Under the pieces are notes generated by a model that did no database searches, had not been told where the DNA came from, and worked only from the letters and a program-made list of their open reading frames with translations. A program made the position numbers and the translations under genes. Positions 1-55,700 of a stretch of DNA of 55,700 nucleotides are shown one piece after another (the first letter of the stretch is position 1; every line of letters begins with the position of its first letter). Where the stretch lies: positions 1 through 55,700 of the forward strand of contig CAMCVV010000010.1 of assembly GCA_945881905.1 (NCBI GenBank), read 5' to 3'. The stretch is from Paenibacillus alvei. Lineage in GTDB: Bacteria; Bacillota; Bacilli; Paenibacillales; NBRC-103111.

Positions 1-199
1 AGATTGAAAGGTATATGCCGATTAAGGAGAATAAGAATCCCCAGTTACCTATACATACACGAAATAATGTCATAATGAATTCACCGACGTGTCCAAGTTG
101 AGCCATTGTAATTAAAGATAACACGATAAGGAGTATGCCATATATTTCAAATCGAATACTTTGTTTTAATGCTGACTTTTGCTTACGGGATTTCGCCAT
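1..199 (-). CDS. ftsK: DNA translocase FtsK/SpoIIIE, N-terminal fragment
   Basis: The first 66 codons are in the window and the gene runs off the left edge. The start is the ATG at 197-199, preceded by an AGGAG ribosome binding site. The product begins with a basic stretch (MAKSRKQKSALKQ), then EIYGILLIVLSLI as the first membrane helix and a second hydrophobic segment (WGFLFSLIGIYLS). This is the usual beginning of the multi-spanning membrane anchor of FtsK/SpoIIIE proteins, which pump chromosomal DNA through the division or sporulation septum. The motor and gamma domains are outside the window. In Bacillus the spoIIIE gene lies downstream of the dapA/RNase J genes, as here, although tepA and ymzB normally intervene. 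The family call rests on the N-terminus and synteny only. Confidence 0.8.
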   Translation of the reverse strand, partial: MAKSRKQKSALKQSIRFEIYGILLIVLSLITMAQLGHVGEFIMTLFRVCIGNWGFLFSLIGIYLSI

Positions 200-224
200 C
201 GTCGATTCACTCCTGTCATGCCCT

Positions 225-230
225 ATTATA
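225..230 (-). promoter_or_regulatory. Candidate -10 box of the ftsK gene
   Basis: The minus strand reads TATAAT, 26 bases upstream of the ftsK ATG, within TGATATAAT. No convincing -35 hexamer is seen at the standard distance. It lies just downstream of the RNase J terminator, where a separate ftsK promoter would be expected. Confidence 0.4.
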
Positions 231-275
231 TCATATCTTGAGAATGCAAGAAATCATACAATCATGATCACACAC

Positions 276-310
276 AAAAAAGAGCTCCTTCTTCATCAGA
301 GAGCTCCTTA
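276..310 (-). terminator. Rho-independent terminator after the RNase J gene
   Basis: On the minus strand two copies of GAGCTC (282-287 and 301-306) form a stem extended by flanking A-T pairs, followed by six T (276-281). It sits about 35 bases after the RNase J stop codon and separates that gene from ftsK. Confidence 0.75.
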
Positions 311-342
311 CTACTTGTTATATTCAAGTGACTAGTTTGAAA

Positions 343-2019
343 TTAGACTTCCATGATAATAGGTAAGATCATTGGCCTTCTTCTGGTTTGATCATATAAA
401 AATCGTCCAAGTGCATCTTTAACATGTGTTTTTAATGAAGTCCACTCATTAACATTTTCGCTCATGAGTTTGAGTAATGTATTCACGACAATTCGATTCG
501 CTTCATCAAGTAAACCTTCGGATTCTCTAACATAGACGAATCCTCTTGAAATGATGTCAGGACCGGATAATATTTTACCATCTTGTCGACTCAAGGTTAC
601 CACAACGACAAGAATTCCATCTTGAGAAAGTAATTTGCGATCGCGTAGAACAATATTTCCAACATCACCAATCCCAAGCCCATCAATCAGGATATTGCCT
701 GCTTGTACTTTACCGCCTCGACTTGCAATCCCTTGTTGGATTTCGACGATTTCTCCATTTTCAATAATGAAGATATTTTCTTTGGGAATTCCAACAGACT
801 CAGCTAATCCCGCATGTTGCTTCAGCATCCTGTATTCACCATGAATCGGGATGAAATATTTGGGTTTCATCAAGTTGAGCATAAGTTTAAGCTCTTCTTG
901 GCTAGCATGTCCAGATACATGGACACCTGTAATTGAGCTTGGTCCATAAATCACATGAGCACCGATTCGAAACAGTTCATCTACAGTTCTTCCTACGTAT
1001 CGTTCATTACCTGGAATAGGTGTAGCTGCAATGATCACAGTGTCCCCAGGGAGGATTTCCACTTTGCGATGTGTAGCACGTGCCATACGCGTAAGTGCAG
1101 ACATCGGTTCCCCTTGACTACCTGTGGATAATATCGCTACACGATCAGCTGCATATTTGTTCACTTCCTCAGGTTCAATGATCATTCCTTCTGGAATATT
1201 CAGGTAACCTAAATCGTGAGCAATATTTACGACATTCACCATGCTTCTACCGACTACGACAACTTTTCTGTTCGTCACAATTGCAGCATCCATCACTTGT
1301 TGAATCCGGTGAATGTTAGAAGCAAATGTAGCAATAATTACTCTTTGTTTCGCTTTACGGAAAACTTCTTCGATTTCTACTCCAACAGTTCGTTCAGAAC
1401 CGGTATGACCTGGTCTTTCAGCATTCGTGCTATCAGAAAGTAAGACAAGAACACCTTGCTTCCCAAGTTCAGCCATTCGGTGCAAATCTGCGTACTGATC
1501 GTTTACAGGCGTTTGGTCAAATTTAAAGTCTCCTGTATGAACGACCATACCTTCTGGTGTGTTTAACGCAACGCCTAATGAATCAGGAATACTATGGTTT
1601 GTTTTAAAGAAAGTTGCAGTAATGGAGCCAAACTCTAAAACAGAATTTGCATTAATGAGAATTCGTTTTGTTTCACCGAGAAGATTATTTTCTTTGAGCT
1701 TCATTTCAACAAGACCTAAAGTTAATTTCGTACCATAAAGTGGGGCTTTAACTTGTTTCAGTACATACGGCAATCCACCAATATGATCTTCGTGACCATG
1801 CGTAAGTAGGATTGCTCTGACTTTATCTTTGTTTTCAATTAAGTAAGTAACATCTGGGACGACTAAATCTATACCCAGCATTTCCTCTTCAGGGAATTTC
1901 AATCCACTATCCACGACAATGATATCATCCCCATATTGGATCACATACATATTTTTACCAATTTCACCCACGCCGCCAAGAGCGAAAATCAATAATTTTT
2001 TTGGTCCTTTGTTAGCCAA
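343..2019 (-). CDS. rnj: Ribonuclease J
   Basis: A 558-residue metallo-beta-lactamase/beta-CASP ribonuclease of the RNase J family, which acts as 5'-3' exonuclease and endonuclease in mRNA turnover and rRNA maturation. The metal motif HGHEDH is intact (His74, His76, Asp78, His79). Further family motifs are the HTGDFKFD region and the C-terminal HVSGHASQEEL and PIHGEYRM. The start is TTG at 2017-2019, behind a strong AAAGGAGG. The gene occupies the slot held by rnjB (ymfA) in Bacillus subtilis, but B. subtilis RNase J2 has a degenerate metal motif, so this protein looks catalytically J1-like. Which paralogue it is cannot be decided here. It has its own promoter and terminator. Confidence 0.93.
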   Translation of the reverse strand: MANKGPKKLLIFALGGVGEIGKNMYVIQYGDDIIVVDSGLKFPEEEMLGIDLVVPDVTYLIENKDKVRAILLTHGHEDHIGGLPYVLKQVKAPLYGTKLTLGLVEMKLKENNLLGETKRILINANSVLEFGSITATFFKTNHSIPDSLGVALNTPEGMVVHTGDFKFDQTPVNDQYADLHRMAELGKQGVLVLLSDSTNAERPGHTGSERTVGVEIEEVFRKAKQRVIIATFASNIHRIQQVMDAAIVTNRKVVVVGRSMVNVVNIAHDLGYLNIPEGMIIEPEEVNKYAADRVAILSTGSQGEPMSALTRMARATHRKVEILPGDTVIIAATPIPGNERYVGRTVDELFRIGAHVIYGPSSITGVHVSGHASQEELKLMLNLMKPKYFIPIHGEYRMLKQHAGLAESVGIPKENIFIIENGEIVEIQQGIASRGGKVQAGNILIDGLGIGDVGNIVLRDRKLLSQDGILVVVVTLSRQDGKILSGPDIISRGFVYVRESEGLLDEANRIVVNTLLKLMSENVNEWTSLKTHVKDALGRFLYDQTRRRPMILPIIMEV

Positions 2020-2085
2020 ACGTAAACCTCCTTTAATCTATTTACGACGATTTTCTATGAATAACCGACCTAGTCACTTGAATAT

Positions 2086-2115
2086 ATTATACATGAAGAA
2101 AATTATCGATGACAA
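2086..2115 (-). promoter_or_regulatory. Sigma-A-type promoter of the RNase J gene
   Basis: On the minus strand, TTGTCA (2110-2115) is followed after 18 bases by a perfect TATAAT (2086-2091). It lies in the 160-base gap between dapA and the RNase J gene, about 67 bases upstream of the TTG start. Confidence 0.65.
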
Positions 2116-2179
2116 GAGAAATTCCAAAAACCTTGAACTTTTACAAAAAAAGATAACGCAGATCACATCTTGACTTGAT

Positions 2180-3085
2180 CTAGACTGTGATTTCTAAAAG
2201 AGATTCCACCCAAACGGCTTCTTCTTCGTTCACTTGTATAAGCGGAAGTCGGACGTCTCCAACAGAAATCCCTTTGTGATTGAGCAAGTGTTTGATCGGA
2301 GCTGGGCTCGGCACTTTGAATATACCTGTAAAAACGGGAAGTAACTTTCGATGCAGTGCAGCAGCAGCATGGATATCACCTTGCAGATAACGATTAATCA
2401 TCGTGTGCATTTGTTGACCAATGATATGACTAGCGACACTGATTACACCATAACTACCTACACATAATGCAGGTAATGTCATACTGTCTTCTCCTGTGTA
2501 TACGAGGAATCCTGGTGCAGCTTGGTCGATTACTTTCGACAACTGATCGAGATTCGAACAATCTTTTGATCCAATAATATTGGGTATGTGTGACAGTCGT
2601 ATCATGGTGTCTGCATCGATATTTACTGATGTACGAGAAGGTACATTATAAATAAATATCGGTGTATGCACTGCTTCTGCAATCGCTTTATAATGTTGGT
2701 ATATGCCTTCTTGCGAAGGGCGGTTGTAATATGGCGCTACAATTAACAATGCATCTACGCCAAGTGCTTCAACTTGTTTCGAAAAATAGATGGTATGTGC
2801 GGTATCATTACTTCCTGTACCTGCGATGATCTTACATCTTCCATTCGCACTGCGAATAGATTCTTGAATAAGCTTAAGCTTCTCTTCTTCAGACAATGTT
2901 GGAGATTCCCCAGTAGTTCCACAAATCACAAGACTTTGTGATTGTTGATCTTCAATTAAATAATCGATCAATGGCTGAACTTGACGCCAATTGACTTGTA
3001 ACTGTTGGTCGAAGGGTGTAACCATTGCTGTCATGAGTCTACCGAAATTCAACTTCATTTGCCCCCTAGGAATATGATTAGGCAT
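2180..3085 (-). CDS. dapA: 4-hydroxy-tetrahydrodipicolinate synthase
   Basis: Condenses pyruvate with aspartate semialdehyde, the first committed step to diaminopimelate, lysine and dipicolinate. The protein is a class I aldolase of the DapA family. It shows GTTGESPTL (Thr57, Thr58), the YNVPSRT segment (Tyr146) and the Schiff-base lysine in GSKDCSN (Lys174). Two starts are possible. The ATG at 3083-3085 overlaps the dapG stop as ATGCCTAA and would be coupled to it. The ATG at 3056-3058 starts MKLNFGRLMTAMVTPF, which matches the usual family N-terminus and is preceded closely by AGGGGG. The shorter 292-residue form may be the true one. It is the last gene of the dpaA–dpaB–asd–dapG–dapA series, which supplies the spore solute dipicolinic acid as well as lysine and cell wall. 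Confidence 0.95.
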   Translation of the reverse strand: MPNHIPRGQMKLNFGRLMTAMVTPFDQQLQVNWRQVQPLIDYLIEDQQSQSLVICGTTGESPTLSEEEKLKLIQESIRSANGRCKIIAGTGSNDTAHTIYFSKQVEALGVDALLIVAPYYNRPSQEGIYQHYKAIAEAVHTPIFIYNVPSRTSVNIDADTMIRLSHIPNIIGSKDCSNLDQLSKVIDQAAPGFLVYTGEDSMTLPALCVGSYGVISVASHIIGQQMHTMINRYLQGDIHAAAALHRKLLPVFTGIFKVPSPAPIKHLLNHKGISVGDVRLPLIQVNEEEAVWVESLLEITV

Positions 3086-4295
3086 CTAATTGAAAAGAAT
3101 GATGAAGCGCTTTAATCGATGAATAGAGATGTTGTTGTTGGATTAAGACCCAAATTGTGGTATTGGAATCAGCTGATTGTAATATCTTAATGCCGCATGC
3201 ATGAAGAGTTTCTACAACGAGAGCCATAATGCCGGGTACTCCATTCATGCCACCACCGATAATGGAAACTTTCGCGCATTGTGAATTGCTCATCACATGA
3301 AATCCTTCCTGTTCGAGAAGACGTATAGCTGTAGATGCCACTTGATCCAATACGGTATACGTAACACCAGAAGCAAATACATTGATGAAATCAACACTGA
3401 TATCATGCTGTGCCATCGTTTTAAATACTTGCAATTGTGGTTCTGGATTAACCGCTGTAGCAGGTACATGGAGTTGTGTAAGACCACATGTATGAGCAAT
3501 TCCTGTTACATACATATCTTTTATTTGATCGTTAGGTGGTGTGAGCTTTTGGCAATTCGTAACAAGTGTACCTTCATCTTGCGTGAACGTCGATCTAACG
3601 CGAATCGGGATATTTGCTTGCATGGCTACTTCAACGGCACGAGGATGGATAACTTTGGCACCATGGTGTGCCATGTTACATACCTCATTATAACTCACTT
3701 GTTTCAATTGTCGAGCATTCTCGACAATTTTGGGGTCTGCTGTCAAGATACCATCTACGTCTGTGAATATATCAACGCGTGAAGCTTTAAGAGCTGCTCC
3801 TAAGACAGTTGCTGTTGTATCGCTTCCTCCACGACCAAGCGTAGTCCAATCACGTTGAGACGTTTCACCTTGAAAACCAGTTACAATGACTACTTTGTTC
3901 TTGTTCAAAGCATCCATGATTCGAATCGGGTCCATCGCAATGATTTGTGCACAACCAAAATGATCATTGGTTCGAATTCCCGCCTGTCCACCAGTGAAAA
4001 CAGTAGTAGAAATATGTTTGGACGTTAATTCACTGCATAATACAGCAGCGGATATCAACTCACCGCAACATAGTAACATATCGAATTCACGCGCGGGTAA
4101 AGATTCACCTTGCTGTTCGACTAATTCAATTAAGGTGTCTGTCGCATACGGATCACCGCGTCTACCCATTGCAGAAACCACAACAACGACTTTACTTTGT
4201 TGATTAATCGCATCTTGGATGTGACCTATCACATGTTGCCTGCGTTCGCATGTAGAAAGTGACGTGCCACCAAACTTTTGAATGACTATACGCAT
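3078..4295 (-). CDS. dapG: Aspartate kinase (DapG type, DAP-regulated isoform)
   Basis: Phosphorylates aspartate at the head of the diaminopimelate/lysine/threonine pathway. The 405-residue product has the N-terminal kinase motif QKFGGTS, the VVVSAMGRRGDPYATD segment, GRGGSDTTA and FTDVDGILTADP. Two ACT-type regulatory repeats follow in the C-terminal third (ISVDFINVF and CAKVSIIGGGMNGVPG). The start chosen is the ATG at 4293-4295, because GGAGGAAG lies just upstream; a longer in-frame form would bury that site. In Bacillus this isoform is the one inhibited by diaminopimelate and used in peptidoglycan and spore dipicolinate supply. The 3' end overlaps the possible dapA start by eight bases. 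Confidence 0.95.
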   Translation of the reverse strand: MRIVIQKFGGTSLSTCERRQHVIGHIQDAINQQSKVVVVVSAMGRRGDPYATDTLIELVEQQGESLPAREFDMLLCCGELISAAVLCSELTSKHISTTVFTGGQAGIRTNDHFGCAQIIAMDPIRIMDALNKNKVVIVTGFQGETSQRDWTTLGRGGSDTTATVLGAALKASRVDIFTDVDGILTADPKIVENARQLKQVSYNEVCNMAHHGAKVIHPRAVEVAMQANIPIRVRSTFTQDEGTLVTNCQKLTPPNDQIKDMYVTGIAHTCGLTQLHVPATAVNPEPQLQVFKTMAQHDISVDFINVFASGVTYTVLDQVASTAIRLLEQEGFHVMSNSQCAKVSIIGGGMNGVPGIMALVVETLHACGIKILQSADSNTTIWVLIQQQHLYSSIKALHHSFQLDA

Positions 4296-4341
4296 AAACT
4301 TCCTCCATCGGTTCAACCCTTATGAGAAAGTTCGCAATCGA

Positions 4342-5379
4342 TTACTGTTCTACAGCTATATATTCAGCAATTTGCACTGCGTTCCATGCTGCACCTTTGA
4401 GCAGATTGTCAGATACAATCCACATATTGAGTCCTCTAGGATGACTTAAATCTTTGCGAACTCTTCCTACAAAGGTATCTAATTTTCCTGTTGCTTCTGT
4501 TGCTAAAGGGTAAAGTTGATTGTGCATATCATCGATTAGAACGATTCCTGGTGCAGATGCAAGAATTTGTTTCAATTCTTCTATCTCAAAGTCGGATTTT
4601 AATTCTACATATACAGATTCAGAATGACTATATACAACAGGTACACGCACACAAGTTGCCGTGATTTCCAACGTGTCGTCATCCATGATTTTTTTGGTTT
4701 CACGAATCATTTTCATTTCTTCATTCGTAAATCCATTATCCAAAAACTTGTCTATTTGTGGAATCGCATTAAAAGCAATTTGATGTTTGACGGCTAATGA
4801 AGATACAGGTAACACATCAGGTGTGACTTGATTTCCATTCAATACTTCTTGGGTTTGGCGAAGCATTTCTGTGATCGCTTGTTGACCTGCTCCAGACACA
4901 GCTTGGTACGTAGAGACAATAATGCGCGAAATCCCATATCGATCGTAAAGCGGCTTCAATGCAACGACCATTTGTATCGTAGAACAGTTCGGATTCGCAA
5001 TAATCCCTTGGTGTTCGTTGATTTTGTCCATGTTTACTTCAGGTACAATGAGTGGTGTATTCGGATCCATACGAAAAGCGTTGGTGTTGTCGATACAAAT
5101 GGCTCCAGCAGCAACCGCATGTGGAGCTAATGCTTTGGACACATCTCCCCCTGCACTGAACAAAGCAATATCGATATCGTGGAAACTATCTACTGTCGCT
5201 TCTTCGATCATAATATCTTTACCTTGAAACTGAATGATTTTCCCAGCTGAACGTGCAGAAGAAAGCAATTTTAGCTGCTTGATCGGGAAACGGCGTTCAT
5301 CTAATAGACGAATCATTTGTTCACCTACTGCACCTGTTGCACCTACAACTGCAACGTTGAATATTTTTTGACTAGACAT
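4342..5379 (-). CDS. asd: Aspartate-semialdehyde dehydrogenase
   Basis: Reduces aspartyl phosphate to aspartate semialdehyde with NADPH, the step between DapG and DapA. The 345-residue protein begins with the Rossmann motif VVGATGAVGEQM. It has the active-site cysteine in NPNCSTIQ (Cys132), the STYQAVSGAG segment and a late RVPVVYSHSE region containing the substrate-binding residues. An AAGGGGAG site precedes the ATG. It lies 50 bases after dpaB and 46 bases before dapG, consistent with one transcript. No residue looks degenerate. Confidence 0.96.
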   Translation of the reverse strand: MSSQKIFNVAVVGATGAVGEQMIRLLDERRFPIKQLKLLSSARSAGKIIQFQGKDIMIEEATVDSFHDIDIALFSAGGDVSKALAPHAVAAGAICIDNTNAFRMDPNTPLIVPEVNMDKINEHQGIIANPNCSTIQMVVALKPLYDRYGISRIIVSTYQAVSGAGQQAITEMLRQTQEVLNGNQVTPDVLPVSSLAVKHQIAFNAIPQIDKFLDNGFTNEEMKMIRETKKIMDDDTLEITATCVRVPVVYSHSESVYVELKSDFEIEELKQILASAPGIVLIDDMHNQLYPLATEATGKLDTFVGRVRKDLSHPRGLNMWIVSDNLLKGAAWNAVQIAEYIAVEQ

Positions 5380-5429
5380 CTATTCCCGCTCCCCTTCTAG
5401 CTTTGATATCACTCTACATGTATCTATAC

Positions 5430-6020
5430 CTATGATTCATACTGAATGATCATCGGTTGTAATTGCTGAGCTTGTAATGCTGCAACGCATGTTTCCATGA
5501 TGAGACTTGATTTTGCGACAAGCGAGTTAGGTTTGTTCACTGGCGCATCTTGACCAAATGGAACAAAGTATATGTTCTTGGTGTTGATTAGTTTAGCGAC
5601 ATTCATAGCATTGAGCCCTAAACCATCATTCGTAGATATCGCTATGACGAGTGGTCTTTGATTTCTGAGTTGAGCCTTGGCAGCCATTAATACAGGACTT
5701 TCTGTCATTGCATTAGCGAGTTTACTTGTTGTGTTACCTGTACATGGAGCTATAACAAGGATGTCTAATCGTTTGGAAGGACCTAGTGGTTCTGCAGTGA
5801 CGATCGCATCAATAATATCATTATTCGTTATTTCTTGTAATTGCCTCAACCATTTCTCAGCTTCGCCGAATCGCGTATTGGTAGACATCATCGTTTGCGA
5901 TACGATGGGAATCACATTAGCTCCTGCTTCAACGAACCTAAGGATTTGTTGCATGGTTTCTTGAATCGTACAATGTGAGCCTGTGAGAGCAAAACCTACA
6001 GTCTTATCTCGCCAATTCAT
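5430..6020 (-). CDS. dpaB: Dipicolinate synthase subunit B (SpoVFB)
   Basis: The 196-residue flavoprotein-fold subunit of dipicolinic acid synthase, acting in the mother cell late in sporulation. It opens with WRDKTVGFALTGSHCTI, and carries APCTGNTTSKLANAMTESPVLMAAKA, a phosphopantothenoylcysteine-decarboxylase-like flavin motif. The ATG overlaps the dpaA stop as ATGA, so the two subunits are translationally coupled. In the family, the A and B subunits together oxidise dihydrodipicolinate to dipicolinate. Its presence is the strongest evidence in the window for endospore formation. Confidence 0.95.
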   Translation of the reverse strand: MNWRDKTVGFALTGSHCTIQETMQQILRFVEAGANVIPIVSQTMMSTNTRFGEAEKWLRQLQEITNNDIIDAIVTAEPLGPSKRLDILVIAPCTGNTTSKLANAMTESPVLMAAKAQLRNQRPLVIAISTNDGLGLNAMNVAKLINTKNIYFVPFGQDAPVNKPNSLVAKSSLIMETCVAALQAQQLQPMIIQYES

Positions 6021-6916
6021 AATGCAGTTCCTCGATATATGAAGTCCTCATGAATCAGCCGACTTATCGTGGTAGCAATGATTCGCCCAGCGGTTTTGGG
6101 AGCAACAATACCAGGTAATCCAGGAGCTAGCATGGCTTTAATGCCTCTTTTTTCGGCGTACCGGAAATCAGTTCCGCCAGGATGCGAAGCCAAGTCGATA
6201 ATAATCGCATGAAGTGGAATATGTGCAATAATTTGTGCTGTGACTATCATAGTAGGAATTGTATTAAAAAGCAAGTCAATCTTGTTCGCTTCATCGTATA
6301 GCGAAGTGATATAAAAAGGTTGCAAATTCATTTCCCAAGCTCGAGCGTAATCCGCAGCTTCCCTTACGCCTACTTTGACTTGTGCACCGAGTGCTTGCAG
6401 CAACCGAGCAAGGGTCATGCCCGTGCGACCCATTCCAAGAACAATACATGTAGAACGATGAATCGTTATATCGGTATGTTGAATGGCCATCATGATGGCC
6501 CCTTCAGCAGTTGGAATCGAGTTATATATCGCTACATCATCTCGGTCAAACAATTCGATCACTTCAATGTGATGTGTATGTGCCAGTGATTTCAAATAGG
6601 GTTTGGCTAATCCTGTGTAGATTTTCACATGTTGGGGAAGTGCTTCTATATGTTCTTCTTTGATGATGATTTGTTGATTCGAGAAAAGTGTTCCGACTTG
6701 ACCTACGTCATCCGTGCCAATGACGGGCAAGATTAATACATCAAGGTTTTTGCATAATTCTCTATGAAGCTCGCTGCGAATCAGTCCTTTTCGTTCGCTT
6801 TTCAATTCATCGAAACCTACTAATGTTACAGATGCATCAAGATCTGATAATTGATCAATGACTTCTAATTGACGCGCATCTCCACCAATAATCGCAACCG
6901 ATATTCCCGTTAGCAT
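6017..6916 (-). CDS. dpaA: Dipicolinate synthase subunit A (SpoVFA)
   Basis: The 299-residue dehydrogenase-like subunit of dipicolinate synthase. The N-terminus (MLTGISVAIIGGDARQLEVI) is characteristic. A second nucleotide-binding motif, VLGMGRTGMTLARLLQALGA, lies near residue 160, and FNTIP and DLASHPGG follow. A GGTGGG site precedes the ATG. The gene follows a good match to a sigma-K promoter and is the first gene of the spore DPA/lysine cluster. It probably forms a complex with DpaB in the mother-cell cytoplasm. Confidence 0.95.
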   Translation of the reverse strand: MLTGISVAIIGGDARQLEVIDQLSDLDASVTLVGFDELKSERKGLIRSELHRELCKNLDVLILPVIGTDDVGQVGTLFSNQQIIIKEEHIEALPQHVKIYTGLAKPYLKSLAHTHHIEVIELFDRDDVAIYNSIPTAEGAIMMAIQHTDITIHRSTCIVLGMGRTGMTLARLLQALGAQVKVGVREAADYARAWEMNLQPFYITSLYDEANKIDLLFNTIPTMIVTAQIIAHIPLHAIIIDLASHPGGTDFRYAEKRGIKAMLAPGLPGIVAPKTAGRIIATTISRLIHEDFIYRGTAL

Positions 6917-6952
6917 AATGATCCCACCTTATGAGTTTAGGTTTGTGTTCAT

Positions 6953-6980
6953 TATCCTATGCGTTTGACGATATCTCGGT
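6953..6980 (-). promoter_or_regulatory. Probable sigma-K promoter of dpaA
   Basis: The minus strand has ACC (6978-6980), a 16-base spacer, then CATAGGATA (6953-6961). This fits the sigma-K pattern of AC at -35 and CATAnnnTA at -10. It lies 37 bases upstream of the dpaA ATG. In B. subtilis spoVF is a sigma-K operon, so the position makes biological sense. Confidence 0.6.
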
Positions 6981-7018
6981 GCCTCCATCATCGTATAATT
7001 TTTGATGCGTATAGCTTG

Positions 7019-7474
7019 TTATGTTCCCGTGTGACCAAATCCACCAGAACCTCGCAGGGTTTCAGATAAGTGTTCTACACAAACAAGCTCCACGTATGGA
7101 ACATACTGAAATACCATTTGTGCAATACGTTCATTCGGATGAATCGTAAATGCTGTATCTCCCAAATGGATCAGGATCACTTTTATTTCTCCACGGTAAT
7201 CTGCGTCTATTGTTCCAGGTGAATTCAACACAGTAATCCCATGTTTCAGTGCAAGACCACTACGTGGCCGAATTTGAGCTTCTAGGTTTTGTGGCATACT
7301 GATCGCAATTCCTGTAGGAATTAACTGTCTCTCACCAGGTTTCATGATTACAGGCTCTGCTATCGCTGCATGAAGATCGAATCCACTTGCAGCTTCAGAC
7401 ATTTTCACGGGAAGTTGAATCATGGATAAATCCGTTACTCGCTTCATGTGTACTTGTAATGGGTTAGTGGACAA
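7019..7474 (-). CDS. dut: dUTP diphosphatase
   Basis: Hydrolyses dUTP to dUMP, keeping uracil out of DNA and supplying thymidylate synthesis. The 151-residue trimeric-type dUTPase shows all five motifs: ASGFDLHA, PRSGLALKHG, the catalytic GTIDADYRGEI, RIAQMVF and the C-terminal RGSGGFGHTGT. The start chosen is TTG at 7472-7474, because GGAGGG lies six bases upstream; a longer form starting at 7507 would contain this site. The start overlaps the end of the upstream peptidase gene by 11 bases, so the two are probably co-translated. Confidence 0.95.
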   Translation of the reverse strand: MSTNPLQVHMKRVTDLSMIQLPVKMSEAASGFDLHAAIAEPVIMKPGERQLIPTGIAISMPQNLEAQIRPRSGLALKHGITVLNSPGTIDADYRGEIKVILIHLGDTAFTIHPNERIAQMVFQYVPYVELVCVEHLSETLRGSGGFGHTGT

Positions 7475-8717
7475 GTTGATCCCTCCGGAATGATGTAATG
7501 GCGTCATCTGGATTACCTACGATAGACAATGAAAAGGGTTGATTCAACAATTGATGAATAAGCATTTGAATTTGCTCGGGTTGAATAGTTTCGATATGTG
7601 CTATCATGGTTTCGATTGGATCATGTCTGCCCACCATAAGTTCGTTTTTCCCAAGACGATTCATGCGGCTGCTTGTGCTTTCTAAACTTAGCATTAAGCT
7701 ACCTTTTAACTGTTCTTTGCTTTTCTTTAACTCGACATCGGTAATCCCATTGTTGATCAGATCGGAGAAGATATCCATCATCAAATCAAGTGCTCCTGTT
7801 AAATGTTTCGTTGCACTTCCAATATAAAATGTGAACAAACCGCAATCCATATAAGCTGAGTGGTAGGAATATACCGAATAAGCGAGACCTCGCTTTTCTC
7901 TGATTTCTTGGAATAGTCTCGAACTCATCCCACCACCCATAATATTATTTAATATCGAAACCGCGTATAAGCTTTCTTCTTTATAGGATAATCCCAACAA
8001 AGAAAGACAGAGATGATTTTGCTCTGTTTTTTTCTCTTTGAATATCAAATCACCTACATAGTGAGGGGGATGAATTATAGGAGCATGTCCATGATTATCG
8101 AAGTCACCAAAATATTGTTCTATAAGCGGATATATCGAATCTTGAATATTCCCTGCTAAGCAAATGACTGTATTCTCAATATGATAATGGATTTTCATGA
8201 ATTTCCGTAAATCATCGACTTTAATGTTTTGTAAATTATCTTTCAATCCAAGTACAGGATAACCTAATGAATGTTGACCAAATGCTGCTTTAGAAATCAA
8301 TTCGTGAACAAGATCATCAGGTGTATCTTCATACCTGAAAATCTCTTCATAGATAACATTTTTTTCTTTGTCTAGTTCTTCTTCGTTAAATTCTGAATGG
8401 AAAAACATATCTGATAATACATCCATCGCGATAGGCAAATGTTCATCAAGCACTTTTACATAAAAACAAGTGAATTCGCTTGAAGTAAAAGCATTCACAT
8501 TCCCACCGATACCATCGAAGATTTCAGCTATATCTTTAGCACTGCGTGTGGATGTACCTTTGAATAGCATGTGTTCGATCAGATGAGAAATCCCATTATT
8601 CTGCTCATCTTCGTTACGTGAACCTACTTTTACCCAAATCCCAAAAGCAACAGATCTCCGATTTGGAATGTGTTCGGTAATAACCTTTAATCCATTATGT
8701 AAACGATAATCGAGCAA
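7464..8717 (-). CDS. mlpA: M16-family zinc peptidase (MlpA/YmxG type)
   Basis: A 417-residue insulinase-like protease. The inverted zinc motif HLIEH (His45, Glu48, His49) and a downstream metal-binding glutamate region (ELDKEKNVIYEEI) are present. Further family blocks are MGGGMSSRLFQEIREKRGLAYSVYSY and the C-terminal NQPFSLSIVG. The start is TTG at 8715-8717, because GGAGG lies seven bases upstream; the longer frame puts this site inside the coding region. In Bacillus the gene lies between ylxY and the spoVF/dap cluster, as here. Its substrate is unknown; it probably acts in cytosolic peptide processing. The ymxH gene usually next to it is absent. Confidence 0.9.
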   Translation of the reverse strand: MLDYRLHNGLKVITEHIPNRRSVAFGIWVKVGSRNEDEQNNGISHLIEHMLFKGTSTRSAKDIAEIFDGIGGNVNAFTSSEFTCFYVKVLDEHLPIAMDVLSDMFFHSEFNEEELDKEKNVIYEEIFRYEDTPDDLVHELISKAAFGQHSLGYPVLGLKDNLQNIKVDDLRKFMKIHYHIENTVICLAGNIQDSIYPLIEQYFGDFDNHGHAPIIHPPHYVGDLIFKEKKTEQNHLCLSLLGLSYKEESLYAVSILNNIMGGGMSSRLFQEIREKRGLAYSVYSYHSAYMDCGLFTFYIGSATKHLTGALDLMMDIFSDLINNGITDVELKKSKEQLKGSLMLSLESTSSRMNRLGKNELMVGRHDPIETMIAHIETIQPEQIQMLIHQLLNQPFSLSIVGNPDDAITSFRRDQLVH

Positions 8718-8750
8718 ATCAATTTCCTCCCTGATCAAATAATAAATTTA

Positions 8751-8779
8751 ATTATAAACGTTTATGAAAGTAAAGTCTA
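8751..8779 (-). promoter_or_regulatory. Candidate promoter of mlpA–dut
   Basis: On the minus strand, TAGACT (8774-8779) and TATAAT (8751-8756) are separated by 17 bases. The -10 box is perfect and the -35 box is weak. It lies in the gap between ylxY and mlpA. Confidence 0.5.
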
Positions 8780-8805
8780 ATCTTACATGAAGAAAAGGAT
8801 GGGAT

Positions 8806-9783
8806 TTAATCATTCAGTTGCGCCAATGTTAGCGGAATGCGGCGAGACGAAATCAGCTCACTTACTGTGCCGAGTACTAGTCCTTTTTGCTTAATGGATT
8901 GTATCATCTGTGGCAATGCTTGAGAAGATGAAATGGTTGGATGCATTAATATGAGAGTTCCCGGTTCTACACGTGTAGCAATTCGATGTAGGATGTGCTG
9001 TGCACCAGGGTTCTTCCAGTCCACTGTATCAAGTGTCCATAAGACCGTATGTAGGTTGAATTGCGCAGCGATATCCAAAGTTTGTTGGTTGAAATCCCCA
9101 GAAGGCGGTGCGAATAGTGTGTTATTTATAAGCAATTCATTCGATAACAGTAGTTGTGTTTTACTGATTTCGTCAATCGCTTGCTGTCGCGTTAATCGGC
9201 TCATGTTCGGATGCGAATAGGCGTGGTTCGCAAGCTCATGACCTTGCTGGGCAATGTTTTGGGCTATATCTATATGAGTGCTTAACCATGAACCATCGAA
9301 AAAAAAGGTAGCATGTACATGTTCGTTTCGAAGCGTTTCTAGCATAGACGGGATGTGCTCTTCTCCCCAAGCCACATTAATCATCAGTGAAACCATTGGC
9401 TTATGCGGATTACCTTTGTAAATCGGATAAGCTCCTAAATCTGTCAGTTTGATGCTAGGCTCGATTTCTCTGGTTATGTAATGAATAGCCGTGTCTTTGT
9501 CATGAGAACGTGCAAGTTTAAGTGTTTGTTCGATATCTACTTCGATGCCGTTATAGCCAGGAATGGCTTTCCAGACGGGGTCTATTTTTGCATCTATGGG
9601 TGCAAGATATCTTTGCTTAGCTTCTGTTTCGATTTTTTTACGCAATTCATCTTCTGTATAGGCTTGTCTAGACGTCATAAACCCCTCTGTAACTGTGATC
9701 TGTGAAGTAGTCAAAGAATATATGCTTAACGCGGTGAAGCCTATCATGATGACAGAGAAGTAAGTTACTTTACGATATGTCAT
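8806..9783 (-). CDS. ylxY: YlxY-type polysaccharide deacetylase-fold protein, probably catalytically altered
   Basis: A 325-residue exported or membrane-anchored protein with an N-terminal hydrophobic segment (TYFSVIMIGFTALSIYS) and a C-terminal NodB domain from about residue 125. The first NodB motif, normally TFDDG, reads INVAWGEE, so both acidic residues are lost. The second motif keeps its histidines (NHAYSHPNM). The late motifs LWTLDTVDW and ILMHPT are present. The altered first motif is a feature of the YlxY subfamily, so it is probably ancestral rather than decay. The ATG at 9781-9783 follows AAGGAGGG. In Bacillus ylxY also follows pnp. Function is unknown, with a possible spore or cell-wall role. 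Confidence 0.85.
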   Translation of the reverse strand: MTYRKVTYFSVIMIGFTALSIYSLTTSQITVTEGFMTSRQAYTEDELRKKIETEAKQRYLAPIDAKIDPVWKAIPGYNGIEVDIEQTLKLARSHDKDTAIHYITREIEPSIKLTDLGAYPIYKGNPHKPMVSLMINVAWGEEHIPSMLETLRNEHVHATFFFDGSWLSTHIDIAQNIAQQGHELANHAYSHPNMSRLTRQQAIDEISKTQLLLSNELLINNTLFAPPSGDFNQQTLDIAAQFNLHTVLWTLDTVDWKNPGAQHILHRIATRVEPGTLILMHPTISSSQALPQMIQSIKQKGLVLGTVSELISSRRIPLTLAQLND

Positions 9784-9862
9784 AGGTAACCCTCCTTGTT
9801 TGTTTACGATCATGATATGGTGATTCAAGATGGTTCAGAACGCAGACTCGATCCATACACGC

Positions 9863-9889
9863 AAAAAAAGAAGCCGATATGACTTCTTT
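9863..9889 (-). terminator. Terminator after pnp
   Basis: On the minus strand, AAAGAAG pairs with CTTCTTT around a small loop (9867-9889), followed by seven T (9863-9869). It lies about 60 bases beyond the pnp stop. Confidence 0.8.
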
Positions 9890-9949
9890 GCCGTTGATCT
9901 ATATTTCACGATGAAGTGATGATAATGAGAATCCTTAGGATGTAGAAAC

Positions 9950-12034
9950 TTAAGAAGTCAATGTGGCTTTACGTGATAAGTTCACTCGCCCTTGATTATC
10001 GATTTCAGTTACTTTCACAGTAATGGTATCGCCGATACTTACGACATCTTCCACTTTGGCAACTCGATCCGTCGAGATTTGTGAAATATGAACAAGTCCT
10101 TCTTTACCTGGTAGAATTTCAACAAAAGCTCCGAATTTCTCAATTCGTTTGACGGTTCCTAGGTATGTTTCCCCTACTAGCACTTCGCGAACGATCCCTT
10201 CGATAATACTCCGTGCTTTGTTATTCATTTCTTCATTCGTTGATGCGATAAAAACACGTCCATCTTGCTCGATATCGATTTTAACACCAGTCTCTTCGAT
10301 AATCTTGTTAATGATTTTGCCACCAGCACCAATGACATCTCGAATTTTATCTGGATTGATCTGCATCGTCAAGATTTTGGGAGCATATGGTGAAAGAGAT
10401 GTGTTTGGTTTTTGGATTCTTGCAAGCATTTTGCCGAGAATGAATAATCTTCCTTCTTTGGCTTGTTTCAGCGATTGTTCAAGGATCTCACGGTTAATGC
10501 CGTTTATTTTGATATCCATTTGCAAAGCGGTTACCCCTTTTGCAGTACCTGCCACTTTGAAATCCATATCACCTAAGTGATCTTCCATGCCTTGGATGTC
10601 ACTCAATATGGAGACATAGTCGCCGTCTTTGATGAGTCCCATTGCAATTCCTGCTACTGGCGCTTTGATCGGGACTCCTGCATCCATCAAGGCAAGTGTG
10701 CTTGCACATATACTGGCTTGTGATGATGAGCCGTTGGACTCCAATACTTCTGAAACCAAACGAATCGTATATGGGAAATCAACTTCTGTAGGCAATATCG
10801 GTTCTAATGCTTTTTCGCCAAGAGCTCCATGTCCAATTTCTCGTCGGCCGGGTGGACGAAGTGGTCTTGCTTCACCAACGCTAAAGGGAGGAAAATTGTA
10901 ATGATGCATGAATCGCTTGGTTTCAGTTAGATCAAGACCATCTAATTTTTGGACTTCGCCAAGTGGTCCTAATGTACATACGCTAAGGGCTTGCGTCTGA
11001 CCGCGTGTAAATAATCCTGATCCATGCGTACGTGGAAGAATACTGATGTCGCATTCAATAGGGCGAATTTCATCAAGTCTTCGTCCATCAGGTCTGATTT
11101 TATCATGCGTGATTAAGCGTCGAACTTCTTCTTTGACGATTTCATACAGAGATTCTTTGACTCCAACTATTTTTTCGGGTGTAGACTCATAGACTTCTTT
11201 AAAGTAGCTGATCGTATCTGCGTTAACTGTATCAATCGCAACTTGTCTCGCATGTTTCTCTGGAATTGTGATCGCTTGAACCAGTTGTTCTTGTGCCCGC
11301 AAGCGAACAGATTGAAACACATCAGGATCTATCGTGTGTAATTTCACATGCATCTTAGGTTTGCCTGCATCTAGTGTGAATTGTTCAATCATCGCAACGA
11401 TTTTCTTGATTTCTTCGTGACCGAATAGAATCGCTTCAAGCATGATTTCTTCAGGCACTTCATGAGCTGAAGCTTCCACCATCATGATGGCATCATGTGT
11501 CCCTGCAACTGTTACAAGGAGATCACTCTTATCTGTTTGTGCAGTAGATGGATTAATCACGAATTGACCGTCCACACGACCTACAATTACGCCACCTACA
11601 GGGCCATTAAATGGAATATCTGAAATGGAAAGTGCTGCAGAGGTACCTATCATTGCAGCGATTTCTGGTGAACATTCTTGATCGACACTCATTACCATGG
11701 AAACGACTTGTACATCATTACGAAATCCTTCAGCAAATAATGGGCGTATCGGACGATCTGTAAGCCGACTCGCTAGAATTGCTTTTTCACTGGGTCTACC
11801 TTCTCGCTTAATGAAACCACCCGGGATTTTCCCAACGGAGTACAGTCTTTCTTCATAATTTACAGTTAAAGGAAAGAAGTCTAAGTCTTTGGCTTCTGAT
11901 GATGCTGTTACAGTAGAAAGAACGACTGTATCTCCATAAGTCACTAAAACTGCTGCATTCGCTTGTTTAGCGAGTCTTCCGGTTTCTAAAGTGAGTTCGC
12001 TTGCGCCCAATTTCATGTGAATTTTTTTTATCAT
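9950..12034 (-). CDS. pnp: Polyribonucleotide nucleotidyltransferase (PNPase)
   Basis: Phosphorolytic 3'-5' exoribonuclease of mRNA decay; it also helps DNA repair in Bacillus. The 694-residue product has two RNase PH domains ([25 protein letters not shown] in the first; [32 protein letters not shown] in the second region). The KH domain follows ([17 protein letters not shown]), and then the S1 domain ([26 protein letters not shown]). The ATG at 12032-12034 follows GAGGAGG; the longer reading frame contains that site. It lies downstream of rpsO, separated by a large hairpin terminator, so part of its expression depends on readthrough or processing. Confidence 0.97.
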
Positions 12035-12124
12035 AAATTCCTCCTCATTCCGTTTCATCGGATGTGTATTATAATTCTGGGTTGACTATAGTATTTCCTT
12101 CTTTAAATCATCTCACTATACATG

Positions 12125-12190
12125 AAAAAACAACCTTGCTGCTACGATTCGCTTTGCTCGATAAGAGCTTAGCGAAAGAGCAACAGGTTG
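12125..12190 (-). terminator. Long hairpin with T-tract between rpsO and pnp
   Basis: On the minus strand CAACCTGTTGCT (12179-12190) pairs imperfectly with AGCAGCAAGGTTG (12131-12143). Inner pairing between CTTTCGCT and AGCAAAGCG extends the hairpin to over 60 bases, and six T follow (12125-12130). It works as an intrinsic terminator in shape. It could also be a duplex cleavage site controlling the downstream pnp message. Confidence 0.75.
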
Positions 12191-12205
12191 CTTCTCGATG
12201 AAATG

Positions 12206-12475
12206 TTAGCGCCGTAATCCTAATTTTTCAATGAGAGTACTGTAACGTTTTATATCATTGTTTTTTAAGTAAACTAATAATTTGCGACGTTGTCCTACCA
12301 TTTTCAGCAAACCACGTCTAGAGTGATGATCTTTTTTGTGGATTCGTAAATGATCAGTCAAATTGGCTATATTTTCTGTAAGAATTGCTACTTGCACTTC
12401 AGGTGAACCTGTATCTGTGCCATGTGTCTTGTGTGTTTCGATTAGTTGCGACTTTCTTTCTTGAGTAATTGCCAT
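12206..12475 (-). CDS. rpsO: 30S ribosomal protein S15
   Basis: An 89-residue primary 16S rRNA-binding protein of the small-subunit platform. The hallmark segments are [41 protein letters not shown] and [21 protein letters not shown] precedes the ATG. Its promoter is about 110 bases upstream, leaving a leader long enough for the autoregulation usual for S15. Confidence 0.98.
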
Positions 12476-12559
12476 CTTACTACACCTCCTATTCCCATAT
12501 CATAATCGCCTAAAGCCGAGAAAACGATGGTGAAAGCGTGTTTCCAAGCTAAGGTTCAA

Positions 12560-12578
12560 CTAAAAAATGTTTTTTTAG
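12560..12578 (-). promoter_or_regulatory. Inverted repeat in the rpsO leader / ribF 3' region
   Basis: CTAAAAAA and TTTTTTTAG form a near-perfect AT-rich stem with a two-base centre. It begins at about the predicted rpsO transcription start and follows ribF by about 40 bases. It may be a weak terminator for ribF or the first stem of the rpsO leader. The sequence does not decide between these. Confidence 0.35.
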
Positions 12579-12586
12579 TATAATTC

Positions 12587-12615
12587 ATCATAGCACAGTT
12601 CATCTGCATAGTAAA
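12587..12615 (-). promoter_or_regulatory. Sigma-A-type promoter of rpsO
   Basis: On the minus strand, TTTACT (12610-12615) and TATGAT (12587-12592) are spaced by 17 bases, located between ribF and rpsO. Confidence 0.5.
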
Positions 12616-12620
12616 CTCGT

Positions 12621-13562
12621 TCATGTGGATAAGGAGTTAAGGAATTTGTGTGAAAGCTCAACATCTTCATGAATGTGATGAACCAATTGTTCAATCGAAT
12701 CGAACTTACGCTCGTGGCGAAGAAATTGGAGAATATGTACTTCGATGTCTTCCCCATATATATCTTGATTGAAATCAAAGAGATGAACTTCAATTGTTTC
12801 GACAGCTTCTTGTTCGAAAGTTGGTTTTACACCGATATTCATGACTCCCCCATAGGTTATACCTCGAGTTATCGCATGGACGACGTAAACACCTTTCATC
12901 GGAATGACGTACGACTCATTCAGGTGTATATTGGCAGTTGGAAAACCTATCGTTCTTCCGCGTTGATGCCCTTGCACTACGGATCCTTTTAAGCTATACG
13001 GTCTTCCGAGAAATTTCGTTACGCGCTCGATATGTCCAAGATGTAACGCATCACGAATGAAAGTGCTGCTTACTTTTTGATCTTCAATGTGATAAGGCTT
13101 GACAACTTCAATTGAGAATTGTTCTTGACTCAATGCGTACAATGAATCGGGATTCCCTTGGCCTAAATGACCAAACGTAAAATCAAACCCGATAACTACA
13201 CTATGCACGGCAAGTGCAATTAGGATTTCTTGAACGAATTGTTGAGGACTTAACCGCATGAAAGCAGAATCAAAATGCACGATATAAGTGCGATCGATCC
13301 CTATGTTGCGAAATAACTCCATTTTTTTATTTAATGGGGTTAATAATTTGCGGTATTTTGATTGTCCGAGAACTTCTCTAGGGTGTGGATGGAAGGTCAT
13401 GATCGATGCAGGAAGATCGCATTGATGGGCTATACGCAGAGATCGTTCAATCACTTCTTGGTGACCCAAATGAACCCCATCAAAATCACCTATAGCTAGG
13501 ATTTGTTGAAGGTGCTTTGGTGTATGTTCTTGAATGGGATATGTGATGTGTATGATTTCCAA
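12621..13562 (-). CDS. ribF: Bifunctional riboflavin kinase / FMN adenylyltransferase
   Basis: Makes FMN and FAD from riboflavin. The 313-residue protein has an N-terminal nucleotidyltransferase domain (GDFDGVHLGHQEVI, then VIGFDFTFGHLGQG and the STFIRDAL motif). The C-terminal flavokinase domain has HQRGRTIGFPTANI, GGVMNIGVKPTF and the catalytic-glutamate segment VEVHLFDF. The start chosen is TTG at 13560-13562: AGGTGAG lies eight bases upstream, and MEIIHITYPI matches the family N-terminus. A GTG four codons earlier has no proper site. It sits between truB and rpsO, as in Bacillus. Confidence 0.93.
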   Translation of the reverse strand: MEIIHITYPIQEHTPKHLQQILAIGDFDGVHLGHQEVIERSLRIAHQCDLPASIMTFHPHPREVLGQSKYRKLLTPLNKKMELFRNIGIDRTYIVHFDSAFMRLSPQQFVQEILIALAVHSVVIGFDFTFGHLGQGNPDSLYALSQEQFSIEVVKPYHIEDQKVSSTFIRDALHLGHIERVTKFLGRPYSLKGSVVQGHQRGRTIGFPTANIHLNESYVIPMKGVYVVHAITRGITYGGVMNIGVKPTFEQEAVETIEVHLFDFNQDIYGEDIEVHILQFLRHERKFDSIEQLVHHIHEDVELSHKFLNSLST

Positions 13563-13599
13563 ATGAACGCTCACCTACCAATTTAACATCTAAAGATGC

Positions 13600-14517
13600 T
13601 CATGAGTGGAATAATTTCACTGCTCGTACCGAATGGTGAAGGGGGTCCCACTCTACAATGCCAATGAAATGCTGACCTGACGTGTATGCTCGACATATCC
13701 GATATTCACTGTGCGATTCTACTTCTGGAAACGTCGTCATGGAAATGATTTTGCCGTGAAATAAATGAGTCGTTTGTTCTTGTGTTACGGTTAGCATGGG
13801 AAGATGCTTCACAGCATGATCCATAGGGAGCATACACGAAGATAGCTGATTATTATCTTTGAGGTACTCCATCTGCTTCAAGGTTACACACTGGGTTTCA
13901 CGCAGTTCACCTGTCGAAGTGCGAATCAATGATTTCATCACTGCAGGATATCCAAGGGATTGTCCGATATCGACGCATAACGTTCGAATGTACGTTCCTT
14001 TCGAGCATACGACGCGAAATGATACTTCAATATACGGTTCGACTTCTTGTATGCTTGTGACATGAATTTCGTGCAAACAGACAGTTCTTGAAGGCCTCGA
14101 TACCTCAATACCTTCACGAGCTAACTCGTATAACCGCTTACCATTGACTTGAACAGCAGAATACATGGGAGGCATTTGTTGAATATTGCCTTGGAATGTT
14201 GCAACTGTTCGGCGGATGATCTCGTCAGATAGATCTACTTTCGTGACAGAGTCGATGATCGTGCCTGATAAATCTTGCGTATCTGTAGATACACCAATCA
14301 ACATCACAGCTTCATATTCTTTAGGCATTTCCTGCAAGTACTCGATTAATCGAGTAGCTCTACCTATACATAAAGGAAGAACACCTGTGACTAGAGGGTC
14401 TAATGTGCCTGAGTGACCGATTTTGGAGGTTTGTAGAATTTTTCTTGATTTAGCTACAACATCGTGTGAGGTAAACCCTGCTTCTTTCCATACAGGTATA
14501 ATCCCTTCAAGGTTCAT
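13600..14517 (-). CDS. truB: tRNA pseudouridine(55) synthase TruB
   Basis: Isomerises U55 in the T-loop of tRNAs. The 305-residue protein has the motif GHSGTLDPLVTGVLP with the catalytic Asp40, the MPKEYEA segment and the SKGTYIRTLCVDIG motif. A C-terminal PUA-like region follows (residues about 235-305). The ATG overlaps the nrnA stop as ATGA, and GAAGGAA precedes it. Confidence 0.96.
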   Translation of the reverse strand: MNLEGIIPVWKEAGFTSHDVVAKSRKILQTSKIGHSGTLDPLVTGVLPLCIGRATRLIEYLQEMPKEYEAVMLIGVSTDTQDLSGTIIDSVTKVDLSDEIIRRTVATFQGNIQQMPPMYSAVQVNGKRLYELAREGIEVSRPSRTVCLHEIHVTSIQEVEPYIEVSFRVVCSKGTYIRTLCVDIGQSLGYPAVMKSLIRTSTGELRETQCVTLKQMEYLKDNNQLSSCMLPMDHAVKHLPMLTVTQEQTTHLFHGKIISMTTFPEVESHSEYRICRAYTSGQHFIGIVEWDPLHHSVRAVKLFHS

Positions 14518-15509
14518 ACAAGTTCCTTCCCCGTAATCTCGATGACACGAGCTACAACATCTTCAAGATTTCCATGCAGAACACTACCAGCAGCTCGCTG
14601 ATGTCCGCCGCCTCCAAACGATTGAGCAATTTTCGACACATCAACATGATGATGTGAACGAAAACTCACTTTGATCTGATTTTCTTCGATTTCTTTAAAT
14701 AATAAACCGACTTGCACGCCTTCTACATTTCGCGGGTACTGGACGAGACCTTCTAAATCTTCGGAAGTAGCTTGTGTCAATGTGAGAATTGAGCGTGCTA
14801 CAGAAATCCAAGCGATACGATCTTGATAAGCAAATTGTAAAGTCGGTAATGTTTTCTGTAAAAGTAACAATTGTGTCTTGCTATAACTTTCCAACACGCG
14901 TTGGGTGATGTCGGGACCTTGAACACCCATGTTGAGTAAATCTGCTGCGATCTGCATGACGATGGGAGTAGTATTGGCATAACGAAACCCACCTGTATCC
15001 GTGCTCAGACCTGTGTAAATACATTCGTTAAATGCTAGCGAAGGCGCAAGCTTTAATTGATGCAGTAAAGCATACAACAGTTGAACCGTCGCAGCGGCTT
15101 GTGTATCAACGAACGGGTGCGTCCCGAATAAGTTATTCGTGATGTGATGATCAATATTTAATAATTCATAATTTTCATGAAATAAAGTGCTCACTTGACC
15201 TATTCTTGAGAAATCTCCACAATCCAGTGAAATGACACATTGATATTTCTTCTGCTGGCTGTGCTGTGATAACGTGATCACTTGATCATTACCCCACAAA
15301 TAATTGAATTTATCGGGCATTTTATTTTCATTGATCATCAAAAAGGTTTTGTTTAATTGTTGAAGCATCCACCCCATCGCATAGGTAGAACTAGCAGCAT
15401 CTCCATCGGGTTGGATGTGAGACACTACTAGAAAGTCATCATGATTGAGGATGAAGTATGCTGCTTCTTCGAGTTGAATGTGCACGTTCGAAGCAAGATG
15501 ATTGTTCAT
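14514..15509 (-). CDS. nrnA: Bifunctional oligoribonuclease / pAp phosphatase (NrnA-like DHH-DHHA1)
   Basis: A 331-residue DHH phosphoesterase. The four DHH motifs are HIQPDGDAASS, SLDCGD, NIDHHITN and the intervening CIYTGLSTDTGGF. The C-terminal DHHA1 motif GGGGHQRAAGS is intact. Family members degrade nanoRNA and dephosphorylate 3'-phosphoadenosine 5'-phosphate. Its starts and stops overlap those of rbfA and truB by four bases each, so it is embedded in the translation operon. In B. subtilis nrnA is elsewhere; location here is typical of other Firmicutes. Confidence 0.9.
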   Translation of the reverse strand: MNNHLASNVHIQLEEAAYFILNHDDFLVVSHIQPDGDAASSTYAMGWMLQQLNKTFLMINENKMPDKFNYLWGNDQVITLSQHSQQKKYQCVISLDCGDFSRIGQVSTLFHENYELLNIDHHITNNLFGTHPFVDTQAAATVQLLYALLHQLKLAPSLAFNECIYTGLSTDTGGFRYANTTPIVMQIAADLLNMGVQGPDITQRVLESYSKTQLLLLQKTLPTLQFAYQDRIAWISVARSILTLTQATSEDLEGLVQYPRNVEGVQVGLLFKEIEENQIKVSFRSHHHVDVSKIAQSFGGGGHQRAAGSVLHGNLEDVVARVIEITGKELV

Positions 15510-15865
15510 GGTTGTGTAGGACCATTCTTATGGATTTGACTAAGTAACTGTTCAATGCGTTCACTATAATCCACGGAGGCATCCATCACAAATTGCAGTT
15601 CAGGCGTAATTCGCAGCCGAATTCTTTTAGCAAGTTCTGTACGAATATATCCTCTGCCACTAGCTAAAGCTTGCAATGTTGCTTGTTTTTCATCTTCAGT
15701 CCCCATAATACTTAAATACACTTTTGACATCGATAAATCATTGGTTGTTTCTACTGCTGTTACTGTCAAAAAACGAATACGTGGATCTTTCATTTCAGCT
15801 TGAATGATTTGACTGAGTTCTTTTTTGATTTGTTCACTTACTCGACCTACGCGTATTTTAGACAT
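15506..15865 (-). CDS. rbfA: 30S ribosome-binding factor RbfA
   Basis: A 119-residue KH-fold factor for 16S rRNA 5'-end maturation and late 30S assembly. Family features are RVSEQIKKELSQIIQ, DPRIRFLTVTAVE, SKVYLSIMG and the C-terminal LRITPELQFVMDASVDYSERIEQLL. AGAGGTGATC precedes the ATG. Only six bases separate it from infB; the ylxP gene that normally lies between them in Bacillus is missing. Confidence 0.97.
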   Translation of the reverse strand: MSKIRVGRVSEQIKKELSQIIQAEMKDPRIRFLTVTAVETTNDLSMSKVYLSIMGTEDEKQATLQALASGRGYIRTELAKRIRLRITPELQFVMDASVDYSERIEQLLSQIHKNGPTQP

Positions 15866-15871
15866 GATCGA

Positions 15872-18868
15872 TCACCTCTCTACCTTTTCCAAAATAAAGG
15901 ATTCAATGACATCTCCTTCTTTAATGTCTAAGTAGCGTTCTAATGATATCCCACATTCATACCCTTGTGCTACTTCTTTCGCATCATCCTTGAATCTCTT
16001 CAATGAATCGATCTTCCCTGTGTAGACGACTATGTTATCACGGAGTAATCGGACACCTGAATTACGTGCGACTTTACCGTCGGTAATCATACATCCAGCT
16101 ATGGTTCCTGAACCTGTGATTTTAAACACATTTCGCACTTGCGCATGACCCAAGATGACTTCTTTGAAGATCGGATCGAGAATCCCTTTCATTGCTTGTG
16201 TAATCTCTTCAATCACGTTGTAGATTATCGAATGCAAGCGAATATCGACTTTCTCTTGATCTGCTGTGGTTTTCGCTGCTTGCTCAGGTCGCACATTAAA
16301 CCCAATGATAATGGCATTAGATGCAGAAGCAAGGGAAACATCTGTTTCAGTGATCGTTCCTACACCTGAATGAATGATTTTTACACGAGCACCTTGTACT
16401 TCGATTTTCTCAAGAGATCCTTTTAAAGCTTCAACGGAGCCTTGAACATCTCCTTTGATGATCACGAACAAGTCTTTGATGTCACCATCAGAAATTTGTT
16501 TGTATAATTCGTCCAATGTAACACGTGAGTTCGCACCCATTTCGGATTGACGCAATTCAATCGAGCGTTTTTCTGCAATATCTCTTGCTTTGCGTTCATC
16601 TTCAAATACCATGAAAGGATCCCCTGCTTGTGGAACTTCAGTGAGGCCTGTGATTTCAATAGGTGTTGAAGGGAATGCTTCTTTGATTTTTTTGCCTTTA
16701 TCATTCACCATAGCTCTAACGCGACCAAAACACACACCTGCTACGAAACTGTCTCCTACTCTAAGTGTACCGTGTTGTATCAGAATTCGTGCGACAGGAC
16801 CTCTGCCTTTATCTAATTCTGCTTCAATGATAGTTCCTCGTGCACGTTTGTTAGGATTCGCTTTGTATTCTTGAACTTCAGCAACTAAAAGAATCATTTC
16901 CAGTAAATTTTCGATTCCTGTCTTATTCTTTGCAGATAATTCACAAAATATCGTGTCTCCACCCCATTCTTCGGGGACAAGTTCGTATTCGGTTAACGAT
17001 TGCTTGATTTTTTCAACATTTGCACCCATTTTGTCAATTTTGTTGACAGCTACAATAATCGGTACTTTAGCCGCTTTAGCATGATTGATTGCTTCGATCG
17101 TTTGTGGCATCACGCCATCATCAGCAGCAACGACGAGTACGGTAATGTCGGTCACTTGAGCACCGCGAGCTCTCATCGTTGTGAAAGCTTCATGTCCAGG
17201 AGTGTCTAAAAACGTAATTTTCTTCGCATTGACTTCCACTTGATAGGCACCAATATGTTGCGTAATGCCTCCTGCTTCATCATTCGTTACATTCGTATGT
17301 CGAATCGCATCCAATAAAGTTGTTTTCCCATGATCGACATGACCCATGATCGTTACAACGGGAGGGCGAGTTAACAGATTCTCTGCTTCATCTGTTTCTT
17401 CAATGGTTTCAAATCGGTCATCTTCAATCGTGATTTTGATTTCAGTTTCCACATTGAACGCATTCGCTAGGAGTTCGATTGCTGCCAAATCTAATTCTTG
17501 ATTGATCGTTGCCAAAACCCCTAAAGTCAGAAGTTTTTTGATGACTTCAGCTACATCTTTATGCAATAATTTTGCAGTTTCACCTACAGTCATGTGACCA
17601 CGGACAATGATTTTTTTGGGAGTATTATCTACTTTTTCTTTTTTCGCATTTGCTTGGTTTTTGTACTTGGAATTTTTTGAATTCCACTTTGATTTCGAAT
17701 CGGTTGAACGCGAATCATCAAAACGATTAGGTGCTAATTTTGAACCTTTTTTTGCGGCTTCTTCGGATTCTTTGCGGAAAGGTGGTTTTTTATCCGCAAA
17801 TGGTGGTTTAGTACGTGTATTGGCTGCACTGCGATTGAGATCATTTGCTCGTGAGGCTTGAGCAGGCTGATCGCGATTCTTCGTAAGTGCGTCCGTTGAA
17901 GATTTGGGTTTATCTCTGTTCGGTGCAAATCTAGTGTTCGAAGATGTCGAATTGGTGTATGAAGGATTCGGTCTTTGTGTTGAAGAAGAATAATCACTAC
18001 GCGGATTCCCTGTACCTGTTGGACGCGGATTTCCTGTACCTGTTGGACGCGGATTCCCTGTACCTGTTGGACGTGGATTCCCTGTGCCTGTTGGACGCGG
18101 ATTCCCTGTGCCTGTTGGACGCGGAGTATATGCGGGTTTATTTGATGGATCTCCTGTGTTATTTGAAGAATAACTTCGCGGACTAGGAGTACCATTTCCT
18201 GAGTGCGCTGAATTGTTTCTCACGTTACTTGGATAAGCGTTGTTTTCGTTTCTTGACTCATTGGATGGTGCAGGTCTAGAAGGTAGCTGTTGAGCATCCA
18301 TCGGACTTGAATTCACAGGAGTCTCTGAATTCGCAGGAGTCTCTGAATTCACAGGAGCTGCGTAATGGCTAGTTGACGTAGATTTGTAGGAAGTACTTTG
18401 ATTGCGTGATGTATAGGTTGATGATGTATTTGTGCGTTCAGATGACGGGTATGAAGTTGGTTTGTCATTTTTATTTAATTGTTCATTTGCTTTTTTCCTT
18501 TGCTCTGCAAGGTCATCGCGGCTTACCTTCGAAGAATTCAACACTTGGTTTCGCGTATCATCATTGGATTGTATCGAACTAATTGTTGATTTATCTAGTT
18601 GTTCTTGTTGTGAAGCAGGTTTACTTTGATTGTTTTTTTGTGATTGTGCAGTTGTTACTGCTGCATGCTTCGCAGCTGCATTCGCTTTAATGTCGTGGAA
18701 AAACTTCTCGACTGCATGAACGGAATCATTTTCCATTACGCTCATGTGATTATTGACAGGTAGGTTCAAACGTTTCAATATGGTGATGATTTCTTTACTG
18801 TTCATATTTAGGGATTTCGCGTATTCGTAGACACGTAATTTATCTTTATTGTCATCTTTATTCGTCAA
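15872..18868 (-). CDS. infB: Translation initiation factor IF-2
   Basis: GTPase that brings fMet-tRNA to the 30S subunit. The 998-residue protein starts with an IF2_N domain ([21 protein letters not shown]). A very long polar linker (about residues 60-420, rich in Ser, Asn, Pro and Gln) follows and holds an eight-residue repeat. A second IF2_N domain comes next. The G domain starts near residue 505 ([21 protein letters not shown]), with domains II-IV after it. The start is TTG at 18866-18868 because GGAGGTGG lies eight bases upstream; it overlaps the rplGA (ylxQ) end by 11 bases. Length exceeds the B. subtilis protein (about 716) almost wholly through the linker. Confidence 0.97.
18001..18120. 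repeat. Five 24-base tandem repeats inside infB
   Basis: Five near-identical 24-base units (consensus GCGGATTCCCTGTACCTGTT then GGAC on the plus strand) encode five copies of an RPTGTGNP octapeptide in the IF-2 linker, residues about 250-289. Units differ at single, mostly synonymous positions, so the array expanded recently. The reading frame is preserved by the multiple-of-three unit. Confidence 0.95.
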
Positions 18869-19187
18869 TTCTCTCCACCTCCGTAAGATTTTCATGATAC
18901 TTTTGCAATGATTTTGCAAAACCTTCATCTAACACAGCTAAAATAACACTCGCCTCTTTACCAACACTTCGTCCTAACTCACTTTTGCTACATATTTCTA
19001 ACAGCGTAGCACCATAAAACTCGCATTTATTTTGAAATTTCTTACGCGTGTGAGCTGAAGCATCATTAGCGATCAGAACGAGTTTAGCTTGATTAGAGCG
19101 AATCATTTTGAATGTGTTCTCATCTCCTAGAGCTAACTTACCTGCACGCATGGCCATTCCTAATGTTAACAGGAATTTACTCTTCAC
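18858..19187 (-). CDS. ylxQ: L7Ae-family RNA-binding protein YlxQ
   Basis: A 109-residue kink-turn-binding protein of the L7Ae/L30e family ([53 protein letters not shown]). It overlaps ylxR by 11 bases at its start and infB by 11 bases at its end, forming the nusA–ylxR–ylxQ–infB group conserved in Firmicutes. Members bind structured RNA, and a ribosome or RNase P link has been proposed; the exact role is not settled. Confidence 0.92.
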
Positions 19188-19491
19188 TTTGCATCACTTC
19201 TTTACTAGAATTGAATTCTACTTCGACTTGAGTGAAATCTCGTTCGAGTTGGTCGTATATTTCTATGCTTACGCTTTGTTTCAATGCTCGATCGAGAGCT
19301 TTAGATTTCTTCGCTAGTTTGAAACAACTTAGCTTGCCACATAAGTATGCTCCCCGACCTGATCTCTTGCCCTTGAGGTCGATCATGACTTCGTTTTCTG
19401 GAGTTTTCACAATACGAATTAATTCTTTTTTAGCTAACATGTGTTGACAAGCCACACATTTACGAAGAGGAATTTTCCTTGTTTTCATCAT
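19177..19491 (-). CDS. rnpM: YlxR/RnpM RNA-binding protein
   Basis: A 104-residue YlxR-family protein with the conserved RKCVACQHMLAKKELIRIV segment, the GRGAYLCGKLSCF block and SKALDRALKQ. In B. subtilis, YlxR has been reported to bind RNase P RNA and modulate its activity (now called RnpM). It lies between nusA and ylxQ, with an 11-base overlap with ylxQ. AAAGGTGAAC precedes two adjacent ATG codons, and either could be used. Confidence 0.9.
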   Translation of the reverse strand: MMKTRKIPLRKCVACQHMLAKKELIRIVKTPENEVMIDLKGKRSGRGAYLCGKLSCFKLAKKSKALDRALKQSVSIEIYDQLERDFTQVEVEFNSSKEVMQSEE

Positions 19492-19501
19492 TGTTCACCT
19501 T

Positions 19502-20593
19502 TTATACAAGTGTAGAATCAGTTGTAGGATCGATATATGTCTTGGCTCGACCAAATTCTTGTTCTGCTTGCGATTCACTCTTGATGTCGATTTTCCATCC
19601 AGTCAATTTTGCAGCGAGTCTTGCATTTTGACCCTTGATCCCTATGGCTAAGGAAAGTTGGTAGTCGGGTACAATCACGCGAGCTATTTTCTCATCTGGT
19701 AAAATTACAACTTCTATGACTTTAGATGGACTTAATGAATTGGCTATATAATCTTCGGTACGATCCATCCAACGCACGATATCGATTTTCTCTCCTCGTA
19801 ACTCGTTGACGATGGTTTGCACACGTATCCCTTTGGGTCCGACACAAGAACCTACAGGATCAACTTCTGGATTACGTGAATGCACAGCTACTTTAGAACG
19901 ATAACCTGCTTCACGTGCTACAGAACGAATTTCCACAACACCATCAAATATTTCAGGAACTTCAAGTTCGAACAATCGCTTGAGGAGCCCTGGGTGAGTA
20001 CGAGATAAATTAATTTGAGGGCCTTTTGTTGTATTCTCAACTTTAGTAATAAATGCTATCACACGATCCCCTTGCTTGTAGCGGTCCGTGGGCATGAGTT
20101 CGTTAATTGGCAATACAGCTTCGACTTTACCGATATCGATATATACATTTCGTTGATCTTGTCTTTGGAAGATCCCATTGACGATGTCTTCTTCACGCTC
20201 AATAAATGTGTTATAAATTAATCCGCGCTCTGCTTCACGTATGCGCTGTGTAACTACTTGTTTGGCTGTCTGTGCCGCAATTCGCCCAAAATCCCTAGGT
20301 GTTACTTCGATTTCAACAATATCGTTGATTTGATAATTGGCATTGATTTGTCTCGCTGCATCAACGGATAGTTCTAATCGCACATCAAGAACATCTTCGA
20401 CAACATTTTTGCGCGCGTAAACTTTGATCATGCCTGTGTGTCGGTTGATGTCTACTCGTACGTTTTGTGCAGTATTAAAATTCCGCTTGTAACTAGATAT
20501 CATCGCTGCTTCAATTGCATCAATCAATAAATCTTTGGAGATGCCTTTCTCTCTTTCAATTTCTGTTAGCGCGTCAATAAAGTCCGTATTCAT
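19502..20593 (-). CDS. nusA: Transcription termination/antitermination factor NusA
   Basis: A 363-residue RNA polymerase-binding factor promoting pausing and intrinsic termination. Order of domains: N-terminal polymerase-binding domain (FIDALTEIEREKGISKDLLIDAIEAAMISSYKRNF), S1 domain (GIFQRQDQRNVYIDIGKVEAVLP), KH1 (VDPVGSCVGPKGIRVQTIVNELRGEKIDIV), KH2 (LAIGIKGQNARLAAKLTGWKIDI). It lacks the acidic C-terminal repeats of proteobacterial NusA, as is normal in Bacilli. AGGAGG precedes the ATG. It lies 36 bases after rimP. Confidence 0.97.
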   Translation of the reverse strand: MNTDFIDALTEIEREKGISKDLLIDAIEAAMISSYKRNFNTAQNVRVDINRHTGMIKVYARKNVVEDVLDVRLELSVDAARQINANYQINDIVEIEVTPRDFGRIAAQTAKQVVTQRIREAERGLIYNTFIEREEDIVNGIFQRQDQRNVYIDIGKVEAVLPINELMPTDRYKQGDRVIAFITKVENTTKGPQINLSRTHPGLLKRLFELEVPEIFDGVVEIRSVAREAGYRSKVAVHSRNPEVDPVGSCVGPKGIRVQTIVNELRGEKIDIVRWMDRTEDYIANSLSPSKVIEVVILPDEKIARVIVPDYQLSLAIGIKGQNARLAAKLTGWKIDIKSESQAEQEFGRAKTYIDPTTDSTLV

Positions 20594-20629
20594 TTGAAAT
20601 TAATTCCTCCTCTCATGCATAACGAAACA

Positions 20630-21100
20630 TTAAAACTGAATAGCTAGCCGTGCACTGGCTACTTTGCCATATGGAATCACTGATGTTTTCTTCCCACATA
20701 TCATTTCGAGTGATTCTCCATCAAATAGAGAAAGCATTCCTTCGAATTCTTTGTTTCCATCAATCGGTTCGTATGTGGTGATAAACACATATTGGTTTGT
20801 AGCTTTGTGAAAATCCTCGAGTTTTTTGAGAGGGCGTTCTGCACCCGGTGATGACACTTCAAGAAAGTAGGCTTGTTCGATTGGGTCCTCTGCATCTAAT
20901 TGCTCACTAAGGAATTCACTGACTCTGCTGCAATCTTCAATGTCGATCCCTTGTTCTTTGTCTATATAAACACGAAGGAACCAGTTATTCCCTTCTTTGA
21001 CGTATTCCACATCAATAAGCTCAAATCCATGCAAGTTAAGAAAATCATGCAATAGTTTCTCTACAATGTTATGAATTGCAAGTGAATGACTTGCGCTCAT
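20630..21100 (-). CDS. rimP: Ribosome maturation factor RimP
   Basis: A 156-residue 30S assembly factor. It has the N-terminal alpha/beta domain (LLHDFLNLHGFELIDVEYVKEGNNWFLRVYIDKEQGIDIEDCS) and a C-terminal SH3-like domain, joined at SSPGAERPL. The start is the ATG at 21098-21100, directly after GGGGAGGG; the longer frame has no site. It is the first gene of the nusA–infB transcription unit. In Bacillus it directly follows polC; here the accessory island lies between them. Confidence 0.95.
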   Translation of the reverse strand: MSASHSLAIHNIVEKLLHDFLNLHGFELIDVEYVKEGNNWFLRVYIDKEQGIDIEDCSRVSEFLSEQLDAEDPIEQAYFLEVSSPGAERPLKKLEDFHKATNQYVFITTYEPIDGNKEFEGMLSLFDGESLEMICGKKTSVIPYGKVASARLAIQF

Positions 21101-21196
21101 ATATTCCCTCCCCAAAATTAGTGCTCCATTCATAAATACATGAAAGATCAGGATGCTCATTTAACATGAAATACCCAAAATGCCATATTAAAATGT

Positions 21197-21220
21197 AAAG
21201 AGTGGGTTTCCCCACTCTTT
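21197..21220 (-). promoter_or_regulatory. Perfect hairpin in the rimP–nusA leader
   Basis: AAAGAGTGGG and CCCACTCTTT form a 10-base-pair stem with a four-base loop. On the minus strand it is followed by a short interrupted T-tract (CTTTACATTTT). It lies about 30 bases after the predicted transcription start and about 97 bases before the rimP ATG. It may be an attenuator of the operon or a terminator for readthrough from the sugar-acid operon. Confidence 0.6.
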
Positions 21221-21257
21221 GATCCTACAACCGTTATCCCGAAAATCTCCAAAACTT

Positions 21258-21287
21258 AGTATATCATAGATACATGATCTATGTCTA
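21258..21287 (-). promoter_or_regulatory. Sigma-A-type promoter of the rimP–nusA–infB operon
   Basis: On the minus strand TAGACA (21282-21287) and TATACT (21258-21263) are separated by 18 bases, each one mismatch from consensus. It would drive the whole translation/transcription operon independently of the upstream island. Confidence 0.6.
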
Positions 21288-21507
21288 CTCTTTCTGTGTT
21301 ATTGAGAACTTGAATGTGAAGCTACCCATGATTCGATCAAGTCATGTTTTTCTAGGGTCCAGGTTATTAATTATTTAATAAAATTAATATTTAATAACAC
21401 TAATCTCATTATCTTTAACGAGTTACTTTTGGATAAATGGATACACCATCTCCAAGTCAATTAGATAGAAAACAGTGACCGAGATGATGAGTTTTGTGTT
21501 CATCAAA
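21288..21507. other. Non-coding gap between the uxaC remnant and the rimP promoter
   Basis: This is the upstream half of the roughly 400-base gap between rimP and the uxaC remnant; the other half holds the rimP promoter and leader hairpin. No credible coding frame is seen. It contains an AT-rich stretch with an inverted repeat, GTTATTAA (21363-21370) and TTAATAAC (21391-21398), which may be a weak terminator or simple drift. No transposase remnant or target-site duplication is visible, so the junction gives no clue to how the island arrived. Confidence 0.6.
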
Positions 21508-22455
21508 TCACTGCTCTTCATCTGGGTATTCCCCTTGCTCTACCCATTCACCGATAAGGTTACACAGGATTCGGCGGAAATATTCGCGCCGCGTATAGGA
21601 TAAGAAACTGCGGGAATCTGTAAGCATTCCTACGAATGGACTTAATAATCCTACATCGGCATGTGTTCTCATTTGAACAAGCATGCCTTCTTTGGTATCG
21701 TTGAACCACCATGCAGAACCGAGCTGTATTTTACCTGCTGTAGCGCTGCTTTGGAAGTTGCCGATCCATGTACCGATGTTGTGATGTTGAGTCGGGTCCC
21801 ACTTGTGCGAACATCCGAGAATTGTTGTTGCGCGAAGCATTCATGTGGTATTGCATGACCCCTCCTCGCGATGCATAGGGCACATCATCGAGCGCATGCT
21901 CAGATACGCGACAACCGATCTCGTGGAAATTGCTTATACGCTGTTCGAGTGCAGCTTGTAAATCGGTAAACTAATGGATTGAGATGCCACTTACTGCGGC
22001 AAGCTTGTGAATCCAGTCCTTGAAGCCTGAACGGTTGATTTCGATGCTTTTGTCTGGTCGAAATGAAGGTAAGACATGAACAAAAAAAGATTCATCTGCT
22101 TGTAACTTGCGATGATAGATCAGGTTATCTATCGGATCATCAGAGGTACATATGGTTTCTACATGTGAGCTCAAGAAGAAATCACATGCTCGCCCAAATC
22201 ACTGAAATCACCGGTGATGTAGTGTTCGTCTATGCCATGTGCACGCATCAATCTCCATTTGTAATGATCCCCATATAACCAGATGGCAGTAAGATTCGGG
22301 TAAGACTTGTTCTCGTATATTTCTTGAGGGCTCAAATGACAATGATAATCGATAATGGGTAACGGCTTGACATAACGGTGGAATAGTTTGATTGCTGTCG
22401 CGTTGGTTAACAGAAAGTGATCATCTAAGAATGGTCGTACCATCGAACTCATCAA
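21508..22455 (-). pseudogene. uxaC: Glucuronate isomerase (UxaC) remnant
   Basis: UxaC converts glucuronate to fructuronate, and galacturonate to tagaturonate. Its pieces are recognisable in order. The N-terminus (22171-22455) has [16 protein letters not shown] and [20 protein letters not shown] second frame from 22174 has SDDPIDNL and SFRPDKSIEI. A third part has [35 protein letters not shown] and, after a further frame change, [30 protein letters not shown] and [13 protein letters not shown]. Damage: about 70 codons deleted with a frameshift near 22172; an in-frame TAG at 21971-21973; a large deletion between VPYA and GVMQ; a frameshift near 21830; and loss of the last 20 or so residues. 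The intact gene is about 1.4 kb; 0.95 kb remains. It was the last gene of the larA-like operon. Confidence 0.93.
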
Positions 22456-22494
22456 CTATTCATGATATGTATGGTGGAACGATCGAACATTTCC

Positions 22495-23265
22495 TTATAT
22501 GGTTATGGCACCAAATCCTCCATCCACGCGAAGAAATGTCCCTGTGACAAATCCTGACGCGCGCTCAGATGCTAGGTATACTGCAGCTCCTTGTAATTCT
22601 TCGGGTTTTCCGAAACGATTCATGGGTGTATGGCTCATGATCTGCGCAATTCGTTCTTCAGAGAGGATTTTTTTGTTCTGCTCTGCTGGAAAGAAACCAG
22701 GAATAATGCCATTGACACGAATCTGATAAGGCGCGAATTCACGTGCAAGATATTGCGTCAGCGAATTCACACCTGCTTTGGATACTGAATAAGTTAACAC
22801 GCGTGAGAGTGGAGGGCCCGAGGAAACCGAGGATATATTAATGATGCTTCCGCCTGTTCCTTGTTCGATCATTTGTTTACTAAATACTTGACATGAAAGT
22901 AAGATGCTCAAGAGATTGACATCCATAATCTCGTCCCATTCTTCTTCAGTAATCTCGAAGAACGGTGTTGCACTATTCTTGCCGGGACAGTTCATCAGGA
23001 TGTCCACTTGGCCAGACCAAGCGAGAATCTCTGAACAGATTCTAAACACATCTTGCTTCTTGGTTGCATCTGCTTGAAATGCTTTCGCTTCGTACCCGCT
23101 TTGTTGTAAGTGCGTTACGACTTCAGCTGCAGTCTGGACATTTCGGCCGACGATGGCTACTTGTGCTCCATGTGCTCCGAGTGCTTCTGCCATGACTGAT
23201 CCGAGGGTACTGTTTCCTCCGATCAATACTGCTGTTTTGCCTGTTAAATCAAACAATGATCGCAT
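22495..23265 (-). CDS. uxuB: SDR oxidoreductase, probable D-mannonate oxidoreductase / fructuronate reductase
   Basis: A 256-residue classical short-chain dehydrogenase. It has the cofactor motif GGNSTLGS, catalytic Ser146, Tyr159 and Lys163 (YSVSK), and the C-terminal VDGGFGAITI. The region PGFFPAEQNKKIL … HTPMNRFGKPEEL … FVTG resembles the SDR-type mannonate oxidoreductases (UxuB) rather than gluconate 5-dehydrogenases; this is judged by memory of the family. The predicted reaction is NADH-dependent reduction of fructuronate to D-mannonate. The ATG at 23263-23265 follows TAGGAG, which contains the gntK stop. It lies 12 bases after gntK and 40 bases before the uxaC remnant, supporting a hexuronate role. 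Substrate is inferred. Confidence 0.72.
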   Translation of the reverse strand: MRSLFDLTGKTAVLIGGNSTLGSVMAEALGAHGAQVAIVGRNVQTAAEVVTHLQQSGYEAKAFQADATKKQDVFRICSEILAWSGQVDILMNCPGKNSATPFFEITEEEWDEIMDVNLLSILLSCQVFSKQMIEQGTGGSIINISSVSSGPPLSRVLTYSVSKAGVNSLTQYLAREFAPYQIRVNGIIPGFFPAEQNKKILSEERIAQIMSHTPMNRFGKPEELQGAAVYLASERASGFVTGTFLRVDGGFGAITI

Positions 23266-23277
23266 CTTCAAGTGCTC

Positions 23278-24813
23278 CTAACTGTTATTTTTTTGAAATG
23301 CACTGATTCTTGCGAACGGTTCTACCAATTGAGTATATACGTCTGTATACATCGCATATAATTCATCATATATGATTTGATTCGCAGGATGCGGAACATG
23401 TTGATCGGTAATCTCGGACCAATTCTCTGCAGCTTCAAGCGATGGAAGATCACCTAGCGCATACAATCCAAGAGCTGCAGCACCTAATGCGGAGCTTTCG
23501 ATGGAATTCGGTACAGAAAGTCGTGTACCTAAGATATCTGCGAGTGTTTGTCGCCAAAATGGAGAGCGTGCGAAGCCACCAGAAGCTCTAATCTCAAGTG
23601 GTTTCCCTGTAGTGAATTGAACAGATTCTGCCACGGATCGGATGGCATATCCGATTCCTTCGAGCACAGCGCGGATCATGTGTTTCTTCCCATGCGCAAG
23701 TGACAGTCCGAAGAACACACCGCGCACATCAGCATTCCAATACGGTGCTCGTTCACCAGCAAAGAGTGGCAGTACGATCAGACCCCCTGATCCTGCAGGT
23801 ACATCGCGAGCAAGCGCAGTCAAGCGTTCGTAAGGGTCTATGCCCGCTATTCGTGCTTCCTCTGCTTCTTGAGTAGCTAGTTCGTCTCTGACCCAACGAA
23901 ACAGGATGCCACCGTTATTGATCGCACCTCCGATCACCCACCGATCTTCAGTCAGCGCATAACAAAACGTACGTTCAAGTGGATCTGTAGTCGGTTCATG
24001 AACCATGGCTCGCACAGCGCCACTTGAACCAATCGAAACCGCGAATGTATCTGAGCGGACAGCACCTACACCGACATTGGCTAGCACGCCATCAGACGCA
24101 CCAATGACGACTGGCGTATGAATAGATAAGCCCAGTTGATCAGCCCAAGTGCGCTCGATACCTTGGAGGATATGTGTTGTTGGAACAAGTGTTGACAGTT
24201 GCTCCGGGGCTATTCCTGCTGCAGTAAGTGAAGGCATATACCAATCCCGATCTCGTAATGCATACAACCCAGTCGCGCTAGCGATGGATTGATCGATAAC
24301 AAACACGTTACACCAGTGATAGGTGATAAATTCCTTGATACTGACGAATTTATACGTGCGCATATACAGATCAGGACGCTGCTCTCGTAACCACATCAAC
24401 TTAAGTAAGGGTGACATGGGATGCACAGGTGTTCCTGTTGCTCTGTAGATCGCATGTGCATCATGTTGCTCTTGCAGTTTCAAGACATAGGCAGCGCTTC
24501 GATTATCCGCCCATGTCAGGCATGGCGTAAGCGCTATCCCTTCTCGATCAAGTGCAATTAAGCTATGCATTGCTGAGCTGAGTGAAACACAGCGAATATC
24601 GAGGTGTGAGAGGGAAGCTTGTGACATCGCTCGATGTACAGCTGACGAAGCAGATCGAAGAATCTCGTAAGGATCTTGCTCTGCTCGATCAGGTGCTGGT
24701 GTATGTAATGGATATTCGATGGCGGAGGATGCATGGATCCTTCCTTCTTTGTCAATCACAGCTACTTTCGTGCTTGTCGTACCGATGTCAACTGCAACGA
24801 CATATCGATTCAT
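23278..24813 (-). CDS. gntK: Gluconokinase, FGGY family
   Basis: ATP-dependent phosphorylation of D-gluconate to 6-phosphogluconate. The 511-residue protein has the FGGY layout of two actin-like domains. Motifs shared with Bacillus GntK are VAVDIGTTSTK, SLSSAMHSLIALD, TPCLTWADNRS, TGTPVHPMSPL, VIGASDGVLANVGVGA, FCYALTEDRWVIGG, NNGGILFRW, LFAGERAPYWN and ASGGFARSPFWRQ. These favour gluconate over xylulose, glycerol or ribulose, although FGGY specificity can mislead. The ATG overlaps the larA-like stop as ATGA, so both are co-translated. GC content is visibly higher than in the flanking housekeeping genes. No gluconate permease (gntP) is next to it. Confidence 0.88.
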   Translation of the reverse strand: MNRYVVAVDIGTTSTKVAVIDKEGRIHASSAIEYPLHTPAPDRAEQDPYEILRSASSAVHRAMSQASLSHLDIRCVSLSSAMHSLIALDREGIALTPCLTWADNRSAAYVLKLQEQHDAHAIYRATGTPVHPMSPLLKLMWLREQRPDLYMRTYKFVSIKEFITYHWCNVFVIDQSIASATGLYALRDRDWYMPSLTAAGIAPEQLSTLVPTTHILQGIERTWADQLGLSIHTPVVIGASDGVLANVGVGAVRSDTFAVSIGSSGAVRAMVHEPTTDPLERTFCYALTEDRWVIGGAINNGGILFRWVRDELATQEAEEARIAGIDPYERLTALARDVPAGSGGLIVLPLFAGERAPYWNADVRGVFFGLSLAHGKKHMIRAVLEGIGYAIRSVAESVQFTTGKPLEIRASGGFARSPFWRQTLADILGTRLSVPNSIESSALGAAALGLYALGDLPSLEAAENWSEITDQHVPHPANQIIYDELYAMYTDVYTQLVEPFARISAFQKNNS

Positions 24814-26084
24814 CTTGGAATATTCCCTTCTTGATTAAATGTCCACGTGTACGGTTCGGATATGATCTCCATATCTGAACGATGACGTATTTCCTCGCGC
24901 AGAGGTAATGAGATTTCTATCTCTCCTAAGTGCAACGTATCGCGAATCCGAACTAAGCGACATTGATGGAAATCTAAGATATTACTTGTTTTTACAGCAG
25001 CTTTGATAGCAAGCTCTGCACTTTCTAACGTCATGGGTACTTTGGTCGGTGCGCACACCGTTGACGTCAGTCCATTTACATATGTAGCCATATAGTCCAT
25101 CTGATCGACTAATTGTCGCGTAGTGAAATCCGCTGCACCAACACCATTCGTATTTCCTTTGGATTGTGGAGTGACATCGAGTACGACGATCTTGTTGACA
25201 TCAGGTCCACCTGAAGCATATGGCGTCGGATATCTTCCAGTAATATTGGGATCCATTCCGTCCCCACTGATGTTTTTCCCGATGTAATCAACGACAAGTA
25301 CATCGATTTGTTCAAAAAGTAGTTTAGGCATGCGCTGTTTAGCTATTTGTTGCAAGATCACTTCGCGTTCATAGATATGTTGAGCCGGTATGACCTCGAT
25401 AAGACAAGTCTGATCATATGCATTTTCAATGGCAGCGACACCGAATACAATGGGTAATTTCTGAATTAACAAGGAAGCCATTTGTGGAACGAATTCAGCC
25501 ATGTGTCTAAAACCAAGCTGATGACAAGCTTCTGCTCCTTTTTGCTTACCAAGCCCGATAGCGATCATTTTCATGATGCCACTTTCGATCGGTCCACGAA
25601 ATGCTGTATGCGGTTTCACGCGATTGATGACGATAATGGCATCTGCTTGCGAAGCAATCTCATCGACATATACAGGTAATCCGTTTCGTAAGCGATCGAT
25701 TTCGATGACATTCAGCGACGATTCGATGCGAACCCCCATCGTCTCTTCATCAATCCCTAAATGGTTCAATACGTCGATTTGGCCTTCTGCTGTTGCACCA
25801 CCATGGCTACCCATACATGGAACGATGAATGGATGTGCGCCTTGTGCTTTCACAGCTTCAATTACGGTTTTCGTCATCTCAGCGATGTTCGCAATACCTC
25901 GACTACCGACCGCAATCGCTACTCGTTGTCCCACATGAATCTGATCGATCGCACCTGGTTTGTCTAATTCTGAACGCAGAACGTGTATGGGGTCTGTTAA
26001 TTGGGATCTATCAAAATGTTGTCGAATACGTACCATCGCGGGAAGCGGTATCGGCTGAAGCATATTTCTGATGATATCACTCAC
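24810..26084 (-). CDS. LarA-superfamily nickel-dependent 2-hydroxyacid racemase/epimerase, possible mannonate–gluconate 2-epimerase
   Basis: A 424-residue DUF2088/LarA-superfamily protein. Known members are lactate racemase and homologues that racemise or epimerise C2 of other 2-hydroxy acids using a nickel-pincer nucleotide (NPN). Candidate active-site residues are His94 (GSHGG), His159 (KPHT), Lys172 (GIMKM) and His188 (EACHQ). Their spacings of 65, 13 and 16 resemble those of L. plantarum LarA His108, His174, Lys184 and His200 (66, 10, 16; from memory), where the lysine tethers NPN. The start is GTG at 26082-26084, with AAAGGAG upstream; the longer frame runs into the promoter and operator. 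It is the first gene of the gluconokinase–SDR–uxaC operon. Together these suggest D-mannonate to D-gluconate epimerisation. Substrate is inferred; larB, larC and larE are not in the window. Confidence 0.75.
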   Translation of the reverse strand: MSDIIRNMLQPIPLPAMVRIRQHFDRSQLTDPIHVLRSELDKPGAIDQIHVGQRVAIAVGSRGIANIAEMTKTVIEAVKAQGAHPFIVPCMGSHGGATAEGQIDVLNHLGIDEETMGVRIESSLNVIEIDRLRNGLPVYVDEIASQADAIIVINRVKPHTAFRGPIESGIMKMIAIGLGKQKGAEACHQLGFRHMAEFVPQMASLLIQKLPIVFGVAAIENAYDQTCLIEVIPAQHIYEREVILQQIAKQRMPKLLFEQIDVLVVDYIGKNISGDGMDPNITGRYPTPYASGGPDVNKIVVLDVTPQSKGNTNGVGAADFTTRQLVDQMDYMATYVNGLTSTVCAPTKVPMTLESAELAIKAAVKTSNILDFHQCRLVRIRDTLHLGEIEISLPLREEIRHRSDMEIISEPYTWTFNQEGNIPR

Positions 26085-26103
26085 GAATAGCAGCTCCTTT
26101 CGT

Positions 26104-26133
26104 TTGTTAACAACGTTGTTATTATGATATAAT
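26104..26133 (+). promoter_or_regulatory. Promoter of the LacI-family regulator
   Basis: TTGTTA (26104-26109) and a perfect TATAAT (26128-26133) are separated by 18 bases. The spacer contains the palindromic operator, so the regulator would repress itself. A CATAAT element on the opposite strand (26121-26126) may belong to the divergent larA-like operon promoter. Confidence 0.6.
26108..26121. promoter_or_regulatory. LacI-family operator palindrome
   Basis: TAACAACGTTGTTA is a perfect 14-base palindrome with the central CG typical of LacI-family operators. It lies in the 167-base divergent region, 24 bases upstream of the larA-like GTG and inside the regulator's promoter, so one site could control both directions. 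Confidence 0.75.
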
Positions 26134-26251
26134 CTTATCATCATACCTTGAGAAACCTTAAATTTCAATGTATTTTATGTATATTCATACGATGAGGAAT
26201 ACGTGGCATTACTGATTGAAGCAGACGTTCATAGATGAAGGAGAATACTAG

Positions 26252-27268
26252 ATGAATGTTACGATCAAAGATATCGCTCGATTAGCCAGTGTCAGCTATT
26301 CGACAGTATCCAAAGCATTAAACAACAGCCCTCTCGTACGTCCTGACACCAAACAGCGCATTGTTGAAATCGCTCATCAGTTGGCCTATCAACCCAACTT
26401 CGCTGCGCAACGCCTCGTTTCCAAGCGAAGTAAGACTGTGGGGATCGTGCTCCCTTCGTTAGAAAAGATCGCATTATCTGCACTCGTTGAACGAATTAAT
26501 CATGAGTTAACGGATCGCGGATATGAAGTAATCTTATCTATACTTGGTATCCGAGATGCACTCAACATGTTTCAACGACTTCAAGTCGACGGCATCGTTA
26601 TTTTCGAAGAAATTTCCTCTGAACCAACGCCACGTGAAGTGATCACGACAGGTATACCGTTTATCTCGATCGGTTCATCCGATATTTGGGGAACACGGTA
26701 TGCACTCGTGGACGCCAAGCGTAAAGATGCCATAGGCAAAGCTGTGCGATATCTAGTCGGACTGGGTCATCGCCACATCGCCTATCTTGGAGACGCGCGT
26801 GTCCCAGATAGTAAACAGCAAGTGAAAGTAACAGGTTTCTGTGAAGCAGCACTCGCATGCGGACTCTCGCCTGAATCCGCATATGTCATCAATGCTAAAG
26901 GCGATACATGGCTCCAAGGATACGTTGCAGGGCGCGAGTTGATGAATGCTACACATTGTCCAACTGCTGTGATTACAGGTGCATTCGATTTGACCGCTGG
27001 GTTCTTACGATCCGTTCAAGACGCAGGACGTTGTGTACCGGATGATGTATCACTGATCAGCTATGATCATATCCCCAAACTCGCTGAATTAGATGTCCCT
27101 GTCACAGCAGTCGGAGCTCCTATCGATGTATTTGCTCAACGAATTGCTTCGATGTTACTCACAATTATGAATTCACAAAGCCCTATAAGCCTTACTGAAC
27201 TGATTGATGTTGAAATTGTAGAACGTTCATCTTGTCTACCTTATCATGAAACCCCATCTCACATTTAA
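26252..27268 (+). CDS. LacI-family transcriptional regulator of the sugar-acid operon
   Basis: A 338-residue regulator with an N-terminal LacI helix-turn-helix (VTIKDIARLASVSYSTVSKALNN), hinge (PNFAAQRLVSKRSKTVGIVLP) and a periplasmic-binding-protein-like sensor domain to the end. AAGGAG precedes the ATG. It is divergent from the larA-like operon and shares its operator, so it is probably a local repressor released by a sugar acid of the pathway. The effector cannot be read from sequence. Its stop codon overlaps the polC stop codon from the other strand. The gene is GC-richer than polC. Confidence 0.9.
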   Translation: MNVTIKDIARLASVSYSTVSKALNNSPLVRPDTKQRIVEIAHQLAYQPNFAAQRLVSKRSKTVGIVLPSLEKIALSALVERINHELTDRGYEVILSILGIRDALNMFQRLQVDGIVIFEEISSEPTPREVITTGIPFISIGSSDIWGTRYALVDAKRKDAIGKAVRYLVGLGHRHIAYLGDARVPDSKQQVKVTGFCEAALACGLSPESAYVINAKGDTWLQGYVAGRELMNATHCPTAVITGAFDLTAGFLRSVQDAGRCVPDDVSLISYDHIPKLAELDVPVTAVGAPIDVFAQRIASMLLTIMNSQSPISLTELIDVEIVERSSCLPYHETPSHI

Positions 27269-30200
27269 AACAATGAAAGCTGATTCGATTCAGGTAATCC
27301 GCGGAAACACCCCATGACCGATAATAATTCGACAACAGGTTTAGATGCTTTTGAGCGCGATTGGAAATCTTCAATAGATAAATACGGACCATCTTCACGC
27401 GAAGCTGCAATGAACCGAGCAGCATTCTCTCCAATGCCTTGTACCGCAGAATAAGGAGCGATGATCGCATCACCTACAATAACAAACCGAGATGCATCTG
27501 ATCGGTACAGATCAATCGGCTTGAAATGAAAGCCTCTTGCTGTCATTTCTAATGCCATTTCAAAAATAGAGATCATTGTTTTTTCTTTAGGCGTCGCTTG
27601 AAACCCTTTGTTCTCGATTTCAATGAGTTTTTTTAGAATCGCTTCATATCCTTGGCAAAGTATGTCTAAATCAAAGTCTTGCACACGCACACTGAAATAA
27701 CTTGCATAAAAAGCAATGGGGTGATACACCTTGAAATAAGCTGTACGCACTGCTGAGATGACATATGCCGTTGCATGTGCTTTAGGAAACATATATTCGA
27801 TGCGTTCACAGGATGCAATGTACCATTCCGGCACTTCATTTCTCTTCATCGCTGCTTTCCATTCGTCAGTCAATCCTCGTCCTTTGCGCACGCTTTCTGT
27901 AATTTTGAATGCAAGTGCAGCATCCATTCCTGCTTTATAAATCAAATACAGCATAATATCGTCACGACAACCGATCACTGATTTAATGGTACATGTTTGA
28001 TTGCGAATGAGGTCTTGCGCATTACCAATCCATACACCTGTCCCATGAGATAAACCAGATATTTGTAACAAATCAGCAAAGCTGCGCGGTTGTGTTTCTT
28101 CTAGCATTTGACGAACAAACTTCGTTCCCATTTCTGGAATTCCATATGTAGCTACTGAAGAGCGAATCTGTTCTGAGTTTACACCGATACCTGCTGTTGA
28201 ATAGAATATACTCATCACGAGCTCATCGTTCATCGGAATCCTAACAGGATCAACTTCTGTTAGATCTTGTAGCATGCGCATCATCGTCGGATCATCATGA
28301 CCGAGGATATCTAACTTAAGCAGATTCGCATCAAATGCATGATAATCGAAATGAGTGGTCTTCCAGTCAGAATTTTTGTCGTCGGCAGGAAATTGCACAG
28401 GCGTAATTTCATTCATATCCATATCTTCTGGTACGACAACAATCCCACCTGGATGCTGACCTGTGCTTCGCTTCACACCTGTGCACCCATTCGCCAATCG
28501 GAGAATTTCTGCAGAACGCCATTCATGTCCGTGCTCTTCTTCGTATTTTTTGACAAATCCGTAAGCCGTTTTGTCAGCAACGGTTCCGATGGTTCCTGCG
28601 CGAAACACATTTCTCTCGCCAAATAACACTTTGGTATATTGATGTGCGACATTTTGATACTCACCTGAGAAGTTCAAGTCAATATCGGGCACCTTATCTC
28701 CGTTGAATCCTAAGAACGTTTCAAAGGGAATATCATGTCCATCCCCTTTCATGACATGGCTACACACTGGACACTTCAATAACGGTAAATCAAATCCACT
28801 GGGCACACTTCCATCAGTGAACCATTGACTATACTGACAATGCATACACAAATAATGAGCAGGCATCGGATTCACTTCCGATATACCTAACAACATCGCT
28901 ACGATAGATGAGCCTACTGAGCCTCGCGAACCTACCAAGTAACCATCTTGATTCGATTTCTTCACTAATCGTTCTGAAATCAAATAGATCCCCGAGAAAC
29001 CATATGTAATAATTGGATTTAATTCTTTGACTAGACGCTCTTCGATGATGGGAGGTAACTCAGAACCATACAATCGTTTGGCGGAAGCATAGCATTTCTC
29101 ACGTATTTCTTCATCTGCTCCTGCAATCACAGGAGTGTACAATTGATCAGGAAACAATGTGATAGCTTCGAATTGATCTGCCAATTGTTGTGTGTTATTC
29201 ACCACGACTTCATAGGCTTTGGATCCACCAAGAAAATCAAATGAAGCTAACATTTCATTCGTAGTTAAGAAATGTGCATCTGGTTTCTTAAGTTCTTTCA
29301 GCGGACTAAAGCCTGTAATGCCATGGATCGTAATATCACGGCATATTTTATCATGAGGATGCAAATAATGTGCGTTGCCAGTAGCAATCACGAGCTTGTT
29401 CAGTTTTTTGCCGATGTCATAGATCTGATGTGCCGTTTGCTGCAACTCTTGAATACTTGCAACAAATCCTTTATCAATGAGATGCATATTGTAATGCGGA
29501 GGTTGAATCTCTAAGACATCGTAAAATGCAGCAACGGTTTCAGCTTCCTCACTTGACTTGTTCAATACAGCTTCGAAAAATTCGCCTTTTTCACAACCTG
29601 AGCTGATCAGTAACCCTTCTCGATGCTGCACAAGAACACTTTTGGGGATACACGGTACTTTTTGAAAGTATTTCGTGTGAGCTAAAGAAATTAACGTGTA
29701 GAGATTTTTCTTCCCAAGTGCATCTAAAGCATAGATACAACAATGAAAGGGTCGTTGATTACTGAGATCTTTACCAGTCTGTGCATTCAATGCAGATAAG
29801 GTATCGATATTTCGCTCTATACTTTCTTCGTTCAACCGATTTAAGATTGAAGCTAAAGCCAAAGTATCATAGATCGCACGATGATGCTGATCTAGTGTGA
29901 TTTTCAATTTATCAGCTAATGTGTTGAGCCGATGGTTTTTTAGATTTGGATATATCCATCGCGCATATTCCAGTGTATCTACAACAACGTTGGTAAGAAC
30001 GGGTAACTCCAACTGTTTTAAATTCGCTTGTATAAATCCCATATCGAATCGAGCATTGTGCGCAACTAATACACAATCGCGTGCAAAATCTACAAATACA
30101 GGAAGCATATCCTGTAATTCAGGTGCATGTTGCACCATGTCATCCGTGATGTTCGTTAACTGTTGAATGTGATATGGAATTTTCACGTGAGGGTTAATGA

Positions 30201-31569
30201 ACGTTTCGAAGCGGTCGATTTCCTTGCCTTGTGAAAGCTTAATCGCAGCAATCTCGATGATCTTGTTGTGGCGAATCGATAAACCTGTTGTTTCAATATC
30301 AAATACGACATAGACCACATCTTGGATTTTCTCAGATGTAGCTCGATAGACGATGGGTACAGCATCATTGACTACATTCGCTTCGATACCGTAGATGGCT
30401 TTGATGCCATACTTTTTGGCTGCTTTACTTGCTTCTGGGAAGCTTTGTACGTTGCTGTGATCGGTGATTGCTATTGCTTTATGTCCCCACTTTGCGGCTT
30501 GTTGCATATACGCATCGATCGGTGTAATGGCATCCATCATGCTCATATTCGTATGCAAATGAAATTCGACTCGTTTACTCGTTGCTGTATCTGTCCGTTC
30601 ATAAGGCGTTAACCGTTCTTCGATATCATTAGGGATCATCACTAATTCAGGTGTTTGCATGAAACGATCAAATTCAATTTTCCCTCTTAATTTCACCCAA
30701 ATCCCATTGGACAGTAAACGATACGATTTGATTTCTTCTTTGTTTTTTGCAAAAATCTTGATCATCAACGAATCCGTATAATCAGTAACATAAAATGTAA
30801 ATAAACGCATACCATTTTTCAAATCTTTCATTTCGAGTTGGAACACTTCACCTTGAATCACGATTCTTTTTTGTTCTTCATTAATCTCTTTTATCTGTAT
30901 CGCTTCATCTTTAATTGCGTAACCGATAAGAAGTGTATCGGGTTGACTCGTTTGTTTCGTATCGGAAATCAGTTCACGTGTTGTTACTAAATCTTGCACG
31001 ACCATTCTTTGTTCTTGCTCGATTTGCTTCGCAAATAATTCTAATTCCTCTTCATGGGATTCACTTACTGCAAAATGAACAGAAAGTTCAATTTGAAAAT
31101 ATAACTGAAAAAAAGACTTAATGTAGGTATCTACATTTTTCTTTTTGGCTTGTTCAAGACTGAATGGATCAAATACTGTGAGTGTCAACGTGTTCGCTTG
31201 AATCTGAATCGTAGATTTACTCATCCAACCGTGAATCGTCTCTTCTTTGGCTAATAACCCATCCAAAAAAAGAGGCCAGTATTCCTCGATGAGATCTCGT
31301 GTAGAAACAGACTCAAATGCAAAAACAATCTCGACATGAGCAATATGTGCATAAAATGATTTAACTTTAGTCGTGAATTCGAGATAGATATGGTGAGGAA
31401 TTAGTTCTTTTTCATGGAATATGAATGTCCATTCATTGGTTTTTTGGCTACAAAGCACCTTTGCTAAACTCGTATGTTGAAAATAGGAATGAAGCCATTC
31501 AGGAGGCATATCCGTATGTATGAGGAGACGTTCGAAGCGATCCCTCTGGTTTGTCGTCATTGCCATCAT
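27265..31569 (-). CDS. polC: DNA polymerase III PolC-type alpha subunit
   Basis: The 1434-residue replicative polymerase of low-GC Gram-positives, with built-in proofreading. Order: N-terminal domain, OB fold (VFQLEMKDLKNGMRLFTFYVTDYTDSLMIKIFAK, about residues 235-270), PHP domain (VEFHLHTNMSMMDAI, near 335) interrupted by a DEDD exonuclease (VFDIETTGLS, near 420). The polymerase core follows (GSRGSVGSS near 880, a CxxC zinc pair near 910-945, DIDLNFSG near 963). It ends with QLSLF, a PolC C-terminal signature resembling a clamp-binding motif. AGAGGG precedes clustered ATG codons; the first is given. Length equals the B. subtilis enzyme, so the adjacent island did not truncate it. Confidence 0.97.
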   Translation of the reverse strand: MMAMTTNQRDRFERLLIHTDMPPEWLHSYFQHTSLAKVLCSQKTNEWTFIFHEKELIPHHIYLEFTTKVKSFYAHIAHVEIVFAFESVSTRDLIEEYWPLFLDGLLAKEETIHGWMSKSTIQIQANTLTLTVFDPFSLEQAKKKNVDTYIKSFFQLYFQIELSVHFAVSESHEEELELFAKQIEQEQRMVVQDLVTTRELISDTKQTSQPDTLLIGYAIKDEAIQIKEINEEQKRIVIQGEVFQLEMKDLKNGMRLFTFYVTDYTDSLMIKIFAKNKEEIKSYRLLSNGIWVKLRGKIEFDRFMQTPELVMIPNDIEERLTPYERTDTATSKRVEFHLHTNMSMMDAITPIDAYMQQAAKWGHKAIAITDHSNVQSFPEASKAAKKYGIKAIYGIEANVVNDAVPIVYRATSEKIQDVVYVVFDIETTGLSIRHNKIIEIAAIKLSQGKEIDRFETFINPHVKIPYHIQQLTNITDDMVQHAPELQDMLPVFVDFARDCVLVAHNARFDMGFIQANLKQLELPVLTNVVVDTLEYARWIYPNLKNHRLNTLADKLKITLDQHHRAIYDTLALASILNRLNEESIERNIDTLSALNAQTGKDLSNQRPFHCCIYALDALGKKNLYTLISLAHTKYFQKVPCIPKSVLVQHREGLLISSGCEKGEFFEAVLNKSSEEAETVAAFYDVLEIQPPHYNMHLIDKGFVASIQELQQTAHQIYDIGKKLNKLVIATGNAHYLHPHDKICRDITIHGITGFSPLKELKKPDAHFLTTNEMLASFDFLGGSKAYEVVVNNTQQLADQFEAITLFPDQLYTPVIAGADEEIREKCYASAKRLYGSELPPIIEERLVKELNPIITYGFSGIYLISERLVKKSNQDGYLVGSRGSVGSSIVAMLLGISEVNPMPAHYLCMHCQYSQWFTDGSVPSGFDLPLLKCPVCSHVMKGDGHDIPFETFLGFNGDKVPDIDLNFSGEYQNVAHQYTKVLFGERNVFRAGTIGTVADKTAYGFVKKYEEEHGHEWRSAEILRLANGCTGVKRSTGQHPGGIVVVPEDMDMNEITPVQFPADDKNSDWKTTHFDYHAFDANLLKLDILGHDDPTMMRMLQDLTEVDPVRIPMNDELVMSIFYSTAGIGVNSEQIRSSVATYGIPEMGTKFVRQMLEETQPRSFADLLQISGLSHGTGVWIGNAQDLIRNQTCTIKSVIGCRDDIMLYLIYKAGMDAALAFKITESVRKGRGLTDEWKAAMKRNEVPEWYIASCERIEYMFPKAHATAYVISAVRTAYFKVYHPIAFYASYFSVRVQDFDLDILCQGYEAILKKLIEIENKGFQATPKEKTMISIFEMALEMTARGFHFKPIDLYRSDASRFVIVGDAIIAPYSAVQGIGENAARFIAASREDGPYLSIEDFQSRSKASKPVVELLSVMGCFRGLPESNQLSLF

Positions 31570-31589
31570 CTACCCTCTCTATACCCTAT

Positions 31590-31626
31590 AAAAAAGCAAT
31601 AGAATCACATACAATCCTATTGCTTT
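31590..31626 (-). terminator. Terminator between proS and polC
   Basis: On the minus strand AAAGCAATAG and CTATTGCTTT form a 10-base-pair perfect stem (31593-31626), followed by a run of T (31590-31595). It lies directly after the proS stop, so polC is probably made by readthrough or from a promoter not recognised here. Confidence 0.85.
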
Positions 31627-31635
31627 ATGCGATCA

Positions 31636-33084
31636 TCAATAACTTTTCCCATATACAACTGTGTGTTGTGCTGCACTTCCGCAAACGAGACATGTTAATG
31701 TAGGAACAGATGGTTGGAAAGGCATATTCCTGCTTGTAGCACTTACTTCGTCTTTTACTTGTGATTCACAAGCAAGTGAACCGCACCAACCCGCTGTGAC
31801 AAACCCTTTAGATTGTTCGAAATGTGCTTTCATTTCATCCAATGTATCTACAGCGATGATGTGATCATTTAGAAATTGGTGAGCATGATCATACATCTGT
31901 TGATGAATTTGTAGCAGTAACTTCTCGATCTGTTCGACAAAACTATCAAATCCAACAGGAGTTTTCTCGCCTGTGACTCTAGATACAAGTATCGCTTGCT
32001 GAAGATCATAATCTCTAGGTCCTAGTTCCACACGGATCGGAATTCCACGCATTTCATATTCATTGAATTTCCAACCTGGACTTACGTCTGTACGGTCATC
32101 GATTTTAACTCGAATATGGATGTGTTTCAATTGTTGACTTAATTCATTGATTTTCGAAAGAATCAGATCTCGAGATTTGGGTGGACCAATGGGAATGAAC
32201 ACAACTTGAATCGGTGCGATTTTGGGAGGTAACACCAGTCCGCGATTATCTCCATGCGCCATGATGATCGCTCCAATCAATCGCGTACTGACACCCCAAG
32301 ATGTCGTGTGACAATATCGATGTTGATTATCACGATCTAAGTACTTAATATCGAACGCTTCTGCGAACTTGGTACCCAAATAATGAGAAGTTCCTGCTTG
32401 AACGGCTTTACCGTCTTTCATCATGGCTTCGATGGAGAATGTATCAACAGCGCCAGCGAATTTCTCTGAAGGTGTTTTTTGACCTACTATGACAGGTAAA
32501 GCTAGAATATTTTCAGCGAATTCACGATAAACTTCAAGCATTTGCATCGTTTCTCGGCGAGCGTCTGCTTCGTCTTCATGCGCTGTGTGACCTTCTTGCC
32601 ATAAAAATTCAGTCGTTCGAAGAAAAGGCAAAGTCCGCTTTTCCCATCTAACGACATTGGCCCATTGATTGATCAATAGCGGTAAATCCCGATACGAATT
32701 GATCCACTCTGCATACATATGACCAACCATCGTTTCAGAAGTAGGGCGAATCGCAAGTCGTTCCTCGAGTTTCTCCCCACCTGCTTCAGTAACCCAAGGC
32801 AATTCTGGATTAAAGCCTTCGATATGTTCTTTTTCTTTTTGGAAAAAGCTCTCCGGTATAAATAGAGGGAAATACGCATTGCGATGGCCCGTGTCTTTGA
32901 ACCTTCGATCCAATTCACGCTGCATATGTTCCCATAATTCATACCCATCAGGTTTAAATACAATACAACCTCGCACAGGCGAATAACTCATCAGATCCGC
33001 TTTTTTGATGACATCAATATACCAGCGTGAAAAATCTTCCTCTTGCGGTGTGATTTCCTTGACAAATGTTTTATCTGTCGACAT
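31636..33084 (-). CDS. proS: Proline--tRNA ligase, short (type 3, archaeal/eukaryotic-like)
   Basis: Charges tRNA-Pro with proline. The 482-residue protein has class II motifs (motif 2 RTTEFLWQEGHTAHEDEADA; motif 3 region GAIIMAHGDNRGLVLPP), an anticodon-binding domain and a C-terminal extension with cysteines (GWCGSLACE, CLVCGSAAQHTVVYGKSY at the end). It lacks the roughly 180-residue INS editing domain of bacterial type 1 ProRS (about 565 residues). B. subtilis carries the long type in the same slot between rseP and polC. The ATG at 33082-33084 follows TTGGAGG. Confidence 0.95.
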   Translation of the reverse strand: MSTDKTFVKEITPQEEDFSRWYIDVIKKADLMSYSPVRGCIVFKPDGYELWEHMQRELDRRFKDTGHRNAYFPLFIPESFFQKEKEHIEGFNPELPWVTEAGGEKLEERLAIRPTSETMVGHMYAEWINSYRDLPLLINQWANVVRWEKRTLPFLRTTEFLWQEGHTAHEDEADARRETMQMLEVYREFAENILALPVIVGQKTPSEKFAGAVDTFSIEAMMKDGKAVQAGTSHYLGTKFAEAFDIKYLDRDNQHRYCHTTSWGVSTRLIGAIIMAHGDNRGLVLPPKIAPIQVVFIPIGPPKSRDLILSKINELSQQLKHIHIRVKIDDRTDVSPGWKFNEYEMRGIPIRVELGPRDYDLQQAILVSRVTGEKTPVGFDSFVEQIEKLLLQIHQQMYDHAHQFLNDHIIAVDTLDEMKAHFEQSKGFVTAGWCGSLACESQVKDEVSATSRNMPFQPSVPTLTCLVCGSAAQHTVVYGKSY

Positions 33085-33106
33085 GTCGTCCTCCAACAAT
33101 TTGTGG

Positions 33107-34366
33107 TTAGCTATTAATAAATCTCAAAATATCATTATAGGTCACCGCTAACATCAGTAACATCAATACAGCAAATCCGACAAAGTGCACTATGCTTTCA
33201 CGACTTGGATCAATTGGCTTACCTCTTACAGCTTCAAACCCTAAGAAAACTAATCTTCCTCCGTCTAAAGCAGGGAAAGGAAGTAAATTAAATAATCCTA
33301 AATATAAACTTAATGTTCCAGCCCAAAATATAAGATAATGCAATCCCATTCTTGCAAACTCTGCGGTTACTTGTGCAGTGCGGACAGGTCCACCGAGATC
33401 ATCGAGTTTGAATTGGCCTAAGATCAGCATTTTGAATCCGGTTAATATATTTTGTGTTGAATTAATAAGTTGCTTATAGGTACCTGTAACGACTTCCGTG
33501 AATGATGCAGAACGCGTGTCGCCTGTAATCGCGATTCCTACTCTTCCTTTACCGTCTTCATTGTTAGGTGTTACTTCTACATTGAACGTTTGACCATTTC
33601 TCTCAATCACCCATGTCATCTTAGTGTCAGGTGATTGTTGGATTAACGAAGTTAATGTTTGCCGCTGATCAGTGATCGGTACTTGATCGATCGATAATAT
33701 AATATCACCTGCTTGTAATCCTGCAGTAGCTCCAGCTTTGTTTGCTTCTACTTGTTCTAATTTTACATTCGTAGGTACTCCGATCATTGTGATCAAGATC
33801 GCAAATAAACCGATCGCTAGTATGAAATTCATCACGGGTCCCATGACGATAGTCAACATTCGTTGAGATACGGATTTATGACTGAATTGGCGGTTTTTGG
33901 GTGCGATTTGTGTTTCTTGACTTTTTGTAATCATCATCGCTTGCGGATGAATGCGATACTGCATTCGTTCTTCGTGAACTAACATTTCAAGCGTTAATTG
34001 TTGTTCAATGTCGATTTGTTCAACAGTACCTTGGATCACTTCGGTTCGCTGGTCGAGTTGATCGAGAATTAATGCAGATACTTCTCTTTGTTGATTTAAG
34101 CGTATCGCTATCGTTTGACCTTGTTGAATCGTGACAATTTCAGGATCTTCACCAGCCATTCGCACGAAACCACCTATAGGCATTAGCCTTACCGTATATT
34201 TGGTTTCCCCTCTTCGATATGAGAACAGTTTGGGTCCAAACCCAATAGCGAATTCTCTAACAAGAATCCCAGCTCTTTTAGCAAAATAAAAATGACCCCA
34301 TTCATGTATACCTACCAATACAAAAAATAGTAATATCACTTTTAACGTTGTTTCAATGAATGACAA
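33107..34366 (-). CDS. rseP: RIP metalloprotease RseP (site-2 protease)
   Basis: A 419-residue intramembrane zinc protease that cleaves anti-sigma factors and signal peptides (RasP in Bacillus). The active-site motif HEWGH (His21, Glu22, His25) is in the first membrane helix. A PDZ domain sits at about residues 200-270 (AGATAGLQAGDIILSIDQ), and the second zinc-ligand motif NLLPFPALDGGR is near the C-terminus, followed by a last hydrophobic helix. The start is TTG at 34364-34366 behind AGGAGGG. A 155-base gap separates it from dxr. Confidence 0.95.
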   Translation of the reverse strand: MSFIETTLKVILLFFVLVGIHEWGHFYFAKRAGILVREFAIGFGPKLFSYRRGETKYTVRLMPIGGFVRMAGEDPEIVTIQQGQTIAIRLNQQREVSALILDQLDQRTEVIQGTVEQIDIEQQLTLEMLVHEERMQYRIHPQAMMITKSQETQIAPKNRQFSHKSVSQRMLTIVMGPVMNFILAIGLFAILITMIGVPTNVKLEQVEANKAGATAGLQAGDIILSIDQVPITDQRQTLTSLIQQSPDTKMTWVIERNGQTFNVEVTPNNEDGKGRVGIAITGDTRSASFTEVVTGTYKQLINSTQNILTGFKMLILGQFKLDDLGGPVRTAQVTAEFARMGLHYLIFWAGTLSLYLGLFNLLPFPALDGGRLVFLGFEAVRGKPIDPSRESIVHFVGFAVLMLLMLAVTYNDILRFINS

Positions 34367-34521
34367 TTGAGTAGCCCTCCTTACTCGGAATTACAGAGAT
34401 TGCATAAAAGATCACAGCATCATCCATACATGGAAAACCTTTTACCCTCATCTCAGATTAACATTAATTTCATATTTAAAACAAGTTTTGCTATATATGG
34501 GTTGTGTGCAAATGGTACCTA

Positions 34522-35670
34522 TCACGTAAATGATCGTGATGAAGCGAAGCTTCTTGCCCATTGATCTGCATCATCAATCTCAGCTAAAGTTACGTTTTCT
34601 CCTGAGACATGCGCATTAATCGTGGATTCGATGATGTCTTCGATTTGTAGAAAAGTGATCTCATTTGCGAGAAACAGTGCTACCGCTACTTCATTCGCTG
34701 CATTAAATACAGTTGGTAAACTCCCACCTTTACGACCACACGTGTACGCCATGTGCAAACAAGGGAATCGCTTGAAATCCATTTCTTGAAAATGTAATGT
34801 GCCCACTTGAGTCAAACTCAGCGGCTTACATGGTGTTTGCACTCGATCTGGGTAAGTTAAAGCATATTGAATCGGAATCCGCATATCAGGGTTACCGAGC
34901 TGTGCTAATATGCTGAAATCAACAAATTCAACCAAAGAGTGAATGATACTTTCTGGATGAATCACTACTTCAATCTTATCGTATTCTAATCCAAAAAGCC
35001 AATGAGCTTCAATAACTTCAAGCCCTTTATTAACCATCGTTGCTGAATCAATTGTAATTTTGGCTCCCATAGACCAATTCGGATGTGCTAACGCTTGCTT
35101 CACCGTTACTCCACGCAGTTGTTCGCGCGTCTTATCACGAAATGAACCCCCTGAAGCAGTTAAGATGACTTTATTCACATCTTCACGCTTTTCTCCATGT
35201 ATACATTGGAAAATCGCAGAATGTTCGCTATCAATAGGTATTAATTTGACACCTTTCTTGTGCGCACGTGTTGTGATTAATTGACCCGCTGTAACAAGTG
35301 TTTCTTTGTTGGCAAGTCCAATATGCTTACCAGCATCAATGGCAGCCATCGTCGGCTTTAACCCTTGGCTACCGACAACTGCTGTTACAACAAGATCAGC
35401 ATTCGATCCTGCAGCAATTTCTAATAAACCTTCTTCTCCATAATACACTTTCGTATCCGAAGAGACGTATAATTTCAATTGATCGGCTAACTCTTTTGTT
35501 GCCATACTTACCATTTTGGGTTGGAATCGTTTGATTTGTTCTAGGAGTACAGGAAGATTATGCCCGCCTGCTAAAGCTTCTATTTGAAACAATTCTTTTT
35601 GGTGTTCAACTACATCTAAAGTCTGTGTTCCAATCGAACCCGTAGAACCTAGTATTGCAATTCGCTTCAT
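34522..35670 (-). CDS. dxr: 1-deoxy-D-xylulose-5-phosphate reductoisomerase
   Basis: Forms 2-C-methyl-D-erythritol 4-phosphate in the MEP isoprenoid pathway. The 382-residue protein starts with the NADPH motif ILGSTGSIGTQTLD and has ALANKETLVTAG-like GLANKETLV, the metal/substrate motif PIDSEHSAIFQC, GSFRDK, HPNWSMGAKITIDSATMVNKGLEVIEA and NAANEVAVA. It sits in the uppS–cdsA–dxr–rseP group, which links undecaprenyl carrier, phospholipid and isoprenoid synthesis. It follows cdsA by 18 bases. Confidence 0.97.
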   Translation of the reverse strand: MKRIAILGSTGSIGTQTLDVVEHQKELFQIEALAGGHNLPVLLEQIKRFQPKMVSMATKELADQLKLYVSSDTKVYYGEEGLLEIAAGSNADLVVTAVVGSQGLKPTMAAIDAGKHIGLANKETLVTAGQLITTRAHKKGVKLIPIDSEHSAIFQCIHGEKREDVNKVILTASGGSFRDKTREQLRGVTVKQALAHPNWSMGAKITIDSATMVNKGLEVIEAHWLFGLEYDKIEVVIHPESIIHSLVEFVDFSILAQLGNPDMRIPIQYALTYPDRVQTPCKPLSLTQVGTLHFQEMDFKRFPCLHMAYTCGRKGGSLPTVFNAANEVAVALFLANEITFLQIEDIIESTINAHVSGENVTLAEIDDADQWARSFASSRSFT

Positions 35671-35688
35671 ATTCGCTGACCTCCAGGC

Positions 35689-36498
35689 TTACTGCGTAAA
35701 GAGTTGAAACCACTCCCCAAAGATATAAACTATCGGGAACACCATTAACCAACTATCTACACGATCTAATACACCACCATGCCCAGGAAATATCGTACCC
35801 GAGTCTTTAATATCTTTTGTTCTTTTGAGCGCTGATTGGATCAAGTCGCCGATTTGACCAATGATGGCAATGAAGAAACCTAATATCAATGCTTGCGTAT
35901 ACGTAAGGTAGTTTGGCATAAAAAAACATACCATAGAAGCGACAATGATCGAACCAAGAATACCTCCGATTGCACCTTCAATGGATTTCTTAGGACTGAT
36001 TTCTGGCCAGAGCTTATGTTTCCCCCATGTTGAACCAACGAAATAAGCCACACTATCTGTTGTCCAAATACACACACATATGAACAATACCCAAAATACA
36101 CCATGCGATTCAAGCATTCGTATTTCGATCATATAATGAAAACCAATGCCAATGTAAAAAGCTCCGAATAACATCATGGCGATTTGATCCATCGTAATCT
36201 GATTTTTGGATTGAACCATAAGCACTAACCACACAAATAAGAAAGCCCACACCCCTATAAGTGGAGTCAGTGAGTCGGAATACAACCGATCATCCCATGG
36301 TAAAGTGAGCATGATCGTAAGCAGAAACCCCAACCATACCGGAATAGAGTTAACACGAAAGTGATTCATTGCTATGAATTCTTTGTATCCAATGAGCGCT
36401 AATAAGAGAATTAAACCTATGAATGCAAATGAACCCAGCATCAATACAACAAAAAATATAACACCGAGAATAATCCCTGTAATGATTCGTTGTTTCAT
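35689..36498 (-). CDS. cdsA: Phosphatidate cytidylyltransferase
   Basis: Integral membrane enzyme making CDP-diacylglycerol, precursor of acidic phospholipids. The 269-residue protein has about eight hydrophobic helices and the C-terminal signature KDSGTIFPGHGGVLDRVDSWLMVFPIVYIFG, with the conserved acidic residues. The start is the ATG at 36496-36498, preceded by GGGGGACAGG; the four-codon longer form has no site. It lies between uppS and dxr. Confidence 0.95.
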   Translation of the reverse strand: MKQRIITGIILGVIFFVVLMLGSFAFIGLILLLALIGYKEFIAMNHFRVNSIPVWLGFLLTIMLTLPWDDRLYSDSLTPLIGVWAFLFVWLVLMVQSKNQITMDQIAMMLFGAFYIGIGFHYMIEIRMLESHGVFWVLFICVCIWTTDSVAYFVGSTWGKHKLWPEISPKKSIEGAIGGILGSIIVASMVCFFMPNYLTYTQALILGFFIAIIGQIGDLIQSALKRTKDIKDSGTIFPGHGGVLDRVDSWLMVFPIVYIFGEWFQLFTQ

Positions 36499-36509
36499 CC
36501 TGTCCCCCA

Positions 36510-36537
36510 ATTCAGTCGCATTTATTCAGTCGCATTT
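36510..36537. repeat. 14-base tandem duplication at the uppS 3' end
   Basis: ATTCAGTCGCATTT occurs twice in direct succession, beginning at 36510 and 36524. It fills the gap between the uppS stop codon and cdsA and looks like a small slippage duplication. Confidence 0.9.
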
Positions 36538-37312
36538 AGATACTACCATATCTTCGAACGCGACGTTGATACTCATGGATCGCTTCTATGAAATGCGTTT
36601 CGTGAAAATCAGGCCAAAGCTTGTCAGTAAAAAAAAGTTCTGAATAAGCGAGTTGCCACAACAAAAAATTACTTATCCGTATTTCCCCACTCGTGCGGAT
36701 CAGTAAATCAGGGTCAGGTAAATCTGATGTAAGCATATACCTTGAAAACATAGCTTCATCTACTTCATGATTTTGGATGATTCCAGATCGTACATCTTGA
36801 ATAATGTGTTCAACACCGGATAGAATTTCTTTTCTTCCTCCATAATTCAAAGCAAGGTTTAACGTAAGACCCGTATTGTGTTTTGTTAATTCGATACTTT
36901 GTTCAATTGCTGCTAAAGCATCAGCGGGTAATCCCTCTTTCCATCCGGTCAATCTTACCCTCACCTTATTTTCGATGAGTTCATCTATTTCTAAAGCAAG
37001 AAACTCTTGTGGTAATTTCATTAAAAATTCGATTTCATCTTTAGGTCTTTTCCAATTTTCAGTAGAAAAAGCATACAGCGTCAACACTTTTATCCCTAAA
37101 TGAGCTGCTGCCATCGTGATTTTTTTGATATTTTTCATACCTGCATGGTGCCCAATGGCTCTCGGTAGCCCCATTTTTCTAGCCCATCTTCCGTTTCCGT
37201 CCATAATTATAGCGACATGCGTAGGGATATTCGCATCATCAAACGGATCATACGTGTGTTTGGTCTTTTTGCGGTAAAACTCTACCCACTTCTCGAAAAA
37301 ATAAGTCATCAT
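36536..37312 (-). CDS. uppS: Isoprenyl transferase (undecaprenyl diphosphate synthase)
   Basis: Cis-prenyltransferase building the C55 carrier for peptidoglycan and wall polymers. The 258-residue protein shows HVAIIMDGNGRWA (catalytic Asp38), GHHAGMKN, LTLYAFSTENW, LNLALNYGGR and the C-terminal DPDLLIRTSGEIRISNFLLWQLAYSE block. GGAGG lies immediately before two ATG codons; the second gives better spacing. It precedes cdsA, as throughout Firmicutes. Confidence 0.97.
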   Translation of the reverse strand: MMTYFFEKWVEFYRKKTKHTYDPFDDANIPTHVAIIMDGNGRWARKMGLPRAIGHHAGMKNIKKITMAAAHLGIKVLTLYAFSTENWKRPKDEIEFLMKLPQEFLALEIDELIENKVRVRLTGWKEGLPADALAAIEQSIELTKHNTGLTLNLALNYGGRKEILSGVEHIIQDVRSGIIQNHEVDEAMFSRYMLTSDLPDPDLLIRTSGEIRISNFLLWQLAYSELFFTDKLWPDFHETHFIEAIHEYQRRVRRYGSI

Positions 37313-37376
37313 TTTCCTCCAAAGTAAGAAAAGATGAACAGTCCTGATCTACCAAGAACGAAGGACTATCTCCAAC

Positions 37377-37931
37377 TCACACTTCCATGATTTCTTTTTC
37401 TTTTGATACTAAGATTTTATCTACTTCTGCTACAAACTTATCTGTAAACTTTTGAATATCTTCTTGATATCGTCTAGATTCATCTTCTGAAATGCTGGAT
37501 TTTTCCATTTTTTTGATTTCATCGTTTGCATCTCTGCGAATACTTCGCACAACCACTTTTGCTTCTTCACCATATTTTTTTGTTGTTTTCACAAGCTCAG
37601 CACGTCTTTCTTGCGTAAGTGCAGGAATCACGATTCGGATTGCTATACCGTCGTTAGCAGGTGTCAGACCTAAATCCGATTTTAATATGGATTTTTCGAT
37701 TGCACTCATTGAACTTTTGTCCCACGGTTGTATGATCAGTGTTCTGCTATCAGGCGTGCTTATATTGGCAAGTTGCTGGACAGGAGTCAAAGCACCATAA
37801 TATTCTACTTGGATTCGATCTAATAAGGATGGTGTAGCACGACCAGCACGTAAGATAGATAAATCTTTCCTCAGTGCAAGAATAGCTTTCTCCATACGGT
37901 CTTCGGCTTGTTTCTTTATTGATTGTGGCAT
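37377..37931 (-). CDS. frr: Ribosome recycling factor
   Basis: A 184-residue tRNA-mimic that, with EF-G, splits post-termination ribosomes. Family features are [58 protein letters not shown] and [23 protein letters not shown]. The ATG begins two bases after the pyrH stop, so the genes are coupled. Confidence 0.98.
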
Positions 37932-37933
37932 TC

Positions 37934-38736
<803 letters not shown>

Positions 38737-38752
38737 AATCTTCATTTGTCAA

Positions 38753-39406
38753 CTATGAAAGTTTAACTTGTGACATCACTTCTTCAACAAAGTTTTCTTC
38801 TTTTTTGTCAAGACCTTCACCAAGTCCGAATCGGACAAATCGACGTATAGAAATTTTTTCGCCAATTTTTGAAATTTTTTCATTTAATAATTCGATGATT
38901 TTTTTATCAGGATCCTTGATAAAAGGTTGCTCTAACAAACAATGTTCTTCATAGAATTTAGCTAAACGACCTTCAACCATTTTATCAATGATTTTTTCGG
39001 GTTTTCCTTCATGTAAAGCTTGGTTTCTTAGAATTTCTTTTTCTTTATTTAAGTCTTCTTCAGTGACATCTTCACGTCGCACATAGAGCGGATTTGTTGC
39101 AGCAATATGCATTGCGATATCACGAACAAATGATTTGAATTGATCTGTTTTTGCGACAAAGTCGGTTTCACAGTTGATTTCTACCAAAACACCAACACGA
39201 CCGGCTCCATGAATGTATGATTCAACTATACCTTCAGTTGCTGTGCGTCCAGCTTTGTTTGCAGCAGCTGCCAATCCTTTTTCACGAAGAATTTCAGATG
39301 CTTTCGTTAGATCACCATTAGCTTCTTCTAAAGCTTTTTTGCAGTCTAACATCCCTGCACCTGTTTTTTCTCGTAACTCCTTCACCATGCTCGCATTAAT
39401 TGCCAT
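38753..39406 (-). CDS. tsf: Translation elongation factor Ts (short form)
   Basis: Nucleotide exchange factor for EF-Tu. The 217-residue protein has the N-terminal UBA-like domain ([29 protein letters not shown]), the core segment [15 protein letters not shown] and a C-terminal coiled region. It is about 75 residues shorter than B. subtilis EF-Ts (293), lacking most of one dimerisation subdomain. Short EF-Ts of this size is known from other Bacilli such as Paenibacillus, so this is probably lineage-typical. The start is the ATG at 39404-39406 (MAINASM) behind GAGGAGG. Confidence 0.96.
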
Positions 39407-39438
39407 CACATGATCCTCCTCATCCATCATAATTTGAT

Positions 39439-39480
39439 AAAAAAAGGGCAGTGTAGGTTTATTGACCCTCCACCTACCCG
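39439..39480 (-). terminator. Attenuator-like terminator between rpsB and tsf
   Basis: On the minus strand GTAGGT pairs with ACCTAC, and an outer GGG pairs with CCC, followed by seven T (39439-39445). It sits in the 91-base gap between rpsB and tsf. It would reduce tsf relative to rpsB, which fits S2 being needed in different amounts from EF-Ts. Confidence 0.65.
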
Positions 39481-39497
39481 AATACATTCAGAATTGA

Positions 39498-40196
39498 TTA
39501 TACGGTTAATTGTTCGCCTTGACGAGACTCAATGATTGCATCCGCCATTTTTGCTGTGAGAAGCTTAACAGCTCTAATCGCATCATCATTACCAGGAATC
39601 ACATAATCGATTTCATCAGGATCACAGTTTGTATCGACAATCGCAACAATTGGGATTTTGAGCTTGCGAGCTTCAGCAACAGCGATACGTTCTTTACGTG
39701 GGTCTACAATAAAGAGAGCTGAAGGAAGGCCTCTCATATCTTTAATACCACCTAGAAATTTCTCGAGACGGTCTTTTTCTTTACGAAGTATGATGACTTC
39801 TTTCTTAGGAAGCACTTCAAATGTACCATCAATTTCCCATTTTTCTAATGTTTTGAGTCGATCAATACGTTTTTGAATGGTTGAGAAATTAGTAAGTGTA
39901 CCACCTAACCAACGTTGATTGATATAGTACATACCACAACGTGCGGCTTCTTCAGCAACAGAATCCTGAGCTTGTTTTTTTGTACCTACAAAAAGTAAAG
40001 TGCCATTAATTTCAGCTAGTGATTTAATGAAATTGTAAGCTTCATCAACTTTTTTCACTGTTTTTTGAAGATCAATTATATAAATCCCATTTCGTTCTGT
40101 AAAAATAAATCTGTCCATTTTTGGATTCCAACGACGTGTCTGATGACCGAAGTGGACACCTGCTTCTAATAATTGTTTCATGGAGATAACTGCCAT
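39498..40196 (-). CDS. rpsB: 30S ribosomal protein S2
   Basis: A 232-residue late-assembling small-subunit protein. It begins [19 protein letters not shown] and has [49 protein letters not shown] and [20 protein letters not shown]. The ATG at 40194-40196 follows AGGAGGG with correct spacing; an ATG two codons upstream is too close. It has its own promoter and a structured leader. The gene immediately upstream is codY, without the fla/che operon seen between them in Bacillus. Confidence 0.98.
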
Positions 40197-40247
40197 CTCC
40201 ATCCCTCCTCTGTGTGGTTTATATTAATATCCTCCGCTCATCGCTCT

Positions 40248-40286
40248 TTTACATTTCACTTATAAACATAAGCACCAAAATGTAAA
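40248..40286 (-). promoter_or_regulatory. Hairpin in the rpsB leader
   Basis: TTTACATTT (40248-40256) and AAATGTAAA (40278-40286) give a nine-base-pair stem. An inner CTTAT/ATAAG stem extends it. It occupies the middle of the approximately 115-base leader and is a candidate S2 autoregulatory element. No known family could be matched by eye. Confidence 0.5.
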
Positions 40287-40317
40287 TTGATGAACGTGTG
40301 TAATCATACCGTTGCTT

Positions 40318-40346
40318 ATAATACCACAAGTTCGGATTGTATGCAA
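40318..40346 (-). promoter_or_regulatory. Sigma-A-type promoter of rpsB
   Basis: On the minus strand TTGCAT (40341-40346) and TATTAT (40318-40323) are separated by 17 bases. It lies between codY and rpsB. Confidence 0.6.
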
Positions 40347-40388
40347 TCATGAACCGTTCCTCGAACAATCAAAAACTCGTTGAAGACA

Positions 40389-41171
40389 TTAGTTTTTTTT
40401 GATTTGCTGAATACTTCCGATGAATTGGTCATTTAATATACGAATATAAGTGCCTTTCATCCCTAATGAGCGACTTTCAATCACAGAAGCACTTTCAAGT
40501 TTTCGGAGTGCATTTACGATAACAGAACGCGTAATCCCTACACGATCTGCAATTTTACTAGCAACTAATAAACCATCTTTGCCATCTAACTCTACGAATA
40601 TATGTTCGATCGCTTCGAGTTCACTATATGATAATGAACTGATTGCGACTTGTACGATCGCTTTTCCGCGAGATTCTTGCTCTACAAGTTCGGATTGTTC
40701 TCTCAACATATCCATAGCCAATACCGTTGCACCGTATTCTGCAATGATAAAATCCTCATCTTGAAAGGATTGCGTATTCCTGGTGAGAACAAGTGTACCG
40801 AGTCGATGATTTGAACCGACAAGGGGTACGATCATGATGAATTTTTGCTCAAATAAATCATTCATCTGTACAGAAATATCGGTGTAAGCATGATGTGACT
40901 CGACATTCGAAAATGTTTCTTCTAAATGTGAGAATAGATCGTTAGAAGCAATTGGGAATTCTTTTTCGTTGATAATTACTTGGTTTATTTCAGAATCATT
41001 CTCGTCTTGGTGGATCGCATGACCTAGCAATTTATTTTTTTGATGCAAAATGTACACATTCGAATGCAATATATCTTTCAGCATCTCTGCCATTTGGAGT
41101 ACGACGACTGAAGAACCTGCACTTTTCTGTAGCAGACGATTGAGTCTTCTTGTTTTCACTAATAAAGTCAT
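40389..41171 (-). CDS. codY: GTP-sensing transcriptional pleiotropic repressor CodY
   Basis: A 260-residue nutrient regulator responding to branched-chain amino acids and GTP. The N-terminal GAF domain runs to about residue 155 (LLVKTRRLNRLLQKSAG, MAEMLKDILHSNVYIL, LVLTRNTQSFQDEDFIIAEYGATVLAMDM). A C-terminal winged helix follows (SYSELEAIEHIF, ASKIADRVGITRSVIVNALRKLESASVIESRSLGMKGTYIRIL). The start is the ATG at 41169-41171 behind GGGAGG. It is the last gene of the hslV–hslU–codY series. Confidence 0.96.
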   Translation of the reverse strand: MTLLVKTRRLNRLLQKSAGSSVVVLQMAEMLKDILHSNVYILHQKNKLLGHAIHQDENDSEINQVIINEKEFPIASNDLFSHLEETFSNVESHHAYTDISVQMNDLFEQKFIMIVPLVGSNHRLGTLVLTRNTQSFQDEDFIIAEYGATVLAMDMLREQSELVEQESRGKAIVQVAISSLSYSELEAIEHIFVELDGKDGLLVASKIADRVGITRSVIVNALRKLESASVIESRSLGMKGTYIRILNDQFIGSIQQIKKN

Positions 41172-41207
41172 TCCATGTCCTCCCGCCAAACAATTTCTCT
41201 TTGTATA

Positions 41208-42605
41208 TCAAAGAATATAACGACTGAGATCTCGATTTTTCGCAATATTTGACAACTTATTGATTACATATTCAGGATTAATCACGAAATGATCCAATGT
41301 GATATCCGCAGCTTCATAAGATAATTCTTCTAATAATTTTTCGAGTAAAGTATGAAGACGTCTTGCTCCTATATTCTCCGTTTGTTGATTCACTTCTTCA
41401 GCAATTTTAGCGATCTCATATATGGCTTCATCAGAAAATTCAATCTGAATACCTTCTGTTTGCAATAAGGCATGGTATTGAATGGTTAATGCATTTTGGG
41501 GTTCTTTGAGGATCAACACGAAATCTTCTAAAGTTAAATTGCTAAGCTCTACACGAATTGGGAATCTACCTTGTAATTCTGGAATCAGGTCTGAAGGTTT
41601 AGACATGTGGAATGCACCAGCTGCGATGAATAAGATGTAATCTGTTTTGACAGGGCCATATTTAGTAACTACTGTGCAACCTTCAACAATCGGTAGAATA
41701 TCGCGTTGGACACCTTCTCGCGAAACATCAGGACCACTTGAATTGCGATGGCTGTTTGCAACTTTATCCATTTCATCAATAAAAATAATGCCGAATTGCT
41801 CTGCACGGTGAATCGATTCTTGTATGACATCATCCATATCAATTAACTTATGTGCTTCTTCTTGCGTGAGGATCTTACGTGCCTCGTGAATCGGAAGTCT
41901 TCTTTTCTTTTTTCGTTTTGGAATCAAATTACTGAACATTTCTTGCATATTCATGCTCGATTGCTCATTGTTTTGTCCTGCCAGCATATCGAGAAAAGAA
42001 GGCGAATGATCATCTATTTCTATTTCAATGAATTCTTTCTCGAGGTCTCCTAGTGCGAGCTGGTTACTCATCTGCATCCGTTGCTGAGAAATCGATTCAT
42101 CGATGACCGGTTTATGTTCTTCTTGATTTTGTTGACCACCAAAAAGCATCTCTAATGGATTTCGCTGTGTTTTGGTGTTAGTAGGATCCGGCACAAGAAT
42201 ATGAACGATTCGTTCATTCGCATGTTGTTCCGCTCGCATCTTGATGGTTTCTGTGCGTTCTGACTTCACCATACGAATTGATGTTTCAACCAAGTCGCGA
42301 ATCATGGATTCTACATCTCTACCCACATAACCTACTTCTGTATACTTCGTCGCTTCAACTTTGACAAAAGGTGCATTTACAATCTTAGCTAGTCGGCGAG
42401 CAATTTCTGTTTTCCCTACACCTGTTGGTCCGATCATCAGAATATTCTTAGGTACGATTTCATCTCGCAAAGGTGCTTCGATTAAGCTTCGCCGATAGCG
42501 ATTTCTTAATGCTACAGCAACTGATTTTTTAGCGTTTTTTTGACCGACGATGAATTTATCAAGTTCTTGAACGATTTGTTTAGGTGTCCATGTGCTAGGA
42601 TTCAA
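41208..42605 (-). CDS. hslU: ATP-dependent protease ATPase subunit HslU (ClpY)
   Basis: AAA+ unfoldase that feeds HslV. The 465-residue protein has Walker A GPTGVGKT (59-66), a Walker B region [10 protein letters not shown], a long I-domain between them and sensor motifs with [11 protein letters not shown]. The C-terminal tail (LSRYIL) is the type that docks into HslV. The start is TTG at 42603-42605 behind GGAGGC. It lies 49 bases after hslV. Confidence 0.97.
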
Positions 42606-42654
42606 TCAAACAGCCTCCATTTATAGATGTTATTTCGCGATGAGGTCATGATCA

Positions 42655-43197
42655 TTATATCGTTTCGATCATAATGTGATGGTTGGTAAATACACAAATA
42701 TCTGCAGCCGTCTCTAAAGCTGCTTTCGCTATATCGATTGCACTTAAATGCGGTGCATAATGATATAGTGCTCTGCCAGCAGCTAAAGCATAGCTACCTC
42801 CAGAGCCGATGGCAATGATGTGATCATCGGGTTCGATGATTTCGCCATTTCCAGATATCAACAGTACGTTTTCAGTGTCCATGACAATCATCATAGCTTC
42901 AAGCTTTTGAAGCGCTCGATCTGATCGCCAATGCTTAGCGAGTTCTACTGCTGCTCGAAGCAAATTTCCATGATGTTCTTCAAGTTTTGTTTCGAATTTC
43001 TCGAACAATGTCATGGCATCAGCAACAGACCCTGCAAACCCCGCAATAACGGAATCTTGATATAACCTTCTCACTTTTTTTGCACTACTTTTCATAATCA
43101 TTTGATTTCCAAATGTGACTTGTCCATCTCCAGCTATGGCGCCTTGCCCGTTGTGGCGTATAGCAAATATCGTTGTGGCTTCAAACTTACTTTGCAT
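42655..43197 (-). CDS. hslV: ATP-dependent protease peptidase subunit HslV (ClpQ)
   Basis: A 180-residue proteasome-beta-like peptidase. Conserved blocks are [39 protein letters not shown] and [15 protein letters not shown]. The putative nucleophile is one of Thr8/Thr9 after processing, as in the Bacillus form, whose N-terminus also carries a short propeptide. It starts 11 bases after trmFO; the xerC (codV) gene that lies there in Bacillus is absent. Confidence 0.96.
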
Positions 43198-43208
43198 TAC
43201 GCAACCTC

Positions 43209-44519
43209 CTACAAGCTGTCAGAAAACTGTTTGATTTGAAATAATGCGCGATCAGCGATCATTTCATATTTTAATTTTTTGTTTTTGATTTTTTGTTCGA
43301 CTGATGGAAATAATCCGAAATTCGCATTCATCGGTTGGAAATTCCGGAAATCAGCAGTTGTGATATATTTGGCCATGCTCCCAAGTGCTGTTTCTTCTGG
43401 AAAACACACACAAGATTTGCCTTCAGCTAGTAATGCTGCATTAATTCCAGCAATTAATCCAGATGCAGCCGATTCCACGTATCCTTCTACACCTGTCATT
43501 TGGCCAGCAAAAAATAAGTGTTCAGCCTGCTTGAATTGATACGTAGGAAGAAGTAGTTTGGGAGAATTCATGAACGTATTTCGATGCATGACACCAAATC
43601 GTACAAATTCAGCATGCTCAAGACCAGGAATCAATGCGAGCACTCTTCTTTGTTCTCCCCACTTTAAATGAGTCTGAAATCCTACTAAATTGTATAACGT
43701 ACCTGCTGCATTATCTTGACGAAGCTGAACAACAGCATGTGGCAAACGACCTGTATGAGGATTTATTAATCCCACAGGTTTCAGAGGTCCAAATAATAAG
43801 GTTTGTTTACCTCGTTTAGCCATTACTTCTAGAGGCATACAACCTTCGAAGTAGATTTCTTTTTCGAATTTTTTGAGTTCAGCGACTTCGGCAGTGATCA
43901 ATGCATCATAGAAATGCCCGAACTGTTCTTCATTCATCGGACAATTCAAATAAGCCGCTTCCCCTTTGTCATATCTTGAAGCGAGATACACTTTACTCAT
44001 ATCAATAGAATCTTTTTCTACGATCGGAGCAGCTGCATCATAGAAATACAAATATTCTTCTCCCATTAATGCAATCAATTGTCGAGATAAATCTTCAGAA
44101 GTGAGTGGTCCTGTTGCTACAACAGTGATTCCATCAGGCAACTGAGTCACTTCTTCATTGCGCACTTCGATTAGCGGATGATTCCGTAAAGTATGCGTCA
44201 CTTTTTGTGAAAACAAATCGCGATCAACAGCTAAAGCGCCTCCTGCAGGCACAGCGTGTTCATCCGCACACTTCAGGATTAATGAATTCATCTGTCGCAT
44301 CTCTTCCTTTAAGACCCCGACAGCATTGGTTAAGCCATTAGCACGTAGTGAGTTACTACATACGAGTTCAGCAAATTGATCTGTAATATGTGCAGGTGTT
44401 TGCCGAACAGGTCGCATTTCATAAAGCGTAACAGGAACACCCCTAGATGCAATTTGCCATGCAGCTTCACTTCCAGCTAAACCTGCTCCGATCACATGAA
44501 CTTTTTTCATTTGTGACAT
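43209..44519 (-). CDS. trmFO: tRNA (uracil-5-)-methyltransferase TrmFO (folate-dependent)
   Basis: FAD- and methylenetetrahydrofolate-dependent enzyme making m5U54 in tRNA. The 436-residue protein has [35 protein letters not shown], the cysteine in [10 protein letters not shown], and [24 protein letters not shown]. The start is the ATG at 44517-44519 behind GAGGTGG. It lies 11 bases after topA. Confidence 0.96.
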
Positions 44520-44530
44520 TTCATCCACCT

Positions 44531-46624
44531 CTAGTCTTTGCTGTCTTCTGGCAATTCTTCTTGAAAATCACATTGTACACATTGTATGTTCGTGCCATTC
44601 TTTGATTTTTTGATAACTACAAGCGATTGGCACTCTGGACATGGTTTAATATAAGGTCTATCCCATGATACAAAGCTGCATGTAGGATATTGATCGCACC
44701 CGAAGAAGATTCTACCTTTTTTACTTCGACGTTCTACGATTTTACCTTCTTGACAAGTTGTACAACGCACACCTGTATCTTTGATGATCGGCTTGGTGTT
44801 TCGACAATCAGGAAATCCTGAACAAGCTAAGAATTTACCGAATCGCCCCATTTTGTATACAAAGAACTTTCCACATTGCGGACAAATTTCATCCGAAAGC
44901 ACGTCTTGTATTTCAATTTCTTTCATTTCCTCTTCAGCAAATTCAAGCCTCTTCTCGAAAGACTGATAGAAGGTGTCTAATACTTTAACCCAATTCTCTT
45001 TACCTTCACCTACAAAATCAAGTTCTTCTTCCATATGAGCAGTGAATTCAACATCTAGGATTTCAGGGAAAAATTCAGCAATTAATTGAATGACAAGTTC
45101 TCCAAGTTCTGTGCTCATGAATTTTTTTTCTTCAATAACAACATACCCACGCTTTTGAATCGTATCAATCGTAGGTGCATATGTACTCGGTCTACCAATA
45201 CCTAATTCTTCAAGCACTTTAACTAATCGAGCTTCTGTATAACGTGGTGGTGGTTGTGTGAAATGCTGCTTCGGATCTATACTAGCAAGCTGAACTTCGT
45301 CACCATGCTGTAATGAAGGTAACCATTTGTTTTCTTCTGCTACTTCATCATCTGTACTTTCTACATATAACTTCATGAAACCAGGAAATCGAATTTTCGA
45401 ACCATTTGCACGAAAAATCGCATCTCCTACAGTGATATCAATGGTAAGTGTATCGAGAACCGCAGAAGACATTTGACTAGCCAAAAACCGTTCCCAAATC
45501 AAGCGATATAGACGTAATTGATCACGTGTTAAGAACTCTTTGAGTTGTTCGGGTTCTTTAAATACGTGAGTAGGTCGTATCGCTTCATGAGCGTCTTGCG
45601 TATTTGAATTTTTTTTGGTGTATGTTCTTGGCGTTTCTGGATAGTAAGATTGTCCGTACTTGGAAACAATATATGATTGCGCTTCATCTTGAGCAGTTTG
45701 AGATATTCGAGTTGAATCTGTGCGCATATACGAAATTAAACCAACAGTTCCTTCTTGTTTACCTAGATCTATGCCTTCATATAATTGTTGAGCGATGGAC
45801 ATCGTTTTTGCTGCACGGAAATTAAGCTTACGAGCTGCTTCTTGCTGAAGTGAACTCGTGATAAAAGGTGCCGAAGGATTGCGTAATCTTTCTTTTTCTT
45901 TGACGTCTTTCACGATGAACGATTGGTTATGCATATGGTTTAACACGAGGTCTACATCATCTTGATTGTGAAGTTCTTTGGTTTCTGTCATATAACTGAA
46001 AAATTTAGCTTCAAAGGATTCTTCGTTATGCTGCAATACTAATTGAATGGACCAATATTCTTCAGGGATAAATGCTTTAATTTCGGATTCACGATCTAAG
46101 ATCAGTTTTACAGTAACAGATTGTACTCTCCCTGCAGACAATCCCTTTTTGACTTTTTTCCATAAAAGTGGACTGATTTTGTAACCCACTAAACGGTCCA
46201 ATATTCTTCTCGCTTGCTGTGCATCAACTAAATCCTGGTTAATTTTTCGAGGTGTCTTAAATGCTTCCTTGACAGCTTCTTTCGTGATTTCATTAAAAAT
46301 CACACGACACGCTTCATCTTTGTCGATGGAAAAATAATGTGCTAAGTGCCATGCAATGGCTTCTCCTTCACGATCAGGGTCAGCTGCTAGAAATATTCGT
46401 TTTACTTTTTTCCCGGCATTCTTTAATTCTTTCAGTATATCGCCTTTGCCTCTAATGGTAATATACTTAGGTTCAAAATGATTATTGACTTCAACACCGA
46501 TTTGACTTTTGGGTAGATCTCTGATATGACCCATTGAAGCTTTTACAATATATTTACTGCCTAGGTATTTACCAATTGTTTTCGCTTTTGTGGGTGACTC
46601 TACAATAACTAGTGTATCCGCCAT
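44531..46624 (-). CDS. topA: DNA topoisomerase I
   Basis: Type IA topoisomerase relaxing negative supercoils. The 697-residue protein begins with the TOPRIM domain ([18 protein letters not shown]; acidic motif [12 protein letters not shown]). The catalytic tyrosine is near residue 298 in SYMRTDSTR. At the C-terminus there are three cysteine-rich zinc modules: [34 protein letters not shown] and [11 protein letters not shown]. The start is the ATG at 46622-46624 behind GGAAGAA. A 171-base AT-rich gap with two TATAAT boxes lies upstream. Confidence 0.97.
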
Positions 46625-46795
46625 AGTTCTTCCTTCTTCCTTCATTATATCTCAACAGCTCAAGCATATTTATTCATGAAGTATTATATAACAACTTGCG
46701 GTTCGTTCATCATACACATTATTGCGATATTTCATATCATAATCGAAGCATCTACTAGAGGTCAAATCGGTATAGCAATTTTGGACAGCGATTGT

Positions 46796-47887
46796 TTATA
46801 TACGAGCTTTTTCATATCTAAATCCAGGAAGTTGATGAATGCATTTTTTGGACAATAAAGATAATAAAATCGTGTGAAGGTACCCTATGTCGTATGCACT
46901 TAACTCGTGTAATTCATCTACCGTACATGATTCGTGTTCGATGAATGCATATATCGTCTGTTCTGCAACTGAAAGTACAAGAGGCGCATGAACAGGAGAA
47001 TGCGATACATATGTTGGTAATAGATGTTGTAAATCTTCTGTAATATCCTCCATACTTGTTACCATCTTACATCCTTGTTTGATGAGATGCAATGTACCCA
47101 TGCTTTTGAGTGACGTAATGGGTCCAGGAACAGCGTAGATTTCACGATTTTCCTCAAGTGCTCGATCTACAGTGATGAGTGAACCGCTGCGGTGTGCAGC
47201 TTCTACAACGATCACGCCAAGTGATAAACCAGCAATAATTCGATTGCGTTGTGGGAACATCCCTACATGCATTGAAGTGCCTATCGGATATTCGGATACG
47301 ACGACTCCTTCCTTCACGATCTGTTCATGCAGACTTTTATTTTCCATAGGATACAGCTGGTCGATAGCAGTGCCCATTACAGCTATGGTTTTACTTCGTT
47401 GCTGCAACGCGCCGATATGCGCATAGCTATCAATGCCTCGTGCTAATCCACTGACAATTCCGATTCCTATACCTGACAAGGAAGCAGCGAATTCATGAGC
47501 TACTTTTTTGCCGTAATGCGTAGGTGCTCTTGTACCAACAATCGCAAGTAGAGGTTGTGTCAATAATGTTGGATCACCTTTGTAATATAGCACCCAAGGA
47601 GCTTGAGATGTTTCTTTTAATAATGGTGGATAATCTTTGTCCCAGATGGTCATGATGCCTATGTGTTGGTGAGTATACTTTGATTTTAAATTCTGGATCG
47701 TATCTGGTTGCAATTCAATAAGGATTCGATCAATGAGCTGTGGTTTCAAACCAATCGATTGCCATTCTAATTTCGAAATATGCAGTAACTCTGTGAGAAC
47801 TGTATAATGAGTGAGTATTTTTGAAATTGTTTTCCAGCCAACTCCTTCAATGTGATGCAATGCAATTAAAATATCACGTGAGTCCAA
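46796..47887 (-). CDS. dprA: DNA-processing protein DprA
   Basis: Loads RecA onto incoming single-stranded DNA during natural transformation. The 363-residue protein has an N-terminal helix-hairpin-helix-like domain (LIALHHIEGVGWKTISKIL), the Rossmann-like core (LAIVGTRAPTHYGKKVA, IVSGLARGIDSYAH, FPQRNRIIAGLS, GSLITVDRALE) and a C-terminal winged helix. The start is TTG at 47885-47887 behind AAGGAGG; the longer frame runs through the sucD terminator. It is 106 bases from sucD. Confidence 0.95.
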   Translation of the reverse strand: MDSRDILIALHHIEGVGWKTISKILTHYTVLTELLHISKLEWQSIGLKPQLIDRILIELQPDTIQNLKSKYTHQHIGIMTIWDKDYPPLLKETSQAPWVLYYKGDPTLLTQPLLAIVGTRAPTHYGKKVAHEFAASLSGIGIGIVSGLARGIDSYAHIGALQQRSKTIAVMGTAIDQLYPMENKSLHEQIVKEGVVVSEYPIGTSMHVGMFPQRNRIIAGLSLGVIVVEAAHRSGSLITVDRALEENREIYAVPGPITSLKSMGTLHLIKQGCKMVTSMEDITEDLQHLLPTYVSHSPVHAPLVLSVAEQTIYAFIEHESCTVDELHELSAYDIGYLHTILLSLLSKKCIHQLPGFRYEKARI

Positions 47888-47908
47888 GAAATATCCTCCT
47901 TCTACATC

Positions 47909-47949
47909 AAAAAACCTCTTCGCTCTCAAGCATCGAGAGAAAAAAGGTT
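47909..47949 (-). terminator. Terminator after sucD
   Basis: On the minus strand AACCT pairs with AGGTT and inner CTCTC with GAGAG, followed by six T (47909-47914). It ends the sucCD transcript ahead of dprA. Confidence 0.75.
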
Positions 47950-47993
47950 GCTTACCTTTGTTGTGATGATTCACTTAGATTGTATACGGTGTT

Positions 47994-48929
47994 TCACTTT
48001 GCTTTAGTTGTACATGCGTCTAGCAATCCATGTGCTGTTAAGACACTCACTAAAGTAGATCCCATCTCAGAAGGAGTTGGTGCTACACGAACGCCACATG
48101 CTTCCAAAGTAGTGATTTTCTCGGATGCAGTGCCTTTACCTCCAGAAATGATGGCTCCAGCATGTCCCATTCGTTTTCCTTCAGGTGCAGTTTTGCCGCC
48201 AATAAATCCAATGACAGGTTTTTTCATATTTTCTTTGATCCATAGAGCAGCTTCTTCTTCAGCAGTTCCTCCGATTTCACCAATCATAACCACTGCGTAA
48301 GTATCAGGGTCTTGGTTAAACATGCGAAGGATATCGATAAATTCGGAACCTTTGACAGGATCTCCCCCTATACCGACTGCAGTAGATTGTCCGATTCCCC
48401 GGGAGCTTAATTGATGAACTGCTTCATACGTAAGTGTTCCTGAGCGTGATACGACACCTACGTGTCCGCGTGTGTGGATGTATCCAGGCATAATGCCGAT
48501 TTTGCATTCTCCTGGTGTGATGACTCCAGGACAGTTGGGCCCGATTAAAACCGTAGATTTGCCTTGGAGGTATCTTTTGACTCTTACCATATCCAAAACA
48601 GGAATACCTTCTGTGATACAAATGACAAGTTCGAGTTCAGCATCTATCGCTTCCATAATTGCGTCAGCTGCAAAAGCAGGAGGAACATAGATCACTGATG
48701 CTTGTGCACCTGTGTGTGCTTTGGCTTGCATAACCGTATTGAATACCGGAAGTTGCACTGTCTTACCTTGATCGAGTGTAATATCTACGAATGTTCCACC
48801 TTTGTTAGGTGTTACGCCTGCAACCATTTGCGAACCGTATTCAAGACCGCCTTTGGTATGAAACAGTCCTGTAGAACCTGTGATCCCTTGTGTGATGACT
48901 TTAGTATGTTGATTTACGAGTATACTCAT
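47994..48929 (-). CDS. sucD: Succinate--CoA ligase, alpha subunit
   Basis: The CoA-binding subunit of the TCA-cycle enzyme. The 311-residue protein has the motif [38 protein letters not shown] and the phosphohistidine segment [12 protein letters not shown]. It follows sucC by 52 bases, giving a sucC–sucD operon. Confidence 0.97.
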
Positions 48930-48981
48930 GTGGATATTTCACTTCCTTGTCTCAAATGATAGGGTGCAATACAACATAAAC

Positions 48982-50142
48982 TTATTTTACAAGTGCAACG
49001 ATTTTCTGAGCACCGTCTGCCATAGAATCTGCAGCGACGATCGATAAGCCTGACTGTTGCAATATTTGTTTACCTAATTCCACATTGGTTCCCTCAAGAC
49101 GAACAACTAATGGACGCGTTAAACCGACTTGTTTGGCTGCTTCAACTACACCATTAGCAATTACATCGCATCGCATGATACCACCAAATATATTGACGAA
49201 AATCCCTTTCACTTGATCATCAGATAATATAATTTTGAATGCTTCTGTTACTTTCTCTGTTGTAGCACCGCCGCCTACATCAAGGAAATTAGCAGGTTCC
49301 CCACCATAATGTTTAATAATATCCATCGTTGCCATCGCTAGACCAGCACCATTGACCATACATCCGATATTACCATCTAAGGCGATATAACTTAGGTCAT
49401 ATTTCGAAGCAGCGATTTCTTTCTCATTCTCTTCAGTAAGATCTCTCAATGCAAAAATATCTGGATGACGGAAAAGTGCATTCGCGTCAAAATTCAACTT
49501 AGCATCAAGTGCCATCACTTCGCCATCACGTGTCACAATGAGCGGATTAATTTCAGCAATAGAGCAGTCTTTATCTACAAATGCTTGGTACAGCGCAAGC
49601 ATGAACTTTACAGTTTTTTGGACAAGTTCGTTAGGAATCTGAATCGCATAAGCAAGTTTGCGAGCTTGAAAAGCTTGTAGTCCAATTACTGGATCAATGA
49701 CTTCTTTAAATATTTTTTCGGGAGAATGTTCGGCAACTTCTTCAATTTCTGTGCCGCCTTCTTCAGATGCCATCATAACTACTCTACCCGTAGTGCGATC
49801 TAACACAAGTCCGATGTAATATTCTTTCATAATATCACAGCCTTGTTCGATCAATAACCTTTTGACTTCTTTACCTTCTGGACCTGTCTGGTGAGTTACC
49901 AATACTTTCCCCAGAATATCACTTGCATATTGTTTGACTTCATCTAGATTTCTGGCAATTTTGACACCGCCTGCTTTACCACGACCACCTGCATGGATCT
50001 GTGCTTTTACAACGACAACAGGTGTGCCTAATTCTTTTGCAACAGCAACAGCTTCGTCTACGGTATATGCTACTTTTCCTTGTGGTACTTTGACGCCATA
50101 TTGTCGCAATACTTCTTTCCCTTGATACTCATGAATGTTCAT
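48982..50142 (-). CDS. sucC: Succinate--CoA ligase, beta subunit
   Basis: The nucleotide-binding subunit, with ATP-grasp domain ([18 protein letters not shown]), the [19 protein letters not shown] segment, EINPLIVT and a C-terminal CoA-ligase domain ([34 protein letters not shown]). Length is 386 residues, normal for the family. TAGGAGG precedes the ATG. Divergent from comM. Confidence 0.97.
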
Positions 50143-50617
50143 TTGGATCTAGCCTCCTATCATCTCTATATAATGCATTTATACGTTAAGCAGTTTTACA
50201 CACTTGTCACATTGTATCATGTAATCCCACTACTTTCCTTATATTTTATTCGGTTTTTATGAGAAACAGTTCCATGGTTCTTACATCTAGAATCCTAAAC
50301 GTGACAATATTGTATTGCAAGGTTTGAATATGGATTCATCTCGTTGATACATGTATGGATCTATTTGAAATTATATATCAATTATAGTATATTGTGGAAG
50401 TCTTTGCTATTCACTATAATCATTAACAAGCACTGATGATGTTCTTAAGGGTACCCTTCCACATTCGAATGAATTGTGCATCCTGCTAAGCCTATTAAAT
50501 GCTCCACTGTATTACGATCTCCATCTCATATAAGGAAGCACCTTTTTGATTCATCACACATACAGACTACGGATTGTTCTTCGTAGTCAAGTCAATGGAT
50601 ACAGAAAGGTGTTATGT
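50143..50617. other. Divergent intergenic region between sucC and comM
   Basis: This 475-base gap is AT-rich and has no credible gene. It holds the sucC ribosome binding site near its left end and a good plus-strand promoter for comM near 50400. No convincing sucC promoter was found, although TACAAT and TATAAA elements occur around 50190-50215 on the minus strand. No riboswitch or operator pattern was recognised. Confidence 0.6.
50392..50420 (+). promoter_or_regulatory. Sigma-A-type promoter of comM
   Basis: TTGTGG (50392-50397) and a perfect TATAAT (50415-50420) are separated by 17 bases. It would leave a leader of about 190 bases before the comM ATG, long enough for post-transcriptional control. 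Confidence 0.55.
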
Positions 50618-52180
50618 ATGTACGGAAATGTAAAGAGTGCTTGTCTACATGGTGTTGATGGCAAAATGATTGAAGTTGAAGTCGATATATCGAATGGTTT
50701 ACCGCAAATTAATGTAGTTGGGTTACCAGATTCTGCGATTCGCGAATCTGTAGAGCGAGTGCGAGCTGCAATCAAAAATTGTGGATATCGATTTCCTATG
50801 GATCGAATTACTGTGAATTTAGCTCCAGCAGACTTACGAAAAGAAGGATCCTCGTTCGATTTAGCGATCGCTGTAGGGATTCTCATCACAAGTCAACAAT
50901 TGAAGCAAGACGTATTTAATGACACTTTATTCATCGGTGAACTTGCTTTAGATGGGTCACTACGACCTGTTCCTGGTATTCTATCGATGGTACGTGCTGC
51001 ACAATGTTCAGGTTTAGCGAAAGTAGTGGTTCCTCGAGCTAATGTGAATGAAGCTCGATTGATCAAACAGATCTGTGTTGTAGGGATCACAAACTTAAAT
51101 GAGCTCCATCATGTTCATCACGATCAATGGTGGTACGACAAAGAACAAGAACAACATATCGTTATTCCTTCAATCGGTGTGTCGCAGTCACATCCACGGT
51201 ATGCCGACTACCCTGAAGACTTCGCTGATGTGAAAGGACAACAACAAGTGAAGCGCGCCATGATGGTTGCCGCTGCGGGTAGACATAATATTCTATTGGT
51301 GGGTCCTCCGGGTACAGGGAAAACTATGCTCATTCGCAGATTACCTAGCATTATGCCTGCTTTAACAGATGATGAAGCATTAGAAGTGACTCAGATCTAT
51401 AGTGCTGCGAATCAACTCAGTGGTCATCCTGCGTTAATTCGAGAACGTCCTTTCCGCTCACCGCATCATACTGTTTCAGCGGGGGGACTTGTAGGTGGTG
51501 GATCTATACCTAGACCCGGAGAGATTAGCTTAGCTCATCGCGGGGTATTGTTTCTTGATGAACTGCCTGAATTCCCCAAACATGTATTAGAGGTTCTCCG
51601 TCAACCGATTGAATCTCGTTCTGTTACGATTGCTCGAGCCAAAGCGGTGTATACGTTTCCTGCTCATTTTATTTTTGCTGCTGCAATGAATCCTTGTCCA
51701 TGTGGGTATTGGGGCAGTACGTCTTCAACGCATCACTGTTCGTGTACGCCACTGAGAATGAAACAATATCGCGCCAAGATATCCGGACCTTTATTAGACC
51801 GTATAGATATTCATATGGAAGTTCCTCAACCACATTATCAAGCTTTGCAAGATCGCCAGAAGCATTTATCTTCTGAGCAGATGTCATCCCAAGTTGAACA
51901 AGCCTATCAACGCCAAAGAATAAGATATCAAAAACATGCTATTTCCCATAACAGTGAACTCCATCATCAATTACTTCGTGAAATCATTACATTAGATCGC
52001 GACAGCGAAGCATTACTCCAACAAGCGATTGAGACTTTTGGCATTAGTCCTCGTGCGAACGATCGGATCTTACGCATTGCACTTACGATTGCTGATCTAG
52101 AAAATAGTGATCACATCACGACAGCTCATATCGCCGAAGCGATTCAGTATCGGAATCTAGATCGATCTTTTAGCCAATGA
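50618..52180 (+). CDS. comM: YifB/ComM-family Mg-chelatase-like AAA+ ATPase
   Basis: A 520-residue protein with an N-terminal Lon-S16-like domain (residues 1-160; SNGLPQINVVGLPDSAIRESVERV, NLAPADLRKEGSSFDLAIAVG), an AAA+ domain (GPPGTGKT, HRGVLFLDELPEF) and a cysteine cluster (CPCGYWGSTSSTHHCSC). ComM is a helicase promoting branch migration in transformation in Gram-negatives. The start is the ATG at 50618-50620 behind AAAGGTG. It is one of only two plus-strand genes. With dprA nearby it suggests retained DNA-uptake recombination functions. Confidence 0.92.
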   Translation: MYGNVKSACLHGVDGKMIEVEVDISNGLPQINVVGLPDSAIRESVERVRAAIKNCGYRFPMDRITVNLAPADLRKEGSSFDLAIAVGILITSQQLKQDVFNDTLFIGELALDGSLRPVPGILSMVRAAQCSGLAKVVVPRANVNEARLIKQICVVGITNLNELHHVHHDQWWYDKEQEQHIVIPSIGVSQSHPRYADYPEDFADVKGQQQVKRAMMVAAAGRHNILLVGPPGTGKTMLIRRLPSIMPALTDDEALEVTQIYSAANQLSGHPALIRERPFRSPHHTVSAGGLVGGGSIPRPGEISLAHRGVLFLDELPEFPKHVLEVLRQPIESRSVTIARAKAVYTFPAHFIFAAAMNPCPCGYWGSTSSTHHCSCTPLRMKQYRAKISGPLLDRIDIHMEVPQPHYQALQDRQKHLSSEQMSSQVEQAYQRQRIRYQKHAISHNSELHHQLLREIITLDRDSEALLQQAIETFGISPRANDRILRIALTIADLENSDHITTAHIAEAIQYRNLDRSFSQ

Positions 52181-52203
52181 CCCAACATGTATCGAATCAC
52201 GAT

Positions 52204-52617
52204 TCAAAAAGCACCTTGTACTAATTCGATTTGAGGATCTTTCATAGCTGGGTACCACTCAACACTCACACAGTCAAAACGTATTTTGGGATCAAACAAT
52301 TGATGCACATACATATAGTATTGTGCAATTTCTCTAACTTTTCGTTGTTTGTGATAGGTAATCGACTCTTTGGCTTTCCCATAGTGGTTTGAGATATGAC
52401 GAGTTCTCACTTCAATAAATACCCACACATCTTGATCCATAGCGATCAGATCAATTTCACCTGAGCGACATCGCCATTGTTTGTTCTTTATGTGATAGCC
52501 AAGTGAAATCAGATACTGCGAAGCAATCGCTTCTCCTTCATCTCCTAGGCGCTTTCTTGAATCCTTATTCAAATATGTCACCATGACTTTCGCATTAATT
52601 GAGACAGACCTTATCAT
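52204..52617 (-). CDS. yraN: YraN/UPF0102-family endonuclease-like protein
   Basis: A 137-residue restriction-endonuclease-fold protein of UPF0102. It has KRLGDEGEAIASQYLISLGY, the nuclease-like motif WRCRSGEIDLIAMDQDVWVFIEVRTRH and FDCVSVEW. The start given is the ATG two bases after the rnhB stop; a second ATG 11 codons later would give a length nearer the family's, so the start is uncertain. It is convergent with comM, with 23 bases between stops. Function is unknown; yraN often neighbours rnhB. Confidence 0.88.
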   Translation of the reverse strand: MIRSVSINAKVMVTYLNKDSRKRLGDEGEAIASQYLISLGYHIKNKQWRCRSGEIDLIAMDQDVWVFIEVRTRHISNHYGKAKESITYHKQRKVREIAQYYMYVHQLFDPKIRFDCVSVEWYPAMKDPQIELVQGAF

Positions 52618-52618
52618 C

Positions 52619-53230
52619 TTATTCCGTTTTCTTTGCGAGGAGATTGCGTAAGAACAGTTTTCGATGCATCTTTGTTTCACCGTATGTAAGAATATGTTTT
52701 CGATGATCTTGTGTTGCATACCCTTTGTGCGTAGCAATTCCATACTCTGGATACTGCCGATCCCACTCCACGCACATATGATCTCGTGTAACTTTTGCAA
52801 TAATCGAAGCAGCAGCAATCGATTGGCTTAAGCGATCCCCGTGAATAAGAGACATTTGTGGTAACGCCATATCGAGTTGTTCTGCATCAATCATGATGAA
52901 ATCCGGTGTGATCGATAATTGATCTACCGCTTGCTTCATCGCTAACCGAGAAGCTTGCTTAATGTTGATTTCTTCAATGAGATCTACAGAACTGATACCT
53001 ATCCCTATCGCTAGCGCATGTTGTTGTATCTCAACAAAGAGCTGCTCTCTTTTGGAGGCACTCAGTTTCTTAGAATCCTGAATGCCTTCCATCTTCAATC
53101 CTTGAGGTAATATAACAGCTGCAGCAACTACATCTCCGAAGAGACATCCTCTGCCCACTTCATCTACACCAGCGATATGCACATAACCTTGATTCCATAA
53201 TGGGATTTCATAACGTAGCAAAGGATTCAC
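52619..53230 (-). CDS. rnhB: Ribonuclease HII
   Basis: Removes ribonucleotides from DNA. The 203-residue protein has the catalytic motif GVDEVGRG (Asp23, Glu24), IQDSKKLSASKRE, the third acidic residue in MIDAEQL and the SIAAASIIAKVTRD block. The start is GTG at 53228-53230 or a TTG three codons later, which sits better behind AAGGTG. It lies 22 bases after rbgA. Confidence 0.95.
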   Translation of the reverse strand: MNPLLRYEIPLWNQGYVHIAGVDEVGRGCLFGDVVAAAVILPQGLKMEGIQDSKKLSASKREQLFVEIQQHALAIGIGISSVDLIEEINIKQASRLAMKQAVDQLSITPDFIMIDAEQLDMALPQMSLIHGDRLSQSIAAASIIAKVTRDHMCVEWDRQYPEYGIATHKGYATQDHRKHILTYGETKMHRKLFLRNLLAKKTE

Positions 53231-53252
53231 CTTCTTGATATCTCATGATCGA

Positions 53253-54125
53253 TTACGATATTTCTGGCGACTCCAAACTTATTCGACCTAGCTTCCCTGC
53301 ACGTAAATCTCTGAGAAAAAGCAAGGAAATCTTATCGAAATCTACTTGTCCACCCCGCACCAAAGCGCCTCTTTGCCGTCCCATTTTCTCTAATATGCCG
53401 ATGATTGCTTCTGTATTCTCTTCATCTTGAGGTAACGAATCGATTTCATATCGTTCGATCAGCATGTGCGGATAATGCTTAACGAGGTATTGGATAGCAT
53501 ATATCGCGATATCGGAAATGTGGAGTAAATCATCTTTAATCGCACCTGTGACTGCTAATTTCTTCCCTACAAGTGGATCATCGAATTTCGGCCATAAGAT
53601 ACCCGGTGTATCGAGTAGAGACATCTCTTGATTGAGTTTGATCCACTGTTGGCCTTTGGTGATCCCTGGTCGATCACCGGTTAAAGCGATTTTTTTGCTT
53701 ACAATTTGGTTGATTAACGTCGATTTCCCAACATTCGGAATACCTACTATAAGCACTCTGACTTCTCTTTGGTTTACACCTTTATTCGTCCATGTGGATG
53801 ATCGATCTGCCCACAAACTCTTGATTTTCGCATGGATATCTTTGAATGATTTCCCTTGCGATGCTTGAATAGGAACCGCATCGAGATGAAGCTGTTCTCT
53901 GAAATATTGAATCCATTTCTGTGTAATAATCGGATCAGACAGATCGAATTTATTGAAGGCTACAAGTCTTGCTTTATTCTGAAGAATTTCATCGATCATT
54001 GGATTTCGACTAGATAAAGGAATTCGTGCGTCGACTAATTCGACTACTACATCAATCAATTTGATTTTCTCTTGAATTTCTCTTCTTGCTCTTGTCATAT
54101 GACCAGGAAACCATTGTATCGTCAA
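53253..54125 (-). CDS. rbgA: Ribosome biogenesis GTPase RbgA (YlqF)
   Basis: Circularly permuted GTPase needed late in 50S assembly. The 290-residue protein begins IQWFPGHMTRARREI, then G4 NKFD (58-61), G1 GIPNVGKS (128-135), G3 DTPGILWP and a C-terminal ANTAR-like RNA-binding domain. Order G4-G1-G3 confirms the permutation. It lies between lepB and rnhB. Confidence 0.96.
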   Translation of the reverse strand: MTIQWFPGHMTRARREIQEKIKLIDVVVELVDARIPLSSRNPMIDEILQNKARLVAFNKFDLSDPIITQKWIQYFREQLHLDAVPIQASQGKSFKDIHAKIKSLWADRSSTWTNKGVNQREVRVLIVGIPNVGKSTLINQIVSKKIALTGDRPGITKGQQWIKLNQEMSLLDTPGILWPKFDDPLVGKKLAVTGAIKDDLLHISDIAIYAIQYLVKHYPHMLIERYEIDSLPQDEENTEAIIGILEKMGRQRGALVRGGQVDFDKISLLFLRDLRAGKLGRISLESPEIS

Positions 54126-54194
54126 TTCAGCACCTCATTTCAAAACCAGTAACTGTCATATTTACGTATGATCTAGATTAATCGTGAAGTATTT

Positions 54195-54812
54195 TCATTT
54201 GGCATGGATGAACTCGATTTTTGGAATTGGCCAAAAAATAAATTCAGCTCGACCTATAATCTTATCCACAGGTATATAAGTAACATCCTTACTTCGACTA
54301 TCTTTGCTATTGGAACGATTATCCCCCATCACAAAAACAGAATTTTCGGGCACAGTATCCTCAGCAAAATTAAGTATATTGTAAGATCTACCTTCATTTT
54401 TAGCTAACCGCTCAGATTCAACCAAATAAGATTCTTCTACTTCAATGCCATTAATAAAGAGTTGATCGTTTTCAACTTTGACGCGATCTCCAGCAACTGC
54501 GATCACACGCTTGATGTAGTCTTTACCTTCTGGCGCATGAAATACAATCACTTCGTCACGTTCTGGTTGACGTAAGCGATATACCATTTTGTTCACAATG
54601 AGACGTTCACCTGTATCTAATGTAGGTTCCATCGATATGCCTTCAACAATAAAGGGAGAAAATAAAAATAAACGAATCAGCACAACAATGATCGCAGCGA
54701 TCAATGATGCTTTAAGCCATTCCCATGATTCCCGTTTTAATAAATGTTTATTATTAAATTTTTGTTTTCTTGGCATCAATGCAGAATCTGCAGCGTCGTA
54801 TTGATTATCCAA
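54195..54812 (-). CDS. lepB: Signal peptidase I
   Basis: Membrane serine protease removing Sec/Tat signal peptides. The 205-residue protein has one N-terminal membrane helix (residues about 35-52), then the catalytic serine in GISMEPTL (Ser60) and the general-base lysine in DYIKRVIAVAGD (Lys101). The VMGDNRSNSKDSRSKD box D is present. The start is TTG at 54810-54812 behind GAGGAA. One membrane anchor and no extra domain give the compact P-type (prokaryotic) form. Confidence 0.95.
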   Translation of the reverse strand: MDNQYDAADSALMPRKQKFNNKHLLKRESWEWLKASLIAAIIVVLIRLFLFSPFIVEGISMEPTLDTGERLIVNKMVYRLRQPERDEVIVFHAPEGKDYIKRVIAVAGDRVKVENDQLFINGIEVEESYLVESERLAKNEGRSYNILNFAEDTVPENSVFVMGDNRSNSKDSRSKDVTYIPVDKIIGRAEFIFWPIPKIEFIHAK

Positions 54813-54856
54813 TCTTATTCCTCATTTCCAATTATAGTGTATCTACGATGTAGGAT

Positions 54857-54886
54857 AAAAAAAGGTGACTTGATCAACAAGCCACC
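54857..54886 (-). terminator. Terminator after rplS
   Basis: On the minus strand GGTG-CTTG pairs with CAAG-CACC with one central mismatch, followed by seven T (54857-54863). It begins nine bases beyond the rplS stop. Confidence 0.85.
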
Positions 54887-54894
54887 CCGTTGTT

Positions 54895-55236
54895 TTATCG
54901 AATTTCTTTAATTCTAGCTGCTTTTCCACGAAGACCTCGTAGATAATACAGTTTAGCTCGTCTGACTTTACCACGTTTGGCAATTTCGAATTTATCAATC
55001 TTCGGTGAATGGACCGGGAAAGTTCTTTCGACACCTACACCGTTTGATATTTTACGAACCGTAAACGTTTCGCTAATACCCCCACCTTGACGCTTAATCA
55101 CAACACCTTCGAATAATTGAATTCTTTCACGTGTACCCTCTACGACTTTTACAAAGACTTTAAGTGTATCGCCAGGACGGAAATTCGGAATATCCTTACG
55201 CAACTGGTCTTTGGTCAATTCATAAATTAAATTCAT
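54895..55236 (-). CDS. rplS: 50S ribosomal protein L19
   Basis: A 113-residue large-subunit protein at the subunit interface. It has [59 protein letters not shown] and [18 protein letters not shown] precedes the ATG. It has a promoter of its own after trmD and a structured leader. Confidence 0.98.
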
Positions 55237-55365
55237 TATTAATTCCCTCCTTTCTCACAGGTGTTCATGCTCCTGGTATTCGTTACCTAGGGGCTTATAT
55301 GCAGAGGACCACCAGACTCAAACCATAAGTGCGTTCAATAGAACAACACTTCGTATAACAAAACT
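55237..55365 (-). ncRNA. Probable L19 leader (ribosomal protein autoregulatory RNA)
   Basis: The rplS leader of about 129 bases contains a stable hairpin whose stems are CCT/AGG and GGTA/TACC with one bulged A (55272-55291). A second, competing hairpin, CAGG/CCTG, lies closer to the ribosome binding site and shares bases with the first. Mutually exclusive stems next to a ribosomal protein start are typical of protein-binding leader RNAs, and an L19 leader is known in Bacilli. The match to that family is by position and shape only. Confidence 0.5.
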
Positions 55366-55371
55366 TAGAAC

Positions 55372-55400
55372 ATCATACCATATAAAGATGAACAACTCAA
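55372..55400 (-). promoter_or_regulatory. Sigma-A-type promoter of rplS
   Basis: On the minus strand TTGAGT (55395-55400) and TATGAT (55372-55377) are separated by 17 bases, between trmD and rplS. This makes rplS at least partly independent of the trmD transcript. Confidence 0.6.
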
Positions 55401-55450
55401 TAAAGAATGATGATATCATGCATTACTTACGATTTTTGATGGATATATGA

Positions 55451-55700
55451 TCATTTCACATCGTGAGCTGTACGTTTCTTGATGTGCTCTAGCCATATTC
55501 TTTCTTGCTCGGTTACAGTGCAATCTGCGAGTAAGTCAGGTCTACGCTGTAAAGTACGGAGAAGTGACTGCTCTCTTCGCCAGATGGCTACATGTTGATG
55601 ATGACCAGAGATCAGTACATCAGGAACCGCCCAATCTCGGAATTGAGCAGGTCTCGTATAATGGGGATATTCTAGCAAGCCATCGCTAAATGAATCTGAA
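55451..55700 (-). CDS. trmD: tRNA (guanine-N1)-methyltransferase TrmD, C-terminal fragment
   Basis: The last 83 codons of TrmD are present and the gene runs off the right edge. The frame contains [20 protein letters not shown] and [24 protein letters not shown], the family's conserved C-terminal half with the hinge and tRNA-contacting residues. TrmD makes m1G37, which prevents +1 frameshifting. trmD–rplS order is conserved in most bacteria. Confidence 0.95.

Follow-up and report, generated by a model that had tools for sequence, protein, structure and literature searches.

In Paenibacillus alvei, what is probably a nickel-dependent sugar-acid operon feeding the pentose phosphate pathway has lost its accessory glucuronate isomerase gene, uxaC, fairly recently by all appearances, and has kept its core. 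The window analysed is a stretch of 55,700 nucleotides from contig 10 of the genome (CAMCVV010000010.1 in assembly GCA_945881905.1), and positions given without a locus name refer to it. In the proposed mechanism, the SDR of the operon would reduce fructuronate to D-mannonate, a LarA homologue of group 22 (LarAH) would epimerise D-mannonate to D-gluconate at C2 by means of the nickel-pincer cofactor, and a gluconokinase (GntK) would make 6-phosphogluconate, to be oxidised by a 6-phosphogluconate dehydrogenase (6PGDH, Gnd) encoded elsewhere. In this operon lineage the 3′-terminal uxaC gene would have served as an accessory point of entry, converting uronate to 5-ketouronate, until deletions inactivated it in a species with a small genome, the core, the LacI regulator, a palindrome and the cofactor genes being retained. 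Fructuronate, mannonate or gluconate, taken up from outside or made by another reaction, would now feed the core.

The remnant of uxaC (glucuronate/uronate isomerase) occupies positions 21508–22455 on the reverse strand. Four pieces of it were matched by the Pfam family UxaC (PF02614, cut-off 25 bits), three with 151, 127 and 121 bits and one at threshold with 25.1 bits, and each of the three open frames in the remnant matched UxaC. A frame-aware alignment with the intact UxaC of Paenibacillus alkalitolerans, P. thermotolerans and Cohnella cholangitidis placed a first deletion of approximately 57 codons at 22198/22197, closely followed by a frame change (22191–22190), a second of approximately 41 codons at 21878/21877 with the frame kept, and a third of 39–41 codons near 21790 together with the second frame change. 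An in-frame TAG is located at 21973–21971. The remnant terminates at the stop at 21510–21508 and lacks the final 21–25 residues of the relatives, no trace of which was seen when the three frames downstream were inspected by eye. About one third of the gene has been lost. The earlier note had reported at least two internal deletions, two frame changes, the TAG and a lost C-terminus, all of which were found, and its count of deletions was one short. Homology runs along PF02614 and an intact frame is absent, confirming at the sequence level the earlier observation that uxaC is a pseudogene. A terminator-like hairpin lies 3′ of the remnant, before rimP (21197–21220, reverse strand), and similar sites are no commoner than in shuffled sequence. 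The upstream frames were described as full-length, and indeed the SDR (258 aa), GntK (511 aa) and LarAH (424 aa) all align over their length to relatives.

It is highly improbable that uxaC is intact and that errors of assembly or base calling account for its lesions. In favour of such errors, the assembly is a draft of 87 contigs, yet the three multi-codon deletions are flanked by conserved sequence on both sides, the remaining frames of the operon align at full length to their relatives, and the two genomes that do look error-prone, G032 and G033, are broken in another manner and without large internal gaps. Furthermore, 5 of the 82 residues invariant among 38 intact UxaC proteins are altered in the remnant and 77 are kept; in a leave-one-out control, each of the 38 intact proteins differed at 0–2 of 82–84 invariant residues. 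As for G032 and G033 themselves, LarAH and GntK are fragmented or shortened in both (loci L074 and L073, respectively) and the SDR in G032 as well; these breaks, in genomes of one and two contigs, look like sequencing error, in contrast to the uxaC deletions.

The P. alvei assembly searched comprises 2,400,421 bases and is 99.59% complete. A UxaC profile search of the whole genome gave no PF02614 match beyond the four fragments at this locus, and the suggestion that another uxaC exists is thereby refuted within the assembly. A full-strength UxuA was not found in the genome either, the sole match being a two-part one of 121 and 77 bits on contig 49, compared with 487–566 bits for the full-length matches in relatives. 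The UxuA-like protein encoded there (L231 6156–7190, 344 aa) scored below the NCBIfam mannonate dehydratase cut-offs (160 bits against 191, and 121 against 199.55), and its gene is a possible second outlet for mannonate. Neither UxaE nor GntP had a match in the genome, and no transporter was found in the operon. A single 6PGDH gene is present, on contig 37 and outside the operon, along with two genes of the KDPG-aldolase family.

The first gene of the operon (24810–26084, reverse strand) matched NF052515, 'nickel pincer cofactor-dependent isomerase, group 22', with 542 bits against a cut-off of 400. The earlier reading of the operon was right about the intact frames outside uxaC and missed the LarA-type nickel-pincer identity of this gene; since the first gene encodes a LarA-type enzyme, the pathway differs from that reading, and full-strength UxuA is missing from the matches in the genome. 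The start of LarAH is probably the GTG at 26084, which is preceded by AAGGAG and agrees with the starts in relatives, rather than the listed TTG at 26168. An AlphaFold model of the protein (mean pLDDT 85.4) gave 19 matches in the PDB at E ≤ 0.001, all to chains of the LarA superfamily and with TM-scores of 0.45–0.57; they include 4nar, given in the accessible text of PMC7583248 as GntE2 of Thermotoga maritima. At the sequence level, no match to solved structures was obtained by phmmer (E up to 0.1) or with a 14-row profile (E up to 0.01). Candidates for the NPN-binding and catalytic residues, R90, H122, H187, K200, H216 and K298 (452-aa numbering), were invariant in 14 aligned sequences and likewise in 38; they were tentatively paired by eye with R75, H108, H174, K184, H200 and K298 of LarA, in a pairing that leaves D72 unplaced.

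According to the accessible text of PMC7583248, in which GntE comprises groups 18–20, epimerisation between mannonate and gluconate at C2 is catalysed by enzymes of LarA groups 19 and 20. The P. alvei protein falls in NCBIfam group 22 instead, and by analogy we propose that it works like GntE without belonging to groups 18–20. LarAH22 is absent from the accessible part of the activity table of PMC7583248. The term 'group 22' was found neither in that paper nor in the available text of PMC11770544, where the numbering of enzymes may or may not follow the groups and members of group 22 may be included; Paenibacillus is not named in the available text of either paper. A literature search, whose reach into subscription papers was small, yielded these two papers, and no assayed member of group 22 was seen in their accessible passages.

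Genes for the nickel cofactor were found together at one place in the genome and all scored above cut-off: LarE (354 bits), LarB (300), LarC1 (211) and LarC2 (147). Among the 59 genomes compared (P. alvei and 58 relatives), LarC was present in all 41 that carry LarAH and in 3 of the 18 that lack it. The LarC gene of P. alvei is split into convergent LarC1 and LarC2 (L230 4994–5467, forward strand, and 5493–6419, reverse strand, contig 16), and separate pieces were the form in which LarC was matched in 41 of the 44 genomes that have it, with one piece in G004, G039 and G043. C. cholangitidis (L079) has one long LarC.

The kinase (23278–24813, reverse strand) belongs to the FGGY type and is intact. 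It scored 551 bits against TIGR01314, below the cut-off of 648.55, with the next match in the genome at 287; orthologues from the same operon either pass (L112, 668.5) or fail (L080, 555.7), and the nearest solved relative is the gluconate kinase 3gbt. The intact SDR (22495–23271, reverse strand) had PRK08277 (D-mannonate oxidoreductase type) as its top-ranked family, with 262 bits against a cut-off of 281. The four SDR orthologues that were scanned, that of the window included, scored 255–264 bits with this family, none reaching the cut-off, and for the other three it was the sole family at E ≤ 1e-70. The nearest solved relatives of the window SDR are putative hexonate and gluconate dehydrogenases. 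Since both proteins score below the curated cut-offs, their names are drawn from nearest family, orthologues and context, which make the kinase a probable gluconokinase and the SDR a probable fructuronate reductase; these assignments are the less secure as they lean partly on orthologues that are also under the cut-offs.

Gene order was followed in the best 80 of 132 confirmed LarAH loci from a scan of named genome contigs, ignoring any SDR and Gnd under 55% identity. LarAH, GntK and SDR occur in the same order and on the same strand in 72 of these 80 loci. Where at least 4 kb of room was available, Gnd follows the core in 69 of 75 loci and UxaC is rare near it (3 of the 75). UxaE stands just upstream of LarAH in 6 of the 80, and a cut-off UxaE tail is present in L078. 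The eight loci without the full core are L077, L079, L094, L151, L106, L117, L120 and L155, among which L094 and L151 lack it at contig ends, and L106, L117, L120 and L155 had neither GntK nor SDR near LarAH (L155 with less than 4 kb of room). Compared with the closest operons, in which no LacI under 40% and no SDR under 50% identity was counted, the LarAH, GntK and SDR of the window are 64–79% identical and aligned over their length.

The comparison of the locus in relatives that the earlier note had proposed found related operons with UxaC, UxaE and Gnd. In P. thermotolerans (G040) the order is LarAH-GntK-SDR-Gnd-UxaC, and a full-strength UxuA is present in this genome as well. In G055, one contig ends with UxaE-LarAH-GntK-SDR and the first part of Gnd, and another opens with a Gnd tail and then UxaC; the two contigs presumably adjoin at Gnd. 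P. alkalitolerans has UxaE-LarAH-SDR-UxaC without GntK or Gnd, and in the genome taken as its own (G047) a gluconokinase elsewhere scores above cut-off with 798 bits. In C. cholangitidis GntK is broken, and LarC is found two genes upstream of LarAH. The operon gluconokinase is thus a fragment in C. cholangitidis (L079 11290–12128) and absent in P. alkalitolerans (L077 11266–11272), so that, of the three named relatives in which uxaC lies near the core, two have no full GntK there, a different operon gene having been lost or broken.

Together, the operons of the relatives appear to cover the way from uronate to ribulose-5-phosphate except for the conversion of mannonate to gluconate. It is because they leave exactly this step open that LarAH of group 22 is proposed as the epimerase, its substrate being predicted from gene context; the full route in the relatives would then run from uronate through fructuronate, mannonate, gluconate and 6-phosphogluconate to ribulose-5-phosphate. 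We favour, with moderate confidence, a general form of this proposal, in which group 22 supplies the mannonate/gluconate 2-epimerase to a LarAH-GntK-SDR-Gnd operon that occurs across the Paenibacillales, with UxaC and UxaE as optional entry members, and P. alvei shed the entry and kept the core. Several observations count against the proposed pathway: the scores of the SDR and the kinase below their cut-offs, the two named relatives with uxaC but no full GntK near the core, the loci with LarAH but neither GntK nor SDR (L106, L117 and L120), the possible second outlet for mannonate at the UxuA-like gene, and the lack of a GntP match in the genome and of a transporter in the operon. An unlikely alternative is that LarAH of group 22 uses another acid, the core never having been a glucuronate pathway and uxaC being a chance neighbour. 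Such a reading would account for the core being without uxaC in most relatives, and it gains from the LarAH paralogues: in 20 paralogue regions (L233–L252) the proteins are 38–57% identical to that of the window, neither GntK nor a close SDR was found, and these paralogues probably act on other substrates, the wider family thus being probably multi-substrate. It fits less well with UxaE or UxaC adjoining the core in several lineages, with the single step left open by the remaining enzymes, and with a gluconokinase-type kinase and 6PGDH that fix the product side. Up to seven LarAH matches were counted per genome (G024, G034, G010).

In the set of 59 genomes, P. alvei counted in both figures, LarAH was matched in 41 and UxaC in 36. 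Twelve of the 37 relatives with LarAH above 600 bits had no UxaC match in the genome, and the full three-gene core was seen in eight of these twelve (G011, G012, G016, G017, G018, G019, G028 and G031), all 99–100% complete except G012 at 89%. A core without UxaC is the usual form at the related loci and occurs in eight relatives without any UxaC match, which lends indirect support to the alternative raised before, that the operon runs on fructuronate, mannonate or gluconate. With full strength set at above 480 bits for UxuA and G033 left out for its split LarAH, UxaC was found without a full-strength UxuA in 9 of the 25 UxaC-bearing relatives with LarAH above 600 bits versus 1 of the 9 without LarAH. 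This pattern leans slightly in the direction expected if LarAH is the epimerase.

The surviving pieces of uxaC are 64–67% identical to five intact relatives over approximately 300 columns. Against P. thermotolerans, the divergence of the fragments at first, second and third codon positions was.249,.210 and.593. The resulting second/third-position ratio of 0.35 was compared with 0.24 for an intact UxaC pair, 0.17 for the window SDR and 0.16 for the window LarAH. The SDR ratio rises with distance from 0.11 to 0.17, and scaling the intact UxaC ratio likewise predicts about the value of the remnant, so that codon positions alone were rejected as a sign of relaxed constraint on the fragments. Branch length was also rejected as singling out uxaC: in the UxaC tree the end branch of the remnant is 0.89 (median 0.24), and the window LarAH has a similarly long one of 0.77. 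A starred set with 12 rows included the remnant in this tree, and closer placement was without support. Since 77 of the 82 invariant residues are kept, codon positions by themselves did not show relaxed constraint and the end branch is near that of LarAH, uxaC was probably functional during most of the time since it diverged, and deletions were the main cause of its late breakdown. The earlier idea that decay is only starting at the 3′-end is half right, as the loss of uxaC looks fairly recent; this loss may not be the first change, because UxaE and Gnd, found in some related operons in front of LarAH and between SDR and UxaC, respectively, are missing from the P. alvei operon.

The absence of UxaE (unmatched in the whole genome) and Gnd from the operon, unlike in some relatives, and a genome of 2.4 Mb compared with 4.1–10.3 Mb in the other genomes of the family that were searched, would also suit a decay of the whole operon, with uxaC as the earliest loss to become visible during genome reduction. 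We regard this as quite unlikely, given that LarAH, GntK and SDR are full-length and well conserved relative to the closest operons, that divergence at second positions is far under that at third positions for both SDR (.111 vs.656) and LarAH (.106 vs.649), that all four cofactor genes have open frames, and that the core without UxaC is widespread.

A perfect 14-bp palindrome, TAACAACGTTGTTA (26108–26121), lies between LarAH and a divergent gene for a LacI-family regulator (26252–27268, forward strand) that is 62–65% identical to the operon-side LacI of G040, G047 and G055. The palindrome is exact in the same three genomes and has a single exact copy in P. alvei; at one mismatch the reversed control also matched, and exact copies alone were counted. 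It is proposed as a LacI-type operator to which this regulator would bind, and since TAACAACGTTGTTA occurs exactly once in the genome, the regulon may be this operon alone. A sigma-70-like promoter, TTGAAA-17-TATGAT, is located just upstream of the palindrome (26140–26168, reverse strand), and similar sites are no commoner than in shuffles.

The operon of P. alvei is located between polC and rimP. In 28 of 29 rimP loci from relatives (29 of 57 matching relatives), the end of polC was found 0.15–1.3 kb from rimP, a gap too small for the operon, and neither PolC nor RimP was found in the flanks of the named LarAH loci (best 80 of 132). Quick trees of the core genes, made for 31 of 40 loci (L065 and L067–L074 left out), placed the window SDR, GntK and LarAH each in a supported set of 3–4 rows, with the nearest neighbours among L035, L036 and L037 (G055, G047 and G040). 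The window LarAH is 76–77% identical to this lineage versus at most 72% to its own family; RimP is 60–70% identical to the own family and 60–61% to the lineage of G055, G047 and G040. The operon may have reached the polC-rimP site by transfer or translocation, a weak suggestion because RimP is short and the identity ranges overlap. Elsewhere in the window, five tandem PTGTGNPR units occur in a low-complexity stretch of the N-terminal part of InfB (15872–18928), at approximately 18000–18140.

The canonical Ashwell (isomerase) pathway consists of UxaC-UxuB-UxuA-KdgK-KdgA. The route proposed here resembles it in the UxaC and fructuronate reductase steps and differs in that full-strength UxuA was not found in P. 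alvei and mannonate would be epimerised, not dehydrated. For T. maritima, a route from mannonate to gluconate had been put forward before (Rodionova 2012, as cited in the accessible texts of PMC6978723 and PMC7583248), and the one described here is a variant with LarA group 22. In the GntE route of T. maritima (LarAH20/GntE2), as given in the available text of PMC7583248, a LarA-type nickel enzyme likewise takes mannonate to gluconate and is taken to connect the breakdown of uronates with the pentose phosphate pathway via gluconokinase, as it would here. In contrast, the enzyme of P. alvei belongs to group 22, is unmatched in sequence to solved LarA/GntE and has a predicted activity; its group occurs among Paenibacillales, in operons that include Gnd. 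The galacturonate pathway of Lactobacillus suebicus (PMC6978723, accessible part) similarly joins UxaC, UxaE and UxuB steps to 6-phosphogluconate, and differs in that mannonate is phosphorylated first and 6-phosphomannonate then epimerised, with key genes unnamed; the terms 'LarA' and 'lactate racemase' are absent from its main text.

The decay of uxaC is ordinary by itself, and the interest lies in the predicted function of group 22, a concrete and testable one for a LarA group that is named by number alone in NCBIfam. P. alvei offers a natural experiment, in which the entry enzyme was lost and the core and cofactor genes were kept; the retention of the nickel core after this loss suggests that fructuronate, mannonate or gluconate has a second source. 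If the prediction is true, a nickel-dependent link from uronate to 6-phosphogluconate could replace mannonate dehydratase across the Paenibacillales.
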